Of a stretch of DNA of 64,000 bases, positions 1 to 64,000 are shown one piece after another. Under the pieces are notes generated by a model that did no database searches, was not told the DNA's origin, and saw only the letters and a program-made list of their open reading frames with translations. How positions within the stretch are numbered: position 1 is the first letter of the stretch; every line of letters starts with the position of its first letter. This DNA comes from Coprococcus sp. (lineage in GTDB: Bacteria > Bacillota > Clostridia > Lachnospirales > Lachnospiraceae): positions 117,621 through 181,620 of the forward strand of contig JAAWDY010000033.1 of assembly GCA_022793995.1 (NCBI GenBank), written 5' to 3'. Both the position numbers and the translations under genes were made by a program.

Positions 1-471
1 ATTGTGGCGACGATGGCGCTCTGTGAAGCAGCGGCTTACTATAAGACAAAAAATATGACGCTTTGGGATGCGATGGTATCGATTTACGAAAAATACGGAT
101 ACTATAAAGACGATGTCAAATCCATTACGATGAAGGGCATCGAAGGGCTTCAGAAGATTCAGGATATCATGCAGGGGCTTAGGGATAATCCGCCCACCAA
201 GATCGGCGGCTATAAAGTGCTGAAGGCAAGGGATTATCAGGCGGATACATTGAAGAATCTGGAGACAGGAGAAGTCACGGGAACAGGGCTTCCCAGCTCG
301 AACGTGTTGTACTATGACCTGAATGATAATGCCTGGGTATGTGTCCGCCCGTCCGGCACGGAACCGAAGGTGAAGTTCTACTTTGGAGTCAAAGGAACGT
401 CTCTTGAGGATGCGGATGCGAAATCCGAAGAGCTTGGAAGCGCGGTTCTGGCTATGGCAGGGCAGAATTAA
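1..471 (+). CDS. Phosphoglucomutase/phosphomannomutase, C-terminal fragment
   Basis: The reading frame is already open at base 1, so this is the 3' end of a gene that starts outside the window. About 156 residues remain. Near the end is RPSGTEPKVKFYF, the phosphate-binding loop of domain 4 in alpha-D-phosphohexomutases, which interconvert hexose 1- and 6-phosphates through a phosphoserine enzyme. The active-site serine and the metal-binding domains lie upstream and are not visible, so glucose versus mannose specificity cannot be judged. The upstream residues (an EKYGYY stretch and an IMQGLRDNPP segment) fit the domain 3/4 linker of bacterial PgcA-like enzymes. A long palindromic element starts seven bases after the stop and may end the transcript. 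Confidence 0.9.
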   Translation: MVATMALCEAAAYYKTKNMTLWDAMVSIYEKYGYYKDDVKSITMKGIEGLQKIQDIMQGLRDNPPTKIGGYKVLKARDYQADTLKNLETGEVTGTGLPSSNVLYYDLNDNAWVCVRPSGTEPKVKFYFGVKGTSLEDADAKSEELGSAVLAMAGQN

Positions 472-477
472 ATTTCC

Positions 478-660
478 ATTCACAGCCCTCCGCCCGCATG
501 CGCACTCGTCGCCTCTTCGAGGCTCCAGTTTCGCTCCTTATGGAGCTAAGACTGCTTATGTGGGAGGAGTTCCTGCTTCGCAGCCTTGATCTGGATTTGC
601 GGTCAGCCTCTTACATGCAAGCATGAGGAGTCTGCCTGCAAATTCAGATCGGCTGTGAAT
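478..660. repeat. Long palindromic intergenic element, copy 1
   Basis: The ends are exact inverted repeats (ATTCACAGCC and GGCTGTGAAT). The right half forms a long hairpin with GATCTGGATTTGC pairing to TGCAAATTCAGATC and the apex CATGC-AA-GCATG. The left half holds smaller hairpins (CTTCGAGG, CTCCTTATGGAG). It occupies most of the gap between the phosphohexomutase gene and hup. Related elements lie at 60599-60757 and 19761-19809. The short ORF at 383-589 overlaps it and has no coding character. Function is unknown; a terminator or processing signal, or a non-autonomous mobile repeat, would all fit. Confidence 0.7.
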
Positions 661-695
661 CGTAACAGAATTAGCATGCATTTGAGTAAATATGC

Positions 696-724
696 TTGAC
701 AAAGACGGAAAAACCCTATATAAC
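696..724 (+). promoter_or_regulatory. Sigma-A promoter of hup
   Basis: TTGACA at 696-701 and TATAAC at 719-724 are separated by 17 bases. Transcription would start near 731, giving a leader of about 95 bases. That leader can form a small hairpin, AACCCT with AGGGTT, overlapping the -10 region. Confidence 0.75.
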
Positions 725-826
725 TTTATTTAGGGTTGAGGGTTAACATGCATGAAAGCTGGGAGTAACCTTGCCAGAGGCTAGAATACAGAGTATTCTA
801 TGAATAAGATATAGGAGGAAATGGCC

Positions 827-1102
827 ATGAATAAGACAGAGTTGGTGGCGGCAGTAGCAGAGCAGGCTGAGATTTCAAAGAAGGATGCAGAAAAAGCTTT
901 GAAAGCTTTCGTAGACGTAGTGACAGAACAGTTGAAGAAAGAGGAAAAAGTACAGTTGGTAGGCTTCGGCACATTTGAAGTCAGCTCCAGAGCTGCAAGA
1001 GAGGGAAGAAATCCACTGACAAAAGAGCCTATGAAGATTGCTGCCTGCAAGGCGCCGAAGTTCAAAGCAGGAAAGGCTTTAAAGGATGCTGTTAACGCAT
1101 AG
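827..1102 (+). CDS. hup: HU family DNA-binding protein
   Basis: A 91-residue histone-like protein that binds and bends DNA as a dimer and compacts the nucleoid. It begins MNKTELVAAVAEQ and contains the family signature GFGTFEVSSRAAREGRNP that enters the beta-arm; the length is the usual 90-91 residues. The ORF track starts at 821, but the AGGAGG at 813-818 is only two bases from that ATG and eight bases from the one at 827, so 827 is preferred. It is a single-gene unit with a consensus promoter upstream and a perfect hairpin terminator about 90 bases downstream, as expected for an abundant protein. Confidence 0.96.
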   Translation: MNKTELVAAVAEQAEISKKDAEKALKAFVDVVTEQLKKEEKVQLVGFGTFEVSSRAAREGRNPLTKEPMKIAACKAPKFKAGKALKDAVNA

Positions 1103-1191
1103 TGCGCCGTTAAGGGTGAACGGACTGCATCGCTGGGAAGGCGGTTTGGTTGGAAGCCTTGAGGGTTAATATATGGGAAATGAGTATTCGG

Positions 1192-1219
1192 ATAGAGAGC
1201 GCTTGCGCTCTCTATTTTT
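1192..1219 (+). terminator. Rho-independent terminator after hup
   Basis: A perfect 11-bp stem, ATAGAGAGCGC with GCGCTCTCTAT, has a TT loop and runs into a five-base T tract. It ends hup transcription before rqcP. Confidence 0.85.
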
Positions 1220-1256
1220 AACCCTTGAGACTACTGTGTCAGCAGTGTAATAATAT

Positions 1257-1321
1257 AATATTTCTACCTGTGCGGTTGAAACGGCGATTTATTGGCAGCC
1301 CACCGCACAGGTGGCAATATT
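1257..1321. repeat. Interrupted inverted repeat before rqcP
   Basis: AATATT-3 nt-ACCTGTGCGGT is mirrored after a 25-base loop by ACCGCACAGGT-3 nt-AATATT. It ends two bases before the ribosome-binding region of rqcP. The loop contains GAAACGGCGATTTATTGGC, which loosely resembles the core of the palindromic elements at 19761 and 60599. In the RNA it could present or hide the start site of the downstream operon. No protein-coding signal is seen in this gap. Confidence 0.55.
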
Positions 1322-1339
1322 TGAGGAAAGGAAAGAACG

Positions 1340-1579
1340 ATGAGATTAGACAAATTTTTGAAAGTATCGCGTCTTATTAAGCGCCGTACTGTGGCGAATG
1401 AGGCGTGCGACGCCGGCCGTGTGCTGGTAAACGGGAATGTGGCAAAGGCATCTCTTCATGTGAAGAAGGGGGATGTCCTTGAGATCCAGTTCGGAACAAA
1501 GACGGTAAAAGCAGAAGTCTTGGATTTGAAGGAGACGACGAAAAAGGACGAGGCGTCGGAACTGTTTCGATATCTGTAG
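1340..1579 (+). CDS. rqcP: S4-domain ribosome quality control factor RqcP (YabO)
   Basis: A 79-residue protein consisting almost entirely of one S4 RNA-binding domain: it begins MRLDKFLKVSRLIKRRTVANE and continues with AGRVLVNG and VKKGDVLEIQFG. In Bacillus this protein binds obstructed 50S subunits and works with RqcH in adding alanine tails to stalled nascent chains. The length and the position directly before yabP-yabQ-divIC match the Firmicutes gene order, separating it from the longer RluB or YlmH S4 proteins. A GAGGAAAGGAAAG ribosome site precedes the ATG. It is probably the first gene of the operon that runs toward spoIIE. Confidence 0.9.
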   Translation: MRLDKFLKVSRLIKRRTVANEACDAGRVLVNGNVAKASLHVKKGDVLEIQFGTKTVKAEVLDLKETTKKDEASELFRYL

Positions 1580-1711
1580 TCTGCGGGGAAAGAAAAAGAG
1601 CCGAATTAATCATAATTCCGTACAACCCTTCATACAATGGTTATTATGAAAGTTACATCGCCGGGAAGGCGGTTCGCTTCATGTAGAAAGCAGGGAAGGG
1701 CGGGATCGTAT

Positions 1712-2002
1712 TTGGAAGAGAGGCAGATGCCGAAGGCACAGAGCCATAAATTAGTGGTGAATAATCGCAAGACCAGCATGGTGACGGGGGTGTTGGATGT
1801 ATTGTCCTTTGACTTAAACGAGATCCTTCTGGAAACAGAGCAGGGCATGTTGATGGTGAAAGGAACGGACATGCACGTGAACCGTCTGAGCCTGGAAAAG
1901 GGGGAAGTGGATCTGTCGGGAAATATCGACAGTATTGCCTACTCCGACATCCACGGGGCGGCAAAGCAGGGTGAGAATTTCCTGGCAAAGCTATTCCGGT
2001 AG
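1712..2002 (+). CDS. yabP: Spore cortex/coat morphogenesis protein YabP
   Basis: YabP is a small sporulation protein made in the mother cell under sigma-E and needed for normal spore development. The recognisable part is HKLVVNNRKTSMVTGVLDV followed by a GMLMVKGTDMHVNRL segment, typical of YabP/YqfC family beta-rich proteins. The ORF track begins at 1637, but the extra 25 residues do not resemble the family. A TTG start at 1712 gives 96 residues beginning MEERQ and has AGGGAAGGG about eleven bases upstream; an internal ATG at 1727 is the alternative. Synteny with rqcP and yabQ supports the identity. A mother-cell promoter was not identified. Confidence 0.85.
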   Translation: MEERQMPKAQSHKLVVNNRKTSMVTGVLDVLSFDLNEILLETEQGMLMVKGTDMHVNRLSLEKGEVDLSGNIDSIAYSDIHGAAKQGENFLAKLFR

Positions 2003-2008
2003 GCGCTT

Positions 2009-2341
2009 ATGCTGGGGATTCAGATTGAATTTGCCGTATTTAACCATGCGATTCTGACCGGGATATTTATCGTTTCTGTCTACTTAGGGCTGCGAGTCTT
2101 AAGAAGGCTGATCGGCCATGCGCTGTGGGTGATAAATCTAGAAGACGTGCTGTATTGGATTTTTGCAGCGGGGTATCTCTTTGTGCAAATTTACCATACC
2201 AGTGATGGCATGATCCGGTGGTATTTTGTACTAGGTCTTGTGATTGGAATGCTCATTATGAAATTTTCTGCGTTTCTGGCAAAAAAAATAGACAAAAAAA
2301 TAAGCACTTTTCTGCAAAGAAAATCAGGAAAAAAGTCTTGA
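2009..2341 (+). CDS. yabQ: Spore cortex biosynthesis protein YabQ
   Basis: A 110-residue integral membrane protein with about four hydrophobic segments (roughly residues 8-28, 43-62, 68-90) and a very basic lysine-rich C-terminus. YabQ is required for cortex formation and localises to the forespore outer membrane in Bacillus. It starts six bases after the yabP stop, so the two are probably translated from one message. Sequence conservation in this family is low; the call rests on length, topology and its place between yabP and divIC. Confidence 0.82.
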   Translation: MLGIQIEFAVFNHAILTGIFIVSVYLGLRVLRRLIGHALWVINLEDVLYWIFAAGYLFVQIYHTSDGMIRWYFVLGLVIGMLIMKFSAFLAKKIDKKISTFLQRKSGKKS

Positions 2342-2475
2342 TAATTGTCCTTAAAGAAGATAAGATTAATTTATATCTGCTGATCTAAGAGGAGAGGGAG
2401 AGGCGGAGGAACTACCAGGGAGTATCAGATAGGCGGCTGATAAGGGAGAAGGCTGCCGGCAAAAGGGGAATAAAT

Positions 2476-2802
2476 ATGGGGAGCCAGAGACAGAAGCGCC
2501 GCACGCGGTGTCCGGAAAGAAGGGTCCATCATCATAAGAGAAGCGTACTGGCTATCAGCGCTGTTATCCTTTTGCTGGGTACGGTCGTCATCATGCACGG
2601 CGCGTCGCTGGAGAAGAAGAACAGGCTCTACATGGCCCAGGAAGCAGAACTTAAGAGACAGATCGATGATGAGAAGAAACGTTCGGAAGAGATCGATAAG
2701 CTGAAAGAGTATATAGAGACAGATGAATATATTGAAGAGATGGCGAGGGAGAAGCTGGGTCTTGTGAAGGAGAACGAGATCTTGCTGCGGCCTGAGCAAT
2801 GA
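2476..2802 (+). CDS. divIC: FtsB/DivIC-type septum formation initiator
   Basis: A 108-residue bitopic division protein. Residues 1-25 are basic and cytoplasmic, residues 26-43 form one transmembrane segment (LAISAVILLLGTVVIM), and the rest is a coiled coil (EAELKRQIDDEKKRSEEIDKL) ending in REKLGLVKENEIL, the conserved DivIC/FtsB tail. It works with FtsL and DivIB to activate septal peptidoglycan synthesis. The position between yabQ and spoIIE is the usual Firmicutes arrangement. The 130 bases between yabQ and this gene contain no other ORF. Confidence 0.9.
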   Translation: MGSQRQKRRTRCPERRVHHHKRSVLAISAVILLLGTVVIMHGASLEKKNRLYMAQEAELKRQIDDEKKRSEEIDKLKEYIETDEYIEEMAREKLGLVKENEILLRPEQ

Positions 2803-2893
2803 CAGATCTGTTTACAAAAGATGGGCTTTGGAAAGTGATTTCCAGGGCTCTTTTTTCAGGGAAGTGTATGAAAACAATAAGGGGGTTTCTGTG

Positions 2894-4306
2894 ATGGAAG
2901 AGTTAAGAGAAGGACTGGCGGTTATGCCCAATCCGTATGTGGCGCAGGCGGACAGGCTTGCGGCGTCGCTGCATCATCTGGCAGATACCTTCCTGATCCG
3001 GGAAGGGACGCGCAGGCAGCTTACGGAAGAAGAAATGCAGGGAATATTTGAGAAAGTTTCAGATAAAGTATGCGAGTCGTGCACAAGACGTGAGCAGTGT
3101 CTGGAAGGCAGCCGAGAACAGGTCTATCATATGGTTTACGAATTGATGCAGACAGTGGAAGAATACGGGGCGGAGCTGAACGTCGAGATGAAGAGGAAGC
3201 TTCAGAAACAGTGCTGCCTTGCGCCGCGCTTTCTAAGGCATACGTTAGAGGGGTTTCAGGAAGCGAAGCAGGCGCTTGCCTGGAATAATAAAATGGCGCT
3301 GAGCAGGGAAGGATGCGCTGTTCAGCTCGATACATTTGCACAGCTGATCCGCCATGCGACGAGAGAGCTGGATTCCAGCATATTTAACGACCCGCCGCTT
3401 GAAAAAAAGATAAAACAGCACTTAAAGCGGTCAGGGATACGGATGCTCAGCGCTGTTTTTTTTGTAAGTGCCCAGGGAAGATATGAGATCCATGTCACTG
3501 TGAAAGCAGAGAAGGGCGTGTGCGTTACTACAAAGGCTTTGGCAAAAATTTTATCACGGTGTACCGGGAAGAGAATGCTCCCGGCGGAGGATGAAAGACC
3601 GGTGATCGGCCAGGATTATTGTACTATAGTCTGTGTGGAAGGCCCTGGATATCATACGCTTCAGGGAATGGCGAAGGTAGGAAAAGGCTGCCAGAAAATA
3701 TCGGGGGACAGTTTTTTGATGACGCCACTCCCCGGAGGGCGGCAGGCGGCGATCCTTTCCGACGGGATGGGTTCCGGAGAGAAGGCGTTCCGTGAGAGCG
3801 CGATGGTGGTGGAGATGCTGGAGGAGCTTTTAAAAGCGGGATTTCCCCAGAGGACAGCGCTTTCCATGCTCAATACGGCGCTTGTGATGGGACGGGAGGA
3901 GATTCATTTTTCAACGGCGGATATGGCCGTCCTGAATCTGTACGATGGAAGCTGCGATTTTTTCAAAGCTGGCGCTGCACCGACGTTTATTCGGCGTGAA
4001 GACAGAGTGGAACATATCTATTCCCAGAGTCTTCCGCTCGGGGTGGTGCAGAACCAAGAGCCGGAGGAGGCGCAGGCTAAACTGTATTCAGGGGATGTGA
4101 TCGTGATGGTGACGGATGGCGTGCTTGATGCTCTGCCTTCTGGAGAGCAGGAAAAGATTCTTGACGAGGTTATTCTGGGCGCGGTGCTGGAGAATCCGGA
4201 AGAGCTCGCTCATTATATCCTGCAGAGCGTTCTGGAACATGCGGGCGATACGCCGCAGGACGATATGACGGTTCTGGTGGCGAGCCTGTGGGCAAACGCG
4301 CAGTAG
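2894..4306 (+). CDS. spoIIE: SpoIIE-type PP2C phosphatase lacking the membrane domain
   Basis: SpoIIE dephosphorylates SpoIIAA to release sigma-F in the forespore. The C-terminal third is a PP2C/SpoIIE phosphatase with AILSDGMGSGEKA, VTDGVLD and a final DDMTVLVASL, covering the metal-binding aspartates. The middle has the cysteine-bearing region of SpoIIE (CESCTRREQC, then QKQCCLAP). Bacillus SpoIIE is about 830 residues with ten N-terminal transmembrane helices; here there are about 470 residues and none. The ORF start at 2828 is a TTG without a ribosome site; ATG 2894 has AAGGGGG eight bases upstream. The position between divIC and tilS is the standard one, so it is probably the genuine SpoIIE in a soluble or shortened form. 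Confidence 0.85.
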   Translation: MEELREGLAVMPNPYVAQADRLAASLHHLADTFLIREGTRRQLTEEEMQGIFEKVSDKVCESCTRREQCLEGSREQVYHMVYELMQTVEEYGAELNVEMKRKLQKQCCLAPRFLRHTLEGFQEAKQALAWNNKMALSREGCAVQLDTFAQLIRHATRELDSSIFNDPPLEKKIKQHLKRSGIRMLSAVFFVSAQGRYEIHVTVKAEKGVCVTTKALAKILSRCTGKRMLPAEDERPVIGQDYCTIVCVEGPGYHTLQGMAKVGKGCQKISGDSFLMTPLPGGRQAAILSDGMGSGEKAFRESAMVVEMLEELLKAGFPQRTALSMLNTALVMGREEIHFSTADMAVLNLYDGSCDFFKAGAAPTFIRREDRVEHIYSQSLPLGVVQNQEPEEAQAKLYSGDVIVMVTDGVLDALPSGEQEKILDEVILGAVLENPEELAHYILQSVLEHAGDTPQDDMTVLVASLWANAQ

Positions 4307-4336
4307 TGTAACAATTTTGGAGGAAAGGAAAGTACC

Positions 4337-5794
4337 ATGCAGAAAAAAGTCCAAAAGTACATAGAACAGCATCATATGATTCAGCCGGGCGATACCGTAA
4401 TCGCGGGGGTATCCGGGGGAGCCGATTCAATCTGCCTTCTCTGCGTCCTGGTGGAACTATCCAAGGCCCTGGGATTTCACCTTGTGGTCGTGCATGTGAA
4501 CCATGGGATTCGAGGCGCGGCGGCAGACGCGGACGAAGCGTATGTCCAGGAACGCTGTGCGGCCTGGTCCATTCCCTGCGAGACATTTCATAGGGATGTG
4601 CCGGCTTTTGCAAAAGAGCACAGGATTTCGGAAGAGGAGGCGGGACGTACGATCAGGCGTGGGGCGTTCGAGGATGCGGTGCGCCGGCATGGAGGAGATC
4701 GGATCGCTCTGGCGCATCAGATGGAGGATAACGCGGAGACATTCCTTCTCAATCTTGCCAGAGGCAGCAGGATCAAAGGACTGGGAGGGATCCGTCCGGT
4801 AAACGGGGTTTATATCCGTCCGCTGCTCTGTGTAGGAAGACAGGAGATTGAACAATATTTGGAAAAAAAAGGGATTGCGTATTGTATGGACGCCACAAAT
4901 CTGGAGGATACTTATACAAGGAACCGAATACGAAGCCATGTTATCCCATATTTAATAGAAGAAGTAAATGAAAGGACAGTCGAACACATAAACGGCGCGA
5001 TGGAAGAGCTGCGAAAGATCCAGGATTACCTCGCAGAGCGGGCAGAAGAGGCATTTCAGAGATGCGTCCTGGAAAGGGAGGACGGATATCTGATCGGGAA
5101 GGAAGCGCTTGAGGGGCAGGAGGAGCTTTTGCGGAGCATGACCGTAAGAATGGCGCTGGCGCGTCTGGCAGGAGGGGTGAAGGATCTGGAAGAAATCCAT
5201 GCAAAGGCCATTCTGGAACTAATGGGAAAGCAAAGCGGGAGGAAGGCTATCCTTCCATACGGGATCTGCGCGGTACGGACGTACGGCGGCGTCCTGCTCA
5301 GGAAATCGGAGAGCCGTAAAGGAGCCTCGGAGGGAAAGAAAGCGCTGGAAGGAAAGGAAGATCCGGAAGGAAAAGAAATGTTCCTGGATCTGTATCTGAA
5401 CCAGGAAAAGACTTTTCAATATGGGGAATGGACGATTTCCTGTCGCATTTTGCAAAATGTGGGAAATATGGACGATGTTCCTAAAAAAAAATACACGAAA
5501 TGGTTTGACTATGATATAATAAAACAGAATGTCAGCATACGGGCCCGCAGGCCGGGCGATTGGATCGTGATCGACAGGAATGGGAATTCACAAAAACTCA
5601 AGTCTTATTTTATCAACGAGAAGATACCTGCTGACATCCGCTCCGGAATCCCGCTGATCGCAGAAGGCGATCAGATCCTATGGATCGTGGGATACCGGCA
5701 GAGTAAGGCCTATCAAGTGACGAAAGAGACAACTTCTATATTAGAGATTTCGGTAGTGGAGGAATGTACATGGCAGAGACAATCAGGGTGTTGA
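4337..5794 (+). CDS. tilS: tRNA(Ile)-lysidine synthase TilS
   Basis: TilS ligates lysine to C34 of the CAU-anticodon isoleucine tRNA so that it reads AUA instead of AUG; it is essential. The N-terminal PP-loop motif VSGGADSICLL is at residues 25-35, followed by HVNHGIRG and the ALAHQMEDNAETFLLNLARG segment of the family. The C-terminus (RPGDWIVIDRNGNSQKLKSYF) is the TilS C-terminal domain. At 485 residues it is full length. An acidic, lysine-rich stretch at about 333-352 (KGASEGKKALEGKEDPEGKE) looks like a lineage-specific linker. Its last 25 bases overlap the start of hpt. Confidence 0.95.
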   Translation: MQKKVQKYIEQHHMIQPGDTVIAGVSGGADSICLLCVLVELSKALGFHLVVVHVNHGIRGAAADADEAYVQERCAAWSIPCETFHRDVPAFAKEHRISEEEAGRTIRRGAFEDAVRRHGGDRIALAHQMEDNAETFLLNLARGSRIKGLGGIRPVNGVYIRPLLCVGRQEIEQYLEKKGIAYCMDATNLEDTYTRNRIRSHVIPYLIEEVNERTVEHINGAMEELRKIQDYLAERAEEAFQRCVLEREDGYLIGKEALEGQEELLRSMTVRMALARLAGGVKDLEEIHAKAILELMGKQSGRKAILPYGICAVRTYGGVLLRKSESRKGASEGKKALEGKEDPEGKEMFLDLYLNQEKTFQYGEWTISCRILQNVGNMDDVPKKKYTKWFDYDIIKQNVSIRARRPGDWIVIDRNGNSQKLKSYFINEKIPADIRSGIPLIAEGDQILWIVGYRQSKAYQVTKETTSILEISVVEECTWQRQSGC

Positions 5795-6291
5795 TATCAG
5801 AAGAAGATGTGAACGCCAGAATTAACGAACTTGCAAAGAAGATCAGCGACGACTATGCCGGAGGGCAAGTACATTTGATCTGTATCCTGAAGGGCAGTGT
5901 ATTTTTTATGTGTGAACTGGCGAAGCGAATCACGGTTCCGGTTTCCATGGATTTTATGAGTGTGAGCAGTTACGGCAATGAAACTACGTCCAGCGGAGTC
6001 GTTAAGATCAAAAAGGATCTGGATGAAACGCTGAAAGGAAAGGATGTCATTGTGGTGGAGGATATTGTGGACTCCGGACGCACTTTGTACTATCTTTTCG
6101 ATATCCTGAAAGAAAGAGGACCGAAGAGTCTAAGGCTTTGTACGCTTTTGGATAAACCAGAGAGGCGTGTATGCGACGTGAAGGTGGATTATATCGGGTT
6201 TGAGATACCGGATGAATTTGTCGTGGGTTATGGTCTGGATTTTGCACAGAAGTACAGGAACCTGCCGTATGTTGGCTGTGTTAAAATGTAG
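5770..6291 (+). CDS. hpt: Hypoxanthine phosphoribosyltransferase
   Basis: This purine salvage enzyme joins hypoxanthine or guanine to PRPP to give IMP or GMP. The PRPP-binding loop is VIVVEDIVDSGRTL and the N-terminal flexible loop region is DFMSVSSYGNET; both are typical of the 170-180 residue bacterial HPRT. GGAGG at 5758-5762 is one base from the ATG at 5764 and seven from the ATG at 5770, so the protein more likely begins MAETIRVL. The start lies inside the end of tilS, suggesting translational coupling; tilS-hpt-ftsH is a classic conserved trio. Confidence 0.95.
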   Translation: MAETIRVLISEEDVNARINELAKKISDDYAGGQVHLICILKGSVFFMCELAKRITVPVSMDFMSVSSYGNETTSSGVVKIKKDLDETLKGKDVIVVEDIVDSGRTLYYLFDILKERGPKSLRLCTLLDKPERRVCDVKVDYIGFEIPDEFVVGYGLDFAQKYRNLPYVGCVKM

Positions 6292-6312
6292 AAAACGGAA
6301 GGGGTATTTTGC

Positions 6313-8124
6313 TTGAATAATAATAGAACAAGAGGGATAAGTGGACTTACGCTGCTATTTGGCATCGTTCTGATCGCTATAATATACTGGTTTGTGGGGA
6401 ATCCGGGAAGTCAGGAAGCTCCCTATACCTATCGGGACTTCCAGAATGGGGTGAAGGAGGATCAGATCACGCGTGTCGAGATCCGGCAGAACCGTGTTGC
6501 GCCGACAGGGACCATACGGGTCCAGGATAAAAAGGACGAGCTGCATGAGCTTCACGTTTCGGATGTAAATGAGATACAGGATTTTCTGGACTCCTATGAT
6601 GTGGAGTTTGAAGTGGCGGATGTTCCGCAGGACAGTTGGGTGGTGACGACACTGCTCCCGACCCTTTTAATGGTAGGAGCCGTGCTTTTTGTCGTTGCAA
6701 TGATGAACCGCCAGGGCGGGGCGAACGCCAAGGCTATGAATTTCGGAAAGAGCCGTGCCAGAATGAGCACGGAGCTGGATAATAAAGTCACATTTGCCCA
6801 GGTGGCGGGATTAAAGGAGGAGAAAGAGGAGTTGGAGGAGATTGTGGATTTCCTGAAGGCTCCTGGAAAATATACCCAAGTGGGGGCAAGGATACCGAAG
6901 GGCGTTTTGCTGGAGGGTCCTCCGGGGACAGGTAAGACTCTTCTGGCAAAAGCAGTCGCAGGAGAAGCGGGGGTGCCCTTTTTTACAATTTCTGGTTCAG
7001 ATTTTGTTGAGATGTTCGTAGGAGTGGGCGCTTCCCGGGTCAGGGATTTGTTCGAGGATGCCAAGGGAAATGCGCCATGTATTGTATTTATTGACGAGAT
7101 CGACGCGGTGGCGAGACGGCGCGGGACCGGTATGGGCGGCGGCCATGATGAAAGAGAGCAGACGCTCAATCAGCTCTTGGTAGAAATGGACGGTTTTGGC
7201 GTCAATGAAGGAATCATTGTGATGGCGGCCACGAACAGGGTCGATATCCTGGATCCGGCGATCCTGCGTCCGGGCAGGTTTGACCGTAAAGTTATGGTAG
7301 GAAGACCGGACGTCCAGGGACGTCTGGAGATTCTGCAGGTTCACGCCAAAGGAAAACCTCTGGGGGACGATGTGGATTTGGAACAGACCGCGCGGACAAC
7401 GGCTGGATTTACTGGGGCGGATCTGGAGAACCTTCTCAACGAGGCCGCGATCCTGGCGGCAAAAGAGGGAAGAGTCTATCTGCAGCAGTCCGATATCAGG
7501 CATGCGTTTATCAAGGTTGGAATTGGCGCGGAAAAGAAGAGTCGGGTGATTTCGGATAAAGAGAAAAAGATTACCGCCTTTCACGAAGCTGGACATGCTA
7601 TTTTGTTCCATGTCCTTCCAGATGTGGGACCTGTGTACAGCGTGTCGATCATCCCTACAGGAGTCGGCGCAGCGGGGTATACGATGCCGCTTCCAGAAAA
7701 AGATGAAATGTTTAATACAAAGGGTAGGATGTTGCAGGATATCACAGTGGCGCTTGGCGGCCGCGCGGCGGAAGAGATGGTGTTCGACGATATTACCACA
7801 GGGGCGTCGCAGGACATCCGCCAGGCAACCGCTTATGCGAAATCGATGGTTACCAAGTTTGGTATGTCTGAGCAGCTTGGCCTGGTAAACTATGATAATG
7901 ACAGCGACGAAGTATTTATTGGAAGGGACTGGGGACACACCTCCCGCGGGTACGGAGAGAAGGTTGCATCCACGATCGATATGGAAGTAAAACGGATTAT
8001 CGACGAGTGCTATGTGGAGGCGAAACGGATGATTGAGGAGCGTAGGGACGTACTGGATCGTTGTGCAGAGCTGCTGCTCCAAAAAGAGAAGATAACGAGG
8101 GAAGAATTTGAGGCACTGTTTTAG
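6313..8124 (+). CDS. ftsH: ATP-dependent zinc metalloprotease FtsH
   Basis: A membrane-anchored AAA+ protease that degrades misfolded membrane proteins and short-lived regulators. Order: an N-terminal transmembrane helix (about 10-29), an extracytoplasmic domain, a second transmembrane helix (about 112-130), the AAA module with Walker A GPPGTGKT, Walker B IVFIDEID and the second region of homology ([20 protein letters not shown]), then the zinc site HEAGH. It has 603 residues, the usual length. The start is TTG with GGAAGGGG eight bases upstream. It follows hpt by 21 bases, so it is probably cotranscribed. Confidence 0.96.
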
Positions 8125-8174
8125 GACAAAGGCTTTGACACCAGAAGGGCAAGTGATTCATAGGGGTTGGTTAC

Positions 8175-10217
8175 ATGAAGAAAGAAGCATTGTTTTGTGA
8201 CGGGACGGAGGCGTATGTTTCACCTCCGGAACCGGAAGAAGGAGATAGAGTCCAGTTCTGGTTCAGGACAGCCAGGGACGATGTGGACGAAGTATACCTG
8301 GAATATGGCGGCGAGAGCTTTCCTATGACAAAGCGGCTGTCAAAAGGCAGGTTTGATTATTACCGGGTGATCCGTGAGATGGGAGAAGATACACTGCGTT
8401 ATCATTTCCGGATCAAGTCGAAGGAACAGGTGTGTTATTATAACCGGTGGGGCGTGACGGATGAGCTGATGGAATACTATGATTATAGTATTGCACCAGG
8501 ATTTGCCACGCCGGATTGGGCGAAAGGGGCGGTCATGTATCAGATCTACACGGACCGCTTTTGTAACGGGGATCCATCCAATGATGTGGAGACAGGAGAG
8601 TATTTTTATATTGGCAGGCCGGTCCAGAAGGTAGAAGACTGGTATCGGAATCCAGAGGCCGTGGATGTGTGGGAATTCTATGGGGGAGATCTCAAGGGGA
8701 TTATGGACAAGCTGGATTACCTACAGAACTTGGGTGTGGAAGTGATCTATTGTAATCCCTTGTTCGTATCGCCGTCCAACCATAAATATGATACGCAGGA
8801 CTATGATTACATAGACCCGCATGTAGGCAGAATTATACTGGACGGGGGAAGGTGTCTTAAAGCGGGTGAGAACGGTAATATCGACGCGGAAAAGTACCGT
8901 ATCCGCACGACGAGCCAGGAAAATCTGGAAGCAAGCAATGTACTTTTTATCGATTTAGTTGAGGCGATCCACAAAAGAGGCATGAAGATCATTATCGACG
9001 GAGTCTTCAACCATTGCGGGTCGTTTAATAAATGGCTGGACAGGGAGCTTCTCTATGAACATGCCAAGGGATATAAGCATGGCGCGTTCGTATCGCCGGA
9101 CAGTCCGTTCCGGAATTATTTTCTGTTCCACAGGACAGATGCCGAGGCATGGCCGGGGAATATGAGCTATGATGGATGGTGGGGACACGATACGCTTCCA
9201 AAGCTCAATTATGAAGAGTCGCCGGAACTGGTAGATTATGTGCTTGGAATCGCGAAGAAGTGGGTTTCACACCCATATAATGTGGATGGATGGCGTTTGG
9301 ATGTGGCCGCGGACTTAGGGCAGAGTAATGAATTTAATCATAAATTCTGGAAAGAGTTTAGGAAAGTGGTGAAAGAGGCGAACCCGCATGCCTTGATTCT
9401 TGCCGAACATTACGGGGATCCCAGTGAATGGCTTCAAGGGGACGAGTGGGATACAGTGATGAACTATGACGCATTTATGGAGCCCGTGACCTGGTTTTTG
9501 ACAGGGATGGAGAAACACAGCGACGAGTACAGAGAGGATCTGATCGGAAATGCCGACCATTTTCTGAGTTCTATGAAACACCATATGGCGAATCTGATGA
9601 CTCCGTCTCTCCAGACAGCAATGAACCAGCTCTCAAACCATGACCACTCTCGTTTCCTAACCCGGACGAATCATATTGCCGGCAGAGTCAGCGAGTGGGG
9701 ATCCGAGGCGGCTGAGCGAGATGTCAATCATGCGATCATGCGGGCGGCCATCGTTATCCAGATGACTTGGGTGGGCGCGCCGACGCTCTATTATGGCGAC
9801 GAGGCGGGACTGTGCGGATTCACAGACCCGGACAACCGCCGCACATATCCTTGGGGCAGAGAGAATAAAGAGATGCTGAGTTTTTATCGGGAGATGATTC
9901 AGATCCACCGGCGTAATATTAGTCTTAGGAAGGGGTCGATCCGTTTTCTGCTGGCAGAAAAGGATCTGATTGCGTACGGGAGATTCTGGGGGGATGAGCA
10001 GGTTATTGTCGTCATCAATATCGCAAAGGAGCTCCGCGAGGTTACGATTCCGGTGTATCTGGCAGAGGTAAAAGAGGGCAGTTCGATGGCGAGGCTGATT
10101 TATTCATACGACGGAGGCTATATTGGAGAGTTTGACGAGTATGTGGCGGCGGACGGAATGCTTTCTGTTATTATGGGAAAAGAATCAGCGTTGGTGCTGA
10201 AAAATAAAAAATGGTAA
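8175..10217 (+). CDS. GH13 alpha-glycosidase (neopullulanase/cyclomaltodextrinase type)
   Basis: A 680-residue alpha-amylase family enzyme predicted to cleave alpha-1,4 bonds of malto-oligosaccharides, cyclodextrins or pullulan. The N-terminal ~110 residues resemble a CBM34-like beta domain; the (beta/alpha)8 barrel begins at AVMYQIYTDRFCNGDP. Catalytic residues are visible: nucleophile Asp in DGWRLDVAADLG (about 376), acid/base Glu in LILAEHYGD (about 411) and Asp in LSNHDHSR (about 490). There is no signal peptide, so it is cytoplasmic and would act on imported oligosaccharides. The barrel carries an extra segment after DPHVGRIILDGG, making the protein longer than typical neopullulanases. 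Exact substrate cannot be told from sequence alone. glgX at 35.4 kb is a second, debranching GH13. Confidence 0.88.
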   Translation: MKKEALFCDGTEAYVSPPEPEEGDRVQFWFRTARDDVDEVYLEYGGESFPMTKRLSKGRFDYYRVIREMGEDTLRYHFRIKSKEQVCYYNRWGVTDELMEYYDYSIAPGFATPDWAKGAVMYQIYTDRFCNGDPSNDVETGEYFYIGRPVQKVEDWYRNPEAVDVWEFYGGDLKGIMDKLDYLQNLGVEVIYCNPLFVSPSNHKYDTQDYDYIDPHVGRIILDGGRCLKAGENGNIDAEKYRIRTTSQENLEASNVLFIDLVEAIHKRGMKIIIDGVFNHCGSFNKWLDRELLYEHAKGYKHGAFVSPDSPFRNYFLFHRTDAEAWPGNMSYDGWWGHDTLPKLNYEESPELVDYVLGIAKKWVSHPYNVDGWRLDVAADLGQSNEFNHKFWKEFRKVVKEANPHALILAEHYGDPSEWLQGDEWDTVMNYDAFMEPVTWFLTGMEKHSDEYREDLIGNADHFLSSMKHHMANLMTPSLQTAMNQLSNHDHSRFLTRTNHIAGRVSEWGSEAAERDVNHAIMRAAIVIQMTWVGAPTLYYGDEAGLCGFTDPDNRRTYPWGRENKEMLSFYREMIQIHRRNISLRKGSIRFLLAEKDLIAYGRFWGDEQVIVVINIAKELREVTIPVYLAEVKEGSSMARLIYSYDGGYIGEFDEYVAADGMLSVIMGKESALVLKNKKW

Positions 10218-10262
10218 AGCGATGGGGAGTCATAAACTGTACGGAAGGAGGAGAAAAAAAGT

Positions 10263-11093
10263 ATGGTAAGTCTCACATTCGGGGAACAGGTTAAGATCAT
10301 ACTGAGCAGAAAGGGCATGACGGTGAAGGAGCTTGCAGAGGAGATCGAGACGAAGACCGGTAAAAAGATGTCCCGGCAGAATTTGACGCAGCGGCTGGGA
10401 AGAGATAATTTTCAAGAACAGGATATGCGGATGATCGCGGATATTTTAGGATGTCCTTTTCAGCTTACGATTCTGGAAAATGCAGAGACGGACAGCAATA
10501 TAGAGATCGAAGAAGGAAGGGCGCACATAGTCGTCTCAGAAGAAGTAGAAAGAGATCTGACGGTAGGCGAGCTTGTGGAAATGATGGGGGCAGAGCCGGG
10601 AATATGCGCTACGGACGATGAAGCAGAGCTTTCCGCTACGGACGATGAGACAAAATCGGAGAAAGAGAAAATGGGGACATCCGAAAGCGCGCCTGGGCAG
10701 GAAACGTCCGAACGGGAAGCCTCTGAACAGGAGGCGCCAAGTCAGGGGATGCTGGTAAAGAAGGCATTGAAAGAGAAGGAGATGGAGCCTAAGACGCATC
10801 TTGCGTCCGGGCGTAAGGAACGAAGGAAAGAGTACCAGGGGGATTTTCAGCCGATCAAAATGCGCGTGGATGAAGACGAGGACCGGGAACATGGGGATAT
10901 TAATCCTTATACCGGGCATGAATATCGCACGAACAGCGTCAGAATGCATCCGAAGCGCATCGGTTATGTACAGGTATACGATCGCAGGACCCATAAATGG
11001 ACAGATATGACAGAATGGGCGTTCCTGGGATTCGAGGAGAGAAAAAAGGCGATTCAGGGCAAGGACTATGAACCGCCCATCTATTTAGATTAG
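10263..11093 (+). CDS. Helix-turn-helix protein with acidic low-complexity middle
   Basis: I do not recognise this as a named family. Residues 1-75 look like an XRE-type helix-turn-helix (FGEQVKIILSRKGMTVKELAEEI, then MSRQNLTQRLGRDNF and a final helix ending in ILGCPFQLTIL). Residues about 110-180 are a repetitive acidic and glutamate-rich linker (ATDDEAELSATDDETKSEKE). The C-terminal ~70 residues (DREHGDINPYTGHEYRTNSV, KRIGYVQVYDRRTHKWTDM) appear to be a separate small domain. It sits between the GH13 gene and dgt, with GGAGGAG upstream of the ATG. It could be a DNA-binding regulator or a nucleoid or cell-cycle factor; no function is assigned. Confidence 0.7.
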   Translation: MVSLTFGEQVKIILSRKGMTVKELAEEIETKTGKKMSRQNLTQRLGRDNFQEQDMRMIADILGCPFQLTILENAETDSNIEIEEGRAHIVVSEEVERDLTVGELVEMMGAEPGICATDDEAELSATDDETKSEKEKMGTSESAPGQETSEREASEQEAPSQGMLVKKALKEKEMEPKTHLASGRKERRKEYQGDFQPIKMRVDEDEDREHGDINPYTGHEYRTNSVRMHPKRIGYVQVYDRRTHKWTDMTEWAFLGFEERKKAIQGKDYEPPIYLD

Positions 11094-11106
11094 ACAGGTG
11101 AGAAAG

Positions 11107-12537
11107 ATGGAATGGAATCAGTTATTATCTCCGGGACGCATGCGTCAGACAGGCGGAGGCATGAAGTATGCAAGGCCGGCGGATCTGCGGAGTGAATTTG
11201 AGAAGGATTACCATCGGATCATCGGAAGTGCATCGTTCAGGCGCCTTCAGGATAAGACGCAAGTATTTCCATTAGATCAAAGTGATTTTATCCGCACAAG
11301 ATTGACCCACTCCCTTGAAGTGTCCTCTTTTGCAAAGTCCCTGGGGCAGAATATTGGGGAAAATATCCTTGCGTACCGCAAAGATCCCCATTTTACGCCG
11401 CAGATGAAAGAAGATATCTGTAATATCCTGCTGTGCGCAGGGCTAATCCATGATATCGGGAACCCGCCGTTCGGCCACTTTGGGGAGGAGACGATCCGTG
11501 AATGGTTCCGGAAGCGTCTTGGGAAGATGAGTTTTCGCAGCATGCCGCTTACTGAGATCCTGCCGCCCCAGATGCGGGAGGATCTATATCATTTTGAGGG
11601 CAACGCGCAGGCGCTTAGGCTGGTGACGAGGCTCCATTATCTCGTGGATGAGTACGGGATGAATCTGACATACGCCCTTTTGGGAACGATCATCAAGTAT
11701 CCGGTTTCATCTCTCGAGGTTGACCCGGTTTCCGAGGATATCAAGGACAGAAAGCTTGGGTATTACTATGCGGACCGGGATGTGTTCCGGGAGATACAGG
11801 AGGCGACCGGAACCGAGGGAAAACGGCATCCGCTCGCTTTTATCCTGGAGGCGGCGGACGACATTGCATATAAGACAGCGGATATTGAGGACGCCTTTGT
11901 CAAAGGATTTTTTACCTACGGGCAGATCTGTGAGGAACTGGAATCGATTCGGGGCGGAGAAAAAGGTGCGGAGGAAAAGGGTTATTTTGATCCGCTAGAG
12001 AAGCTTAAAAGCTTGCGCCAGAGGGGGAAAGAGCGGGGCGAGAAGAATCCGGAGGAATATGCGGTGAAGAACTGGATCGTGCGGCTTCAAGGACTTTTAC
12101 TGAACTGCGCGACTTTTGGATTTACCTCAAATTACAAGGCGATCATGGAAGGCGATTATGGACATGATCTTTTTTATGGGACGTTTGGGGAAAAGCTCAC
12201 AGACCTTTTGGGGGATATGGCGTACCGCAGGGTGTTTTCATCGTCTGCGATCTATAAGATGGAGATGACGGAATCCGTGATACTCACATTTTTGATGGAT
12301 AAGTTTGTCGGTGCGGCGATGAAATATGAGAATCCAGATGAACAGCCTGATTCAATAGACAAAAGGCTGATTTCGTTCGTGTCGGATAACTATAAAAGCG
12401 CATACCATTTTCATAGTGAGGGGAAGAGCGAGGAGGAAAAGCTTTATTTAAGACTGCTTCTGTGTACGGATTATATCTGCGGGATGACGGACAGCTACGC
12501 GAAAAGACTGTATCAGGAGCTTAAAGCCATGTTTTGA
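11107..12537 (+). CDS. dgt: Deoxyguanosinetriphosphate triphosphohydrolase (HD domain)
   Basis: This enzyme hydrolyses dGTP (and in many bacteria other dNTPs) to the nucleoside and triphosphate, adjusting nucleotide pools. HD-domain metal ligands are visible in RLTHSLEVSSFAKS and LIHDIGNPPFGHFGEE, with a further aspartate in ILEAADDIAYKTADIEDA. With about 476 residues it belongs to the longer dGTPase type. The track uses GTG at 11098; the ATG at 11107 (MEWNQLLSPGRM) has AGGTGA five bases upstream and matches family N-termini better. It follows the helix-turn-helix gene by thirteen bases and is probably in the same transcript. Confidence 0.93.
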   Translation: MEWNQLLSPGRMRQTGGGMKYARPADLRSEFEKDYHRIIGSASFRRLQDKTQVFPLDQSDFIRTRLTHSLEVSSFAKSLGQNIGENILAYRKDPHFTPQMKEDICNILLCAGLIHDIGNPPFGHFGEETIREWFRKRLGKMSFRSMPLTEILPPQMREDLYHFEGNAQALRLVTRLHYLVDEYGMNLTYALLGTIIKYPVSSLEVDPVSEDIKDRKLGYYYADRDVFREIQEATGTEGKRHPLAFILEAADDIAYKTADIEDAFVKGFFTYGQICEELESIRGGEKGAEEKGYFDPLEKLKSLRQRGKERGEKNPEEYAVKNWIVRLQGLLLNCATFGFTSNYKAIMEGDYGHDLFYGTFGEKLTDLLGDMAYRRVFSSSAIYKMEMTESVILTFLMDKFVGAAMKYENPDEQPDSIDKRLISFVSDNYKSAYHFHSEGKSEEEKLYLRLLLCTDYICGMTDSYAKRLYQELKAMF

Positions 12538-12636
12538 GGAAGATTAGAAACATAGAAGGTATTAGCATGTATTTTTTCGGATGACTTTGAATAGTTTAGA
12601 GTAGGCAGGAATGCGGAAAGGAGCGTATGACAAACT

Positions 12637-13773
12637 ATGAAGAAGTTCATCCGGTATTTATATGAATATCAAAATGGGAGACGCGTGCAGAACGTTGGTT
12701 TCGTCAAAGTGGAAGAGGCGGACGATTTTGCAGTGCTTCAGATTTATGGGAAGGGGTTTCCGGCGGCTGATGGACAGTCATTGGAAATTCTCGTTTTTTA
12801 TCAGGAACGCGGCGGGCGATGCGTGGGAATTCCTATGGGAAAAGTAACGGGAATAAGACCGATGTTCGGTTATCGCCTGGAATTTACGGTCGCGGACGTG
12901 GGAAGCAGGGAGAGATTCCGGGATATTTGTGGGGTTATTTTGTTAAGTGGAGGGAACGGCCCTGCAAAATGGTATGCAGCGATTTGGGACGAACGTTCCG
13001 TGAACATTGAGGGGATGGTTCGCCAGAGCGACTTAGAAAAGGCGGCTCAGATACCGATGGAGGAGCCCAAGACTGTACAGCAAGACCGGGAGCAGGAAAA
13101 GGTGGAAGAGGAGCCGCCGCAAGAAGGCCGTGGGCCGGAAGAGATGGAAAATGAGGAGCCGCTTAAATCCTATGAAATGGAAGAAGAGGAGCCGCCTGAA
13201 TCTCAGAAGGCGGAAGAAACGGAAATGCCGCCTGAATCTCAGAAGATGGAAGAAACGGAAGCGTCGCCGGAATCTCAAGAGATAAATGAACATGAAACAA
13301 ATGAATCAAAGATGCAGACGCATCCTTTTGAGGGAGAAGAAAGAGTAGAGATAGAAGAGCCGGAGGAGATGCCAGGCTCCCAGGATATGGAATCCGCGCA
13401 GGAGGAAGATACAAGGGAAGACGCGGCGTTTTTGGCTGACTCGGATCTGCCGCACGGCGATAACAAAGCCATCCACAAGATTACTCGGCAGGACATGGTA
13501 AGGCTTCCCAGGCGGGAATGGAAACTGGCGAATAATAATTTTCTCCTTCATGGCTGCCACAATTACCACCATCTTGTATCTTTTGAGAAGGATGGAAAAT
13601 GCTGGATCGGAGTGCCGGGCATCTATCACCCGAATGAGCAAAGGGCGGCCACGGCGTTTGGCTTCGATCATTTTATGCGGCCGGAGGAAGGGGAAATCGA
13701 GCTTTTGGAAGAAGAGAAGAACGACACGGAGGATTTCGGCTATTGGTGCCGGGTAGTCAGTACGGTTATCTGA
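12637..13773 (+). CDS. Unrecognised protein with Glu-rich repeats and conserved ends
   Basis: The protein has 378 residues in three parts. The N-terminal ~130 residues (MKKFIRYLYEYQNGRRVQNV) and the C-terminal ~95 residues (LPRREWKLANNNFLLHGCHN, then FDHFMRPEEGE) look folded and conserved. Between them lies a very acidic linker with 12-residue repeats (PPESQKMEETE). The C-terminal part resembles the domain called DUF6128 in Lachnospiraceae, from memory only. There is no signal peptide or transmembrane segment. The nearest Shine-Dalgarno, AAGGAG at 12618-12623, is 13 bases from the ATG, unusually far; it is better placed for a 12-codon ORF at 12627-12665 that overlaps this start. A weak hairpin follows the gene. 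Confidence 0.75.
   Translation: MKKFIRYLYEYQNGRRVQNVGFVKVEEADDFAVLQIYGKGFPAADGQSLEILVFYQERGGRCVGIPMGKVTGIRPMFGYRLEFTVADVGSRERFRDICGVILLSGGNGPAKWYAAIWDERSVNIEGMVRQSDLEKAAQIPMEEPKTVQQDREQEKVEEEPPQEGRGPEEMENEEPLKSYEMEEEEPPESQKAEETEMPPESQKMEETEASPESQEINEHETNESKMQTHPFEGEERVEIEEPEEMPGSQDMESAQEEDTREDAAFLADSDLPHGDNKAIHKITRQDMVRLPRREWKLANNNFLLHGCHNYHHLVSFEKDGKCWIGVPGIYHPNEQRAATAFGFDHFMRPEEGEIELLEEEKNDTEDFGYWCRVVSTVI
13192..13290 (+). repeat. 36-bp in-frame coding repeats
   Basis: Two nearly identical 36-base units (13192-13227 and 13228-13263) and a third degenerate one encode PPESQKAEETEM, PPESQKMEETEA and SPESQEINEHET. The unit length keeps frame, so copy number can vary without disrupting the protein. 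Confidence 0.8.
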
Positions 13774-13813
13774 TAAGGAAATTTATTTATGTCTCCGGGA
13801 TTGGAATGGATGG

Positions 13814-13889
13814 CAGAGAGGCGGGAGCTTAAACTCCCGTGGTTCTGTCTTTTGATTGTAAAAACTCGCAGAATCAATCTGCGAGTTTT
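13814..13889. terminator. Paired terminator hairpins between convergent genes
   Basis: The first hairpin (CGGGAG-CTTAAA-CTCCCG with flanking CAGAG/TTCTG) is followed by TCTTTTG. The second is a perfect 12-bp stem, AAAACTCGCAGA with TCTGCGAGTTTT (13861-13889), with A and T tracts on both sides, so it should stop transcription in both directions. They separate the plus-strand Glu-rich gene from the minus-strand IclR gene. Confidence 0.75.
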
Positions 13890-13894
13890 CCTAT

Positions 13895-14656
13895 TTACAA
13901 TTTCCTGCCTATCCTTTTTCCCGCTTCCTCAACCAGACTTCGTAAAAACAAAAACCGGTCTTCGTCCCGGTACTCGTCAATTCGCCCGGTAATCCCTACC
14001 GCGCCGGCGCATTCGCCGTCCTTCCCCGTTACAGGCACGGCAATACAGCCTACTCCAAGACTGAATTCCTCTTTGTCTGTCCCATATCCGCGTTCTCGGG
14101 TCAGCGTCAATTCACGTAAAAATTCTTTCCGGTCTGTAATCGTATATTTCGTATTTTTTTCCAATATACAATCCCCCAGTATCATTTCTTGATTTTCCAC
14201 CGTCATCTGCGACAGTATACATTTTGCTCCCGCGCTGGTATTCGGCGCCATCGGCGTATACAGATGGGCGATCAAGTTTACCGGAGCCTGGGAGAGAACT
14301 TGTTCAATATAGATCACATCATTTCCCCGCCGCACCGCAAACTGGGTCGTCTGCCCCGATTCCCGTGACAGCCATTCCATATCCGGCCGGACAAGGCTTC
14401 CGATGGAAGCCTTGTCCGCAAGCCGCGCTGCAAGCTGTGAAAATTTATACCCAAGAGAATACTGTACCGGCTGCTTTTCGCTCTGGAGTACATATCCTCT
14501 GAACGCCAGATTTTTCATAATACGGAAAAGCGAGGCGGCCGGAATACCTAGATCTTCCGCCATCTCCTTTAAAGTTTTTGCCTCGTCCGCCACAGACAAA
14601 TATTCTAATACATCCAACGCTCTTTCTACTGCCGGGACTGTAATATTCTCTTTCAT
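13895..14656 (-). CDS. IclR family transcriptional regulator
   Basis: An N-terminal winged helix-turn-helix (VPAVERALDVLEYLS, LKEMAEDLGIPAASLFRIM) is followed by the IclR effector-binding domain (QTTQFAVRRGNDVIYIEQV; YGTDKEEFSLGVGCIAVPV). IclR proteins respond to small carbon metabolites and act mostly as repressors of catabolic operons. It is the last gene of the minus-strand isomerase-dhaK-dhaL unit, starting about 25 bases after the dhaL stop, so it probably regulates its own operon at the repeats near 17850-17883. The track start at 14677 is possible, but GGAGG lies five bases before the ATG at 14656, favouring MKENITVPAVER. Confidence 0.9.
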   Translation of the reverse strand: MKENITVPAVERALDVLEYLSVADEAKTLKEMAEDLGIPAASLFRIMKNLAFRGYVLQSEKQPVQYSLGYKFSQLAARLADKASIGSLVRPDMEWLSRESGQTTQFAVRRGNDVIYIEQVLSQAPVNLIAHLYTPMAPNTSAGAKCILSQMTVENQEMILGDCILEKNTKYTITDRKEFLRELTLTRERGYGTDKEEFSLGVGCIAVPVTGKDGECAGAVGITGRIDEYRDEDRFLFLRSLVEEAGKRIGRKL

Positions 14657-14680
14657 CATTTCCTCCATTTTGTGCATGCT

Positions 14681-15358
14681 TCACCGTATTGTATACTCCG
14701 CTTTATCGGACGCAGGTCTGTCCAGAAATTCCTTTATCCCGTCCGCCATTGCGCACAATATAATGCAGCAAGAGACTGCCCCAGCATCCAAGACGCCGCG
14801 GGAGCGCTCCCCCAGGCGGCTGGAACGACCATATTTTGCCGCCATGTCCTTAGTCGAGTCTTGTCCGGCCTTGGCAGCCGCTTTCATTTCATCCAATGCC
14901 TCGGCAAAGTTCTTGTTCTCTCCAGCCGCGTTATTCAGGGCGTCTATGGCGGGCGCCAGCGTATCGACCAATGTCTTATCCCCTACCCTTGCTTCCACGA
15001 TATCGCAAAGTCCCTCAAACCCGGCTTCCAGCATCCGAACCAATTCTCCGGCTCCAATTTCGTCCATCCCTTCTCCTGCCTCAGCCATATCCATAAAAAT
15101 CGTACCGTAAATCGGACCCATGGATCCGCCGATCTGGTTCATCAGAATCATCCCCAGAGCTTCCAATCCTTCTGAAAATTCAAAATCTTTATCGCCGAAC
15201 TGTTCCGCGAACATGCTGAATCCTTTATTCATATTCATTCCATGGTCCCCGTCTCCAATCAGTCCGTCAACTTCCCCTAAATAGGCTTTATTCTCCTGAA
15301 CCGCCTTTACCATCCCCATTAGGACCCGCTTTCCATCCGCATTGTGAAATACTGACAT
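14681..15358 (-). CDS. dhaL: Dihydroxyacetone kinase-type subunit DhaL
   Basis: The ADP/ATP-binding subunit of a DhaK-DhaL kinase. It has the Mg-nucleotide aspartates in VDGLIGDGDHGMNMNKGF, then GGSMGPIYGTIFMDMA and a C-terminal AAKYGRSSRLGERSRGVLDAG, the expected layout of the 210-225 residue DhaL. AAAGGAGA precedes the ATG. It lies 20 bases after dhaK in the operon. No DhaM phosphotransfer subunit is encoded nearby, so phosphate must come from an unlinked PTS protein or directly from ATP. Given the isomerase partner, the ketose substrate may not be dihydroxyacetone itself. Confidence 0.9.
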   Translation of the reverse strand: MSVFHNADGKRVLMGMVKAVQENKAYLGEVDGLIGDGDHGMNMNKGFSMFAEQFGDKDFEFSEGLEALGMILMNQIGGSMGPIYGTIFMDMAEAGEGMDEIGAGELVRMLEAGFEGLCDIVEARVGDKTLVDTLAPAIDALNNAAGENKNFAEALDEMKAAAKAGQDSTKDMAAKYGRSSRLGERSRGVLDAGAVSCCIILCAMADGIKEFLDRPASDKAEYTIR

Positions 15359-15378
15359 TTTTATGTCTCCTTTCTGCT

Positions 15379-16374
15379 CTATCCTTGTTTCAGTCCCATA
15401 CTGTTTACCGGCATGTCCAAAAGCTCTTTTAACTCTTCATCCAGTTTCATCACCGTCAGAGTTGCCCCCATCATATCCAAAGAAGTAAAATAGTTCCCTA
15501 CATAAGATTTATAAACACAAATCCCTTTCTCTGTCAAGAGTTTTTCAATCTCGTCGTAGAGGATATATAGTTCCATTACCGGAGTCGCGCCCAGACCGGA
15601 GACAAGAACCGCCACTTCGTCCCCCGTCTCAAAAGGGTAGTCTGGGAGGACAATATCCACCATACGTTTTGCCATTCCCGCCGCGTTTTCCAATTTGCAG
15701 ACTTCTACTCCCGGTTCTCCATGATGCCCGATTCCGACCTCCATCATCCCGTCTCTAATCTCAAAATTAGGATGTCCCACTGCCGGAAGTGTGCAGGGAG
15801 TAAGTCCGATCCCCACGCTCCGGGTATGGTCGATGGCTTTCTGGGCCGATGCAATCACCTCTTCCAGGCTTCCGCCGAGAGCCGCCCGTGCCCCTCCGGC
15901 TTTCCACATCAATACTTCCCCGGCCACACCGCGCCGTTTTTCCTTCTCTTCTTTTGGAGCAGACGCCACATCGTCGTTGGCAACTACGGTCTTCACGGCA
16001 ATCCCTTCCCGTTTCGCCATCTTCACCGCCATCTTTACATTCATATTATCCCCAGAATAATTTCCATAGAGGCAGGCCACCCCCTTTCCCTGGTCCGCCG
16101 CCTTGAACGCGTCTAGGAACGCCGCCGCCGTGGGAGAAGAACAGATCTCGCCAACAGCGACTGCGTCCACAAGATTTCTCCCGCAGTAACCGACAAAAGC
16201 CGGTTTATGGCCGGAACCGCCGCCCGTCACAATCCCCGTCTTTCCAGATGGGATATTTTTCGCCTTGATTACACGGGGATTTTCAGTTCCTTCCACAATA
16301 TCCGCATGTACTTTCAAAAATCCTTTTAGCATCTCGTCTACAACGTAGTCCGGATCGTTCAATATTCTCTGCAT
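15379..16374 (-). CDS. dhaK: Dihydroxyacetone kinase-type subunit DhaK, divergent active site
   Basis: The ketose-binding subunit. In this family a histidine binds the substrate carbonyl covalently; the motif VGIGHHGEPGVEV supplies that histidine here. The glycine-rich loop reads GGGSGHKPAFVGYCG, where classical DhaK has GGGSGHEPAHAG: the catalytic-base histidine (GSGH) is kept, but the adjacent Glu and second His are Lys and Phe. At 331 residues it is slightly shorter than E. coli DhaK (356). The substitutions and the neighbouring sugar isomerase suggest phosphorylation of another ketose, for example a tetrulose or pentulose. That is inference. Confidence 0.88.
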   Translation of the reverse strand: MQRILNDPDYVVDEMLKGFLKVHADIVEGTENPRVIKAKNIPSGKTGIVTGGGSGHKPAFVGYCGRNLVDAVAVGEICSSPTAAAFLDAFKAADQGKGVACLYGNYSGDNMNVKMAVKMAKREGIAVKTVVANDDVASAPKEEKEKRRGVAGEVLMWKAGGARAALGGSLEEVIASAQKAIDHTRSVGIGLTPCTLPAVGHPNFEIRDGMMEVGIGHHGEPGVEVCKLENAAGMAKRMVDIVLPDYPFETGDEVAVLVSGLGATPVMELYILYDEIEKLLTEKGICVYKSYVGNYFTSLDMMGATLTVMKLDEELKELLDMPVNSMGLKQG

Positions 16375-16394
16375 CTTCTTATGTCTCCTTCCAG

Positions 16395-17804
16395 TTAAGC
16401 CAGCATCTCCACATCAATATCCAGCATCTTGCAAATCATCTTCAATTCCTCCACATGGTCTCCATACACGGCGTGGCAATGGTTCGCGTCGAATTTATCC
16501 AGGAAAATCTCATGGTCGAAGGGCAGTTTTGCAAATACATGCGGCCATTCCTTTGTCGTCTCCGCTTCTTTTTCCTTCGGCATTTCTACGAACTCCGTAG
16601 GAATGACTGTCATCCGGTATTTCCCCTCGTAACGGTTCAGTCTTGCAATCGTTGCCGCCCCCGGCTTTGTCTGCAGATTCACATGGCATCCGCCGCCCGC
16701 ATAGATTTCCAGGCAGGGATACAAAGTCGTCTTTGCCAGATTCTCCTTATAGTCCGTTGTTCCTGTCGCATAGTATGTAGACTGGGAACCGCAGTTGCAG
16801 AAGATCATGACGTCGTTTTCGGCGTCGTAGTGGCGGATATCCATAAAGATAACCGGGTCGTTTGTAAGGAGCTTCAAGATCTGCATCGTCAAGGCAGCGT
16901 CGGAATCCGCCTCGCATGCACAGGCGCAGGGTTCCTTTGGGCCATCCCAGTCATACGGGTCGTTCATGAAAGCAGCGCTTAGACATTCTGTGCAGTAATG
17001 ACGGCTCATTTCATAGTGGCATTTTACTCCGATGAAATTATATCCGTTCTCCTTTACGATGGCTTTCGTCGCCTCATAGTGCCGAATCTGTTCTTTCAGC
17101 TTCTCCTTTGTCAGCCTGTCTCCATCATATGCAATGTTCCCCACATTGTCCGTTAGCCACTGAAACGCCTTCTCTACTTGCTCTGCCGGGACTTCTTCCG
17201 CTTTTCGCAAAATCTCCGACTGATCCATATGGTCCACATCCACGCCGAACTTTTTCTCCCAATCCTGCATGCTGACCGTAGCGCTGTACATCCCCAGGCT
17301 TCTTCCCCCAAGAAGTCCGTACTTTTGCCCGTTCAGCGCAGAAACGACTTTCGCGCATTTTGCAAAACGAATTAGCTTGCCAAGCACTGACGGATCCCGG
17401 AAATCCCCCGCCGCACGGAAATGCTCAATCCCCAGATGGTGCAGCGCCCCTCCTGCCGCAAGCATCGCCACCATTCCCGGCCAATCCGGATTCAGGTTCG
17501 CCGCCAGCATAAACGGACCTTTTCCATTCTGGGCCGCGACCGCTGAGAAATTGGGGAACGCAAAGACTCCATATGAAAAGATCGTTCCATCCACACCCTT
17601 TGCTTTTAGCTTCTCCGCTTCTTCCTTGGCCGACTGCACGCTATTCACCAAATGTTCCGCTACAACCACATCTACCGTCCCTTCTTTTCTCAGCTCCGCC
17701 TCAATAACGTCTACCTGAGCTTGAACGATCTCTTTCAGCTGCTCGTGTACCTCCGGATCCCCGTCTGAAAATCCTATGAGCCCTAAAACCGGTTTTCTTG
17801 CCAT
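16395..17804 (-). CDS. L-fucose/L-arabinose isomerase family protein
   Basis: A 469-residue protein of the FucI/AraA fold, first gene of the minus-strand operon. It begins MARKPVLGLIGFSDGDPEV; candidate metal ligands are Glu in CACEADSDAAL, Asp in IFMDIRHYD and His in NHCHAVYGDHVEEL, corresponding to the Glu-Asp-His set of fucose isomerase. It is shorter than FucI (~590) and closer to the loosely annotated fucose-isomerase-like proteins of Firmicutes. Such enzymes convert an aldose to a ketose, which DhaK/DhaL would then phosphorylate. No aldolase, transporter or dehydrogenase is in this operon, so the sugar cannot be named. GGAGG lies just upstream of the ATG. Confidence 0.82.
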   Translation of the reverse strand: MARKPVLGLIGFSDGDPEVHEQLKEIVQAQVDVIEAELRKEGTVDVVVAEHLVNSVQSAKEEAEKLKAKGVDGTIFSYGVFAFPNFSAVAAQNGKGPFMLAANLNPDWPGMVAMLAAGGALHHLGIEHFRAAGDFRDPSVLGKLIRFAKCAKVVSALNGQKYGLLGGRSLGMYSATVSMQDWEKKFGVDVDHMDQSEILRKAEEVPAEQVEKAFQWLTDNVGNIAYDGDRLTKEKLKEQIRHYEATKAIVKENGYNFIGVKCHYEMSRHYCTECLSAAFMNDPYDWDGPKEPCACACEADSDAALTMQILKLLTNDPVIFMDIRHYDAENDVMIFCNCGSQSTYYATGTTDYKENLAKTTLYPCLEIYAGGGCHVNLQTKPGAATIARLNRYEGKYRMTVIPTEFVEMPKEKEAETTKEWPHVFAKLPFDHEIFLDKFDANHCHAVYGDHVEELKMICKMLDIDVEMLA

Positions 17805-17849
17805 GATGATTCCTCCTTATCCTGCTATGTTCTTCTTTGCACAATTTTT

Positions 17850-17891
17850 CATATATGAAATTAGTATACCATATATGAAATTATTTTCTTC
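17850..17891 (-). promoter_or_regulatory. Promoter and double operator of the isomerase-dhaKL-iclR operon
   Basis: Reading the minus strand, a -10 TATACT lies at 17868-17863, with a poor -35 (GAAGAA, 17891-17886) 17 bases upstream. Two exact copies of CATATATGAAATTA lie at 17850-17863 and 17870-17883 on the plus strand, exactly 20 bp apart. One fills the spacer and the other abuts the -10. Each contains the partly palindromic core TTCATATATGAA or its half. Placement on one helical face over the promoter suits repression, most simply by the operon's own IclR protein. Confidence 0.7.
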
Positions 17892-17967
17892 ATATTAACA
17901 TACAGGTAAAAAAAATGCAATCAAAAGAGAACTAAAATCCCCATGAATCCCAGGAAAAGTCAAATAT

Positions 17968-17981
17968 CCATGCAAGCATGG
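17968..17981. repeat. Fragment of the palindromic element (apex only)
   Basis: CCATGC-AA-GCATGG repeats the hairpin apex of the long palindromic elements (CCATGC-TT-GCATGG in copy 60599-60757). It is followed by GCTGCTTGGCTCGTTGCTTCGCGG, which resembles their GCTGCGAAGCAGCG part. The rest of the element is missing. Confidence 0.4.
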
Positions 17982-18015
17982 CTGCTTGGCTCGTTGCTTC
18001 GCGGGAATAAATTTG

Positions 18016-18044
18016 TGGAAAAGTTTCCCCGTAATTGCTATAAT
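18016..18044 (+). promoter_or_regulatory. Promoter of tadA
   Basis: TGGAAA (18016-18021), a 17-base spacer and TATAAT (18039-18044) make a reasonable sigma-A promoter about 55 bases before the tadA start. It lies in the ~300-base divergent gap, which holds the isomerase operon promoter on its other side and no coding sequence. Confidence 0.65.
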
Positions 18045-18106
18045 ATTGAGAAAGGGAACAATATATGAGGACGGTCTTTTGAACCACGGATTGGAGAGAA
18101 AGGAAA

Positions 18107-18577
18107 ATGGGACAAAATCTGACGGAAGATGAACGATATATGAAAGAGGCCATCAAGCAGGCGAAAAAGGCATGGAAGCTGGGAGAAGTGCCGATCGGGT
18201 GCGTCATCGTATCAGAAGAGAAGATCGTAGGCAGAGGATATAACCGCAGGACGATCGATAAAAATACGCTTGCTCACGCGGAGCTTCAGGCAATTCGCCG
18301 CGCGGGGAAGAAGATGGGGGACTGGAGACTGGACGGCTGTACGATGTACGTAACCTTGGAACCCTGCCAGATGTGCGCGGGGGCGATTGTGCAGGCGAGG
18401 GTCAGGCGGGTCGTGATCGGCTGTATGAACCCGAAAGCAGGCTGCGCAGGCTCCATCCTGAATCTTTTACAGGTGAAAGAGTTCAACCACCAGGCAGAGA
18501 TCACGAAAGGAGTGATGGAAGAGGAATGTTCCGGGATGATGAAAGAGTTTTTCAGGGAACTTAGAAAAAACAGGTAA
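18107..18577 (+). CDS. tadA: tRNA-specific adenosine deaminase TadA
   Basis: TadA deaminates A34 of tRNA-Arg(ACG) to inosine. The zinc site is complete: HAELQAIRRAGK provides His and the proton-shuttling Glu, and PCQMCAGAIVQARV provides the two cysteines. The protein is 156 residues, the usual size, with C-terminal helices ending in MMKEFFRELRKNR. GGAGAGAAAGGAAA precedes the ATG. It appears to be a single-gene unit with its own promoter and terminator. Confidence 0.95.
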   Translation: MGQNLTEDERYMKEAIKQAKKAWKLGEVPIGCVIVSEEKIVGRGYNRRTIDKNTLAHAELQAIRRAGKKMGDWRLDGCTMYVTLEPCQMCAGAIVQARVRRVVIGCMNPKAGCAGSILNLLQVKEFNHQAEITKGVMEEECSGMMKEFFRELRKNR

Positions 18578-18603
18578 CCCGCCGGGATTCCCTGTTTCGC
18601 TAT

Positions 18604-18637
18604 GCCGCCTGTTCTTGGGCGGCGGTTATTTATTTTT
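18604..18637 (+). terminator. Terminator after tadA
   Basis: GCCGCC pairs with GGCGGC across a short loop, followed by the T-rich stretch TTATTTATTTTT. It overlaps the end of the convergent GNAT gene by a few bases. Confidence 0.6.
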
Positions 18638-19376
18638 CTAATAATTTCAAAAACCGCTTGTCATTCATCTGCTCATTGGTAATATAGCTGCCGTCTAAAA
18701 ATAATGCATAAGTTGTGATTGGCGTTGGAGCATTTTGCGCGTCCTTTTTGTTCTGTAAATGAATTGACTTAAACTTTATGGATTTCTCTTTTGCAATGTT
18801 TTCAATGACAGGGACATATTTTGCATTAAACGGGCACTGGCTGGTGTAATATAAGACATACCCCATCTCATCAATATGGGGATGTTTCGCACATTCTTTG
18901 AACGTTGGCGGTAAAGCATTTTCTGTAAAAGGGAAATGCCATAACTGGATGCCATTATCCGCTTCATCGCTTATGGAAAACCCTTTGTGCTTCAGGAACC
19001 TTGGGTCCGCCAGAAATGGTTTTTTCTTTGCAGCAGATAAGATGCATAGCCCCTTTTTCCCCTTGTTCTTGCTATCTTCAATACAAGCATCCAACAGCTC
19101 TGCTGCATAACCATGCCCTTTGAGGGAGCCGGCCACCCATAGACAGTCAATATACATATAGTCATCCGCGATAATGGGATTCCATGCATGTTCGGCGGGA
19201 ATATATTCAATAAAACATTTTCCCCGCTGCTCGCTTTTTAAGAAAACTAAACCGTCATCAAAACGTTCTTTTAGCCAAAGCTTTTTTGACGACACTTGAA
19301 TATCATGATTATTTGAAATCGCACAACAGATATGTTCTTTTTCTATATTCTCGTTCGTTACTCTAATATATTCCAT
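18630..19376 (-). CDS. GNAT acetyltransferase with C-terminal YoaP thioredoxin-like domain
   Basis: A 248-residue two-domain protein. Residues 1-150 form a GNAT fold with the acetyl-CoA loop region VAGSLKGHGYAAELLDACIE. Residues ~165-248 resemble the YoaP C-terminal domain: a thioredoxin-like unit starting MGYVLYYTSQCPFNAKYVPV with one cysteine in the usual active-site position, then TPITTYALFLDG with the cis-proline-like TPIT. The substrate is unknown. The gene lies downstream of the SRP RNA gene on the same strand with only a weak ribosome site, so it may be read from its own unrecognised promoter or by read-through. Confidence 0.85.
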   Translation of the reverse strand: MEYIRVTNENIEKEHICCAISNNHDIQVSSKKLWLKERFDDGLVFLKSEQRGKCFIEYIPAEHAWNPIIADDYMYIDCLWVAGSLKGHGYAAELLDACIEDSKNKGKKGLCILSAAKKKPFLADPRFLKHKGFSISDEADNGIQLWHFPFTENALPPTFKECAKHPHIDEMGYVLYYTSQCPFNAKYVPVIENIAKEKSIKFKSIHLQNKKDAQNAPTPITTYALFLDGSYITNEQMNDKRFLKLLEK

Positions 19377-19430
19377 AAGGATATCACCGTAAATTCCAGA
19401 TATGCCGTTGTTTTATCACAGATTCTTTTA

Positions 19431-19692
19431 CGTGCGCTGTGCGTCGAACCAATCTCCCCAAACGTTACCCTGGCAGTAAACTCAATCCAGGCTGCCTTAC
19501 GGCACCCAGGAGCTTCTGTTTAGTGCTGCTCCGTTCCCGGCCTGACACGGTTCGCAGATTCCTGCCGCGTAAGACCCGGATATCAACGCCACATACCAGG
19601 GGCAGCTTTGACAAAACAGGCCCTCGGCACAGCATCACCCCTACTATAGCGGATTGTAGGTACAGGGTACCGCTAACACCCCGGCTGCACGA
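19431..19692 (-). ncRNA. ffs: Signal recognition particle RNA, large Alu-containing type
   Basis: On the minus strand the Alu domain shows the Firmicutes pattern GGTGTTAGCGGTACCCTGTA followed by CAATCCGCTATAGTAGGGG. The S domain has GTGTCAGGCC, a GGAA tetraloop closed by CCG/CGG, then GAGCAGCACTAA, the helix 8 Ffh-binding region. The predicted 5' end CGTGC can pair with GCACG at the 3' end, giving about 262 nt, near the ~265 nt of Bacillus scRNA. A consensus promoter is at the right distance upstream. The track ORFs crossing this region (for example 19439-19699) are not genes. Confidence 0.93.
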
Positions 19693-19698
19693 GAATTA

Positions 19699-19727
19699 AT
19701 TTTACCCTGTTTTAGAAAAAATGTCAA
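19699..19727 (-). promoter_or_regulatory. Promoter of the SRP RNA gene
   Basis: On the minus strand, TTGACA (19727-19722), a 17-base spacer and TAAAAT (19704-19699) place the start near 19692, which agrees with the 5' end deduced from the RNA. Confidence 0.85.
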
Positions 19728-19760
19728 CGGATTATGGGAGTTTTGTGGTAAAATATATTA

Positions 19761-19809
19761 CAGCTCAGCCGATGAGACGGCGCCTTTGTGAATGGCGCGG
19801 GCTGAACTG
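19761..19809. repeat. Short palindromic intergenic element, copy 2
   Basis: CAGCTCAGCC at the left is mirrored by GGCTGAACTG at the right with one mismatch. The core GAGACGGCGCCTTTGTGAATGG matches the right part of the element at 60599-60757 (GTCTTTGCGAATGGCGCGG). It precedes the radical SAM gene by about 70 bases. The rest of the 19728-19879 gap shows no coding sequence. Confidence 0.6.
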
Positions 19810-19879
19810 CCACTAAGATATCCCCGCCCATACAGGTGGAAATATCCCTTTGTCAAGAACACATGAAAGGAAGAGTACA

Positions 19880-21646
19880 ATGAAAATTCTGCTTACAGCT
19901 GTCAATGCAAAATACATTCATTCCAATCTGGCTATCTACAGCCTGAAAGCGTACGCCGAGAAATATGCGGACGGGGCGGATATCTTTGTGATGGAATTTA
20001 CGATTAACCAGCAGACCGACGAGATTCTGCGCGGCATTTACAGGGAAAAGCCGGATATGCTCTGCTTGTCGTGTTATATCTGGAATTGGGATCATATCGT
20101 GCGGATTGTGCGTGAAGTAAAAAAGGTGCTTCCAGACGTGATTTTGTGGCTCGGCGGACCGGAAGTGTCCTACGACGGAGCCGCGGTACTGAAATCCCTG
20201 CCGGAGGCGGACGGCGTTATGAAGGGAGAAGGGGAACAGACCTTTGCAGAATTGGCCGCATATTACCAGGGAAAACAAGGGAAACGTCTATCCGATATAC
20301 CAGGGATCGTATACCGGGCGGAGCGGGCATGCGGCGCGGATAAGGAAATCCGTGAAAATGACTGGAGAGAGGTCATTGACTTAAGCAGCGTGCCTTTTGT
20401 ATATCAGGATATGGAACCGTTTCGGCACAAAATCATTTACTACGAATCCAGCCGCGGCTGCCCGTTTTCCTGCAGTTATTGTCTGTCGTCCATTGATAAA
20501 TGTCTTCGGTTCCGCGATCTGGATCTGGTGAAGCGGGAACTTCAGTTTTTCCTGGATCACAATGTAGAACAGGTCAAATTTGTGGACAGGACGTTTAACT
20601 GCAGGCATGCCCATGCCATTGCCATCTGGAAATATATACTGGAACACGACAATGGACTTACCAATTTTCATTTTGAAATATCGGCGGATCTCTTAAATGA
20701 AGAAGAATTAGAACTGATGGGCAGGATGCGTCCCGGGCTGATTCAGCTTGAGATCGGGGTGCAGTCCACCAATCCGGACACGATACGTGAGATCCACAGG
20801 ACGATGCAGTTTTCGCGGCTCTCGGAAAATGTAAGGAGGATTCATTCTTATGGAAACATCCATCAGCACGTGGATCTGATCGCAGGGCTTCCCTATGAGG
20901 ATTATGAGAGCTTTGGGAAATCTTTTGACGCTGTCTACGATCTGGCTCCCGAACAGCTGCAGCTTGGATTTTTAAAGGTCTTAAAAGGCTCCGAGATGGA
21001 GAAACAGAAAGAGAAGTATGAACTTCTTCACAAAAGTTTCCCTCCGTATGAGGCGCTGTCAACCAGATGGCTTCCCTACCAGGATATGATCCGGCTTAAG
21101 GAAATTGAGGAGATGGTCGAGGTCTATTATAACAGTCGTCAGTTTTGCTATACACTGAAATATTTGACGCCAAAGTTTCCCGGCCCGTTCGCTTTCTTTG
21201 AAAGCCTTGCCGGATATTATCGGAAAAACGGCCTGGATGAAATGAATCATTCTCGCATTTTGCGGTATGAGATCCTTCTACGGTTCGTTAAGGAATGGAA
21301 CGCGGGGGATACGGAACAGTACCGCCAGCTTTTGACACTGGATTACTACCTGCGGGAGAACGCTGCAAGCCGTCCGGATTTTGCCGGGGAGGACAGAATG
21401 TCCAAGGAGGCGTTGCGGGATTTTTATGACAGGGAAGCGTCGGAGCGGAAATATTTATACGGGTATGACGCATATGATAAACGGAAGCTTCGTAAGATGA
21501 CACATATAGAAGAGTTTACCTATGATGTGACAGGAGATATGAAGGAAAAGCGCCTCCGAATCCTGTTTGACTATAAGAACCGCAGTCCCCTGGACCATCA
21601 GGCGCGAATTGTATCTTGCAAAAATACGGCGGGGAGTATACAATAA
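19880..21646 (+). CDS. B12-binding domain radical SAM protein (DUF4080-type)
   Basis: A 588-residue enzyme. Residues 1-150 resemble a cobalamin-binding Rossmann domain (MKILLTAVNAKYIHSNLAIY; VLPDVILWLGGPEVSYDG). The radical SAM cluster motif follows as ESSRGCPFSCSYCLSSIDKC (CxxxCxxC), then the barrel and a C-terminal helical region ending near 580. Members of this class do methylations or rearrangements on unactivated carbon; the substrate here is unknown. The track start at 19850 is a TTG; the ATG at 19880 has AAAGGAAGAG upstream and gives the expected N-terminus. No biosynthetic partners flank it. Confidence 0.85.
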   Translation: MKILLTAVNAKYIHSNLAIYSLKAYAEKYADGADIFVMEFTINQQTDEILRGIYREKPDMLCLSCYIWNWDHIVRIVREVKKVLPDVILWLGGPEVSYDGAAVLKSLPEADGVMKGEGEQTFAELAAYYQGKQGKRLSDIPGIVYRAERACGADKEIRENDWREVIDLSSVPFVYQDMEPFRHKIIYYESSRGCPFSCSYCLSSIDKCLRFRDLDLVKRELQFFLDHNVEQVKFVDRTFNCRHAHAIAIWKYILEHDNGLTNFHFEISADLLNEEELELMGRMRPGLIQLEIGVQSTNPDTIREIHRTMQFSRLSENVRRIHSYGNIHQHVDLIAGLPYEDYESFGKSFDAVYDLAPEQLQLGFLKVLKGSEMEKQKEKYELLHKSFPPYEALSTRWLPYQDMIRLKEIEEMVEVYYNSRQFCYTLKYLTPKFPGPFAFFESLAGYYRKNGLDEMNHSRILRYEILLRFVKEWNAGDTEQYRQLLTLDYYLRENAASRPDFAGEDRMSKEALRDFYDREASERKYLYGYDAYDKRKLRKMTHIEEFTYDVTGDMKEKRLRILFDYKNRSPLDHQARIVSCKNTAGSIQ

Positions 21647-21709
21647 CTTGTAACTCAATAACAAGGAACCGCCTATCTGGCGATGGAAAGAAAAGTGAGG
21701 ACATAGAAC

Positions 21710-21808
21710 ATGTTTAACCGAAAAAATTCACAGAGGGTCGCGGCGATTATTATTCTTGTGATTATCATTGCCATGATCGCGACAACAGTGCTTCCATATA
21801 TTGTATAG
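21710..21808 (+). CDS. 32-residue single-span membrane miniprotein
   Basis: This ORF is too short for the track. It reads MFNRKNSQRVAAIIILVIII then AMIATTVLPYIV: a short basic N-terminus and one transmembrane helix. GTGAGG lies about nine bases before the ATG, and the next gene (VanW) starts 15 bases after the stop behind its own GGAGAGG, so it looks translated within an operon. Size and pattern recall Prli42/DUF4044 miniproteins (basic start, KV-like motif, single helix), which anchor stressosomes in Listeria. That similarity is from memory and weak. Confidence 0.65.
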   Translation: MFNRKNSQRVAAIIILVIIIAMIATTVLPYIV

Positions 21809-21822
21809 GAGAGGAAAATCGA

Positions 21823-23427
21823 ATGCAGAAGAGGGGAAGAAGGCCGAGAATGAGCAAAAAGGCAAGACTGCGGCGCAGGCGCAGGCATCTCATTCTTGGC
21901 GGCGGGGCACTTTTATGCGCGCTTGCCGTACTTTTGATTATATATATATCAAGATACCGGTATGTCCACAGTGTGGATGACGATACGGTCTGCGATAATA
22001 TTTTTATTGGGCAGACAGATGTCTCGGGGATGACTGCGGACCAGGCGAAGAAGGCCGTACAAAAGAAGATCGAGGAATATGGAAGGCTTACGCTTACCAT
22101 GCAGGCAGGCGGACAGTCCGCGGACGCTACATTTCAGGAACTAGGACTGAATATGAGGGATGTGGACCGTCTTGTGGACCGGGCGGTCGCTTATGGGAAA
22201 GAAGGTTCTGTGTGGAAGCGCTATCGCCAGATGAAGGCCCTGGAGGAGGAAAAGCAGGTAATCGATGAGAAATTCATGCTCACCGCAGATATGGCGGCAG
22301 AGGTGATCGAGGAGAAGACCGGTCCGCTTAAGACCGGAGCAGTGGATGCTTCGATCAGCCGGTCTGACGACGGATTTACGATCACGGACGGTGCGGCAGG
22401 AGAAAGTGTGGACACGACAGCGTCCATCCAGAAGATTGAGACGTATTTAAACGATGAGTGGGATTATAAGGCAGCGTCGATCGAGATGGTGGTGGAGAAG
22501 GAGGAGCCGAGGATTACGCGTGCGGATCTGGAAAGCATCCAGGATGAGCTGGGTTCTTATTCCACGGACGCGGGATACGGAAGCCGTGTAACGAACTTAA
22601 AGCGCGGCGCGGAGCTTCTGAACGGTACGGTCCTGCTTCCGGGAGAGGAACTATCGGTCCTGGAAAAGACTCTGCCTTATACGGAAGAGAACGGGTATGT
22701 GGACGGTGGTGCGTATGCGAACGGCGAGGTGGTCCAAAGCATCGCGGGGGGCATCTGCCAGGTGTCGAGCACGCTGTATAACGCGGTCCTTTATTCGGAG
22801 CTGGAGGTGACGCAGAGATCCGCCCATTCCATGTCAGTTAGTTATGTGAAGCCCTCCAAAGACGCGGCTGTGGCGGAGGGCGTGAAGGATTTCAAATTTA
22901 AGAATAACTACAGTACCCCCATTTTTATTGAAGGATATATTGACGGGAACGGGACGCTCCAGTTCCACATCTATGGGAAAGATACCCGGGACGCGGGACA
23001 TTCGGTCGAATATGAGAGCGAGGTTCTGGAACAGATGGAATATACTAAGAAATACGTGGAGGATTCTGACAGCGCGATCGGCTCTATGAATGAGAAGGGG
23101 ACGGCGATTAATGGGAAAACGGCGCGTCTCTGGAAGGTTGTGTATGAGAATGGAAATGAAGTGAGCCGTGACGTAATCAACAACAGTACATACAGGGCTT
23201 CGGAGGTCAAGGTGCTGGTGGGCACCCGCTCCGACAATGCAGAGGCGTCCCAGTTGGTGCGTAATGCCATCGGGTCGCAGGATGAAGAACAGATATGGGG
23301 TGCGATCAATCGCGCGCAGGAACTCATCAATCATCCAGAATCCGGCGAAAGTACAGACAACGATGCGGAAAATGGGGCGGAAAATAACGCGCAAGATGAC
23401 GGGGAAGAAACAGGAGAGGAAGGGTAA
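21823..23427 (+). CDS. VanW family protein with peptidoglycan-binding-like repeat
   Basis: A 534-residue membrane-anchored extracellular protein. The N-terminus is strongly basic (KKARLRRRRRH) followed by one transmembrane helix at about 25-43. A PG_binding_4-like region (IFIGQTDVSGMTADQAKKAV) covers ~60-200. The VanW domain follows: GYGSRVTNLKRGAELLNGTV, LPYTEENGYVDGGAYANGEV and the hallmark GGICQVSSTLYNAVLYSEL. A Glu/Asp/Asn-rich tail ends the protein. VanW proteins are cell-envelope associated with no proven reaction; despite the name this does not imply vancomycin resistance, since no van ligase or regulator is nearby. Confidence 0.9.
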   Translation: MQKRGRRPRMSKKARLRRRRRHLILGGGALLCALAVLLIIYISRYRYVHSVDDDTVCDNIFIGQTDVSGMTADQAKKAVQKKIEEYGRLTLTMQAGGQSADATFQELGLNMRDVDRLVDRAVAYGKEGSVWKRYRQMKALEEEKQVIDEKFMLTADMAAEVIEEKTGPLKTGAVDASISRSDDGFTITDGAAGESVDTTASIQKIETYLNDEWDYKAASIEMVVEKEEPRITRADLESIQDELGSYSTDAGYGSRVTNLKRGAELLNGTVLLPGEELSVLEKTLPYTEENGYVDGGAYANGEVVQSIAGGICQVSSTLYNAVLYSELEVTQRSAHSMSVSYVKPSKDAAVAEGVKDFKFKNNYSTPIFIEGYIDGNGTLQFHIYGKDTRDAGHSVEYESEVLEQMEYTKKYVEDSDSAIGSMNEKGTAINGKTARLWKVVYENGNEVSRDVINNSTYRASEVKVLVGTRSDNAEASQLVRNAIGSQDEEQIWGAINRAQELINHPESGESTDNDAENGAENNAQDDGEETGEEG

Positions 23428-23431
23428 GAGA

Positions 23432-24454
23432 ATGGAACCGGGGAGAGCGTCGCAGACCGTTTACCGGCGGTCGATATTGAAACAACTTCATAACGACACA
23501 CATGCGGCGCTGTTTCCTTTGGGGCAGGAAGAGAGCTGCTACGGTATTTCCTGCAAAGAAAAGGAACAGATACTTTCCTGTTCGGTATCGCTTTTTGGAA
23601 ATGAAAAGGATCTGTGCGTATTTGCCATCGCACAGGCGGCGAACCATCTGGCGGCAAAAGGAGCCGTGGCGCGAGGAGTAAGCATACAGATTCTCCTGCC
23701 GGATTTTGCCTTTGAGTCCAGGGTAAAAGCAATGTACCAGGCAGCATCCGCGGCCGCGTCTGCCCATGAAATCGAGATACTGAAGGCGGACGCACAGTTT
23801 ATCCCAGGGCTTCATACCACGATCGTGTCCGTGTCCGCGCTGGGATGCGTGGAACAGGGAGTCATTCTGCGGCAGAGCCGCATGGCGCAGCCTGGGGAGG
23901 ATATTGTTCTTCTCAAAAAGATCGCGCTGGAGGGGGCGCTTCGGGTTAGGCGGGCGAAGGAAGAGGAAGCCGCCGCACGGTTCGCACCCTTCTTTCTGGA
24001 ACGGCTGGAAGCCCAAAAAGAGCAGATTTTTTCTATGCGAGAGATCAGGGCGGCGGCTTCGGCCGGCAGCGTATCTGCCTTACATCAGATTGTGGACGGA
24101 GGAATCCTGGCGGCGCTTTGGGATATTGCCGAAAGCGCGGGGATCGGGCTTACTGTAGATCTGCGAAAGATCGCGGTCGGCCAGGAGACGATCGAGGTGT
24201 GTGAACTATTTCATCTCAATCCCTATCAGCTCACCAGTGCGGGAAGCGCCTTGGTGATAACAAAAAAGGGAGAAGAGTTGGCAGATACGATGATACGGGA
24301 AGGCGTGCCCGCAGTCGTGATCGGGCATACGCAAAAAGGAAAGGAACGGCTGGTTATGAACGGCGATGATAAGCGCTGTCTGAACAGGCCCGCGCCGGAT
24401 GCGTTCGTGCATCTTTGGGCGCAGGAAAATATAAGCAATGCAGCGGAGGACTAG
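23432..24454 (+). CDS. PurM/HypE-like ATP-binding superfamily protein
   Basis: A 340-residue protein resembling the AIR synthase/HypE/SelD fold. The first half has ALFPLGQEESCYGISCKEKE and a domain like ATP-binding PurM_N (NHLAAKGAVARGVSIQILLP); the second half has GGILAALWDIAESAGIGLTV and a C-terminal segment with PYQLTSAGSALVITKKG, typical of HypE-like proteins. It lacks the C-terminal cysteine motif of true HypE, and no hydrogenase maturation genes are present. The track ORF (23237) starts inside vanW; the ATG at 23432 with GGAAGGG upstream is preferred. It precedes an Lrp gene by three bases, so an amino-acid related role is possible. Confidence 0.72.
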   Translation: MEPGRASQTVYRRSILKQLHNDTHAALFPLGQEESCYGISCKEKEQILSCSVSLFGNEKDLCVFAIAQAANHLAAKGAVARGVSIQILLPDFAFESRVKAMYQAASAAASAHEIEILKADAQFIPGLHTTIVSVSALGCVEQGVILRQSRMAQPGEDIVLLKKIALEGALRVRRAKEEEAAARFAPFFLERLEAQKEQIFSMREIRAAASAGSVSALHQIVDGGILAALWDIAESAGIGLTVDLRKIAVGQETIEVCELFHLNPYQLTSAGSALVITKKGEELADTMIREGVPAVVIGHTQKGKERLVMNGDDKRCLNRPAPDAFVHLWAQENISNAAED

Positions 24455-24457
24455 AAA

Positions 24458-24955
24458 ATGGAGAATAAAGAAACACGCAGGGCTATTTTAAATTATATTG
24501 AACGAAACAGTAAAGCGAATCTTGGCGAGCTTGCCATCATGCTGGGAACGGATGAGATCACCATTGCCAATGAAATTGCGGAAATGGAAAAAGAAAAGAT
24601 CATCTGCGGCTATCATACGCTCATCGACTGGGACAAGGCTGGCTCCGATATGATTACCGCCTTGATCGAGGTGAGAGTGACGCCGCAGAGGGACAGAGGA
24701 TTCGACCGTATTGCAGAGCGGATTTATAACTTCCCGGAGGTCACGGCCGTATATCTGATCTCGGGAGGATACGACTTGATGGTGATTTTGGAAGGCTGGA
24801 CCTTAAAAGGGGTTTCACAGTTTGTGTCTGAGAAGCTGTCGCCGATCGAAGCGATCATGTCGACGGCAACGCATTTTATTCTGAAGAAATACAAGGATCA
24901 TGGAACCATCATGGTACCGCAGAAAAAAGCAGAAAGGATGTTGGTGACGCCGTAA
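24458..24955 (+). CDS. Lrp/AsnC family transcriptional regulator
   Basis: A 165-residue regulator with an N-terminal helix-turn-helix (RRAILNYIERNSKANLGELA; TDEITIANEIAEMEKEKII) and a C-terminal RAM ligand-binding domain (VTAVYLISGGYDLMVILEG). Lrp/AsnC proteins sense amino acids as octamers. Its stop overlaps the start of the following aminotransferase by one base (TAATG), so the two are translationally coupled and the regulator probably controls this pair. Confidence 0.92.
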   Translation: MENKETRRAILNYIERNSKANLGELAIMLGTDEITIANEIAEMEKEKIICGYHTLIDWDKAGSDMITALIEVRVTPQRDRGFDRIAERIYNFPEVTAVYLISGGYDLMVILEGWTLKGVSQFVSEKLSPIEAIMSTATHFILKKYKDHGTIMVPQKKAERMLVTP

Positions 24956-26118
24956 TGAGAAACCCATTATCAAAAAAAGTTGTAAATCTGGAACCCTCCG
25001 GGATCCGTAAATTTTTCGATGTAGTAAACGAGATGAAGGACGCCATTTCCCTGGGCGTTGGAGAACCTGACTTTGATACGCCTTGGAGGATCCGGGAGGA
25101 AGGGATCTATACCCTGGAACAGGGGCGTACCTTTTATACATCCAACGCAGGGCTGAAAGAACTGAAGATCGAGATCGCTAAATACACAAAAGAACGGATG
25201 AAAGTTGAGTACGAACCGAATAAAGAGGTGCTGGTGACCGTGGGCGGAAGCGAAGCCATTGACATTATGTTCCGGGCAATGCTGGATGCGGGCGACGAAG
25301 TCCTGATTCCACAGCCAAGTTTTGTGTCCTACCTTCCTTGTGCGGTGATGGCGGACGGTGTTCCGGTGGTAATCCCGCTTAAAAATGAAAATGAATTTAA
25401 GCTGACGGCAGAGGAACTGGAGGCGGCAGTTACGCCGAAGTCAAAGATTCTTGTCATGCCGTTTCCGAATAATCCGACCGGGGCGATTATGACAAAAGAG
25501 GATCTAGAGCCCATCGTAGACCTAATCATCAAGCACGACCTCTATGTGCTCTCCGACGAGATTTACGCGGAGCTGAGCTATCAAGGAGACCATGTGTCGA
25601 TCGCGAGTTTTCCCGGGATGCGGGAGAGGACGATTATGGTAAATGGATTTTCAAAGAGCTTTGCCATGACGGGCTGGCGCCTGGGTTATGCCTGCGGTCC
25701 TGAAAATATCATTGAGCAGATGACAAAGGTCCATCAGTATGCGATCATGTGCGCGCCCACAAATAGCCAGTACGCGGCGGTGGAAGGGCTTCGCAACTGT
25801 CAGGGCGAAGTGGTAAAAATGCGGGAAGAATACGACAGGAGAAGACGTTTTCTGGTGCATGAGTTTGGGAGGATGGGACTGGAGTGTTTTGAGCCGTACG
25901 GAGCGTTCTATATTTTCCCAAGCATTCAGGAATTTGGGATGACGTCCGAGGAGTTTGCGAATCGCCTTCTGGAGGAAGAGAAGGTCGCGGTCGTACCAGG
26001 AACCGCGTTCGGCGCGTGCGGGGAAGGATTCCTTCGGATATCCTACGCTTATTCCCTGGAAGACTTAAAAGAAGCCGTGGGGAGACTGGAGCGGTTCATT
26101 GAACGGCTTAGGAAATGA
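24955..26118 (+). CDS. PLP-dependent class I/II aminotransferase
   Basis: A 387-residue fold-type I aminotransferase. The PLP-binding lysine is in MVNGFSKSFAMTGWRLGYACG; other family marks are NNPTGA, the DEIYAEL segment and EGFLRISYAYS with the substrate-carboxylate arginine. Close types include PatA/AraT-like enzymes acting on aromatic or broad-specificity amino acids; the donor cannot be fixed from sequence. Coupling to the Lrp gene upstream suggests amino-acid dependent control. Confidence 0.92.
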   Translation: MRNPLSKKVVNLEPSGIRKFFDVVNEMKDAISLGVGEPDFDTPWRIREEGIYTLEQGRTFYTSNAGLKELKIEIAKYTKERMKVEYEPNKEVLVTVGGSEAIDIMFRAMLDAGDEVLIPQPSFVSYLPCAVMADGVPVVIPLKNENEFKLTAEELEAAVTPKSKILVMPFPNNPTGAIMTKEDLEPIVDLIIKHDLYVLSDEIYAELSYQGDHVSIASFPGMRERTIMVNGFSKSFAMTGWRLGYACGPENIIEQMTKVHQYAIMCAPTNSQYAAVEGLRNCQGEVVKMREEYDRRRRFLVHEFGRMGLECFEPYGAFYIFPSIQEFGMTSEEFANRLLEEEKVAVVPGTAFGACGEGFLRISYAYSLEDLKEAVGRLERFIERLRK

Positions 26119-26137
26119 TCCGGGAAAAGGAAGAATT

Positions 26138-26635
26138 ATGTTAAATATCGTACTTTTTGAGCCGGAGATTCCGGCAAATACGGGAAATATTGGAAGAACC
26201 TGCGCGGCGGCAGGCGTAAGGCTCCACCTGATCGGACCTTTGGGCTTTCGGCTTGATGAAAAAAGCCTGAAGAGGGCGGGCATGGATTACTGGAAAGAAC
26301 TGGATGTCGTGGATTATATCGACTTCCCGGATTTCCTAGAGAAGAATCCGGGCGCAAAGCTCTACATGGCGACAACAAAATCGCCGAACCTCTATACGGA
26401 AGTAAGGTATGAGCCGGACTGTTTTATCATGTTCGGGAAAGAGAGCGCCGGGATTCCTGAAAATATATTGATCCATCACAAAAAAGATACCATGCGGATT
26501 CCCATGATCGGGGACGCACGTTCTCTTAATCTGGCAAATTCTGTGGCGATTGTGCTCTACGAAGCGCTCAGGCAGAACGGTTTTGCGGGCATGAATACCC
26601 AGGGGCGCCTGCACCGGCTTTCCTGGGATGAATAG
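26138..26635 (+). CDS. trmL: tRNA (cytidine(34)-2'-O)-methyltransferase TrmL
   Basis: A SPOUT-class enzyme that 2'-O-methylates the wobble base of leucine tRNAs using S-adenosylmethionine. It begins MLNIVLFEPEIPANTGNIGR, the TrmL signature, and has the knotted cofactor region FGKESAGIPENIL and DARSLNLANSVAIVLYEA. The length of 165 residues is typical. The ATG at 26138 (AAAAGGAAGAA upstream) is preferred over the in-frame start at 26099 inside the aminotransferase gene. Confidence 0.95.
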   Translation: MLNIVLFEPEIPANTGNIGRTCAAAGVRLHLIGPLGFRLDEKSLKRAGMDYWKELDVVDYIDFPDFLEKNPGAKLYMATTKSPNLYTEVRYEPDCFIMFGKESAGIPENILIHHKKDTMRIPMIGDARSLNLANSVAIVLYEALRQNGFAGMNTQGRLHRLSWDE

Positions 26636-26636
26636 C

Positions 26637-26667
26637 ATTGTATCTGAGAAAATACAATAATTTTTTT
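26637..26667 (+). terminator. Weak terminator after trmL
   Basis: ATTGTAT pairs with ATACAAT around an eight-base loop, followed by a seven-base T run. It separates trmL from the ATP synthase promoter. Confidence 0.5.
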
Positions 26668-26672
26668 ATGGC

Positions 26673-26701
26673 TGGACATATTGTGTGAAATTGGATATAA
26701 T
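26673..26701 (+). promoter_or_regulatory. Promoter of the ATP synthase operon
   Basis: TGGACA (26673-26678), a 17-base spacer and TATAAT (26696-26701) form a near-consensus sigma-A promoter about 38 bases before the first gene. No other strong promoter is apparent before atpC. Confidence 0.8.
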
Positions 26702-26739
26702 ACACTTTAGAGAAATTTACAGGAACGGGGAATCAGTTT

Positions 26740-26967
26740 ATGAGATATAAGCAAAGTGTGTATCGTACATTTGCACTTATTTCACAGGTAGGAATCAGTA
26801 TACTGGTCCCTGTTTTGTTATGCACGTTTCTCGGCACCTGGCTGGAAGAGAAAATTTCTTTTCCGGTTTTTATCCCATTAGTGATCATTGGCGTGCTCGC
26901 AGGGTGCAGAAATGCCTGGTATCTGGTAAGGCACGCGAATGAGGACCCTGAGGATAAGAAGAAGTAG
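26740..26967 (+). CDS. AtpZ/AtpI family F-ATPase accessory membrane protein
   Basis: A 75-residue hairpin membrane protein with two hydrophobic segments (about 10-32 and 42-62) and a charged lysine-rich end. Small proteins of this type head many F-ATPase operons; they have been linked to c-ring assembly and Mg2+ handling in bacilli. It is the first gene of the operon, 24 bases before the next subunit I-like gene. The call rests on operon position and topology. Confidence 0.78.
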   Translation: MRYKQSVYRTFALISQVGISILVPVLLCTFLGTWLEEKISFPVFIPLVIIGVLAGCRNAWYLVRHANEDPEDKKK

Positions 26968-26990
26968 CGCGGGGAGGATGGACGAAAGAT

Positions 26991-27386
26991 ATGGGGAGCA
27001 CAGATAATACGGTCTTGAAAGATATGATTATATTCATGATCCTGTATGGCGTAGCTGCGCAGATCATTTGTCTGTTTATACCGGGCGACCACCTGAGAAT
27101 GTCAGCTGGACTTTGGATCGGGGTCGTCGGCGGGATCGGGATGGCAGTCCATATGAAACGTTCTCTGGATGAAGCGCTGATCCTTGGGGAAGAGGGCGCG
27201 AAAAAGTACATGCAGAGATCGTATATGGTGAGATACCTGACGGTAGTCGTTGTATTTTTTGCGGCTTCTTATTTTAAAATCGCCAATGTTCTGACCCTTG
27301 TGGCAGGTATAATGGGACTAAAGTTGTCGGCTTATCTTCAGCCGGCAATGCATGGACTTCTTGAGAAGTTCCGAAAATCTAAGTAA
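26991..27386 (+). CDS. atpI: ATP synthase subunit I-like protein
   Basis: A 131-residue protein with four hydrophobic segments arranged as two pairs (about 12-30, 38-53, 77-95, 99-116), as in AtpI, the chaperone-like protein that assists c-ring assembly. It lies between the AtpZ-like gene and atpB, the usual AtpI position. Sequence identity in this family is low, so assignment leans on topology and context. Confidence 0.8.
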   Translation: MGSTDNTVLKDMIIFMILYGVAAQIICLFIPGDHLRMSAGLWIGVVGGIGMAVHMKRSLDEALILGEEGAKKYMQRSYMVRYLTVVVVFFAASYFKIANVLTLVAGIMGLKLSAYLQPAMHGLLEKFRKSK

Positions 27387-27400
27387 AGGAGGTTAGAAGT

Positions 27401-28117
27401 GTGGGGAATAGCTTAGGGATACTGGCGGCGAAAGAGCCGGATTTTCAAATCCACGGTCTTATTAAGTTCCATTTGTTTGGACAAGAGTTATGGCTAACCA
27501 CCACTCATGTCAGCATCCTGATCGTATGCGTTCTGCTGCTGATATTTGCGCTGGTTGTCCGTGCTAAGCTAAGCGATGCGGAAGGAAAACCTGGAGTTCT
27601 TCAGAACATTGCCGAACTTGCCGTTGAGTCTCTGGACAATATGGTACATGGAAGCATGGGGAAGAATGGACTTGGCTTCCGGAATTACATCGGGGTTCTG
27701 TTTTTGTTCCTGATTGTATCCAATCTTTCAGGCCTGTTAGGCCTTCGGCCGCCGACCGCCGACTACGGCGTGACGCTGCCGCTCGGACTGATTACATTTA
27801 CGTTGATTCAGTTCAATAACATCAAATACAATAAAGTGGGAGCATTTACGAGCCTGTTTCAGCCGTTGCCGGTTTTGTTCCCGATTAACTTGATCGGGGA
27901 AATCGCGGTGCCATTCTCACTGTCGCTGCGTTTGTTCGGTAACGTCCTCTCCGGCACGGTAATCATGGGACTTTTGTATGGACTTTTATACAAAGTCGCT
28001 TGGGCATGGCCGGGAGTTTTACACATATACTTCGACCTGTTTTCAGGTTGTATCCAGGCATATGTGTTCTGTATGTTGACGATGGTATTTATCAACGAGA
28101 AGATGCCTCAGTCATAG
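27401..28117 (+). CDS. atpB: F0F1 ATP synthase subunit a
   Basis: Subunit a forms the two half-channels that pass the coupling ion to the c-ring. The 238-residue protein has five to six membrane helices and the conserved SLSLRLFGNVLSGTVIMGLL helix with the essential arginine, followed by a C-terminal helix (FDLFSGCIQAYVFCMLTMVF). It starts with GTG behind AAAGGAGG. A 92-base gap separates it from atpE and contains no gene. Confidence 0.94.
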   Translation: MGNSLGILAAKEPDFQIHGLIKFHLFGQELWLTTTHVSILIVCVLLLIFALVVRAKLSDAEGKPGVLQNIAELAVESLDNMVHGSMGKNGLGFRNYIGVLFLFLIVSNLSGLLGLRPPTADYGVTLPLGLITFTLIQFNNIKYNKVGAFTSLFQPLPVLFPINLIGEIAVPFSLSLRLFGNVLSGTVIMGLLYGLLYKVAWAWPGVLHIYFDLFSGCIQAYVFCMLTMVFINEKMPQS

Positions 28118-28182
28118 TGAGAGGAAACGCCCGTGATAAGTATGGAAGAGATTTCATGAGGCGGCAGTTTGAAAAAACATGA

Positions 28183-28473
<291 letters not shown>

Positions 28474-28515
28474 AGAAGGGCTTTGCCTTAATAACAAGAG
28501 AAAGGAGGCTAAGCC

Positions 28516-29018
28516 TTGGAGCGTTTGTTTAACTTAGATGCGCAGCTTCTTTTTGACGCCTGTGTCATGGCGGTCAGCATGTTCGTTATGTTCACGCTGA
28601 TTTCCTATCTGTTAGTCAATCCGGTTAGAAAAGTCCTGGAAGGGCGTAGAAAACGGATCGCCGACGAGCAGGAGACGGCAAAGAAGGAAAAAGAAGAAGC
28701 CATCGTTTATAAGGAAGAATACGAACAAAAATTAAAAGAGATCGATAAAGAGGCGCAGGAGATCTTAAGCGAGGCGCGTAAGAAAGCAATGAAGAACGAA
28801 GCAAATATCATTGCGGAAGCAAAAGAAGAAGCAGCGCGTATTATCGAGCGTGCGAACGTGGAGATTGAGCGGGAGAAGAAGCGCGCCCTGGACGATATGA
28901 AGCAGGAAATGATCTCAATAGCGCAGGTGATGGCGGGAAAGGTTGTCACGGCCTCTATCGATACCAGTATTCAGGATAGTCTGATTGACGAGACATTACA
29001 AGAAATGGGTGAGCAGAC

Positions 29019-29031
<13 letters not shown>
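28516..29031 (+). CDS. atpF: F0F1 ATP synthase subunit b
   Basis: The peripheral stator stalk. One N-terminal transmembrane helix (about 8-30) precedes a long, highly charged helix rich in Lys, Glu and Ala (AIVYKEEYEQKLKEIDKEAQ) that dimerises. The 171 residues are typical. The start is TTG behind AAAGGAGG. Its last 13 bases overlap the start of atpH. Confidence 0.93.
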
Positions 29032-31099
<2,068 letters not shown>

Positions 31100-31115
31100 G
31101 AAGAGGTGACAGATC

Positions 31116-31997
31116 ATGGCATCTATGAAAGATATCAAGCGGCGCCGGAATAGTATCCAGAGCACGCAGCAGATCACCAAAGCCATGAAGCTTGTTTCTA
31201 CCGTTAAATTGCAGAAAGCAAGAAACCGTGCCGAGGATTCAAAAGCGTATTTTAATTGTATGTATGAGACGATGACTTCCCTGCTCGCCAAGGCGGGCGC
31301 GGTGAATCATCCTTATGTCAGATCGAACGGAAGCCAGAAAAAGGCAATCGTTGTCGTTACCTCCAACAGAGGTCTGGCAGGGGGATACAATTCAAATATT
31401 GTAAAACTGATTACCGGCAATGAGGAGTTAAAGAAAGAGGACCTGCGCATTTATGCCGTGGGAGGCAAAGGCGTGGAGCTTTTAGGGCACCGCGGTTATG
31501 AGATCACAGCCGATTATTCCGATATCATCGAGGAACCCTGCTATGGGGATGCAAAGACCATAGCGGCGAGGCTTCTGGAGGATTTTGAAAAGGGAGAGAT
31601 CGGTGAGATTTACCTTGCTTATACTTTCTTTAAGAATACGGTCAGCCATATACCGACTCTGCTGAAGGTCCTTCCGGTGGAAGAAAAAGAGGCGGAGGAG
31701 GGGAAAGAGAAGGATACGGTGGACGCCGTGGATAAGATCACTCCCATGAACTTTGAACCGAAAGAAGAGGAAGCGATCGGACTTCTCGTTCCGAAATATA
31801 TAAGCAGTATTTTGTATGGCGCATTTATAGAAGCGGTTGCAAGTGAAAATGGCGCCCGTATGCAGGCGATGGATTCTGCGACAAGCAATGCAGAAGAAAT
31901 GATTGATGATTTGGAATTGAAGTATAACAGAGCACGTCAGGGTGCTATTACGCAGGAGCTTACCGAGATCATAGCCGGAGCGGAAGCGATCGGCTAA
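31116..31997 (+). CDS. atpG: F0F1 ATP synthase subunit gamma
   Basis: The rotor shaft. The N-terminal helix (MASMKDIKRRRNSIQSTQQI) and C-terminal helix (NAEEMIDDLELKYNRARQGA) form the coiled coil, with the conserved ITKAMKLVSTVKL and GLAGGYN segments. At 293 residues it is slightly longer than Bacillus AtpG because of a charged insert (EEKEAEEGKEKDTVDAVDK) before FEPKEEE in the globular part. Confidence 0.95.
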   Translation: MASMKDIKRRRNSIQSTQQITKAMKLVSTVKLQKARNRAEDSKAYFNCMYETMTSLLAKAGAVNHPYVRSNGSQKKAIVVVTSNRGLAGGYNSNIVKLITGNEELKKEDLRIYAVGGKGVELLGHRGYEITADYSDIIEEPCYGDAKTIAARLLEDFEKGEIGEIYLAYTFFKNTVSHIPTLLKVLPVEEKEAEEGKEKDTVDAVDKITPMNFEPKEEEAIGLLVPKYISSILYGAFIEAVASENGARMQAMDSATSNAEEMIDDLELKYNRARQGAITQELTEIIAGAEAIG

Positions 31998-32010
31998 GAT
32001 TTCTCCATAA

Positions 32011-33426
<1,416 letters not shown>

Positions 33427-33438
33427 GAGGGACGTCCT

Positions 33439-33837
33439 ATGGCAGATAAATTTCAACTGAGAATCATTTCACCTGACAATGTATTTCTGGAGGGTGAAGG
33501 AGAATTCCTGGAATTCGTCAGTGTGGAGGGCGAGATGGGTGTATACGCAAAGCATATCCCGCTCACCACGATTCTTGAACCATGCGTCATGAAGATCCAT
33601 GACGGAGGCGAAGTAAAGAAGGCGGCGGTTCTGGGAGGGTTTGTAGAGATCCTGAAAGATAAGGTGACCGTACTTGCGGAGGACGCACAGTGGCCTGGGG
33701 ACATTGACGTTGAGCGTGCCCAGAGGGCAAAAAAACGTGCGGAAGACCGCTTGAATGCAAAGCAGGAGGAGACCGACATGGTTCGTGCGGAGGCTGCATT
33801 GAAACGGGCCGTAGCGAGGATTAATACGGTAGAATAA
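33439..33837 (+). CDS. atpC: F0F1 ATP synthase subunit epsilon
   Basis: The small rotor subunit that can inhibit ATP hydrolysis. An N-terminal beta sandwich (VSVEGEMGVYAKHIPLTTIL; GGFVEILKDKVTVLAEDAQW) is followed by the two-helix C-terminal domain (RAQRAKKRAEDRLNAKQEET). It is 132 residues long, starts 12 bases after atpD and ends the operon at a terminator. Confidence 0.95.
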   Translation: MADKFQLRIISPDNVFLEGEGEFLEFVSVEGEMGVYAKHIPLTTILEPCVMKIHDGGEVKKAAVLGGFVEILKDKVTVLAEDAQWPGDIDVERAQRAKKRAEDRLNAKQEETDMVRAEAALKRAVARINTVE

Positions 33838-33845
33838 GTATTACA

Positions 33846-33876
33846 AAAGGGAGCGTCATACGGCGCTCCCTTTATT
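33846..33876 (+). terminator. Terminator of the ATP synthase operon
   Basis: AAAGGGAGCG pairs with CGCTCCCTTT around an eight-base loop, followed by ATTCTC. The T tract is part of the stem, giving a GC-rich core with A/U flanks. Confidence 0.75.
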
Positions 33877-33943
33877 CTCACAAATATGGGTTTGCTTTTG
33901 AAGGAAAATCGGTTTTGATAAATGGAATATGATGAAATTGATA

Positions 33944-33972
33944 AAAGAGAGGCCCAAGTGGAACCTCTCTTT
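33944..33972 (-). terminator. Terminator after pepC
   Basis: AAAGAGAGG at 33944-33952 pairs with CCTCTCTTT at 33964-33972; on the minus strand the stem runs into TCTTTTATC. It lies just beyond the pepC stop and could act in both directions. Confidence 0.65.
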
Positions 33973-33994
33973 CTATCTCTTAAACAATAAAGTT

Positions 33995-35338
33995 TTAACG
34001 TACATGCGCCAGGGATCCCATGGGATCCCACGGCTCCAGTTCGATCGGCTCGGATTCATAGGCCTGTATCTGCTCATCGCTGAGATACTTCTTATTCACA
34101 ACCACCTGGTATATGTACTCGTCAAACCAACGGTCTGTCATCACATAATATCCCTCGGTTCCGGCTTCCTTACCCCAGCTGTTTTCTACCCGCCAGCGGT
34201 TTGGGGCGCCGTTTTTATCCAGGTTGACGCCCTGGAAGACCATGGCGTGGGTCATCAGACTTTGTCCATAGTCAAGGCGCTCCGCCTTATTCATAGTAAA
34301 TGTGGTATTCAAAAGTTCTTCCAAACGGAAGGTGTCTAGGTCCATGACTCCACTTTCCCTGTCGGAACGTTTCCCTACATCGCATCCAAACCATACCGGA
34401 TTGCCGTCCTGCATCTGGGCAATCGCCGCTTTTTTAAGCTCCCCGATCTCCAGGTTCAGATAACGGACTTTTTTGCCCTCCTTCACATTGCCAAGGAATT
34501 TGACTGTATAACTACGGCTATAAGGCTTGTCGGCGGTGGGCGCGTTAATCAGGCTTACATAATCGTCAAGATTCATATGGATATACTTTTCAAAAAATGC
34601 ATGCGGAGTCAGGCCGCAGTCACGGTGAAATCCGTCTTCCTTATCCTGGTACTCAAAATCAAAGGTTTTAGGCGGCTTTCCAAGGCAGATACACAAGAAA
34701 CGGTAGATTTCCTCCATCATTTGTGTGCGGAGGGACTGGAGCTCTTCCATTTTTGCTCCCTGCGCATGGTGTTTCCGCAAAATACATGCGTCCTCTCGGA
34801 GCTTTTCCGTTAGATAGATGTTCATTTCACGGGTAGCTGAGGAAAGGTTCGTTTCAGGATAGGCGGAAATCGGGACTACCCCGTATTTTTTCACCAGGTT
34901 ACAGAACATATCCCACTGGCCGCCGTCGTTTACCGGCATCTGCAGCAGATAAGAGATCAGACGGCCGCCTACAGGTTCGTCCAGAGTCTCCAGGACGCTG
35001 TTCAGGAAATAATTAGATTTTTCAAGCTTATCATAGAAAAGGGGATAAGCCTGGGACAGCTCGAAGGTCTTTACGTTCAAGTCATGCATGGCTTTAAAAC
35101 GCATGACGTTCAAGGCAGCAAACATCCAGCAACGCCCGCTTTCCTTCTGATTGGTGATTTTCCCTTGTTTCAGACTGACAGAAAAAACATAGGGGTTATC
35201 CTGCAGCGCCCGGCTGTTTCTCGAAGAATTGTGGATGCCGTTGTTGACGACAGCGTTCATTGCGACTTGGTTAGCCCGGTCCGCGTCAAAAGCGGATTCA
35301 AAAGCTTTTAGGTTCTCTGACGTAATACCCAGATTCAT
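33995..35338 (-). CDS. pepC: C1-family aminopeptidase C (bleomycin hydrolase type)
   Basis: A cytoplasmic thiol aminopeptidase that forms a hexameric barrel and removes N-terminal residues from peptides. The papain-like active site is complete: Cys in ESGRCWMFAALN, His in LMTHAMVFQGVN, Asn in RVENSWGKEAG, with the oxyanion Gln in GKITNQKESGR. The track start adds 14 residues; the ATG at 35338 (MNLGITSENLKAF) has GGAGGAGA upstream and gives the usual ~447 residues. It follows glgX on the same strand by 23 bases and probably shares its promoter. Confidence 0.94.
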   Translation of the reverse strand: MNLGITSENLKAFESAFDADRANQVAMNAVVNNGIHNSSRNSRALQDNPYVFSVSLKQGKITNQKESGRCWMFAALNVMRFKAMHDLNVKTFELSQAYPLFYDKLEKSNYFLNSVLETLDEPVGGRLISYLLQMPVNDGGQWDMFCNLVKKYGVVPISAYPETNLSSATREMNIYLTEKLREDACILRKHHAQGAKMEELQSLRTQMMEEIYRFLCICLGKPPKTFDFEYQDKEDGFHRDCGLTPHAFFEKYIHMNLDDYVSLINAPTADKPYSRSYTVKFLGNVKEGKKVRYLNLEIGELKKAAIAQMQDGNPVWFGCDVGKRSDRESGVMDLDTFRLEELLNTTFTMNKAERLDYGQSLMTHAMVFQGVNLDKNGAPNRWRVENSWGKEAGTEGYYVMTDRWFDEYIYQVVVNKKYLSDEQIQAYESEPIELEPWDPMGSLAHVR

Positions 35339-35361
35339 TTGTATCTCCTCCTTATTTTTCA

Positions 35362-37494
35362 TTAGTGGTCGTGTACGCAAAATACCGCGACAGACCGCGG
35401 CCGCATACAGAAATCTCTATCAATACGCGTCTCACTGCCCTCGGGATAAAAATACCGCCTCAAGCCATCGCCATACGTATTCACGCATAAATACCAGTAG
35501 TCGGCGTTATTTAAAGCAGGGAGAGTAATAGTGACATCTTCCCAGTAAGTATTTACCACAAGATAGACTATATCATCCCGCCCTTTATTTCTGTCATAAC
35601 CGGCAAAACAGACACCTAAAATCATGGAATCCTTGGGAACCGGCCTGCCGTCGGCTATGGCGCCGTAAATGTGCAGGGGGGCCATGCCGCACACCGCGTC
35701 GGGCAGTTTTCTGCGGATCGCCGGGTGATTTTTGCGGAACTGGATCATGAATTGGAAAAATGCAAATAGTTCCCGGTTCTTTTCAAGCAGGCTCCAATCC
35801 AGCCAAGAAAGCTCGTTGTCCTGGCAATAACAGTTGTTGTTTCCTTTCTGCGTATTTCCAAATTCGTCCCCTGCAAAAAACATAGGGGTTCCACGACTGC
35901 ACATCAATACTGCGCAGGCGTTGCGAATCATGCGGAACCGAAGACTTAAAATGTTAGGATCGTCGGTATCGCCCTCCATGCCGCAATTCCAGCTCCGGTT
36001 GTCGTTCGTGCCGTCCGTGTTGCGCCATCCGTTGGCCTCATTATGTTTCTCATTGTAGGAGTATAGGTCATACAGGGTAAATCCATCATGGCATGTCAGG
36101 AAATTTACACAGGAATTATAGCCGGCATAATTGTTATTGTGCTCATTATAGAATCTGCCATAGAGATCGCCTGAACCGCAGATATATCGCGAGGCGCTGA
36201 AGGATTCCCAGGAGTCTCCTTTCAGGAAGGCACGGACGGAATCTCGGTAACGCCCGTTCCACTCAGCCCAACGCAGGCTGGCGGGAAAACTTCCTACCTG
36301 GTACATCCCCCCGGCATCCCATGCCTCGGCAATCAGCTTGATATTACTTAAGACAGGGTCGCAGGCAAGCGTGTATAAAAGCGGCGGGTTATTCATGGGT
36401 GTACCGTCCTGATTCCGTCCCAGAATGCTGGCAAGGTCAAAACGGAAACCGTCTACCCGGTAGTCGATCGTCCAGTAACGGAGACATTCCAGAATCATCT
36501 GCTGCACCACAGGGTGATTACAGTTCAAAGTATTGCCACATCCGCTGAAATTATAGTAGTTTCCATCAGGGGTTAGCATGTAGTAAATATTATTGTCAAA
36601 GCCTTTGAAGCTGAATACAGGCCCCTTTTCATTTCCTTCGGCAGTGTGGTTGAATACTACATCCAGAATCACTTCAATTCCGACCTCATGAAGAGCGCGT
36701 ATCAGTTCTTTCAGCTCCACTCCTTCGTGATTGTCTTCACATGCAGCGGCATAGAGCGTGTTAGGGGCAAAAAAACTGACTGAATTATAACCCCAGCATT
36801 CCATCAGTTTTTTCCCGTCGACTTCCCGTGCATTCATATTTTCATCAAACTCGAAAATAGGCATCAGTTCCACAGCGTTGATTCCCAGTTCCTTCAGATA
36901 TGGGATTTTCTCCATCAGGCCCGCGAAAGTTCCCCTGTGCCTTACGCCGGATGAAGTATGCTGCGTAAAATTGCGCACATGCAGCTCATAGATTACAAGA
37001 TCGCTGAGTTCCCGGGAAGACTGCGGGACGCTTCCCCAGTCGAATGTGTTCTTGACAACCCGTGCGTGATAGGGATTATGATTTTCTTCCCCCCAGGATT
37101 GCTGCCTGCTGATCGCCCGGGCGTAAGGGTCTACGAGAATATTTTTCTTGTCGAATAAGAAACCTTTTGTCGGGTCATATGGACCGTCCACCCGGTAAGC
37201 ATACTCAAAATCCTGAATATCCAGGTCAAAGACGATCATAGAATATACGTCGCCGATCTTAAATTCTTCAGGAAAGGGAAGAATGGCAAAAGGATCTTTT
37301 TCATTCCTGTGAAAAAGCAGCAACTCGCACGATGTGCCTCCGTGGGTATAGACGGTAAAATTCACTCCGTTCTGGAGCAGCATAGTCCCGTTTAAGTCAA
37401 ATAAACCCGGGCGCACTGGATAACCGGCGATCTCTTCGGTCGGCTCGCCAAGGAGAGGGGACTCTTGTAAAAATCGATTGTTATATGATGTCAT
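35362..37494 (-). CDS. glgX: Glycogen debranching enzyme GlgX (GH13 isoamylase type)
   Basis: This enzyme hydrolyses alpha-1,6 branches of glycogen or limit dextrins. N-terminal CBM48-like domain (PGLFDLNGTMLLQNGVNFTV), then the GH13 barrel with VIYELHVRNFT, ILDVVFNHTAEG, nucleophile Asp in DGFRFDLASILG, Glu in LIAEAWDAGG and Asp in TCHDGFTLYDL. At 710 residues it matches GlgX/TreX. There is no signal peptide. It is the first gene of a minus-strand pair with pepC and has a good promoter. No glycogen synthesis genes are in the window. Confidence 0.94.
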   Translation of the reverse strand: MTSYNNRFLQESPLLGEPTEEIAGYPVRPGLFDLNGTMLLQNGVNFTVYTHGGTSCELLLFHRNEKDPFAILPFPEEFKIGDVYSMIVFDLDIQDFEYAYRVDGPYDPTKGFLFDKKNILVDPYARAISRQQSWGEENHNPYHARVVKNTFDWGSVPQSSRELSDLVIYELHVRNFTQHTSSGVRHRGTFAGLMEKIPYLKELGINAVELMPIFEFDENMNAREVDGKKLMECWGYNSVSFFAPNTLYAAACEDNHEGVELKELIRALHEVGIEVILDVVFNHTAEGNEKGPVFSFKGFDNNIYYMLTPDGNYYNFSGCGNTLNCNHPVVQQMILECLRYWTIDYRVDGFRFDLASILGRNQDGTPMNNPPLLYTLACDPVLSNIKLIAEAWDAGGMYQVGSFPASLRWAEWNGRYRDSVRAFLKGDSWESFSASRYICGSGDLYGRFYNEHNNNYAGYNSCVNFLTCHDGFTLYDLYSYNEKHNEANGWRNTDGTNDNRSWNCGMEGDTDDPNILSLRFRMIRNACAVLMCSRGTPMFFAGDEFGNTQKGNNNCYCQDNELSWLDWSLLEKNRELFAFFQFMIQFRKNHPAIRRKLPDAVCGMAPLHIYGAIADGRPVPKDSMILGVCFAGYDRNKGRDDIVYLVVNTYWEDVTITLPALNNADYWYLCVNTYGDGLRRYFYPEGSETRIDRDFCMRPRSVAVFCVHDH

Positions 37495-37519
37495 AAATGT
37501 GCCTCCAATTTTCTACATC

Positions 37520-37549
37520 ATTATACTCCCCCTGGTGATTCAAAGTCAA
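37520..37549 (-). promoter_or_regulatory. Promoter of glgX-pepC
   Basis: On the minus strand TTGACT (37549-37544), an 18-base spacer and TATAAT (37525-37520) lie about 25 bases before the glgX start. The rest of the 37495-37667 divergent gap shows no clear plus-strand promoter. Confidence 0.7.
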
Positions 37550-37667
37550 GAAAGCAGAAATAGAGGTAGAGAAAACTGTGGAGTTATGATACGATAAAAC
37601 TATGATTTTTACAGAAGCGGCCGCATTTAGCGCGATTCTGGCTCGGGGATTAGAAAGGGGAAGGAAA

Positions 37668-38045
37668 ATGAAATTGAAAAATGTTTTGATTGTAGTGAAG
37701 GATATGGAAGAATCAGTCAAATTCTATAAAGAACTCTTTGGGCTGGACATGATCCTTGACAATGACGGGAACGTCATTATGACAGAAGGGCTTGTCCTCC
37801 AGGATCGGAGGGTCTGGGAAGGATTCATTGGAAGGGGCGTGGTCCCGGAGAATAATGCGTCCGAATTATATTTTGAGGAGACGGATATAGAAGCGTTCGC
37901 GGAGAAATTGGAGAGGTATAATGTGCCGATCCAATATGTGAACCGACTTATGGAACACTCCTGGGGACAGAAGGTGATCCGGTTCTATGACCCGGACGGG
38001 AATCTTATAGAGGTCGGGACGCCGATGCGGGCTTCTTTGGATTGA
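37668..38045 (+). CDS. VOC superfamily (glyoxalase-like) protein
   Basis: A 125-residue single-unit protein with two beta-alpha-beta-beta-beta modules: LKNVLIVVKDMEESVKFYKE at the start and RFYDPDGNLIEVG at the end, the usual VOC signatures. Such proteins bind a metal and act as lyases, dioxygenases or drug-binding proteins; no specific role can be given. The track ORF begins at 37602, but AAAGGGGAAGGA lies just before the ATG at 37668. Confidence 0.88.
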   Translation: MKLKNVLIVVKDMEESVKFYKELFGLDMILDNDGNVIMTEGLVLQDRRVWEGFIGRGVVPENNASELYFEETDIEAFAEKLERYNVPIQYVNRLMEHSWGQKVIRFYDPDGNLIEVGTPMRASLD

Positions 38046-38184
38046 AGAAAGGGGGAGAGAGGTATGGCAGAATTTTGCCGAATAGAATAGCTGTACAGCA
38101 CATAGAAAAATAATATGCTTAACCGGGCAGCCGGGAGGGCGTGCGGCCATTCCGTTCCGAGTTCTGCGGAAAGGAGTGGAGCTT

Positions 38185-38265
38185 ATGAGTACATATGAAG
38201 AATTAATGCTGATTGTAACAGTAGCATTGCTGATTGTGGAAATTCTAGATTTGAAAAATAAGTAA
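38185..38265 (+). CDS. Candidate type I toxin (TxpA/BsrG, holin-like class)
   Basis: A 26-residue peptide, too short for the track: MSTYEELMLIVTVALLIVEI then LDLKNK. It has the N-terminal (S/T)xYE-LM motif followed by one hydrophobic helix and a charged end, the pattern of TxpA/BsrG/holin-like toxins. GAAAGGAGTGG gives a strong ribosome site about seven bases upstream. An antisense promoter and terminator oppose it from the 3' side. The 138 bases upstream back to the VOC stop hold the left arm of an inverted repeat and a weak -10 (AATAAT, 38109). Toxicity is inferred, not shown. Confidence 0.72.
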   Translation: MSTYEELMLIVTVALLIVEILDLKNK

Positions 38266-38358
38266 GCCGCCCTGCTCTCTGGTAAAGAATAGGCGGCTTA
38301 CATAGCGTTATAATTCGCCGGGACGGATAGGCCCAATCTATCTTCCGGCTGTCCTGTT
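38255..38358 (-). ncRNA. Predicted antisense RNA (antitoxin) to the small toxin gene
   Basis: A perfect consensus promoter on the minus strand would start an RNA near 38358. The stem GTAAGCCGCC/GGCGGCTTAC (38262-38271 and 38292-38301) followed on the minus strand by TTATTTTTC would end it near 38255, inside the 3' end of the toxin ORF. The product of about 100 nt overlaps only the last codons and 3' region of the toxin message, the usual geometry of RatA/txpA and SR4/bsrG. Ends are estimated. Confidence 0.65.
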
Positions 38359-38364
38359 AAGCAT

Positions 38365-38393
38365 ATTATAGCTAAAATTATGAAATATGTCAA
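38365..38393 (-). promoter_or_regulatory. Consensus promoter of the antisense RNA
   Basis: On the minus strand TTGACA (38393-38388), exactly 17 bases, then TATAAT (38370-38365). It matches sigma-A at all twelve positions although no minus-strand gene follows for over 800 bases, which points to a short RNA. Confidence 0.85.
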
Positions 38394-38523
38394 ACAAAAC
38401 GAATCTTTAATAAAAGATAACCATGCAGGGGCTTTTTAGCACCTGAGAAGTTCTGTATTTTCCTCTATATACGTTTTATAATAATAGTAACCAAATCGCG
38501 TGTTCGGCGATAGTATCTTAAAA

Positions 38524-38656
38524 GGACCCCTCATGCAAAGCAATCGGGATACCTGAATGGAATCGCCTAACCGGCGATGAAATTTTAGAGGAACCCCTCA
38601 TGCGATGCATTCGGGATACCTGAACTGAATCGCCTAATCGGCGATGAAATTTAAGA
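38524..38656 (+). repeat. 66-bp tandem duplication in the leader of the XRE gene
   Basis: Two diverged units start at 38524 and 38590. Both contain CCCCTCATGC, TCGGGATACCTGAA, GAATCGCCTAA and CGGCGATGAAATTT. Each unit can form the small hairpin ATCGCC/GGCGAT. A degenerate partial unit (TTCGGCGATAGT) precedes at about 38503. The preceding gap (38394-38523) has only a weak promoter, TATAAT at 38477-38482 with a poor -35. It probably lies in the 5' untranslated region of the regulator. Confidence 0.75.
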
Positions 38657-38673
38657 GGAAAGAGGTTAATCTT

Positions 38674-39141
38674 ATGAACGTGGTGTTAGTGTCAAAATAT
38701 TTACAGCGATTGCGTAAAAGCCTTGGGTTTACGCAGGACGATCTGGCAAAAAGATTAAATGTGTCCAGGCAGGCGGTTTCCAAATGGGAGACTGGAACAA
38801 CGATTCCTGATCTGGAAGTTTTATTAGCGCTTTCCAAGCTATATGGACTTACGATAAACGCGATATTAGAACCTGACATACGACCACGGCGAGTAGAGGA
38901 TTTTGAGCAGATATCCGCAATCCCTGAAGATGAGCTGAAAAAAATATTGGAGCAGTTCGATACAAGATCATTGGCAGTTGCTTCCATGGGCGCATCGCCG
39001 GAAGTCAATCATTTGCTAGAGAGACTTTTTCCTGAGATGGATTATCAATTAGAACGGGAGAAAATCGGGAGGGTTAGGATAGAGGAAGTGGAGGATGCAC
39101 AAAAGGAAATTGTTTCTATGATAAATTTGACAGTTATTTGA
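38674..39141 (+). CDS. XRE family transcriptional regulator
   Basis: A 155-residue protein. Residues 5-65 are a classic HTH_3 domain (LQRLRKSLGFTQDDLAKRLN; VSRQAVSKWETGTTIPDLEV). The C-terminal ~85 residues are acidic and helical with no recognised effector domain. The track start is 30 bases upstream; the ATG at 38674 has AGAGG eight bases before it. It lies directly before topB with a 21-base gap, so the two could be cotranscribed. The repeated leader suggests local control. Confidence 0.88.
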   Translation: MNVVLVSKYLQRLRKSLGFTQDDLAKRLNVSRQAVSKWETGTTIPDLEVLLALSKLYGLTINAILEPDIRPRRVEDFEQISAIPEDELKKILEQFDTRSLAVASMGASPEVNHLLERLFPEMDYQLEREKIGRVRIEEVEDAQKEIVSMINLTVI

Positions 39142-39162
39142 TAAGTGGAGGGAAAAGTAAGT

Positions 39163-41358
39163 ATGAAATCTTTAGTAATCGCCGAGAAGCCGTCAGTCGC
39201 GCGCGATATCGCGAGGGTACTGAAATGCCAAAAGAAATTGAACGGCGCGATGGAAGGCGGCAGATACGTTGTAACCTGGGCGCTGGGGCATCTGGTGACC
39301 CTGGCAGACCCGGAGGATTATGACAAGAAATATAAGGAGTGGAGGATGGAGCACCTTCCCATGCTCCCCAAGCCTTTTAAGCTGGAGGTCATAAAGCAGA
39401 CGGGAAAGCAGTTCGCCGCCGTGAAAACGCAGATTCACCGAAACGACGTAAGTGAAATCATTATTGCCACGGACGCCGGGCGCGAAGGAGAATTGGTGGC
39501 AAGGCTGATTCTGGAAAAGGCGGGGAACAAAAAGCCGATCAAACGGCTGTGGATTTCCTCGGTCACAGACAAAGCGATTTTAGAGGGATTTGCGCATCTT
39601 AAGAATGGGCATGATTACGACGCCCTATACGACGCCGCGATGTGCCGGGCCAAGGCGGATTGGCTGGTAGGGATTAACGCGACGCGTGCGCTGACCTGCA
39701 AATATAATGCCCAGCTTTCCTGCGGGCGTGTACAGACGCCGACGCTTGCCATGATCGCGAAAAGGGAGGCGCAGATCCGTGCTTTTGTACCGAAGCCTTA
39801 TTACGGAATCAACGCCAAGGGCTGCGGCGTCACCCTGACCTGGCAGGACGGTGGGTCGAAGGGTTTCCGGACGTTTGACAAAGAACGGATCGACGAGATT
39901 TACCGGAGAGTGGAAGGAAAAGATGGAATCATAAAAGAAATACGGAAAACGCCGAAAAACATCCCTGCCCCGCTTCTTTACGATCTGACGGAGCTTCAGC
40001 GGGACGCCAATAAGCGGTTTGGACTGTCGGCAAAGGAGACGCTCAACATCATGCAGCGTTTGTACGAGAACCATAAAGTGCTGTCATATCCCAGGACGGA
40101 TTCGCGGTATCTGAGCCATGACATTATCCCGACCTTCAAAGACCGGCTGGAAGCCTGTGGGACAGGACCGTACCGGAAAGCGGCAGCGGCAGTTCTTCGG
40201 CAGCCCATCCCGCAAAAGCCGTTTTTTGTCAATGATGCGAAAGTATCGGACCACCATGCCATCATCCCCACAGAGCAGTTTGTCAGGCTGGAAGATATGA
40301 CGAACGAAGAGAGAAAGATTTACGATTTGGTTGTAAGAAGGTTCCTGGCGGTATTTTATCCGCCGTTTATGTATGAGCAGACACAGATCCGGGCAGAATT
40401 TGGCGGGGAAACTTTTGCGGCATCGGGCAGGATCGTTAAAAATGCCGGATGGAAAGAAGTATATGAGAACCTGGGGACAGACAGTGAAGAAGAGGAAACA
40501 AAGGACCCTGAAGAAGAGGCGCTAAGGAGCCAGCACCTTCCGGAATTTATTAAGGACCAGCGTTTGAACGGATTTTCATTTTCAAGGACGGAAGGAAAAA
40601 CGAAACCGCCCGCGCCCTTTAACGAGGCGTCGCTTCTATCTGCGATGGAGAACCCGGCGGCGTTTATGGAATCTCATGATAAGAAGATGGCGCAGACCCT
40701 TGGGGAGACCGGGGGGCTGGGAACGGTCGCGACAAGGGCTGATATCATAGAGAAACTATTTTCCAGTTTCCTGTTGGAAAAACGTGGAAAAGATATCTTC
40801 CTCACGTCCAAAGCAAAACAGCTTTTGGAGCTGGTTCCCGGGGAACTAAAGCAGCCCGAGCTTACGGCGGACTGGGAGATGAAGCTGTCCCGTATCGCAA
40901 AGGGAAGTCTATCAGGCAGAGTTTTCATGGCGGATATCGTAGAATATACTAATGAACTATTGGGTGAAATCAAGACAGGGTGCGGTACATTCCGGCACGA
41001 CAATCTGACGAATACAAAATGTCCGCGCTGTGGGAAACGGATGCTGGCGGTCAAAGGGAAGAACAGCGAAATGCTCGTCTGCCAGGACAGAGAGTGCGGT
41101 TATCGTGAGACCGTGGCAAAGACCACGAACGCCCGTTGTCCTGTCTGCCATAAAAAGATGCAGCTCAAAGGAAAAGGAGAAGGGCAGATCTTCGTCTGCA
41201 CCTGTGGGCATAAGGAAAAGCTGTCCGCATTCCAGGAACGGCGTAAGAAGGAGGGAGCGGGGGTCAGCAAACGGGACGTACAGAATTATCTGAAAAAACA
41301 AAAAGAAGAATCTGTGAACAACGCGTTTGCAGACGCGCTCTCCAAATTGAATCTATAG
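39163..41358 (+). CDS. topB: DNA topoisomerase III
   Basis: A type IA topoisomerase that decatenates DNA. It begins with the TOPRIM domain (MKSLVIAEKPSVARDIARVL; IIATDAGREGE) and has the catalytic tyrosine in KVLSYPRTDSRYLS. The C-terminus has one four-cysteine zinc ribbon (CPRCGKRMLAVKGKNSEMLV, CQDRECGY) and a second partial one (CPVCHKKMQ). The 731 residues are typical of Firmicutes TopB. The track start (39145) is the GTG inside the ribosome site GTGGAGGG; the ATG at 39163 is correct. A mobile-element TopB is possible, but no conjugation genes flank it. Confidence 0.94.
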   Translation: MKSLVIAEKPSVARDIARVLKCQKKLNGAMEGGRYVVTWALGHLVTLADPEDYDKKYKEWRMEHLPMLPKPFKLEVIKQTGKQFAAVKTQIHRNDVSEIIIATDAGREGELVARLILEKAGNKKPIKRLWISSVTDKAILEGFAHLKNGHDYDALYDAAMCRAKADWLVGINATRALTCKYNAQLSCGRVQTPTLAMIAKREAQIRAFVPKPYYGINAKGCGVTLTWQDGGSKGFRTFDKERIDEIYRRVEGKDGIIKEIRKTPKNIPAPLLYDLTELQRDANKRFGLSAKETLNIMQRLYENHKVLSYPRTDSRYLSHDIIPTFKDRLEACGTGPYRKAAAAVLRQPIPQKPFFVNDAKVSDHHAIIPTEQFVRLEDMTNEERKIYDLVVRRFLAVFYPPFMYEQTQIRAEFGGETFAASGRIVKNAGWKEVYENLGTDSEEEETKDPEEEALRSQHLPEFIKDQRLNGFSFSRTEGKTKPPAPFNEASLLSAMENPAAFMESHDKKMAQTLGETGGLGTVATRADIIEKLFSSFLLEKRGKDIFLTSKAKQLLELVPGELKQPELTADWEMKLSRIAKGSLSGRVFMADIVEYTNELLGEIKTGCGTFRHDNLTNTKCPRCGKRMLAVKGKNSEMLVCQDRECGYRETVAKTTNARCPVCHKKMQLKGKGEGQIFVCTCGHKEKLSAFQERRKKEGAGVSKRDVQNYLKKQKEESVNNAFADALSKLNL

Positions 41359-41376
41359 AAAATAAAAAAGCGATAC

Positions 41377-41435
41377 AATCCGCGGCTGCTGGCTCATCCT
41401 CAAAAGATAGGGCAGAGGACAGGGCGGCGCGGATT
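41377..41435. terminator. Hairpin between convergent topB and GNAT genes
   Basis: AATCCGCG at 41377-41384 pairs with CGCGGATT at 41428-41435, with partial pairing inside. It lies between the topB stop and the GNAT stop and could end both transcripts; T tracts are short. Confidence 0.45.
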
Positions 41436-41934
41436 ATCTAACCCTTGCCATATAGTATTCATCCAAATGTTTTCCATCTACGCAAACCGATTTTCGCTTA
41501 ATGCCCTCGATCTCGAAGCCGCTATTTGTGTACAGGTGTTTTGCAGCTTCATTCTCACAAATTACAGTTAACTCTAAGCGGACGACTTTATTTTCTTCAG
41601 CCCAAACAATCAATCTTTTAAAAAACTCTGTTCCAATCCCTTTGCCACGATAATCCGTTAAGATACCAACAACGATATATGCAGAATGAGCGGTACGGTT
41701 CAATTTGCCTTTTTGTGCTGATATGTATCCTATAAGCTTATTATCTGTTTCGGCTACGAAAAGGAAGTCTTGTCCTTCCACGGAATCACGTATCAAAGAC
41801 TCAATTCTAGGAAGATTCTTTGTCCTTTCACCCGGTTCGTAGAGCATATACTTTGTTTCATAATCCAATTGATTCATCAAACTCCAAAATTGTTCCGCTT
41901 CATCCACGGATAGTTTTCTATACTCCATTTTCAT
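41434..41934 (-). CDS. GNAT family N-acetyltransferase
   Basis: A 166-residue single GNAT domain. The acetyl-CoA pyrophosphate loop is DYRGKGIGTEFFKRL and the later beta strand and helix read LTVICENEAAKHLYTNSGFE, as in RimJ/RimL or PseH-like enzymes. Substrate unknown. It follows the small membrane gene by five bases on the same strand, so both probably share the promoter and operator at 42178-42234. Confidence 0.88.
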   Translation of the reverse strand: MKMEYRKLSVDEAEQFWSLMNQLDYETKYMLYEPGERTKNLPRIESLIRDSVEGQDFLFVAETDNKLIGYISAQKGKLNRTAHSAYIVVGILTDYRGKGIGTEFFKRLIVWAEENKVVRLELTVICENEAAKHLYTNSGFEIEGIKRKSVCVDGKHLDEYYMARVR

Positions 41935-41939
41935 ATCCT

Positions 41940-42152
41940 TTACACGTTCCTTTCGTCCTCATCCATGATTTTAGCATGTCCAATTTTATGGATAAAGTGT
42001 TCAAATAGAAAATCTACAATGCCATAAGCTATTAGTGCGTAGCCAGCAGAGACAATAAAAGCAGCAGGTAATCCCTTTATAAAACGAAAAGGTAAGACTA
42101 AAATACCAATGCCAATAAATAAACATGCAAAAATTTTCTTACTCTTTCTCAT
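41940..42152 (-). CDS. Small two-helix membrane protein
   Basis: Not recognised. From the ATG at 42152 it is 70 residues: a basic start (MRKSKKIF), two hydrophobic helices (about 8-24 and 29-48), then a charged tail with HFIHKIGHAKIMDEDERN. The track extends it to a GTG at 42191, but that lies inside the palindromic operator, so the ATG is preferred. It is coupled to the GNAT gene downstream. Confidence 0.65.
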   Translation of the reverse strand: MRKSKKIFACLFIGIGILVLPFRFIKGLPAAFIVSAGYALIAYGIVDFLFEHFIHKIGHAKIMDEDERNV

Positions 42153-42177
42153 GTTTTCAAATCTCGCCCCTTGATAT

Positions 42178-42234
42178 GAAATAAACTTCACGTGAAATTT
42201 ATTTCACATTAGCACTTGGATATACATTTGTCAA
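42178..42234 (-). promoter_or_regulatory. Promoter with 28-bp palindromic operator
   Basis: On the minus strand TTGACA (42234-42229), 17 bases, then TAATGT (42211-42206). Directly after the -10 lies GAAATAAACTTCAC/GTGAAATTTATTTC (42178-42205, plus strand), a 28-bp palindrome with one mismatched position centred on CACGTG. It covers the start site, as expected for a TetR- or MarR-like repressor site. Confidence 0.7.
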
Positions 42235-42251
42235 CAATTCCATAGCCTGTT

Positions 42252-42758
42252 ATGCCATTTATCACACTCATGGACGATGCATCATATAATAAACTATATT
42301 TTAGAGAAATGGAAGTGTTCCCCGTGGAAATGAAGCTGCCCTTTTATATGATGTATCCGACGCCGTTTTTATTTGACGATGATAAAAAACAGGAGAAGGA
42401 TTATGAATACTTAAAGAGTATGTATCCTGAGACAGCAAAACAGATATTGCCTTATGTGGAGGAAGAATGCGACCGGATGGAGTATGACGGCAGCATGATT
42501 TATGACGAATATCCCGACAAACTTCAGCTTCGATTGATGTGTTCGAGGATCTATGACAAAGTCATGGACGGGGATGAAGCCATAGAGATTATGTCGGAAG
42601 AAGAAAAAGATAATGAAGAACTGCACACACAGGAGGGGAAGTTTGCACCAAGGAGGAAGCCGGACCGGGTACGGGATATGGTGGAACTTTTGCTTTATCA
42701 AGAGCTGTTCCGCAGAAGAGAACAGCATAGGCATAGACGGGGGCGGCAGCTCTGGTGA
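42252..42758 (+). CDS. Conserved hypothetical acidic protein
   Basis: Not assigned to a function. The 168-residue ORF has an aromatic, proline-containing start (MKLPFYMMYPTPFLFDDDKK), an acidic central part (YLKSMYPETAKQILPYVEEE, then MIYDEYPDKLQLRLMCSRIY) and a basic Arg/His-rich tail (RRREQHRHRRGRQLW). Proteins with the YPETA...YDEYPDK pattern seem familiar from Lachnospiraceae, but I know no function. The start is uncertain: no good ribosome site precedes 42252, and later ATGs at 42309 or 42330 are possible. It has no signal peptide or membrane helix. Confidence 0.65.
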   Translation: MPFITLMDDASYNKLYFREMEVFPVEMKLPFYMMYPTPFLFDDDKKQEKDYEYLKSMYPETAKQILPYVEEECDRMEYDGSMIYDEYPDKLQLRLMCSRIYDKVMDGDEAIEIMSEEEKDNEELHTQEGKFAPRRKPDRVRDMVELLLYQELFRRREQHRHRRGRQLW

Positions 42759-42790
42759 TCGCTCCGAAATGAAATAGTTGCTTTTTCACG

Positions 42791-42890
42791 CCTTTTGTGG
42801 TATAGTAGGAGCACTTGGCGAGGTATTTACGAGCCTTAGTGCGAGTTCATGCCCTTGCGGTATAGTAGGAGCCCTTGGCGAGGTATTTAC
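42791..42890 (+). repeat. Two 40-bp direct repeats with 60-bp period
   Basis: GGTATAGTAGGAGC(A/C)CTTGGCGAGGTATTTAC occurs at 42799-42830 and 42859-42890, with weaker similarity extending to the left. Each copy holds a TATAGT that could serve as a -10; the first has TTGCTT 17 bases upstream. They lie just before the shikimate-kinase-like gene. The track ORF 42778-43425 reads through them only because the period is a multiple of three. Confidence 0.8.
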
Positions 42891-42915
42891 AATCCGGCAA
42901 AAGGTGGTAACACAT

Positions 42916-43425
42916 ATGAATAACATTATCTTTATCGGAATGCCGGCGGTAGGAAAAAGTACGGTCGGTGTCGTGACGGCAAAGCGTCTCGGCTATGAAT
43001 TTATAGATACGGATCTACTGATACAGAAACAGGAGAAACGTCTGCTTTGCGAGATCATCGCCCAGGAGGGGATCGATGCTTTTCTGGCGATTGAGAACCA
43101 GGTGAACCGTGAAGTGGACGCAGAGAACGCGGTCATTTCGCCCGGCGGCAGTATCGTGTATTCAGAAGAAGCTATGCGCCATTTCAAGGAGATGGGAACG
43201 ATTGTATACCTGCATGCATCATTTGAGACGATTAACTCCCGTTTGAAAAATGCTGTGAACCGCGGCGTTACCCTGCGGGAAGGTCAGACATTGAGAGATT
43301 TATATGACGAAAGAGTCGTTTTATTTGAGAAATATGCCGATATCACGATCTCCGAAGATGGCCTGGATTTGGAAGAAACGATAGAAAAAGTATTAGAGGC
43401 ATTAAAAATGGGTAATTTTTGCTGA
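42916..43425 (+). CDS. Shikimate kinase-like P-loop kinase
   Basis: A 169-residue nucleotide kinase of the shikimate kinase fold. The Walker A is GMPAVGKST, Asp is present in EFIDTDLLI, and the LID/C-terminal region TLRDLYDERVVLFEKYADIT matches AroK. Two substrate-site features differ from classical AroK: the FRxxE motif (shikimate-binding Arg) is FLAIE, and the GGG loop is GGS. It may therefore phosphorylate something else. No other aromatic pathway genes are near. The start at 42916 has AAGGTGG upstream; the longer track ORF reads through the direct repeats. Confidence 0.82.
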   Translation: MNNIIFIGMPAVGKSTVGVVTAKRLGYEFIDTDLLIQKQEKRLLCEIIAQEGIDAFLAIENQVNREVDAENAVISPGGSIVYSEEAMRHFKEMGTIVYLHASFETINSRLKNAVNRGVTLREGQTLRDLYDERVVLFEKYADITISEDGLDLEETIEKVLEALKMGNFC

Positions 43426-43473
43426 TTTATTACAAAATATTTACAAAATCTTTTCGCTCATTAAGAAATAATT

Positions 43474-43502
43474 TTGCAAAATCTGTCATGATGTGGTATA
43501 CT
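43474..43502 (+). promoter_or_regulatory. Promoter upstream of murA
   Basis: TTGCAA (43474-43479), 17 bases, TATACT (43497-43502). It lies in the ~314-base gap between the kinase gene and murA and would give a ~230-base leader. The ORF at 43419-43661 has no ribosome site and no coding character; otherwise I see nothing in the gap. Confidence 0.6.
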
Positions 43503-43739
43503 ATCCACGTAGGCGATGGGCATAATATGAATAAAGAGCGAAAGATGCCGATATACATGCATTTTAATCATAGATCTAAAGGAAAATTTAAAAATGGAAT
43601 ATTCTGGAAAGTAAAGCGCCATACAAATCTTTTCAGCTATGCCAATAAAATAGAAGTATGATGTTTTACGATTTTGAAATAATACTAGATATAACATGTT
43701 TTTTGAGAGGGAAGAAAACTGTTAATAGAGGTGTGAAAC

Positions 43740-45032
43740 ATGGAACAGTATATTATTAAGGGTGGGAATCCTCTGGTCGGTGAGGTGGAGATCGGAGGAG
43801 CAAAAAATGCCGCGCTTGCTATTTTGGCTGCGGCGATTATGACGGATGAGACTGTAACGATTGAGAACATCCCGGATGTGAACGATATTAACGTCCTGCT
43901 TGAAGCGATTGAGGGAATCGGCGCGGCGATCCAGCGGATTGACCGGCATTCTGTAAAAATTAATGGAAGCGGCATCAGAGATTTTAATATCGAGTATGAC
44001 TATATTAAGAAAATCCGGGCATCTTACTATTTGCTGGGCGCTCTGCTGGGGAAATATAAAAAAGCAGAAGTAGCTCTTCCAGGGGGATGTAATATTGGAA
44101 GCAGGCCGATCGACCAGCATTTGAAAGGGTTCCGCGCGCTGGGAGCTTATGTGGATATTGAACATGGCAAGATCATTGCAGAAGCGGACCGTCTGAAGGG
44201 GAGTCATATCTATTTTGATGTGGTTACTGTGGGGGCGACCATCAATGTTATGATGACGGCCTCTATGTCGGAAGGGCTTACGATCCTGGAAAATGTAGCG
44301 AAAGAGCCGCATGTGGTGGATGTGGCGAATTTCCTGAACAGTATGGGGGCTGATATCCGTGGAGCGGGAACCGATGTGATTAAGATCCGCGGTGTTTCTA
44401 AGCTACACAGCACCACCTACTCGATTATTCCAGACCAGATTGAAGCGGGAACTTTCATGTTCGCGGCAGCCGCTACCCGCGGGGATGTGACGGTGATGAA
44501 TGTGATTCCTAAGCATCTGGAGGCAACGATTGCAAAGCTGGTCGAAATGGGATGCGAAGTTGAAGAATTTGACGATGCAGTCCGGGTTGTATCCAAAGGG
44601 GATCTCCGCAAAACACATGTGAAGACGCTTCCCTATCCGGGATTTCCGACAGATATGCAGCCGCAGATTGGAGTCACCCTAGCTCTGAGTAGAGGGACAA
44701 GTACGATCACGGAGAGTATTTTTGAAAATCGGTTCAAATACCTGAGTGAGCTTGCGAGAATGGGCGCGAAGGTAAAAGTAGAGGGGAATTCCGCGACGAT
44801 CGAGGGCGTAAAAGCTTTATCCGCCGCGAGAGTGAGCGCGCCGGATTTGCGCGCCGGAGCGGCGCTTGTGATCGCGGGACTTGCGACGGACGGCGTCACG
44901 ATCGTAGACGATATTATGTATATCCAGCGGGGATATGAGCGTTTTGAAGAGAAGCTTGCCAGCCTGGGGGCGGTGATCGAGCGGGTGTCTACGGAACGTG
45001 AGATTCAGAAATTCCGGCTTCGCGTTAGCTAG
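43740..45032 (+). CDS. murA: UDP-N-acetylglucosamine 1-carboxyvinyltransferase MurA
   Basis: MurA transfers enolpyruvate from PEP to UDP-GlcNAc, the first committed step of peptidoglycan synthesis. It starts MEQYIIKGGNPLVGEVEIGG and has the catalytic-loop cysteine in LPGGCNIGSRPIDQH, the residue alkylated by fosfomycin in sensitive enzymes. The 430 residues are a full EPT inside-out barrel. It is monocistronic, with a strong terminator. Firmicutes often carry two MurA genes; which paralog this is cannot be told here. Confidence 0.95.
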   Translation: MEQYIIKGGNPLVGEVEIGGAKNAALAILAAAIMTDETVTIENIPDVNDINVLLEAIEGIGAAIQRIDRHSVKINGSGIRDFNIEYDYIKKIRASYYLLGALLGKYKKAEVALPGGCNIGSRPIDQHLKGFRALGAYVDIEHGKIIAEADRLKGSHIYFDVVTVGATINVMMTASMSEGLTILENVAKEPHVVDVANFLNSMGADIRGAGTDVIKIRGVSKLHSTTYSIIPDQIEAGTFMFAAAATRGDVTVMNVIPKHLEATIAKLVEMGCEVEEFDDAVRVVSKGDLRKTHVKTLPYPGFPTDMQPQIGVTLALSRGTSTITESIFENRFKYLSELARMGAKVKVEGNSATIEGVKALSAARVSAPDLRAGAALVIAGLATDGVTIVDDIMYIQRGYERFEEKLASLGAVIERVSTEREIQKFRLRVS

Positions 45033-45080
45033 AGAAGAGGATGAATATTTTAAAACAATAACTTATTGCTTTACCGCACT

Positions 45081-45109
45081 AGCCGTCACTATCTTAGTGG
45101 CGGCTTTTT
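45081..45109 (+). terminator. Terminator after murA
   Basis: AGCCGTCAC pairs with GTGGCGGCT (one G-U) around a seven-base loop and runs into TTTTT. Confidence 0.85.
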
Positions 45110-45125
45110 AAGAAAAGAATAGAAA

Positions 45126-45161
45126 AATCCCCAGACTGTACGCCGCTACAATTTGGGGATT
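45126..45161 (-). terminator. Minus-strand hairpin in the murA-cls gap
   Basis: AATCCCCA and TGGGGATT form an 8-bp stem with a 20-base loop; on the minus strand it is followed by TTTTTCT. No minus-strand gene lies in the 320-base gap. The rest (45162-45353) is AT-rich and holds no clear promoter or gene before the cls start. Confidence 0.45.
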
Positions 45162-45353
45162 CATTCTACGTTCACATGGAACTGTCATATCTTTTTGCCT
45201 GCTGGCATTATAGCATATGTAAAATTTTTTTCAATATACTTTTGGCAATTTAAAATTTACCCTGAATTAAAATTTATCCTTATCTGGTATCGGTTAAATC
45301 AGAGTATGTAAGCAATTACTATAGGCGGAAAGCCTTCTACGGAGGGATAAGAA

Positions 45354-46739
45354 TTGGAAGAAACAAAAAAGAAAAAAGGGTTGCTGTACGTAAGAAGAAT
45401 CCTGTTATTACTGCTTTTCTATGTTGTCATAAGTTTGGTCGTACCGCCGTTATTCCATAAGTCTGTCACAGAAAAGACGAGCGGCCGCGACGCGGAAGGG
45501 ACGGCGCAGGAGAGGATACTAAGCATAGATAATAATATGGACGCGCTGCTGTGGAGGCTGCGTTTAATCGAACAGGCACAGGAAAGTATCGTACTGGTTA
45601 CATTTGATTTCCGGGATGATAACAGCGGGCGCGACATTATGGCCGCCCTTCTTCACGCTGCGGACAGAGGGGTGCAGGTGCGTGTGATCGTAGACGGCAT
45701 CAATGGAGCGCTGCGGCTGTCAGGAAGCGAGAATTTTCGGGAACTGGCGTCTCATGAACGCGTAGAAGTAAAATTGTACAACCCGGTCAATCCTGTGAAA
45801 TTGTGGGAAACAAACTATCGCATGCATGATAAATATTTGATCGCGGATGATTTTGCCTATATTTTAGGAGGGCGGAACACAGACGATCTGTTTCTGGGAA
45901 ATTACGCGAAATCCTATAACGAGGACAGGGATATCCTGGTATATGAGACAGAGCCGGGAAAAGGCGGTTCTTACCAGCAGCTTTGGGAGTATTTTGAACG
46001 AATATGGACTCTGCCCTGCTGCGAGCTGTTTGAAAGGGAGGGAGATACCGGGGGATATCTGGACAAGCATTACCAAGAACTCAAAGAAAAGTATCCGGCG
46101 GCGTTTGCCACGCCGGACTGGGAAGAAGCAGCGATTGAGCCGGAGAGCATCGAGCTGTGCACGAATCCGATCGAGCCGGAAAATAAGGAGCCGGTCCTTT
46201 GGGGGAGGATGGTGGAGGAGATGGAGCGAAAAGACGATGTCTTGATACAGACGCCGTATATTATCTGCAGCAAGGAAATGTACCAGGATTTGACTGGCCT
46301 CAATGCAGACCATCCGAAGGTGGAGGTCATGATTAATGCGGTGGAAAAGGGTTCCAATCCTTTCGGATGCACGGATTATCTGAACGAAAAGAAGAACGTC
46401 CAAAAGACGGGCAGCAGTATTTACGAATATTTGGGCGATCAAGCATTACATACAAAAACGATCCTGGCAGGAAAGAACATTAGTATAGTGGGTTCCTGTA
46501 ACCTGGATATGCGGAGTATTTACCTAGACACAGAAATGATGCTGATTATTGACAGTCCTGAGCTGAACGAGATGCTTCGCAGTCAGATCGAAGAATTGGC
46601 TAAGAAAAGCCGAAAAGTACTCCCCGGCGGCGCGGTGATAGACGGGGCGGATTATAAAGCCGCAAAGCCGGATGCGAAAAAGAAAATTTTTTATGGGATA
46701 CTGCGCGTGGTAATCATTCCTTTCCGGCATTTGCTTTAA
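45354..46739 (+). CDS. Cardiolipin synthase-like phospholipase D family protein
   Basis: A 461-residue PLD-superfamily enzyme with one N-terminal membrane helix (about 15-32). Two HKD motifs are visible: MHDKYLIADDFAYILGGRN (HxK, first) and ALHTKTILAGKNISIVGSCN (second), each with the downstream Gly/Asn-rich element. Cardiolipin synthases join two phosphatidylglycerols; related enzymes transphosphatidylate other lipids. The overall length suits a ClsC-like or Cls-like enzyme. The start is TTG with GGAGGG seven bases upstream. Exact lipid substrate is inferred. Confidence 0.87.
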   Translation: MEETKKKKGLLYVRRILLLLLFYVVISLVVPPLFHKSVTEKTSGRDAEGTAQERILSIDNNMDALLWRLRLIEQAQESIVLVTFDFRDDNSGRDIMAALLHAADRGVQVRVIVDGINGALRLSGSENFRELASHERVEVKLYNPVNPVKLWETNYRMHDKYLIADDFAYILGGRNTDDLFLGNYAKSYNEDRDILVYETEPGKGGSYQQLWEYFERIWTLPCCELFEREGDTGGYLDKHYQELKEKYPAAFATPDWEEAAIEPESIELCTNPIEPENKEPVLWGRMVEEMERKDDVLIQTPYIICSKEMYQDLTGLNADHPKVEVMINAVEKGSNPFGCTDYLNEKKNVQKTGSSIYEYLGDQALHTKTILAGKNISIVGSCNLDMRSIYLDTEMMLIIDSPELNEMLRSQIEELAKKSRKVLPGGAVIDGADYKAAKPDAKKKIFYGILRVVIIPFRHLL

Positions 46740-46839
46740 GATGGGAGTTTGTAGATGGGCGTTAGAGATGGATATGCCTTGCATACAGGTGGAAAGAATG
46801 ATAAACTTAAGGCAAAATTAAGAGGGGAGTGCGGCGGCT

Positions 46840-47597
46840 GTGAAACGGAAATTTAATATTACCGGTATGTGTGTGCCGGAACAGCACTATATGGTTGATA
46901 TCAGCAGGCAGGTGTCGGAGATACAAGAGCAGGTGTGAAACGTGCGAAGAACAGGACAATCACCTTCTGGTCTGTGATACTTGCCGGGGTCTATGATGTA
47001 AAGAATCTGAGACGGAAACTGCGGACAAAAGAGGAACATAAAGAAAACAGTCCGTGGAATATTGCCGCTGATTTTGATGTCAAAATGAGTTTTGGACAGG
47101 AAGAAATTGCTGGGATGCTGTTGGAATATGAGGCCGACCATCATACCGGGATGGATGTAAGATATATGTCGGGACTTTTATATGATTACACATCCGGCTA
47201 TCCGTTTCTGGTATCAAAGCTGTGCAAACTGATCGCAGAAAGGACGGGAGGCGGGGAAGAACCGGACTGGAATCGGAGAGGTTTCTTGGCGGCAGAGCGT
47301 GTCCTGTCTTCGTCCGATCATTAATGGAATTGGAAATTATTATATTGAAGCGCAGACACGAGATATGGAGCGTACGGATGTAATTGTGGATTATCGCGGC
47401 GAACAGTTTGTGATTGAGTTAAAGATATGGAGAGGAGAAGCTTACCATAATAAAGGGGAGGAGCAACTGAGCGAATACCTGGATTCCTATCATTTACAAA
47501 AAGGATATATGCTTACTTTTAATTTCAATAGAAAAAAGAAATTGGTGTGAAAGAAGTAATGCGGGATGGGAAAATGCTGATGGAGGCTGTGGTATAA
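46840..47597 (+). pseudogene. Decayed AAA-like ATPase with C-terminal PD-(D/E)XK nuclease fold
   Basis: Pieces of one ancestral gene are spread over three frames. The start KRKFNITGMCVPEQHYMVDI (from a GTG at 46840 behind AGAGGGGA) hits a stop at 46938. A later ORF carries FWSVILAGVYDVKNLRRKLR and NIAADFDVKMSFGQEEIAGM. The C-terminal part is in another frame with TDVIVDYRGEQFVIELKIW, a PD-(D/E)XK-like D...E.K core, and a last frameshift separates KEVMRDGKMLMEAVV. The Walker A/B region is missing, so a deletion is likely. This family (ATP-binding, DUF1703-like) is abundant in Lachnospiraceae and Bacteroidetes. Confidence 0.8.
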
Positions 47598-47651
47598 ACA
47601 CGTTGATAAAAAATACTATGTGGGTAAGCCGCGGAACTGGGAGGGACATTT

Positions 47652-48116
47652 ATGCTGAAAATTATTTTCAACAGAGGCGCAAAGGATATAGAGGATGCAA
47701 ACTATGTATTTAGCCCGGATACCTATTTTAAATACAATTATGAGGACGAGTGGTTTGAAGATGAACTGGTGAAAGAGATGGTACAGGATGTGGACCGTTC
47801 AACAGTAGAATCAGCACATTCTATTAGCAGCCCAGTTCTCGGGATCATTGCCCCGGAAAGATTGTCGGGCGGTGTGAAAGCCCTCATCATTATGTATAAA
47901 GAACCCAATCTCATCGTGAATGCATCCGCCTGCGGCAATAACTGTGCAAAATGGATACTGGAGATTGGGAAGAGACAAGATATTACAATCAGGCTTGGTT
48001 ACGAGATGGAGTTTGAAGAACCTTTTGATATATGCATTGTGAATAGTGGAACGGTGATCCATAATTATTTAGATTTTCTAAAAGAGTTCCAGGAGGTGGA
48101 AATCTTTGAAGGGTAG
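47652..48116 (+). CDS. DUF4869-like protein
   Basis: A 154-residue acidic protein, not functionally characterised. It begins MLKIIFNRGAKDIEDANYVF and has a conserved-looking core with DVDRSTVESAHSISSPVLGI, then PERLSGGVKALIIMYKEP. This pattern resembles DUF4869 from memory. It lacks membrane segments. GGGAGG lies before the ATG. Its 3' end overlaps the start of the ATPase gene, so the two proteins are likely made together and may interact. Lower GC than neighbouring genes suggests acquisition. Confidence 0.72.
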   Translation: MLKIIFNRGAKDIEDANYVFSPDTYFKYNYEDEWFEDELVKEMVQDVDRSTVESAHSISSPVLGIIAPERLSGGVKALIIMYKEPNLIVNASACGNNCAKWILEIGKRQDITIRLGYEMEFEEPFDICIVNSGTVIHNYLDFLKEFQEVEIFEG

Positions 48117-49071
48117 TATAAAAGTTGTGGTTTCGACTAAAAAACTTCGGTATGAGCTGAATCTACGCAGAAATATTACAATTATTCAGGGAGACAGCGC
48201 CACTGGAAAAACAACGTTGATCCAGATATTAAGCGATTATCAGGCAGGAAGAACTGGTCCTGGTACAGAAGTAATAAGCAATAAAAAATGTGTTGTTTTG
48301 TCGGGGGATGCGGAAAGTGCGATAATAAGGTTAAGGTCATTGGCAGATACGATTGTATTTGTTGATGAGCAGGAAAAATTTTTATATTCTAAAGCGTTTG
48401 CAGAGGCAGTGTTGGATTCTGCCTGTTATTTTGTTTTCGTTACAAGAGACGGTCTGAACATGCTGCCATATAGTGTGAATGAAATCTATTACCTCAAAAA
48501 CAGTGGATATTATCAGAATACCAAACAGGTATATAATTCTATGCATCAGGTATATCCGAATCGAGAAGGGTTACAGAAGACAGAGCCGACTATTCTTCTT
48601 ACAGAAGATTCTAATGCAGGTTATGAGATGTACAAGAATATCTGTCACGGCACAAAGGTAATATGTAATTCGGCGGGCGGCAAATCCAATGTGGCAAAAT
48701 ATATTCTAAATAATAGGGATGAACGGATATTGGCTATTGTTGACGGCGCGGCTTTCGGTGCTGATATGCAAAGCGTGGTACATGCATTAGAAATAAGCAA
48801 AGGAAGCTACGTGTGGACTCCGGAATCATTTGAATATTTGATTCTAAAGTCGGATATTATTCAGGCGAAGGGGCTGAATAATATCATGGAGTCTCCTGAA
48901 GATTTTATCGAAAGCGGGAAATATTGCTCATGGGAAAGATTTTTCACAGGGTTGCTTGAAGAACTTACAAAAAATACGCCTTATGCTTATAGTAAAAAGA
49001 AGCTTAACCCGAATTACCTTACAAGGGGGAATATTGATAAGTTTAAAAAAATGATTCCATACGAAATTTAA
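48106..49071 (+). CDS. P-loop ATPase with possible TOPRIM-like C-terminal domain
   Basis: A 321-residue protein. The N-terminal half is an ABC/AAA-type P-loop domain with Walker A IIQGDSATGKTTLIQIL and Walker B TIVFVDE, and a following strand FVFVTRDGLNMLPYSVNEI. The C-terminal half has PTILLTEDSNAGYEMYKNI and LAIVDGAAFGADMQSVV, resembling the Glu and Asp-containing strands of a TOPRIM fold as in OLD nucleases; this is only pattern-level. TTG start, AGGAGGTGG six bases upstream, overlapping the previous gene. The composition is AT-rich. The pair could be a small defence or regulatory system; function unknown. Confidence 0.72.
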   Translation: MKGSIKVVVSTKKLRYELNLRRNITIIQGDSATGKTTLIQILSDYQAGRTGPGTEVISNKKCVVLSGDAESAIIRLRSLADTIVFVDEQEKFLYSKAFAEAVLDSACYFVFVTRDGLNMLPYSVNEIYYLKNSGYYQNTKQVYNSMHQVYPNREGLQKTEPTILLTEDSNAGYEMYKNICHGTKVICNSAGGKSNVAKYILNNRDERILAIVDGAAFGADMQSVVHALEISKGSYVWTPESFEYLILKSDIIQAKGLNNIMESPEDFIESGKYCSWERFFTGLLEELTKNTPYAYSKKKLNPNYLTRGNIDKFKKMIPYEI

Positions 49072-49096
49072 CTATAGAAAAGGAGGGGATATAAGC

Positions 49097-50116
49097 ATGC
49101 TTTTGATTTCATTCATTATTTTCCTGGTTCCATTCTGCATTTTTGCGGCAGTCATGGTGCGTGATCCTCGGACATTATGGAGCGGGGTTACTTTTTTCTG
49201 GATGATGGCGGGCCTGGCCCTCTCCATGTTTCTTATTTTAGCTTACTATTCGGAATGGCTCTCGAGGCGTCCAGCCTTCATTGGCGTTCTGGTTTTTTTG
49301 GCCGCGCTGGCGGTGTGCGGGGTAATTGCATTCCCAATCGTCCTGATTGTGATGTTTTTTGTCGAAGGGATTAAGGTGATCCGGCATGAGGGGATGAGAG
49401 TGTCCAATTTGCTTTCCGTGTTCTTTTCCGTTTTATTGGCGGCTTATCTGACTGTATGGCCGATGATAGGCAATCTAAGCAGAGACACAGGGAGTACAAT
49501 GTTCTATATAATTATCAGTTTTGCCGCGGTGTACGTGTTGGCTTTGATGGCAATGTATGTACTTTCCGCCATCCTCAATCTCATCCATCTGAAGAAGAAC
49601 AGAAAAGCGGACTATATTATTGTGCTGGGCTGTGGAATCAACGGGAGCAAGGTTACTCCGCTTTTAGCGGCGCGAATCGAAAGAGGGATTAGGCTCTTAA
49701 GCGATAATCCAAACGCAGTATTGATTATGTCCGGCGGGCAGGGAGCCGGCGAGGATATTCCCGAGAGCGAGGCAATGGCGTTCTATGCGATGGAAAAAGG
49801 GGTTGATATAGAGAAGATCATCATGGAACGAAAGTCGGTATCAACGGAAGAGAACCTGCAGTTTTCCAGAGAACTGATGACGAAACAGAACCCTAAGATC
49901 ATCCTTGTCACAACTGCTTATCATCTGTTCCGGGCATTGATACTGGCGAGACAACAGGGAATAAAATGCGTCGGTTTTGGAGCAAAAACAAAATGGTATT
50001 TTACATTGAACGCCTTGATACGTGAGTTCATGGGGTATCTGAGCCTTACATGGCGCAGGCATGCCACAGTGATCGCGATCGTAGCGGGCATTGTATTGGT
50101 GACCCATATTTTCTGA
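49097..50116 (+). CDS. YdcF/ElyC/SanA family membrane protein
   Basis: A 339-residue protein with about five N-terminal membrane helices (residues 1-160), then the DUF218 domain: YIIVLGCGINGSKVTPLLAA, LIMSGGQGAGEDIPESEAMA, SVSTEENLQFS and TTAYHLFRALILARQQG, all typical, and one C-terminal helix. DUF218 proteins are linked to envelope polysaccharide or peptidoglycan precursor handling in E. coli, with no defined reaction. It starts 25 bases after the ATPase gene behind GGAGGGG and ends ten bases from the convergent LysR gene. Confidence 0.87.
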   Translation: MLLISFIIFLVPFCIFAAVMVRDPRTLWSGVTFFWMMAGLALSMFLILAYYSEWLSRRPAFIGVLVFLAALAVCGVIAFPIVLIVMFFVEGIKVIRHEGMRVSNLLSVFFSVLLAAYLTVWPMIGNLSRDTGSTMFYIIISFAAVYVLALMAMYVLSAILNLIHLKKNRKADYIIVLGCGINGSKVTPLLAARIERGIRLLSDNPNAVLIMSGGQGAGEDIPESEAMAFYAMEKGVDIEKIIMERKSVSTEENLQFSRELMTKQNPKIILVTTAYHLFRALILARQQGIKCVGFGAKTKWYFTLNALIREFMGYLSLTWRRHATVIAIVAGIVLVTHIF

Positions 50117-50126
50117 TGGTGAAAAA

Positions 50127-51011
50127 TTACTGTTTTTCTATATCCCTTACAAATTCGATAAATTCTTTTTCACGCTGGTTTAGACAATAGTTTTTCATTG
50201 TCACATAAACGGAGCAAAGAAAGATCTCCCTGTCTTCAAAAGGAAGCAGCACAAAGTCACTATTTTCCGGCTGTTTTGGAAACGCCATAGAAGTTAGGTA
50301 TTCTCCGCTCTTTAGGACATCATTAAAACTCCCCCTGTCGGACACCTCCAGCAAATGGGGGTGCTCTTCGATCCCCAGAATATCTAGATACTTCTTGGAG
50401 TATTCATCGCTATAGGTCACATAAGGATAATCATTCAGGTTTTCCACTTTTATTCCCGCTGTCTGTGCAAGAGGGTGATTCTTATACATATACGCATATA
50501 CCTGCATAGGCGCTAAAAGCTCTGTGGCAAGAAGGTTATATTCCGAGATCATTTTCATATAGAGGCGATGCTTTTCTTTTACAAAAAACACAATCCCTAT
50601 TGTGCTGTCTCCCAAAGAGACGGACTCAAGCGTCTCCTTGATTCCCATTTCCTTCAACCTATCGGAACACTTATAATCGGACGCATTATGGAACCGCAGG
50701 AATTTGTCCATGACATACGCTGTATGATAGCAGGATATATTAAGCTTCTGTTCTTCTTCATTCACATTCATTTCGCAGATTCTCTTTAGCTCACGTAGAA
50801 TAATCTTTGTGCTCTTTATAAATTCTTTCCCTTCCCGCGTAAGGGTGACCCCGGCCGCAGTTCGGTTGAATATCCGGTATCCCAGCTCATCTTCAAGGCT
50901 TTTTATCATACCGCTTAAGTAAGGCTGAGAGATATATAGATTCTGCGACGCTTTTCTGATAGCGCCGGCCTTTGCCACTTCCAAAGCATATTCTAAATGA
51001 TGAAAATTCAT
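50127..51011 (-). CDS. LysR family transcriptional regulator
   Basis: A 294-residue LysR protein. The N-terminal winged helix is MNFHHLEYALEVAKAGAIRK, then ASQNLYISQPYLSGMIKSLE. The C-terminal periplasmic-binding-like domain is present and complete in length. It is transcribed divergently from the DUF5058/membrane/M20 cluster, the standard arrangement for a regulator of that operon. Confidence 0.9.
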   Translation of the reverse strand: MNFHHLEYALEVAKAGAIRKASQNLYISQPYLSGMIKSLEDELGYRIFNRTAAGVTLTREGKEFIKSTKIILRELKRICEMNVNEEEQKLNISCYHTAYVMDKFLRFHNASDYKCSDRLKEMGIKETLESVSLGDSTIGIVFFVKEKHRLYMKMISEYNLLATELLAPMQVYAYMYKNHPLAQTAGIKVENLNDYPYVTYSDEYSKKYLDILGIEEHPHLLEVSDRGSFNDVLKSGEYLTSMAFPKQPENSDFVLLPFEDREIFLCSVYVTMKNYCLNQREKEFIEFVRDIEKQ

Positions 51012-51078
51012 ATTTAGCCTCCCACTATAAATTTACGTATATATAACTAATTACCTATATCTTCTCACAATTTTGAGG

Positions 51079-51096
51079 ATAACGCAAACCGTTTAT
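51079..51096. promoter_or_regulatory. Candidate LysR-type box in the divergent gap
   Basis: ATAA-CGCAAACCGT-TTAT is a short interrupted dyad in the 155-base region between lysR and the transporter-like genes, similar in layout to LysR T-N11-A sites. No convincing -35/-10 pair was found on either strand, which fits an activator-dependent promoter. Confidence 0.35.
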
Positions 51097-51166
51097 CACA
51101 TGGTATCATCTTTAAGTAAGGAAAGGAACCATCCTGAACCAACAAAAACAAAGGAGAACAAAGAAA

Positions 51167-51899
51167 ATGAAAGAGTATCTATCGATTGCCAATTCAAAAG
51201 TGATGGCCTTTGCATGCGGAATCGTAATTATCTACGTGCTGGGGCAATCCCTGTTTTTTATGCGCCGTGCGTGGAAACGCGGGAAAGAGATCGGAATGGA
51301 CACAAAGGTAATGAAGAGTACGGTAAGCGGGAGCGCGCTTTTTTCCATTGTCCCAAGCATCCCCATCCTGATTATCCTGGTTATGCTGATGTCCGTATTG
51401 GGGAATTATTTTCCATGGCTGCGCCTCTCGGTCATAGGTTCAAGCTCTTATGAAAATGTTGCCGCCAATATTGCCGCGCGGTCGTTCGGGCTTCTGTCTT
51501 ATACGGACGAAGGATACAACGCGACGATCTTCATCAGTACGCTGTGGGCAATGTCCATCTGTATCCTTTACGAACCATTGCTTGTCATGTTCGGACAGAA
51601 GAGCCTTGACAAGGGCATGGGAAAACTTAGGAAAAATAAGCCTGTCATCTATAACCTTCTGATCGACGGTATATTTATCGCCATGATGGGATGGTTCCTG
51701 CGCGCCATACATGACCTACTGGACGGAAAAACCGGAGCAGGTCTTATCCCTGGCCGCGCTGGTTACCGGAGGCGCTGCGGCGCTCATATTGAACTGGCTT
51801 GCCCAAAAGACCAACAAACATTTCCTGACAGAGATGTCATTCCCTGGCGGCATGCTGATGGGAATGCTCGGAGCATATATTGTCAATTTGTTCTTATAA
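51167..51899 (+). pseudogene. DUF5058-like membrane protein gene, frameshifted in an A5 tract
   Basis: The first frame encodes a polytopic membrane protein (MKEYLSIANSKVMAFACGIV) through AIHDLLDGKTGAG, then loses hydrophobic character. The +1 frame from about 51730 continues sensibly as PEQVLSLAALVTGGAAALIL and NWLAQKTNKHFL, ending MLGAYIVNLFL at 51899. Removing one A from the five-A run at 51727-51731 restores one ORF of about 243 residues reading DGKPEQVLSL. So the gene is either disrupted, phase-variable or carries a sequencing error. DUF5058-type proteins are unstudied; the neighbour is another membrane protein. Confidence 0.78.
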
Positions 51900-51929
51900 G
51901 AATGTCTGTTAATCAGAATTGGAGGGAAA

Positions 51930-52643
51930 ATGATGAAGAAAGAAGCAGCAAACGCACAGGAAAACTATACAAATAAAACGCACCGTATCGGAAAGATCAG
52001 TACATTGATCGCAATATTATTGATATTGATGGTTCCTGCGGTTATCACGGTGATATATGGTAAGGAGGTGGAAATCCAGATTCCGAATACCGTAAGTGCC
52101 ATTATTACATTGTCGGCAATCTACGGCACGGTAAGCGTGGTGGAAGTCGTATCCTTCTCGCCATTCTTAGGCTCTGCTGGGACCTATCTTTCCTTTATCA
52201 CAGGAAATATTATGAATATGAAGCTGCCCGCCGCGACCAATGCGCTCCGGGTAAATAATGTAGAACGGGGAACAGACGAAGGGGAAGTGATTACCACCCT
52301 TGCAATCGGGGCGTCCTCCATTGTCACAACAATCATTCTGTTCTTAGGCATGTTGTTCCTCGGAAGGCTCCTGGTTCCGGTTATTACCGGGCCCGCCCTG
52401 GCGCCTGCGTTTAACAATGTCACGCCCGCTCTCACAGGAGCGCTTGCCGCACCGTATTTTATGAAGAATAAGAAGCTCAGTATTCCTACTGCCATAGCGG
52501 GCTGCCTTCTTTACCTCATTCTTGGATATGACTTTATGTCGTCCGGCTATAGCTTCTTTATGCTGGGCTTTATTGTAGTCAGTTTCTTATGCTACCTTCT
52601 TCTTTACAAGACAGGGATTGTAAAAGAAAATGTAAAACGCTAA
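51930..52643 (+). CDS. Unrecognised polytopic membrane protein, partner of DUF5058-like
   Basis: A 237-residue protein with about six hydrophobic helices (around 25-42, 56-76, 80-98, 122-160, 170-185, 195-230). It contains GTVSVVEVVSFSPFLGSAGT and an intracellular loop RVNNVERGTDEGEVITTL, suggestive of a transporter core. I do not recognise the family. It lies between the DUF5058-like gene and an M20 amidohydrolase; together they look like a two-part importer for N-acyl amino acids or peptides. GGAGGG precedes the ATG. Confidence 0.68.
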   Translation: MMKKEAANAQENYTNKTHRIGKISTLIAILLILMVPAVITVIYGKEVEIQIPNTVSAIITLSAIYGTVSVVEVVSFSPFLGSAGTYLSFITGNIMNMKLPAATNALRVNNVERGTDEGEVITTLAIGASSIVTTIILFLGMLFLGRLLVPVITGPALAPAFNNVTPALTGALAAPYFMKNKKLSIPTAIAGCLLYLILGYDFMSSGYSFFMLGFIVVSFLCYLLLYKTGIVKENVKR

Positions 52644-52683
52644 TATTCGTTAAGACAACATGATAGAAAGCGAGGATATCATA

Positions 52684-53856
52684 ATGAAGGATCAAATATT
52701 ACAGGAAGCTAAAGAGATGCAGGAAGAACTTATAAAATGGCGACACTCCCTGCACAAAATTCCTGAACTGGGGCTTAATCTCCCAAACACGGCCGCGTTT
52801 GTGAAAGAAACACTCGCCGGGATGGATATCGAGTTTACGGAATATAAAGAATGCTCGTGCATCACCGCTACCCTGGGCAAGGGAGGGAAATGCTTCCTTC
52901 TGCGCAGTGACATGGACGGTCTGCCGATGCAGGAGGAATCCGGGGAGAGCTTCGCTTCGGAAAACGGATGTATGCACTCCTGCGGACACGACCTGCACGC
53001 CTCGATTCTGTTAGGCGCCGCAAAGCTTCTGAAAAAGCATGAAAGCGAGTTGAAGGGAACGGTTAAACTTTTGTTTCAGTCTGGGGAAGAAACCTTTGAA
53101 GGCGCAAAAGCCGCCATCGAAGCAGGCGTTATGGAGAACCCCCATGTCGACGCCGCGTTTGCGATGCACGTCGCCTCCATCCTGCCCGCGAATACGATCA
53201 TTTACGGAACTTACCCTATGGCGGCCGTCTACGGCTTCCGGGTCAACCTTACTGGAATAGGGACTCACGGTTCCACACCGCAGCTTGGCGTCGACCCGAT
53301 TAATACTGGCGTACATGCTTATCTCGCGCTTCAGGAGCTGATAGCAAGAGAAATCTCCTCCACCGATGAGGCGGCTCTTACCATAGGGCGTTTCAGCGCG
53401 GGCGCCGTATCCAACGTCATCCCGGAACGGGCGGTTCTTGAAGGGACGCTTCGGACCTTTAAGCCGGAGATCCGTTCCAGGCTGATGAAACGGATTGACG
53501 AGGTGGTACGCTCGGTTGCGAACACGTATCGTACGGAAGTGGAGATCGAGACGCTGAGCGATATTCCGCCGGTTACGTGCAGCCCGGAAATGAATCAGGA
53601 AATCCTTGCGTCCATCCATGAGATGAATCCAGAAATACAGACATTGCCTTACTATCATGTGATGGGTTCCGAAGATTTTGCTTTCATTTCCGATATGGTT
53701 CCTTCCAGCTATTTCGGTCTTGGGGCGGGAATTGAAGACCAGACTAAATGGCTAGGGCAGCATAACCCAAGGGTACGTTTTTCCGACAATTGCCTTGCGC
53801 TTGGGGCGGCGGTATACACAAAAGCAGCCATAGACTGGCTGAACGCTCATTCTTAG
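52684..53856 (+). CDS. M20 family amidohydrolase/metallopeptidase
   Basis: A 390-residue enzyme of the AbgB/HipO/ILL class that removes acyl groups from N-acyl amino acids or cleaves small peptides. Metal ligands are in MHSCGHDLHASILLGAAKLL, the acid residues in LLFQSGEETFEGAKAAIEAG, and a late His in SEDFAFISDM region. The dimerisation (lid) domain spans ~185-300 (FRVNLTGIGTHGSTPQLGVD). No signal peptide, so it is cytoplasmic. The ATG at 52684, with GCGAGG upstream, is preferred to the track start. It is the final gene of the LysR-linked operon. Confidence 0.92.
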   Translation: MKDQILQEAKEMQEELIKWRHSLHKIPELGLNLPNTAAFVKETLAGMDIEFTEYKECSCITATLGKGGKCFLLRSDMDGLPMQEESGESFASENGCMHSCGHDLHASILLGAAKLLKKHESELKGTVKLLFQSGEETFEGAKAAIEAGVMENPHVDAAFAMHVASILPANTIIYGTYPMAAVYGFRVNLTGIGTHGSTPQLGVDPINTGVHAYLALQELIAREISSTDEAALTIGRFSAGAVSNVIPERAVLEGTLRTFKPEIRSRLMKRIDEVVRSVANTYRTEVEIETLSDIPPVTCSPEMNQEILASIHEMNPEIQTLPYYHVMGSEDFAFISDMVPSSYFGLGAGIEDQTKWLGQHNPRVRFSDNCLALGAAVYTKAAIDWLNAHS

Positions 53857-53870
53857 GCTGCTTAGGCTGA

Positions 53871-55064
53871 TTATTCAAAATGTACGGTAATGCTGCAGAT
53901 TTCCGCCTTGGTGCCCACACGCATATTCGGGCCGAAGACTCCCGCGCCGGCGGTGACGATGCTGTGCATCTGCCCTTTTTGGAGGTAGCCGCAGGGGTTT
54001 TCCCAGAACAGGCGGACGACCAGATTGCCGGGAAATACCTGCCCGTCGTGGGTGTGGCCGCACAAGTCCAGGTCAACGCCGGCATCGGCAAGCTCCTGTA
54101 GCTGTCGGGGCTGATGATCCAGCACCAGAATAGGTTTGCTTTTATCCAGCGCCGCAGTGATCTCCTGCGGCGTTTTCCTGGTTGTGATGCCGCGCCCCGG
54201 ACGGCTGGCGTCGGGTCTTCCATAGATATAGAAACTGTCGTGGATGAGAACGGCCTCGTCGCGGAGCAGAGTGATATCCGCTTCCTTAAGCAACGCGTCC
54301 ATGCGTGGGTCGCTGACCTGCTCCTCCTTTTTGCCGGAGAAGGTAAAGCCCGCCAGAATCTTTTCGTCCACATCATGGTTTCCCAATACAGCATAGACTC
54401 CATAGCGGGATTTTATGCCGCGTAAAATGGAGGCCAGTTTTTGGGGATCGTCCAGGGCGTCATATTGATTATCGAAAATATCTCCTGCGATCACCACGAT
54501 ATCCGGCTCCTGTGCATTGATTTTTTCCACCATCTGTTTCATCTGGCGGCAGCCGGTGTTATAGCCCAGATGGAGATCCGCAGTCAGAACCACTTTGAGC
54601 GTATCCATCTTATCCACAGATTTATGGATTGTTACATCATACTTAGTGACGTGGATATTCCGAGCATTGATGACGCCCCATGAGCTGATAAGTAGAATAA
54701 CGCATAAGCATATGCTTCCCGTCCAGGCGAGAGCCTCAGTACTTTGCAGCTTATTCTGGTTGATATGCCTACTTCGTTTTAGCAGAAAACGGAGCAGTTC
54801 TGCCACGGCCAGGGTCAGGATGGTATATAGAAGTACGCCAAGCCAATAGTTTCCAATCTGTTTCAAAAACCATTCCGCTCTGCTGTGTGGTAGAAGAAAA
54901 CCTGCCAGCATGGCGCAGGCGAGGAACAGGTAAACAACGATTATCAGAGCCAGGGGCCAGCGTTTCTTAAAAAACGGGCTGATGGCGCCAAGCCAACGGA
55001 TGAGCCGGCGGAAAATATAGTAATTCACCAGGAGGTAGAGGGGAGCTAAATATACTGCTGCCAT
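53871..55064 (-). CDS. Membrane-anchored metallophosphoesterase
   Basis: A 397-residue protein with four N-terminal membrane helices (residues ~1-135) and a C-terminal calcineurin-like phosphoesterase domain: VVLTADLHLGY, VVIAGDIFDNQ, VLGNHDVD and DLCGHTHDGQVFPGN, giving the complete two-metal site. YkuE/YaeI-like enzymes of this kind act on lipid phosphates such as UDP-diacylglucosamine or undecaprenyl derivatives; the substrate here is unknown. It starts 18 bases inside the end of the upstream DUF975-CmpB gene, so translation is coupled. The convergent M20 gene ends 14 bases away. Confidence 0.9.
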   Translation of the reverse strand: MAAVYLAPLYLLVNYYIFRRLIRWLGAISPFFKKRWPLALIIVVYLFLACAMLAGFLLPHSRAEWFLKQIGNYWLGVLLYTILTLAVAELLRFLLKRSRHINQNKLQSTEALAWTGSICLCVILLISSWGVINARNIHVTKYDVTIHKSVDKMDTLKVVLTADLHLGYNTGCRQMKQMVEKINAQEPDIVVIAGDIFDNQYDALDDPQKLASILRGIKSRYGVYAVLGNHDVDEKILAGFTFSGKKEEQVSDPRMDALLKEADITLLRDEAVLIHDSFYIYGRPDASRPGRGITTRKTPQEITAALDKSKPILVLDHQPRQLQELADAGVDLDLCGHTHDGQVFPGNLVVRLFWENPCGYLQKGQMHSIVTAGAGVFGPNMRVGTKAEICSITVHFE

Positions 55065-56929
55065 TTCACACCTCTCTTCCAGCTATTTTCCGGGATATCG
55101 GAAACCGCGTATTGGGACATAATAGGTTGCAAAAATTCTGTGCCGGCCCTTGCGCCATAGTCCGTGATGCCATCCCCGGTATTGGGGTGTCTGGCAGAAT
55201 AGAATTGGTCCGCGGTAAAGGCGCAGACCAGCAGTGCACAAACCACGGCGAGACAGCGAATCGGCACACGCCGCAGGAGAGTATCCATAAGCGGCGCGAT
55301 CAGATAAACGATAGCGAGTCCGCCGACACCAAACACCAAAAGTCCTTCCGCACAGATCCGCCCGTGAAGGTTCAGAAAATAGCCGCTGTAGTCCCACCAT
55401 TTCATGCCGTCATGGGTGAACTCCAGATACCAGGCGGTAGCGTACTCCAGGCAGCCGCAGAGGACGACGGCGGTGATAAATTCTACCGCAGGCTTACCGC
55501 GGAATTTGTTCAGCAGAACCAGGATCATAAGGGCTCCGCTCCCATAGATAGGAAGCCAGGGACCAAACATGACGCCGCGGTTTACGAATTCTCCGTCGGT
55601 AATCAGATGCAGGCTGACCTCCCAGACCCAGCCGATGAAAGAAAATAGAAAGAACATCGCGATAAGTGAAAGAAGAGAGTAGTGGCGCATATAATGAAGA
55701 TGCTCCACCCGTCTACGCTTCTTTGGCTCCGGGATGGGGTTTAGACGGAAAGGATATTCCGTTCCATTCAGGATATGCTCCAGGGAATCCAGGGCTGCTT
55801 TTTGTTCCAGGTACTCGTTGTAAGAGTCCTCCGTTCCCTTGTAAGTCCAGGTGACGCCGAACAGCCGGGTAAACCAGCCTTCCAGGCCGGATTTCTGCAG
55901 AGTCTCCGGGAGCGGCCTCTTAAGAAGAGAGAGTTCGTCCGTGTAAGCGCGGCGCAGAAGTTCACCGGAAGGTCGTTCATAAAGAAAGACGTCGTTTAAC
56001 AGATCGCTGTCTGGAACCTGGTTTGCCTTGGCTAAGGCACGGAGATGAGCATAGTATTCCGCTATTGTGGCTTCCCGGTAAGGATTCAGAAAAAAGACGC
56101 CGAGCGGCCCGGAGAAAGTAAGCATACTTAAAAAATCCCAGCCAATGAAAGAAAGCTCGAGAATAAAGAGCTCCCACTTGTGCCCGCGCATCATTTTACG
56201 AGACAAAGTTATGGCCCGCCGCGCGGGAACCGCAGGGTTTTCCGCGACAATATAAGGAACCAGCGCATAGGAATACAATTTGATAAACGCGCCGATGATG
56301 GTGACGGACCATAGGATCAGTAATATACTCTGGAATAACATCACCCAGGCGACGTGCATCCACTTTTTCACACGTAGGAGAAAAAGGAATCGGCCGATCG
56401 GGAGCCTGTCATAGAGGCGCCCTTCCAGAAAGAAACGTGCGGATATGACGTTATATACCCTGACGATAAAAAGCCACAAAAGCAGTGCAAGCAACAGGCT
56501 CAGCCCCACCAGAAGGGAGGTGGCGATATCCGGAGATTTTACCGCGGAGGTAACCGCGTTCGCCAAAGTAACAAGGATGGAACCCGACATGATACTGTTG
56601 ACTACCTGGGCGAACACGCCTCTGGTGCGGCCAAGATATGGATTTTGTGCGTTTGCCGTCATATGTGACAGCGCGGACCTGGAATCCTCCTCTCCCCGCT
56701 TAAGGTCTCCGCTTGCGATGTCTTCCCATACCCGGTCCAGTCCCATATCGGACGCGAAACGTCCGGAATCCTGGGAGTCCCCGGAACCCGACGACAGCCC
56801 GAATACGGAGAGGGTGTATGTGTTTTTGGTTCCGATAAACGAGGCAATCAGGCAGACCATGACGAATACAACGTAGTTGCGTCTTAAGGCATGGCGCCCG
56901 GCTCGTTTCAGTTCTTTTCTGCTAGGCAT
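55046..56929 (-). CDS. DUF975-CmpB fusion membrane protein
   Basis: A 627-residue membrane protein. The N-terminal part (MPSRKELKRAGRHALRRNYV; LYSYALVPYIVAENPAVPAR; GPLGVFFLNPYREATIAEYY) is DUF975-like. After a hydrophilic stretch (~300-410) comes a C-terminal region resembling the putative ABC-transporter permease family CmpB (FLFSFIGWVWEVSLHLITDG; EFVNRGVMFGPWLPIYGSGA). These domains are usually separate proteins. The track start at 57130 adds 67 residues; the ATG at 56929 has AAGGAGA nine bases before it. It overlaps the metallophosphoesterase gene. No function known. Confidence 0.82.
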   Translation of the reverse strand: MPSRKELKRAGRHALRRNYVVFVMVCLIASFIGTKNTYTLSVFGLSSGSGDSQDSGRFASDMGLDRVWEDIASGDLKRGEEDSRSALSHMTANAQNPYLGRTRGVFAQVVNSIMSGSILVTLANAVTSAVKSPDIATSLLVGLSLLLALLLWLFIVRVYNVISARFFLEGRLYDRLPIGRFLFLLRVKKWMHVAWVMLFQSILLILWSVTIIGAFIKLYSYALVPYIVAENPAVPARRAITLSRKMMRGHKWELFILELSFIGWDFLSMLTFSGPLGVFFLNPYREATIAEYYAHLRALAKANQVPDSDLLNDVFLYERPSGELLRRAYTDELSLLKRPLPETLQKSGLEGWFTRLFGVTWTYKGTEDSYNEYLEQKAALDSLEHILNGTEYPFRLNPIPEPKKRRRVEHLHYMRHYSLLSLIAMFFLFSFIGWVWEVSLHLITDGEFVNRGVMFGPWLPIYGSGALMILVLLNKFRGKPAVEFITAVVLCGCLEYATAWYLEFTHDGMKWWDYSGYFLNLHGRICAEGLLVFGVGGLAIVYLIAPLMDTLLRRVPIRCLAVVCALLVCAFTADQFYSARHPNTGDGITDYGARAGTEFLQPIMSQYAVSDIPENSWKRGVKWQQYI

Positions 56930-57121
56930 AGTATTTTTCTCCTTGTGTACAGTAATTTCTTTAGCGTCGTGAAGGGATAAACCTGTTTCCAACTTCATTA
57001 TTATAAAATAAAGTAATCGGTAAAACAACTTAAGAAAATCTGAAGATAAGGGACGACTTGGCTTCCCCGCCTTTGCGGGACTTTGGGACTTTGCAGATTT
57101 TGCGGGCGTCCGATATTTTTG

Positions 57122-57150
57122 TTGACGCATAAGTGCGGGAGTGGTATAAT
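57122..57150 (+). promoter_or_regulatory. Promoter of the metK leader
   Basis: TTGACG (57122-57127), 17 bases, TATAAT (57145-57150). Transcription would start near 57157, about 33 bases before the S-box P1 helix. Confidence 0.85.
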
Positions 57151-57189
57151 ATTAACCGTAACAAAGCGAATTAAATAAAATATGACTTT

Positions 57190-57336
57190 CTCTTATTCAG
57201 AGTGGTGGAGATACAAAGGATCTGTGAAGCCACGGCAACCCCGCGTTATGTGGAAGGTGCCAACCTGAGCGAGTGATCGAACAATAAGAGGATTGATGGC
57301 GGAATTATGGGTCAGTCCTTTTGGACTGACCTTTTT
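57190..57336 (+). promoter_or_regulatory. SAM-I riboswitch (S box) with terminator
   Basis: The aptamer spans about 57190-57290. P1 is CTCTTATT paired with AATAAGAG. The conserved core is visible as AGAGTGGTGGAG, GATCTGTGAAGCCACGGCAACC, AAGGTGCCAACCTGAGCGAG. It is followed by a perfect 9-bp terminator, GGTCAGTCC-TTTT-GGACTGACC-TTTTT (57310-57336). When SAM binds, the terminator should form and metK expression fall. The track ORFs in this region are not genes. Confidence 0.95.
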
Positions 57337-57425
57337 ATAGTATAGGGAGTTGTTCCTTTGCCGTAATAACCTCCGGAATGAATCAATCAGATAAGAGAGA
57401 GGCAAGAGAAGAAAGGAAGGACATG

Positions 57426-58613
57426 ATGGAGAGAGTATTATTTACATCCGAATCCGTGACAGAAGGACATCCAGACAAAATGTGCGACCAGATTTCTGAT
57501 GCGATCCTGGACGCGCTGATGGAGCAGGACCCCATGAGTCGTGTGGCGTGTGAGACATGTACGACGACAGGGATGGTATTGGTAATGGGAGAGATAACCA
57601 CCAACGCATATGTTGATATGCAGAAGCTTGTGCGGGATACCGTGCGCGAGATCGGATACACCAAAGCAGAGTATGGGTTTGACGCGACCACCTGCGGCGT
57701 ATTGACCGCAATCGACGAGCAGTCTCCGGATATCGCGCTTGGCGTGGATAAGGCGCTGGAGGCAAAAGAAAATAAAATGTCGGATGAAGAATTGGAAGCG
57801 ATCGGCGCTGGGGACCAGGGAATGATGTTTGGCTATGCGTCGGATGAGACGAAGGAGTATATGCCGTACCCGATCGCTTTGGCGCATAAGCTTGCAAAAC
57901 GTCTTACAGACGTCAGAAAAGACGGGACGCTGCCTTACCTGCGTCCGGACGGAAAGACACAAGTCACAGTAGAATATGATGAAAATGGAACGCCGGTACG
58001 ACTGGACGCAGTCGTTCTGTCGACCCAGCATGACCCGGATGTGACGCAGGAACAGATACACGCGGACGTGAAAAAGTACATTTTTGACGAAATACTGCCG
58101 GTAGAGATGGTGGATGAGGACACGAAATTTTTCATCAATCCCACCGGACGTTTTGTGATCGGCGGGCCTCACGGGGACAGTGGGTTGACGGGACGAAAGA
58201 TCATCGTTGACACTTACGGTGGAATGGCACGTCATGGCGGCGGCGCATTTTCTGGAAAAGACTGTACGAAGGTAGACCGCAGCGCGGCGTATGCGGCGCG
58301 TTATGTGGCGAAAAATATCGTGGCGGCGGGACTGGCAAGGAAGTGTGAAATTCAGCTTTCTTACGCGATCGGCGTGGCACAGCCTACGTCTATCATGGTC
58401 GATACATTTGGAACCGGCAAAATTTCCAACGAGAAACTTGTGGATATGATCCGTACGAATTTTGATCTCCGCCCCGCGGGTATCATTAAGATGCTCGACC
58501 TTAGACGTCCGATTTACAAACAGACGGCGGCTTATGGGCATTTTGGCCGCAACGATCTGGACGTGCCGTGGGAGAAATTAGATAAGGTCGATGCGCTGAA
58601 AGCATATTTATAA
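57426..58613 (+). CDS. metK: S-adenosylmethionine synthetase
   Basis: MetK makes SAM from methionine and ATP. The 395-residue protein begins [20 protein letters not shown] and has the methionine-adenosyltransferase signatures [12 protein letters not shown] and [19 protein letters not shown]. It is controlled by the S-box leader. The track start at 57378 lies before the ribosome site; ATG 57426 (or 57423) follows AAGGAAGG. A terminator follows, so the unit is monocistronic. Confidence 0.97.
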
Positions 58614-58662
58614 TTTTGCGGACGAAACAGGTTTTGCTTTTATAGAAATTTAAGAAAAATTT

Positions 58663-58693
58663 ACGGACGCTTCACATCAAAGCGTCCGTTTTT
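58663..58693 (+). terminator. Terminator after metK
   Basis: ACGGACGCTT pairs perfectly with AAGCGTCCGT around a six-base loop, followed by TTTTT. Confidence 0.88.
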
Positions 58694-58756
58694 GTGCTAT
58701 TCTTATAGATAGATGTTGGGGGCAAAAGGATCGGAGAAAGGAAGGATTGTTTAAGG

Positions 58757-59914
58757 ATGAAGTTACGGACCCGTCTGGTGCTTTCATTTATGACGATTAT
58801 TATGGTTCCTATCGTTCTGGTGGCCGTTTTTATCTGGGCGACAGCCAGACACCAGATCGGCGTGATCGAGGACACTTACGGAAGCACTGGAACACAGTAT
58901 CAGAATTTTTCACATTCGCTCCAGGTGCTCGGTAATATGGATGAAGTAAAGCAGTTCATTACACATACCGGTATCGCGATCTTCCTGATCTTGGCGCTGA
59001 CAGGGGCTATATTGATCTTATGGATCTATGGGGATATCATTAGTCCGGTCAGAAAGTTGCAGCAGGCGGCTAAAAGTATCAGGGACGGGAACCTGGACTT
59101 TGAGCTGAAGCCGGAAAAAGACGACGAGATGGGAGAGCTTATGTTGGTCTTCGAGGAGATGCGGAGCCGTCTGAAAGATAATGCGGAGGAAAAGCTGCGC
59201 AATGATAAGGAGAGCAAGGAGCTGATCAGCAACATTTCCCACGATCTCAAGACCCCGATAACCGCTATCAAGGGATATGTGGAAGGGATTATAGACGGGG
59301 TGGCGGATACGCCGGAAAAACAGGAGAAATATATCCGTACGATTTATACCAAGGCGAACGAGATGGATCTGCTGATTAATGAGCTGACGCTGTACTCGAA
59401 GATTGATACGAACCGGATACCCTATAATTTTGCCCCGCTTTCCGTTAACGAGTATTTCTCCGATTGTGCGGAGGACTTGCAGATGGAATTGGAGTCTAAG
59501 AACGTAGAGTTCGGATATTTTAATTATGTAGACGAAGAGAATAAGATCATTGCCGACCCAGAACAACTTAAGCGTGTTATCAATAATATTGTGAGTAATT
59601 CTTTGAAATATATGGAGAGGGAGCATGGTTTGATTAATCTGCGAATCAAAGATGTGGGGGATTTTATCCAGGTAGAGCTTGAGGATAACGGCAAAGGGAT
59701 CGCTGCCAAAGATCTGCCGAATATTTTTGACCGGTTTTACCGGACGGACGCGTCCCGCAATTCCTCTAAAGGCGGAAGCGGGATTGGGCTTTCTATCGTG
59801 AAAAAGATTGTCGAGGACCACGGCGGGAAGATCTGGGCGACCAGCCGCCAAGGGACGGGGACAGTGATGTATTTTGTGATAAGGAAATATCAGGAGGTGC
59901 CGATTAATGAGTAG
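58757..59914 (+). CDS. Sensor histidine kinase
   Basis: A 385-residue membrane kinase. Two membrane helices (about 7-30 and 73-97) enclose a short extracytoplasmic loop, followed by HAMP, the dimerisation domain with phospho-acceptor His in LISNISHDLKTPITAIKGYV, the N box NIVSNSLKYMERE, and the G boxes EDNGKGIAAKDLPNIFDRFY and GGSGIGLSIVKK. Signal unknown. Its stop overlaps the start of the response regulator gene by eight bases, so the pair is coupled. No clear promoter was found in the short region after the metK terminator. Confidence 0.93.
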   Translation: MKLRTRLVLSFMTIIMVPIVLVAVFIWATARHQIGVIEDTYGSTGTQYQNFSHSLQVLGNMDEVKQFITHTGIAIFLILALTGAILILWIYGDIISPVRKLQQAAKSIRDGNLDFELKPEKDDEMGELMLVFEEMRSRLKDNAEEKLRNDKESKELISNISHDLKTPITAIKGYVEGIIDGVADTPEKQEKYIRTIYTKANEMDLLINELTLYSKIDTNRIPYNFAPLSVNEYFSDCAEDLQMELESKNVEFGYFNYVDEENKIIADPEQLKRVINNIVSNSLKYMEREHGLINLRIKDVGDFIQVELEDNGKGIAAKDLPNIFDRFYRTDASRNSSKGGSGIGLSIVKKIVEDHGGKIWATSRQGTGTVMYFVIRKYQEVPINE

Positions 59915-60596
59915 AATACTGATTATCGAAGACGAAGAATCGATTGCGGAGCTGGAGAAGGACTATCTGGAGTTGAGCGGATTTGAAGTGGAAGTAGCGA
60001 CAGACGGATATGAAGGCCTGCACAAAGCATTGGAGGAAGATTATAATCTGCTTATCCTGGACCTTATGCTTCCGCAGGTGGATGGATTCGAGATTTGCCG
60101 CAAAGTGCGCGACGAAAAAAACACTCCGATCATCATGGTATCGGCCAAAAAAGACGATATTGACAAGATCCGTGGTCTGGGCCTGGGCGCCGACGATTAT
60201 ATGACAAAGCCTTTCAGCCCCAGCGAGCTTGTCGCGAGAGTGAAAGCGCATCTCGCCCGTTATGAACGTTTGATCGGCAGTACGATCGAGGAAAATAAGA
60301 TCATCGAAATCCGGGGGCTCAAAATCGACACGACGGCGCGAAGAGTCTGGGTAAACGGCGAGGAGAAGACATTTACGACCAAGGAATTCGACCTTCTGAC
60401 ATTCCTGGCCGGCCATCCGAACCATGTGTACACCAAAGACGAACTGTTCAGCGAGATCTGGGACATGGAGTCCATCGGGGATATTGCGACGGTGACGGTC
60501 CATATTAAGAAAATACGGGAAAAAGTAGAGTATGACACATCGAATCCACAGTATATCGAGACCATCTGGGGAGTCGGGTATAGGTTTAAGATGTAA
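59907..60596 (+). CDS. OmpR/PhoB family response regulator
   Basis: A 229-residue regulator. The receiver domain has the acidic pocket in LIIEDEESIAELE, phosphorylated Asp in NLLILDLMLPQVDGF and Lys in DYMTKPFSPSEL. The C-terminal winged helix includes TTKEFDLLTFLAGHPNHVYT, then VTVHIKKIREK and TIWGVGYRFK. It works with the upstream kinase; target genes are unknown. A palindromic intergenic element starts directly after its stop. Confidence 0.94.
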   Translation: MSRILIIEDEESIAELEKDYLELSGFEVEVATDGYEGLHKALEEDYNLLILDLMLPQVDGFEICRKVRDEKNTPIIMVSAKKDDIDKIRGLGLGADDYMTKPFSPSELVARVKAHLARYERLIGSTIEENKIIEIRGLKIDTTARRVWVNGEEKTFTTKEFDLLTFLAGHPNHVYTKDELFSEIWDMESIGDIATVTVHIKKIREKVEYDTSNPQYIETIWGVGYRFKM

Positions 60597-60598
60597 AT

Positions 60599-60757
60599 CA
60601 CAGTTCACACGTCAGGAACATGAGGGCAGATCCATGCTTGCATGGGAATCTGCCCTCATGTTCCCTGACGAAGTGAGCGCCTTCTCATGAGCAAAGTTAG
60701 CTGCGAAGCAGCGAGAAAACGCCGTAGGCGTCTTTGCGAATGGCGCGGTGGACTGTG
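60599..60757. repeat. Long palindromic intergenic element, copy 3
   Basis: The ends CACAGTTCAC and GTGGACTGTG are inverted repeats with one mismatch. Inside is a very strong hairpin: GTCAGG-AACATGAGGGCAGAT-CCATGC against GCATGG-GAATCTGCCCTCATGTTCC-CTGAC. The right half carries AGCTGCGAAGCAGCG and the core GCGTCTTTGCGAATGGCGCGG shared with 19761-19809. It fills the gap between the response regulator and the secG promoter. Confidence 0.75.
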
Positions 60758-60791
60758 CCTTGGCCGATTTTATGATTTTTTTCGATTTTCC

Positions 60792-60820
60792 TTGAATTTT
60801 ATACCAGGGTATGCTAAAAT
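60792..60820 (+). promoter_or_regulatory. Promoter of secG
   Basis: TTGAAT (60792-60797), 17 bases, TAAAAT (60815-60820), about 40 bases before the secG start. Confidence 0.75.
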
Positions 60821-60860
60821 AATATCCGTCTATCCGAGAGGATGCAGGAGGTGTAAGGAA

Positions 60861-61103
60861 GTGGAGATATTAAAGACAGTTCTTTTGATTATTTTTGCAT
60901 TAGATTGTATCGCATTGACAACGATTGTTTTGCTTCAGGAGGGGAAGTCCGCAGGTCTTGGGACGATCGCCGGCGGTGCGGAGACTTATTGGGGACAGAA
61001 TAAAGGGCGTTCCATGGAAGGCGCTTTGGTGAAGTCCACAAAGTTTCTGGCTGTTTTATTTATCGTATTGGCGGCAGTACTGAATCTGAAGGTATTTGCG
61101 TAA
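60861..61103 (+). CDS. secG: Preprotein translocase subunit SecG
   Basis: An 80-residue protein with two membrane helices (about 3-22 and 58-77) and the family segment LQEGKSAGLGTIAGGAETYW between them. SecG binds SecYE and speeds translocation. The track ORF begins at 60687; the real start is GTG at 60861 with AGGAGGTG seven bases upstream. secG directly before rnr and smpB is a common Firmicutes arrangement. Confidence 0.93.
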   Translation: MEILKTVLLIIFALDCIALTTIVLLQEGKSAGLGTIAGGAETYWGQNKGRSMEGALVKSTKFLAVLFIVLAAVLNLKVFA

Positions 61104-61124
61104 CGAATGATGGTTGAAGATGAG

Positions 61125-61159
61125 GAACACTCTATAGTCAATATAGGGTGTTCTTTTTT
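61125..61159 (+). terminator. Terminator after secG
   Basis: GAACACTCTAT pairs with ATAGGGTGTTC (one G-U) around a seven-base loop and runs into six T residues. Confidence 0.82.
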
Positions 61160-61235
61160 CGCTGGAGGGCAAATTAAGAAGCGTTCGAGAAGGTCCGTCG
61201 GCGGCGATAAAAAGAGAAGGAGGTGGAGATAATCG

Positions 61236-63362
61236 ATGAATGAGATGTTAGAAAAACGAAAAAAATTGATGTATGAATTTATCAGCGACGCATCCTATGT
61301 CCCGATGAAATTTAAGGAAATTGCTATGCTGCTCCAGATCACCAGGGAACAAAGGGGAGAACTCCGGGAAGCCTTGGATGCGCTGGAACGGGAAGGAAAG
61401 GTCCATGTGACACAGAAAGGCAAGTATATGAAGGGCGGCGGAAATTATATTCGCGGTATATTCCAGTCGCATCCCAGAGGGTTCGGATTCGTGGCAGTAG
61501 AAGGAGAGCAGGAGGATATCTATATCCCGGAAGAAGAGAAGAACGGGGCCATGCAGGGGGATGAGGTGGAAGCCGCCCTCACAGGAGAGACGTCCGGGAA
61601 GCGCAAGGAAGGTAAGATCCTGCGTATTGTGAACAGGGGCACCAGGACATTGGTGGGATATTTTGAGGGGCGAAAGAATTTTGGGTTCGTCATTCCGGAC
61701 AATGCACGTTATCTTGAGGATATTTTTGTTCCGATCGAGAAGACGAAAGGTGCGGTCACGGGACACAAGGTCGTGGTAGAACTGACGTCCTACGGTGGAG
61801 AAGGCAAGAAGCCGGAAGGGAAGATCGTAGAGATTCTAGGACATGTGAACGACCCGGGGGTGGACATCCTGTCGATCGTGAAGGCGTACGACCTGCCCAC
61901 AGAATTTCCTGAAAAAGTGCTGAATCAGGCGGAAAAAGCAGATAAACCGGTCAGCGAAGCAGACATGTCAGGAAGAAGGGACCTCCGTACATGGCAGACG
62001 GTTACCATAGACGGAGAAGATGCAAAGGATCTGGACGACGCCGTCACTTTGACGAAGGAGGACGGCAGGTATGTTCTGGGAGTCCATATTGCGGATGTAA
62101 CCAACTATGTACAGGAGAATAGCGCGATCGACCGGGAAGCGCTAAAGCGGGGAACCAGTGTATACCTGGCCGACAGGGTGATCCCTATGCTGCCCCATGC
62201 GCTGTCAAATGGAATATGTTCCTTGAACGCAGGGGAAGACCGGCTTGCGCTCAGTTGTATCATGACGATCGACGAGAAAGGCGACGTGACGGATCATGAG
62301 ATTGTGGAGACGGTCATCCATGTGGATGAGAGAATGAGCTACACCAGTGTAAAGAAGATTCTGGAGGACGCCGATGAGGAAGAATGCCGCAGGTACAAGG
62401 GATTGATACCGATGTTCGAGCGGATGAAAGAGCTTTCACGGATCTTGCGGGAAAAGCGACACAAAAGAGGAGCCGTTGATTTTGATTTCCCGGAATCAAA
62501 AATGATTCTGGATCAAGAAGGAACCCCGCTTGAGATTCGGGCGTATGAGAGAAATACGGCGACCCGTATCATAGAGGACTTTATGCTTCTGGCGAACGAA
62601 ACAGTTGCGGAGGACTATTTCTGGCAGGAACTTCCCTTTGTATATCGGATACACGAGGCGCCGGAGGAAGAGAAAATGAAAAAGCTTGTGACTTTCCTCC
62701 AGAATTTCGGGTACACCATCCATGTTCCGCGAGGACAGGAGATTCATCCCAAGGAGGTGCAGAAGCTTCTCGATAAGATCGAAGGAACCCATGAGGAGGC
62801 GATGATCTCCCGGCTTACGCTCCGCTCTATGCGGCAGGCAAAGTATTCGCCGGACAATGCCGGGCATTTCGGGCTTTCGACCCGGTATTATACTCATTTC
62901 ACCTCGCCGATCCGCCGATATCCGGATCTTCAGATACACCGGATCATCAAGGACAATATCCGGGGGAGGATGAGCGAGGAACGCCGCGGCCATTACGAGC
63001 GGATCCTGCCGGAGGTGACGGCGCAGGCAAGCAGCCTGGAGCGCCGGGCGGACGAAGCGGAGCGGGAGACGCTGAAACTGAAAAAGGTACAGTATATGAC
63101 ACAGTTCTACGGGCAGGAGTTTGACGGAGTCATTTCCGGTATCACAAAATGGGGAATGTACGTGGAGCTTGACAATACGGTAGAAGGCATGATCCATGTA
63201 TCCAATATGACGGACGACCATTATGATTACGATGAGACGCGTTATCAGATGGTAGGAGAGCATCTGGGAAAGGTGTATGAGCTGGGGCAGCGGGTCAGGG
63301 TCCGCGTTGCCGGATGTGATACCACGTCAAGAACGATCGATTTTGAACTGGCGGGGGAATAG
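61236..63362 (+). CDS. rnr: Ribonuclease R
   Basis: A processive 3'-5' exoribonuclease that degrades structured RNA and takes part in trans-translation. Order: N-terminal winged helix ([15 protein letters not shown]), cold-shock RNA-binding domains ([19 protein letters not shown]), the RNB domain with catalytic aspartates in [16 protein letters not shown], and a C-terminal S1 domain ([20 protein letters not shown]). It has 708 residues. A strong GGAGGTGG precedes the ATG. It is followed 26 bases later by smpB. Confidence 0.96.
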
Positions 63363-63388
63363 GAAAGACAAAAAAGGAGAGAGAAGGC

Positions 63389-63856
63389 ATGGCAAAAGCG
63401 CAGGGAAAATTGATTGCAAATAATAAAAAAGCGTACCATGATTTTTTTATACTCGACACCTATGAAGCAGGTATTGCCCTTGCGGGTACGGAGGTAAAGT
63501 CTCTGCGCATGGGCAAATGCAGCGTCAAGGAAGCGTTTATCCGCATAGAAAATGGCGAGATGTTCATCTATGGGATGCATATCAGCCCTTACGAGAAGGG
63601 GAACATTTTCAATAAAGATCCGCTTCGGGTCAGAAAGCTCCTTCTTCATAAAGCGGAGATTAATAAACTGCTTGGCAAAATGAAAGAAAAAGGGATGGCG
63701 ATCGTACCTCTTCGGGTCTATTTTAGCGGCAGCCTGGTGAAGGTGGAAGTCGGTCTGGCAAAGGGTAAAAAGCTCTACGATAAGCGTGCGGATATTGCGA
63801 AGAAAGATCAAAAACGCGAGGCGGAGAGAGATTTTAAAATCCGTAATTTTGGATAA
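63389..63856 (+). CDS. smpB: SsrA-binding protein SmpB
   Basis: SmpB delivers tmRNA to stalled ribosomes. The 155-residue protein has the signature [21 protein letters not shown], then [20 protein letters not shown] and the basic C-terminal tail ([20 protein letters not shown]) that enters the mRNA channel. It lies directly after rnr, the usual arrangement. The following 144 bases to the window end contain no recognisable tmRNA body, but an outward promoter is present. Confidence 0.96.
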
Positions 63857-63957
63857 AAGCCAGAATAAACGCATGAACAAAAATAAGCAGACATTTGTTA
63901 TGAAAACTATGCAACAATACCATTACACTTTTCACTCTTATCCTTTCCATAAAAATA

Positions 63958-63986
63958 TTGTGGACTATGAATAAAACTGGTAAAAT
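63958..63986 (+). promoter_or_regulatory. Candidate promoter at the window end
   Basis: TTGTGG (63958-63963), 17 bases, TAAAAT (63981-63986). It would drive transcription out of the window. After smpB this is where an ssrA gene often sits; the product cannot be seen. Confidence 0.5.
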
Positions 63987-64000
63987 CTCCCAAAAAGCAC

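Follow-up and report, generated by a model that had tools for sequence, protein, structure and literature searches.

A DUF4869 protein and a P-loop ATPase as candidate halves of a split ABC/OLD-type ATPase in gut Firmicutes

Introduction

ABC-type ATPases power transporters and SMC complexes, act in DNA repair and underlie many of the switches used in phage defence. Ordinarily each subunit carries Walker A and Walker B motifs as well as a signature motif; ATP is held between two subunits, one contributing its Walker motifs and its partner the signature, and both elements normally reside on one polypeptide. In the OLD family nucleases, which include Class 1 OLD, Class 2 GajA and the Class 3 retron effectors, an N-terminal P-loop ATPase is followed by an alpha/beta TOPRIM-like domain (PMC7049728, PMC10568477). 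PARIS is built from the ABC ATPase AriA and the Toprim tRNase AriB (PMC12409363, PMC12839542), and in this system ATPase and Toprim reside on separate proteins (PMC10568477). PARIS and OLD supply precedents for the reading proposed below (PMC10568477, PMC12839542, PMC7049728).

Here we present a computational analysis of a gene pair from a Coprococcus sp. contig, found within a 64,000-nucleotide stretch of DNA that we refer to as the window. We propose, with a probability of roughly 0.58, that the two products make up one split ABC/OLD-type ATPase whose signature is provided in trans and which gates an effector domain. The broader form of this proposal, which we would put at even odds, is that a Walker half and a signature half exist as separate but co-inherited proteins with a single composite ATP site, that they serve as a modular switch for a fused or separate TOPRIM-like effector, and that they constitute a novel class of conflict systems, gated by ATP, of gut Firmicutes. 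No paper or family model that we found describes the pair as a system, in agreement with a preliminary description of the locus that had called it a candidate undescribed one. Our literature searches likewise returned no paper on DUF4869 and none on a split ABC ATPase of such a kind; earlier mention of either in ABC-ATPase classification work is possible.

Results and Discussion

Gene layout and distribution

The first gene (47652..48116, forward strand, ATG start) encodes a 154-aa protein, and the second (48106..49071, forward strand, TTG start) a 321-aa protein with a P-loop ATPase half and a C-terminal effector domain. The TTG start of the ATPase gene lies inside the 3′ end of the DUF4869 gene, and the resulting 11-nt overlap (48106..48116, forward strand) suggests translational coupling. 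Each gene is preceded by a Shine-Dalgarno-like sequence (GGGAGGG before 47652, and AGGAGGTGG at 48091-48099). The GC content is 0.405 at 47001-49000, compared with about 0.47-0.52 across most of the window. The small protein is a full member of Pfam DUF4869 (PF16163), a family that itself has no described function, and matches it well above the gathering score (154.9 bits against a cut-off of 28.9; E 1.2e-45; residues 19-143). The preliminary description had recognized from the letters of this stretch two overlapping, AT-rich genes, the first of them DUF4869-like; both points hold, as do the positions it gave. It had also placed a decayed AAA/nuclease gene upstream, and we recovered its fragments on the forward strand at about 46840..47597, beginning VKRKFNITGMCVPEQHYMVDIS and ending in a piece that matches PDDEXK_3 in Pfam (E 3e-5). 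A longer relative of this AAA-ATPase/PD-(D/E)XK gene is found elsewhere (L043:5708-7297). We considered the pseudogene as a part of the module and rejected it, as a related gene is present at only three other loci (L003, L007 and L043). Clustering of the neighbours revealed only general ABC-transporter and response-regulator clusters and no conserved third gene.

The pair and the pseudogene together occupy a 2357-bp intergenic stretch (46740..49096) between cls and ydcF. These two genes are only 42 bp apart in a sister species (G779; L175:874-915), and we read the difference as an insertion in the window, rather than a loss in the sister species, because the distribution of the family is patchy. 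DUF4869 matches occur in 78 of 397 Lachnospiraceae genomes sampled and in none of 14 control genomes, and a single Lachnospiraceae genome (G497) has as many as 10 matches to the family, a count that takes in strong and divergent matches, weak and partial ones included. Plasmid records from Ruminococcus albus, Agathobacter rectalis and Collinsella aerofaciens also contain DUF4869 genes, with the partner labelled 'hypothetical protein'.

Co-inheritance of the pair

A search of GTDB genomes with the ATPase yielded 44 related loci, mostly in Lachnospiraceae, and hence the pair is not a chance arrangement. Over all loci gathered, the ATPase gene is the immediate same-strand neighbour of 100 of 110 DUF4869 matches; part of these paired loci had been collected via DUF4869 alone, yet were still found to be paired. 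The DUF4869 gene comes first in 94 of the 100 pairs, the order is reversed in five, and one is a fusion. The 99 unfused pairs are separated by a median gap of 6 nt, and in 33 of them the genes overlap. The two proteins have also evolved in a correlated manner, in that their distance matrices across 61 intact pairs agree with r=0.841, whereas the highest value in 2000 permutations was 0.273. A second, divergent pair resides in the same genome as the window (L001, G000:C25:8849-9217), with 49% identity for DUF4869 and 40% for the ATPase. The coupled small-protein/ATPase arrangement that had been noted from one locus is thus supported by very strong co-occurrence, and the lack of co-occurrence in other genomes that had been named as a refutation is not what we observe.

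The one natural fusion (L151:2749-3675; G714:C3) joins a Walker half directly to DUF4869 in a single open reading frame and has no effector. Genes for AbiEii and DUF6577 adjoin it. Two viral contigs carry DUF4869 genes and no detected ATPase, namely L149 (IMGVR_UViG_3300028914_000064, 126 kb; 5899-6435 and 6675-7448) and L150 (6232-6450). One of the viral DUF4869 sequences is preceded by an extra N-terminal stretch of ~110 aa. It is possible that these partnerless genes encode phage decoys or counter-defence proteins.

Complementary motifs in the two proteins

The first 155 residues of the 321-aa protein form the P-loop half, with a Walker A motif (GDSATGKTT, 29-37) and a Walker B motif that includes the catalytic Glu (FVDE, 85-88). 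Among 31 aligned relatives, G29, S31, G34, K35 and E88 are invariant and D87 is nearly so. No ABC signature is present in any of these 31 polypeptides. In the AlphaFold2 model (pLDDT 90) the P-loop domain is compact: one helix and two short strands are all that separates the Walker A helix from Walker B, at the place where ABC proteins carry their signature lobe, and the model leaves no room for one. Searches by sequence place the protein poorly: no Pfam or NCBIfam family scores above its cut-off and the Pfam P-loop matches are weak; PHROGs and PADLOC give nothing convincing, the PADLOC matches to ATPase-Toprim, LmuB, PtuA and AriA being centred on the P-loop; and, apart from P-loop matches, single-sequence and profile searches of the PDB bring up no convincing relative of either ABC or TOPRIM type.

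The DUF4869 protein presents the reverse situation. It has neither Walker A nor Walker B, but residues 71-78 (about 47862-47885) read LSGGVKAL, an ABC signature of the kind that the ATPase lacks. The preliminary description, in calling this an uncharacterised acidic protein, had overlooked the motif. An L-S-G-G-V-K-T-L stretch stands out among 40 close relatives, and in a wider set of 21 proteins, with identities down to <20%, L65, S66, G68 and K70 of the motif (L-S-x-G-x-K) are among the few near-invariant positions, making the signature the most conserved feature of DUF4869 across divergent relatives. The motif of divergent members, LSSGCKTLLNI, is one that we take to resemble the signature of SMC/OLD-type ATPases, and it resembles that of ORFs matched in the profile ranking described below. 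In the AlphaFold2 model (pLDDT 92) a helix spanning residues 73-83 begins at SGG, so that the motif is predicted to lie at a helix N-terminus, as in ABC proteins.

Comparisons of predicted structure and of profiles point in the same direction. The top 50 Foldseek matches of DUF4869 in the PDB are mostly ABC-type, with the SMC head 1e69 first, followed by ABC transporters, PtuA and AriA, although the best E is only 0.034 and every match is individually weak and non-significant (E at least 0.03). In the viral library BFVD, ABC transporter, SMC and Rad50-like proteins dominate the top ranks. When 612 ORFs were ranked by hhalign with the DUF4869 profile, 15 of the top 25 were ABC-type by motif, against a background of 34 of 612 (Fisher p 1e-14), and column-shuffled profiles gave no comparable enrichment. 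This enrichment is lost once the 15 signature columns are masked, and a Pfam scan assigns an ABC family to none of the DUF4869 members. The sequence evidence for an ABC ancestry of DUF4869 is confined to the signature stretch, and the remainder of the claim would draw on predicted structure.

Some features count against a split ABC ATPase. We identified no Q-loop in the ATPase, and its H-loop position is occupied by Arg (TRD). Moreover, ABC signatures are degenerate in OLD proteins that nevertheless work (PMC7049728), so that family does not strictly depend on a signature.

A separable effector half that is often lost

A divergent subfamily (L157, L159, L160, L161, L163 and L164) provides a three-gene version of the module. 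Its ATPase is only ~140 aa long, its DUF4869 carries the LSSGCKTLLNI form of the motif, and the effector is a separate ORF located either before DUF4869 or after the ATPase. In hhalign, a profile of the separate effector shares 139 aligned columns with the C-terminal half of the 321-aa protein (prob 89.7, E 1.9e-6), whereas control alignments with the ATPase half and with DUF4869 give a prob of 0.1. Because the separate ORF matches only the C-terminal half, the ATPase/DUF4869 core and the effector are separable.

Decay also distinguishes the two parts. The ATPase gene is broken or truncated at 15 of the 44 loci found with the ATPase and the DUF4869 gene at two, with one more locus lacking DUF4869 at a contig end. 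Most lesions in the ATPase gene lie in its effector part and spare the P-loop half. For example, at one Mediterraneibacter site the gene is intact in one genome (L009), has lost nearly the whole effector half in another (L041) and carries a separate deletion across the second motif in a third (L039), while the flanks are otherwise nearly identical. Several of the loci with broken genes come from MAGs, so that single frameshifts are uncertain, but large deletions are harder to explain as errors. This pattern suits a harmful effector held in check by its partner, in a costly defence or toxin module.

Such selective decay, with DUF4869 retained, would also be expected if DUF4869 were instead a regulator or antitoxin that binds a stand-alone P-loop ATPase/effector, its LSGG being a convergent, generic phosphate-binding helix start and not part of an ABC half. 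The small-then-large gene order with overlap is typical of toxin-antitoxin operons, the sequence homology of DUF4869 to ABC proteins is limited to the motif, and the viral contigs carry DUF4869 genes with no ATPase detected. We nonetheless regard this alternative as unlikely, since ABC folds predominate among the best matches from two independent structure libraries, the loss of motifs is complementary between the partners, and the natural fusion joins exactly the Walker half and DUF4869.

Nature of the effector domain

The effector domain (about residues 156-321) contains the motifs ED (167-168), DGAAFG (213-218), PESFE (239-243) and WE (276-277), together with K297. Across 31 relatives E167, D168, D213, E240, E243, W276, E277 and K297 are invariant. 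The metal A ligands of P2 OLD are E398, D453 and D455 and those of metal B are E402, D541 and E543, in addition to K550 (PMC7049728); judged by their order in the sequence, E167, D213, E240/E243 and K297 could be the equivalent residues. The second Asp of the TOPRIM DxD is replaced by a near-invariant Ala215, the motif reading DGA in all relatives checked, and the Glu plus DxD ligand set of OLD is therefore incomplete. The best Foldseek match of the 321-aa protein in the PDB is the Thermus scotoductus OLD nuclease 6p74 (E 3.7e-4, prob 0.93), followed directly by GajA, and the Retron-Eco8 effector comes sixth; whole-chain TM-scores are low generally, that with 6p74 being 0.26. Mixed alpha/beta matches were left out of the argument. 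TOPRIM homology of the C-terminal half is undetectable by HMM against OLD proteins. Hence the earlier suggestion of TOPRIM-like Glu and Asp motifs stands for the invariant acidic positions, and that of an OLD-like partner for the fold resemblance, but a canonical TOPRIM site is absent. With DxD lacking and the homology invisible to HMMs, we call the domain only partly TOPRIM-like, with a non-canonical site, and infer its nuclease activity.

The genomic surroundings are of limited help in assigning a role. Among 284 neighbour genes, counted without a background control, most are housekeeping, with scattered examples of HsdS (type I specificity), BrxL, Cas10, DpdF, AbiE and Schlafen-AlbA. The gene-neighbourhood survey that had been proposed confirmed the pairing, but proximity to defence genes is occasional and not systematic, and we make no claim of enrichment. 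Class 1 OLD genes, too, are not found in defence islands (PMC10568477). In one genome a divergent DUF4869 and a mini-ATPase lie between HsdS and HsdR in an apparent type I R-M operon (L156:1-7001; G498:C57), adjoined by a gene for a DUF4238 protein, and at two other loci (L042 and L043) an apparent decayed hsdR follows. A Schlafen AlbA_2 domain is present in 6 of 136 neighbour proteins (L194-L232), which may reflect background abundance.

The mainly housekeeping neighbours, the absence of DxD and the many lower Foldseek matches of the large protein to non-nuclease alpha/beta folds might be taken to indicate that DGAAFG marks a ligand-binding or protein-interaction relative of TOPRIM/Rossmann domains. 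The pair would then be a signalling or housekeeping switch, for which Cran1, an OLD protein with a non-defence role, is a precedent (PMC12796447). We find this doubtful. E167, D168, D213, E240 and E243 are invariant, and the E-D, D and FE motifs recur in the divergent separate effectors; a housekeeping role is also difficult to reconcile with a family that is patchily distributed, reaches 10 matches in one genome, decays frequently and has copies on plasmids.

Proposed mechanism and comparison with known systems

If the pair is indeed a split ABC/OLD-type ATPase, the 321-aa protein, which has only the Walker motifs (A and B), and DUF4869, which has only the signature, would come together as an asymmetric heterodimer, or as two heterodimers that dimerize, and DUF4869 would complete the composite ATP site in trans. 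ATP binding or hydrolysis, on some trigger, would in turn restrain or free the C-terminal TOPRIM-like domain. Once free, this domain is expected to act as a metal-dependent nuclease, on RNA or on DNA, that harms the cell, and the whole would constitute a mobile module, most likely an anti-phage/abortive-infection or toxin-antitoxin-like device. Were this correct, the pair would be a minimal, dissectable ABC switch of about 155 + 145 residues, would give a functional assignment to a Pfam family of unknown function that roughly one in five of the Lachnospiraceae genomes sampled carry, and would be a candidate defence or toxin system of gut bacteria.

That the pair is instead a PARIS/OLD system that has diverged but kept the ordinary architecture, DUF4869 being an accessory, is quite improbable: the best fold matches include OLD, GajA and Retron-Eco8, and PARIS also separates its ATPase and Toprim (PMC10568477), but no OLD-like TOPRIM, AAA_15 or AAA_21 domain scores above cut-off, the ATPase model has no space for a signature lobe, and the AriA and AriB/DUF4435 that define PARIS are not found, PADLOC AriA matching only around the P-loop (E at least 0.015) and neither PADLOC AriB nor Pfam DUF4435 at all.

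A split ABC/OLD-type ATPase may still work in an OLD- or PARIS-like manner, and we file it as a variant of these systems rather than as a member because it lacks both a signature in cis and DxD. It shares with the OLD family the order of a P-loop ATPase followed by a TOPRIM-like domain, the best fold match, and invariant E, D and E/K positions that are plausibly equivalent to metal ligands. In contrast to OLD, its ATPase is only ~155 aa long and has no signature lobe, the second Asp of DxD is Ala, and a near-obligate small partner carries the signature. As in PARIS, an ABC-type ATPase is coupled to a TOPRIM-type effector that can be separate or fused, and the divergent copy inside a type I R-M operon is reminiscent of anti-restriction sensing; the split, however, runs through the ABC ATPase itself, rather than being limited to the boundary between ATPase and Toprim. 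Heterodimeric ABC ATPases with one degenerate site offer a further parallel, as their composite ATP site combines the Walker motifs of one subunit with the signature of the other. Whereas such subunits retain a mutated copy of the complementary part, each partner of the DUF4869 pair lacks that part outright.
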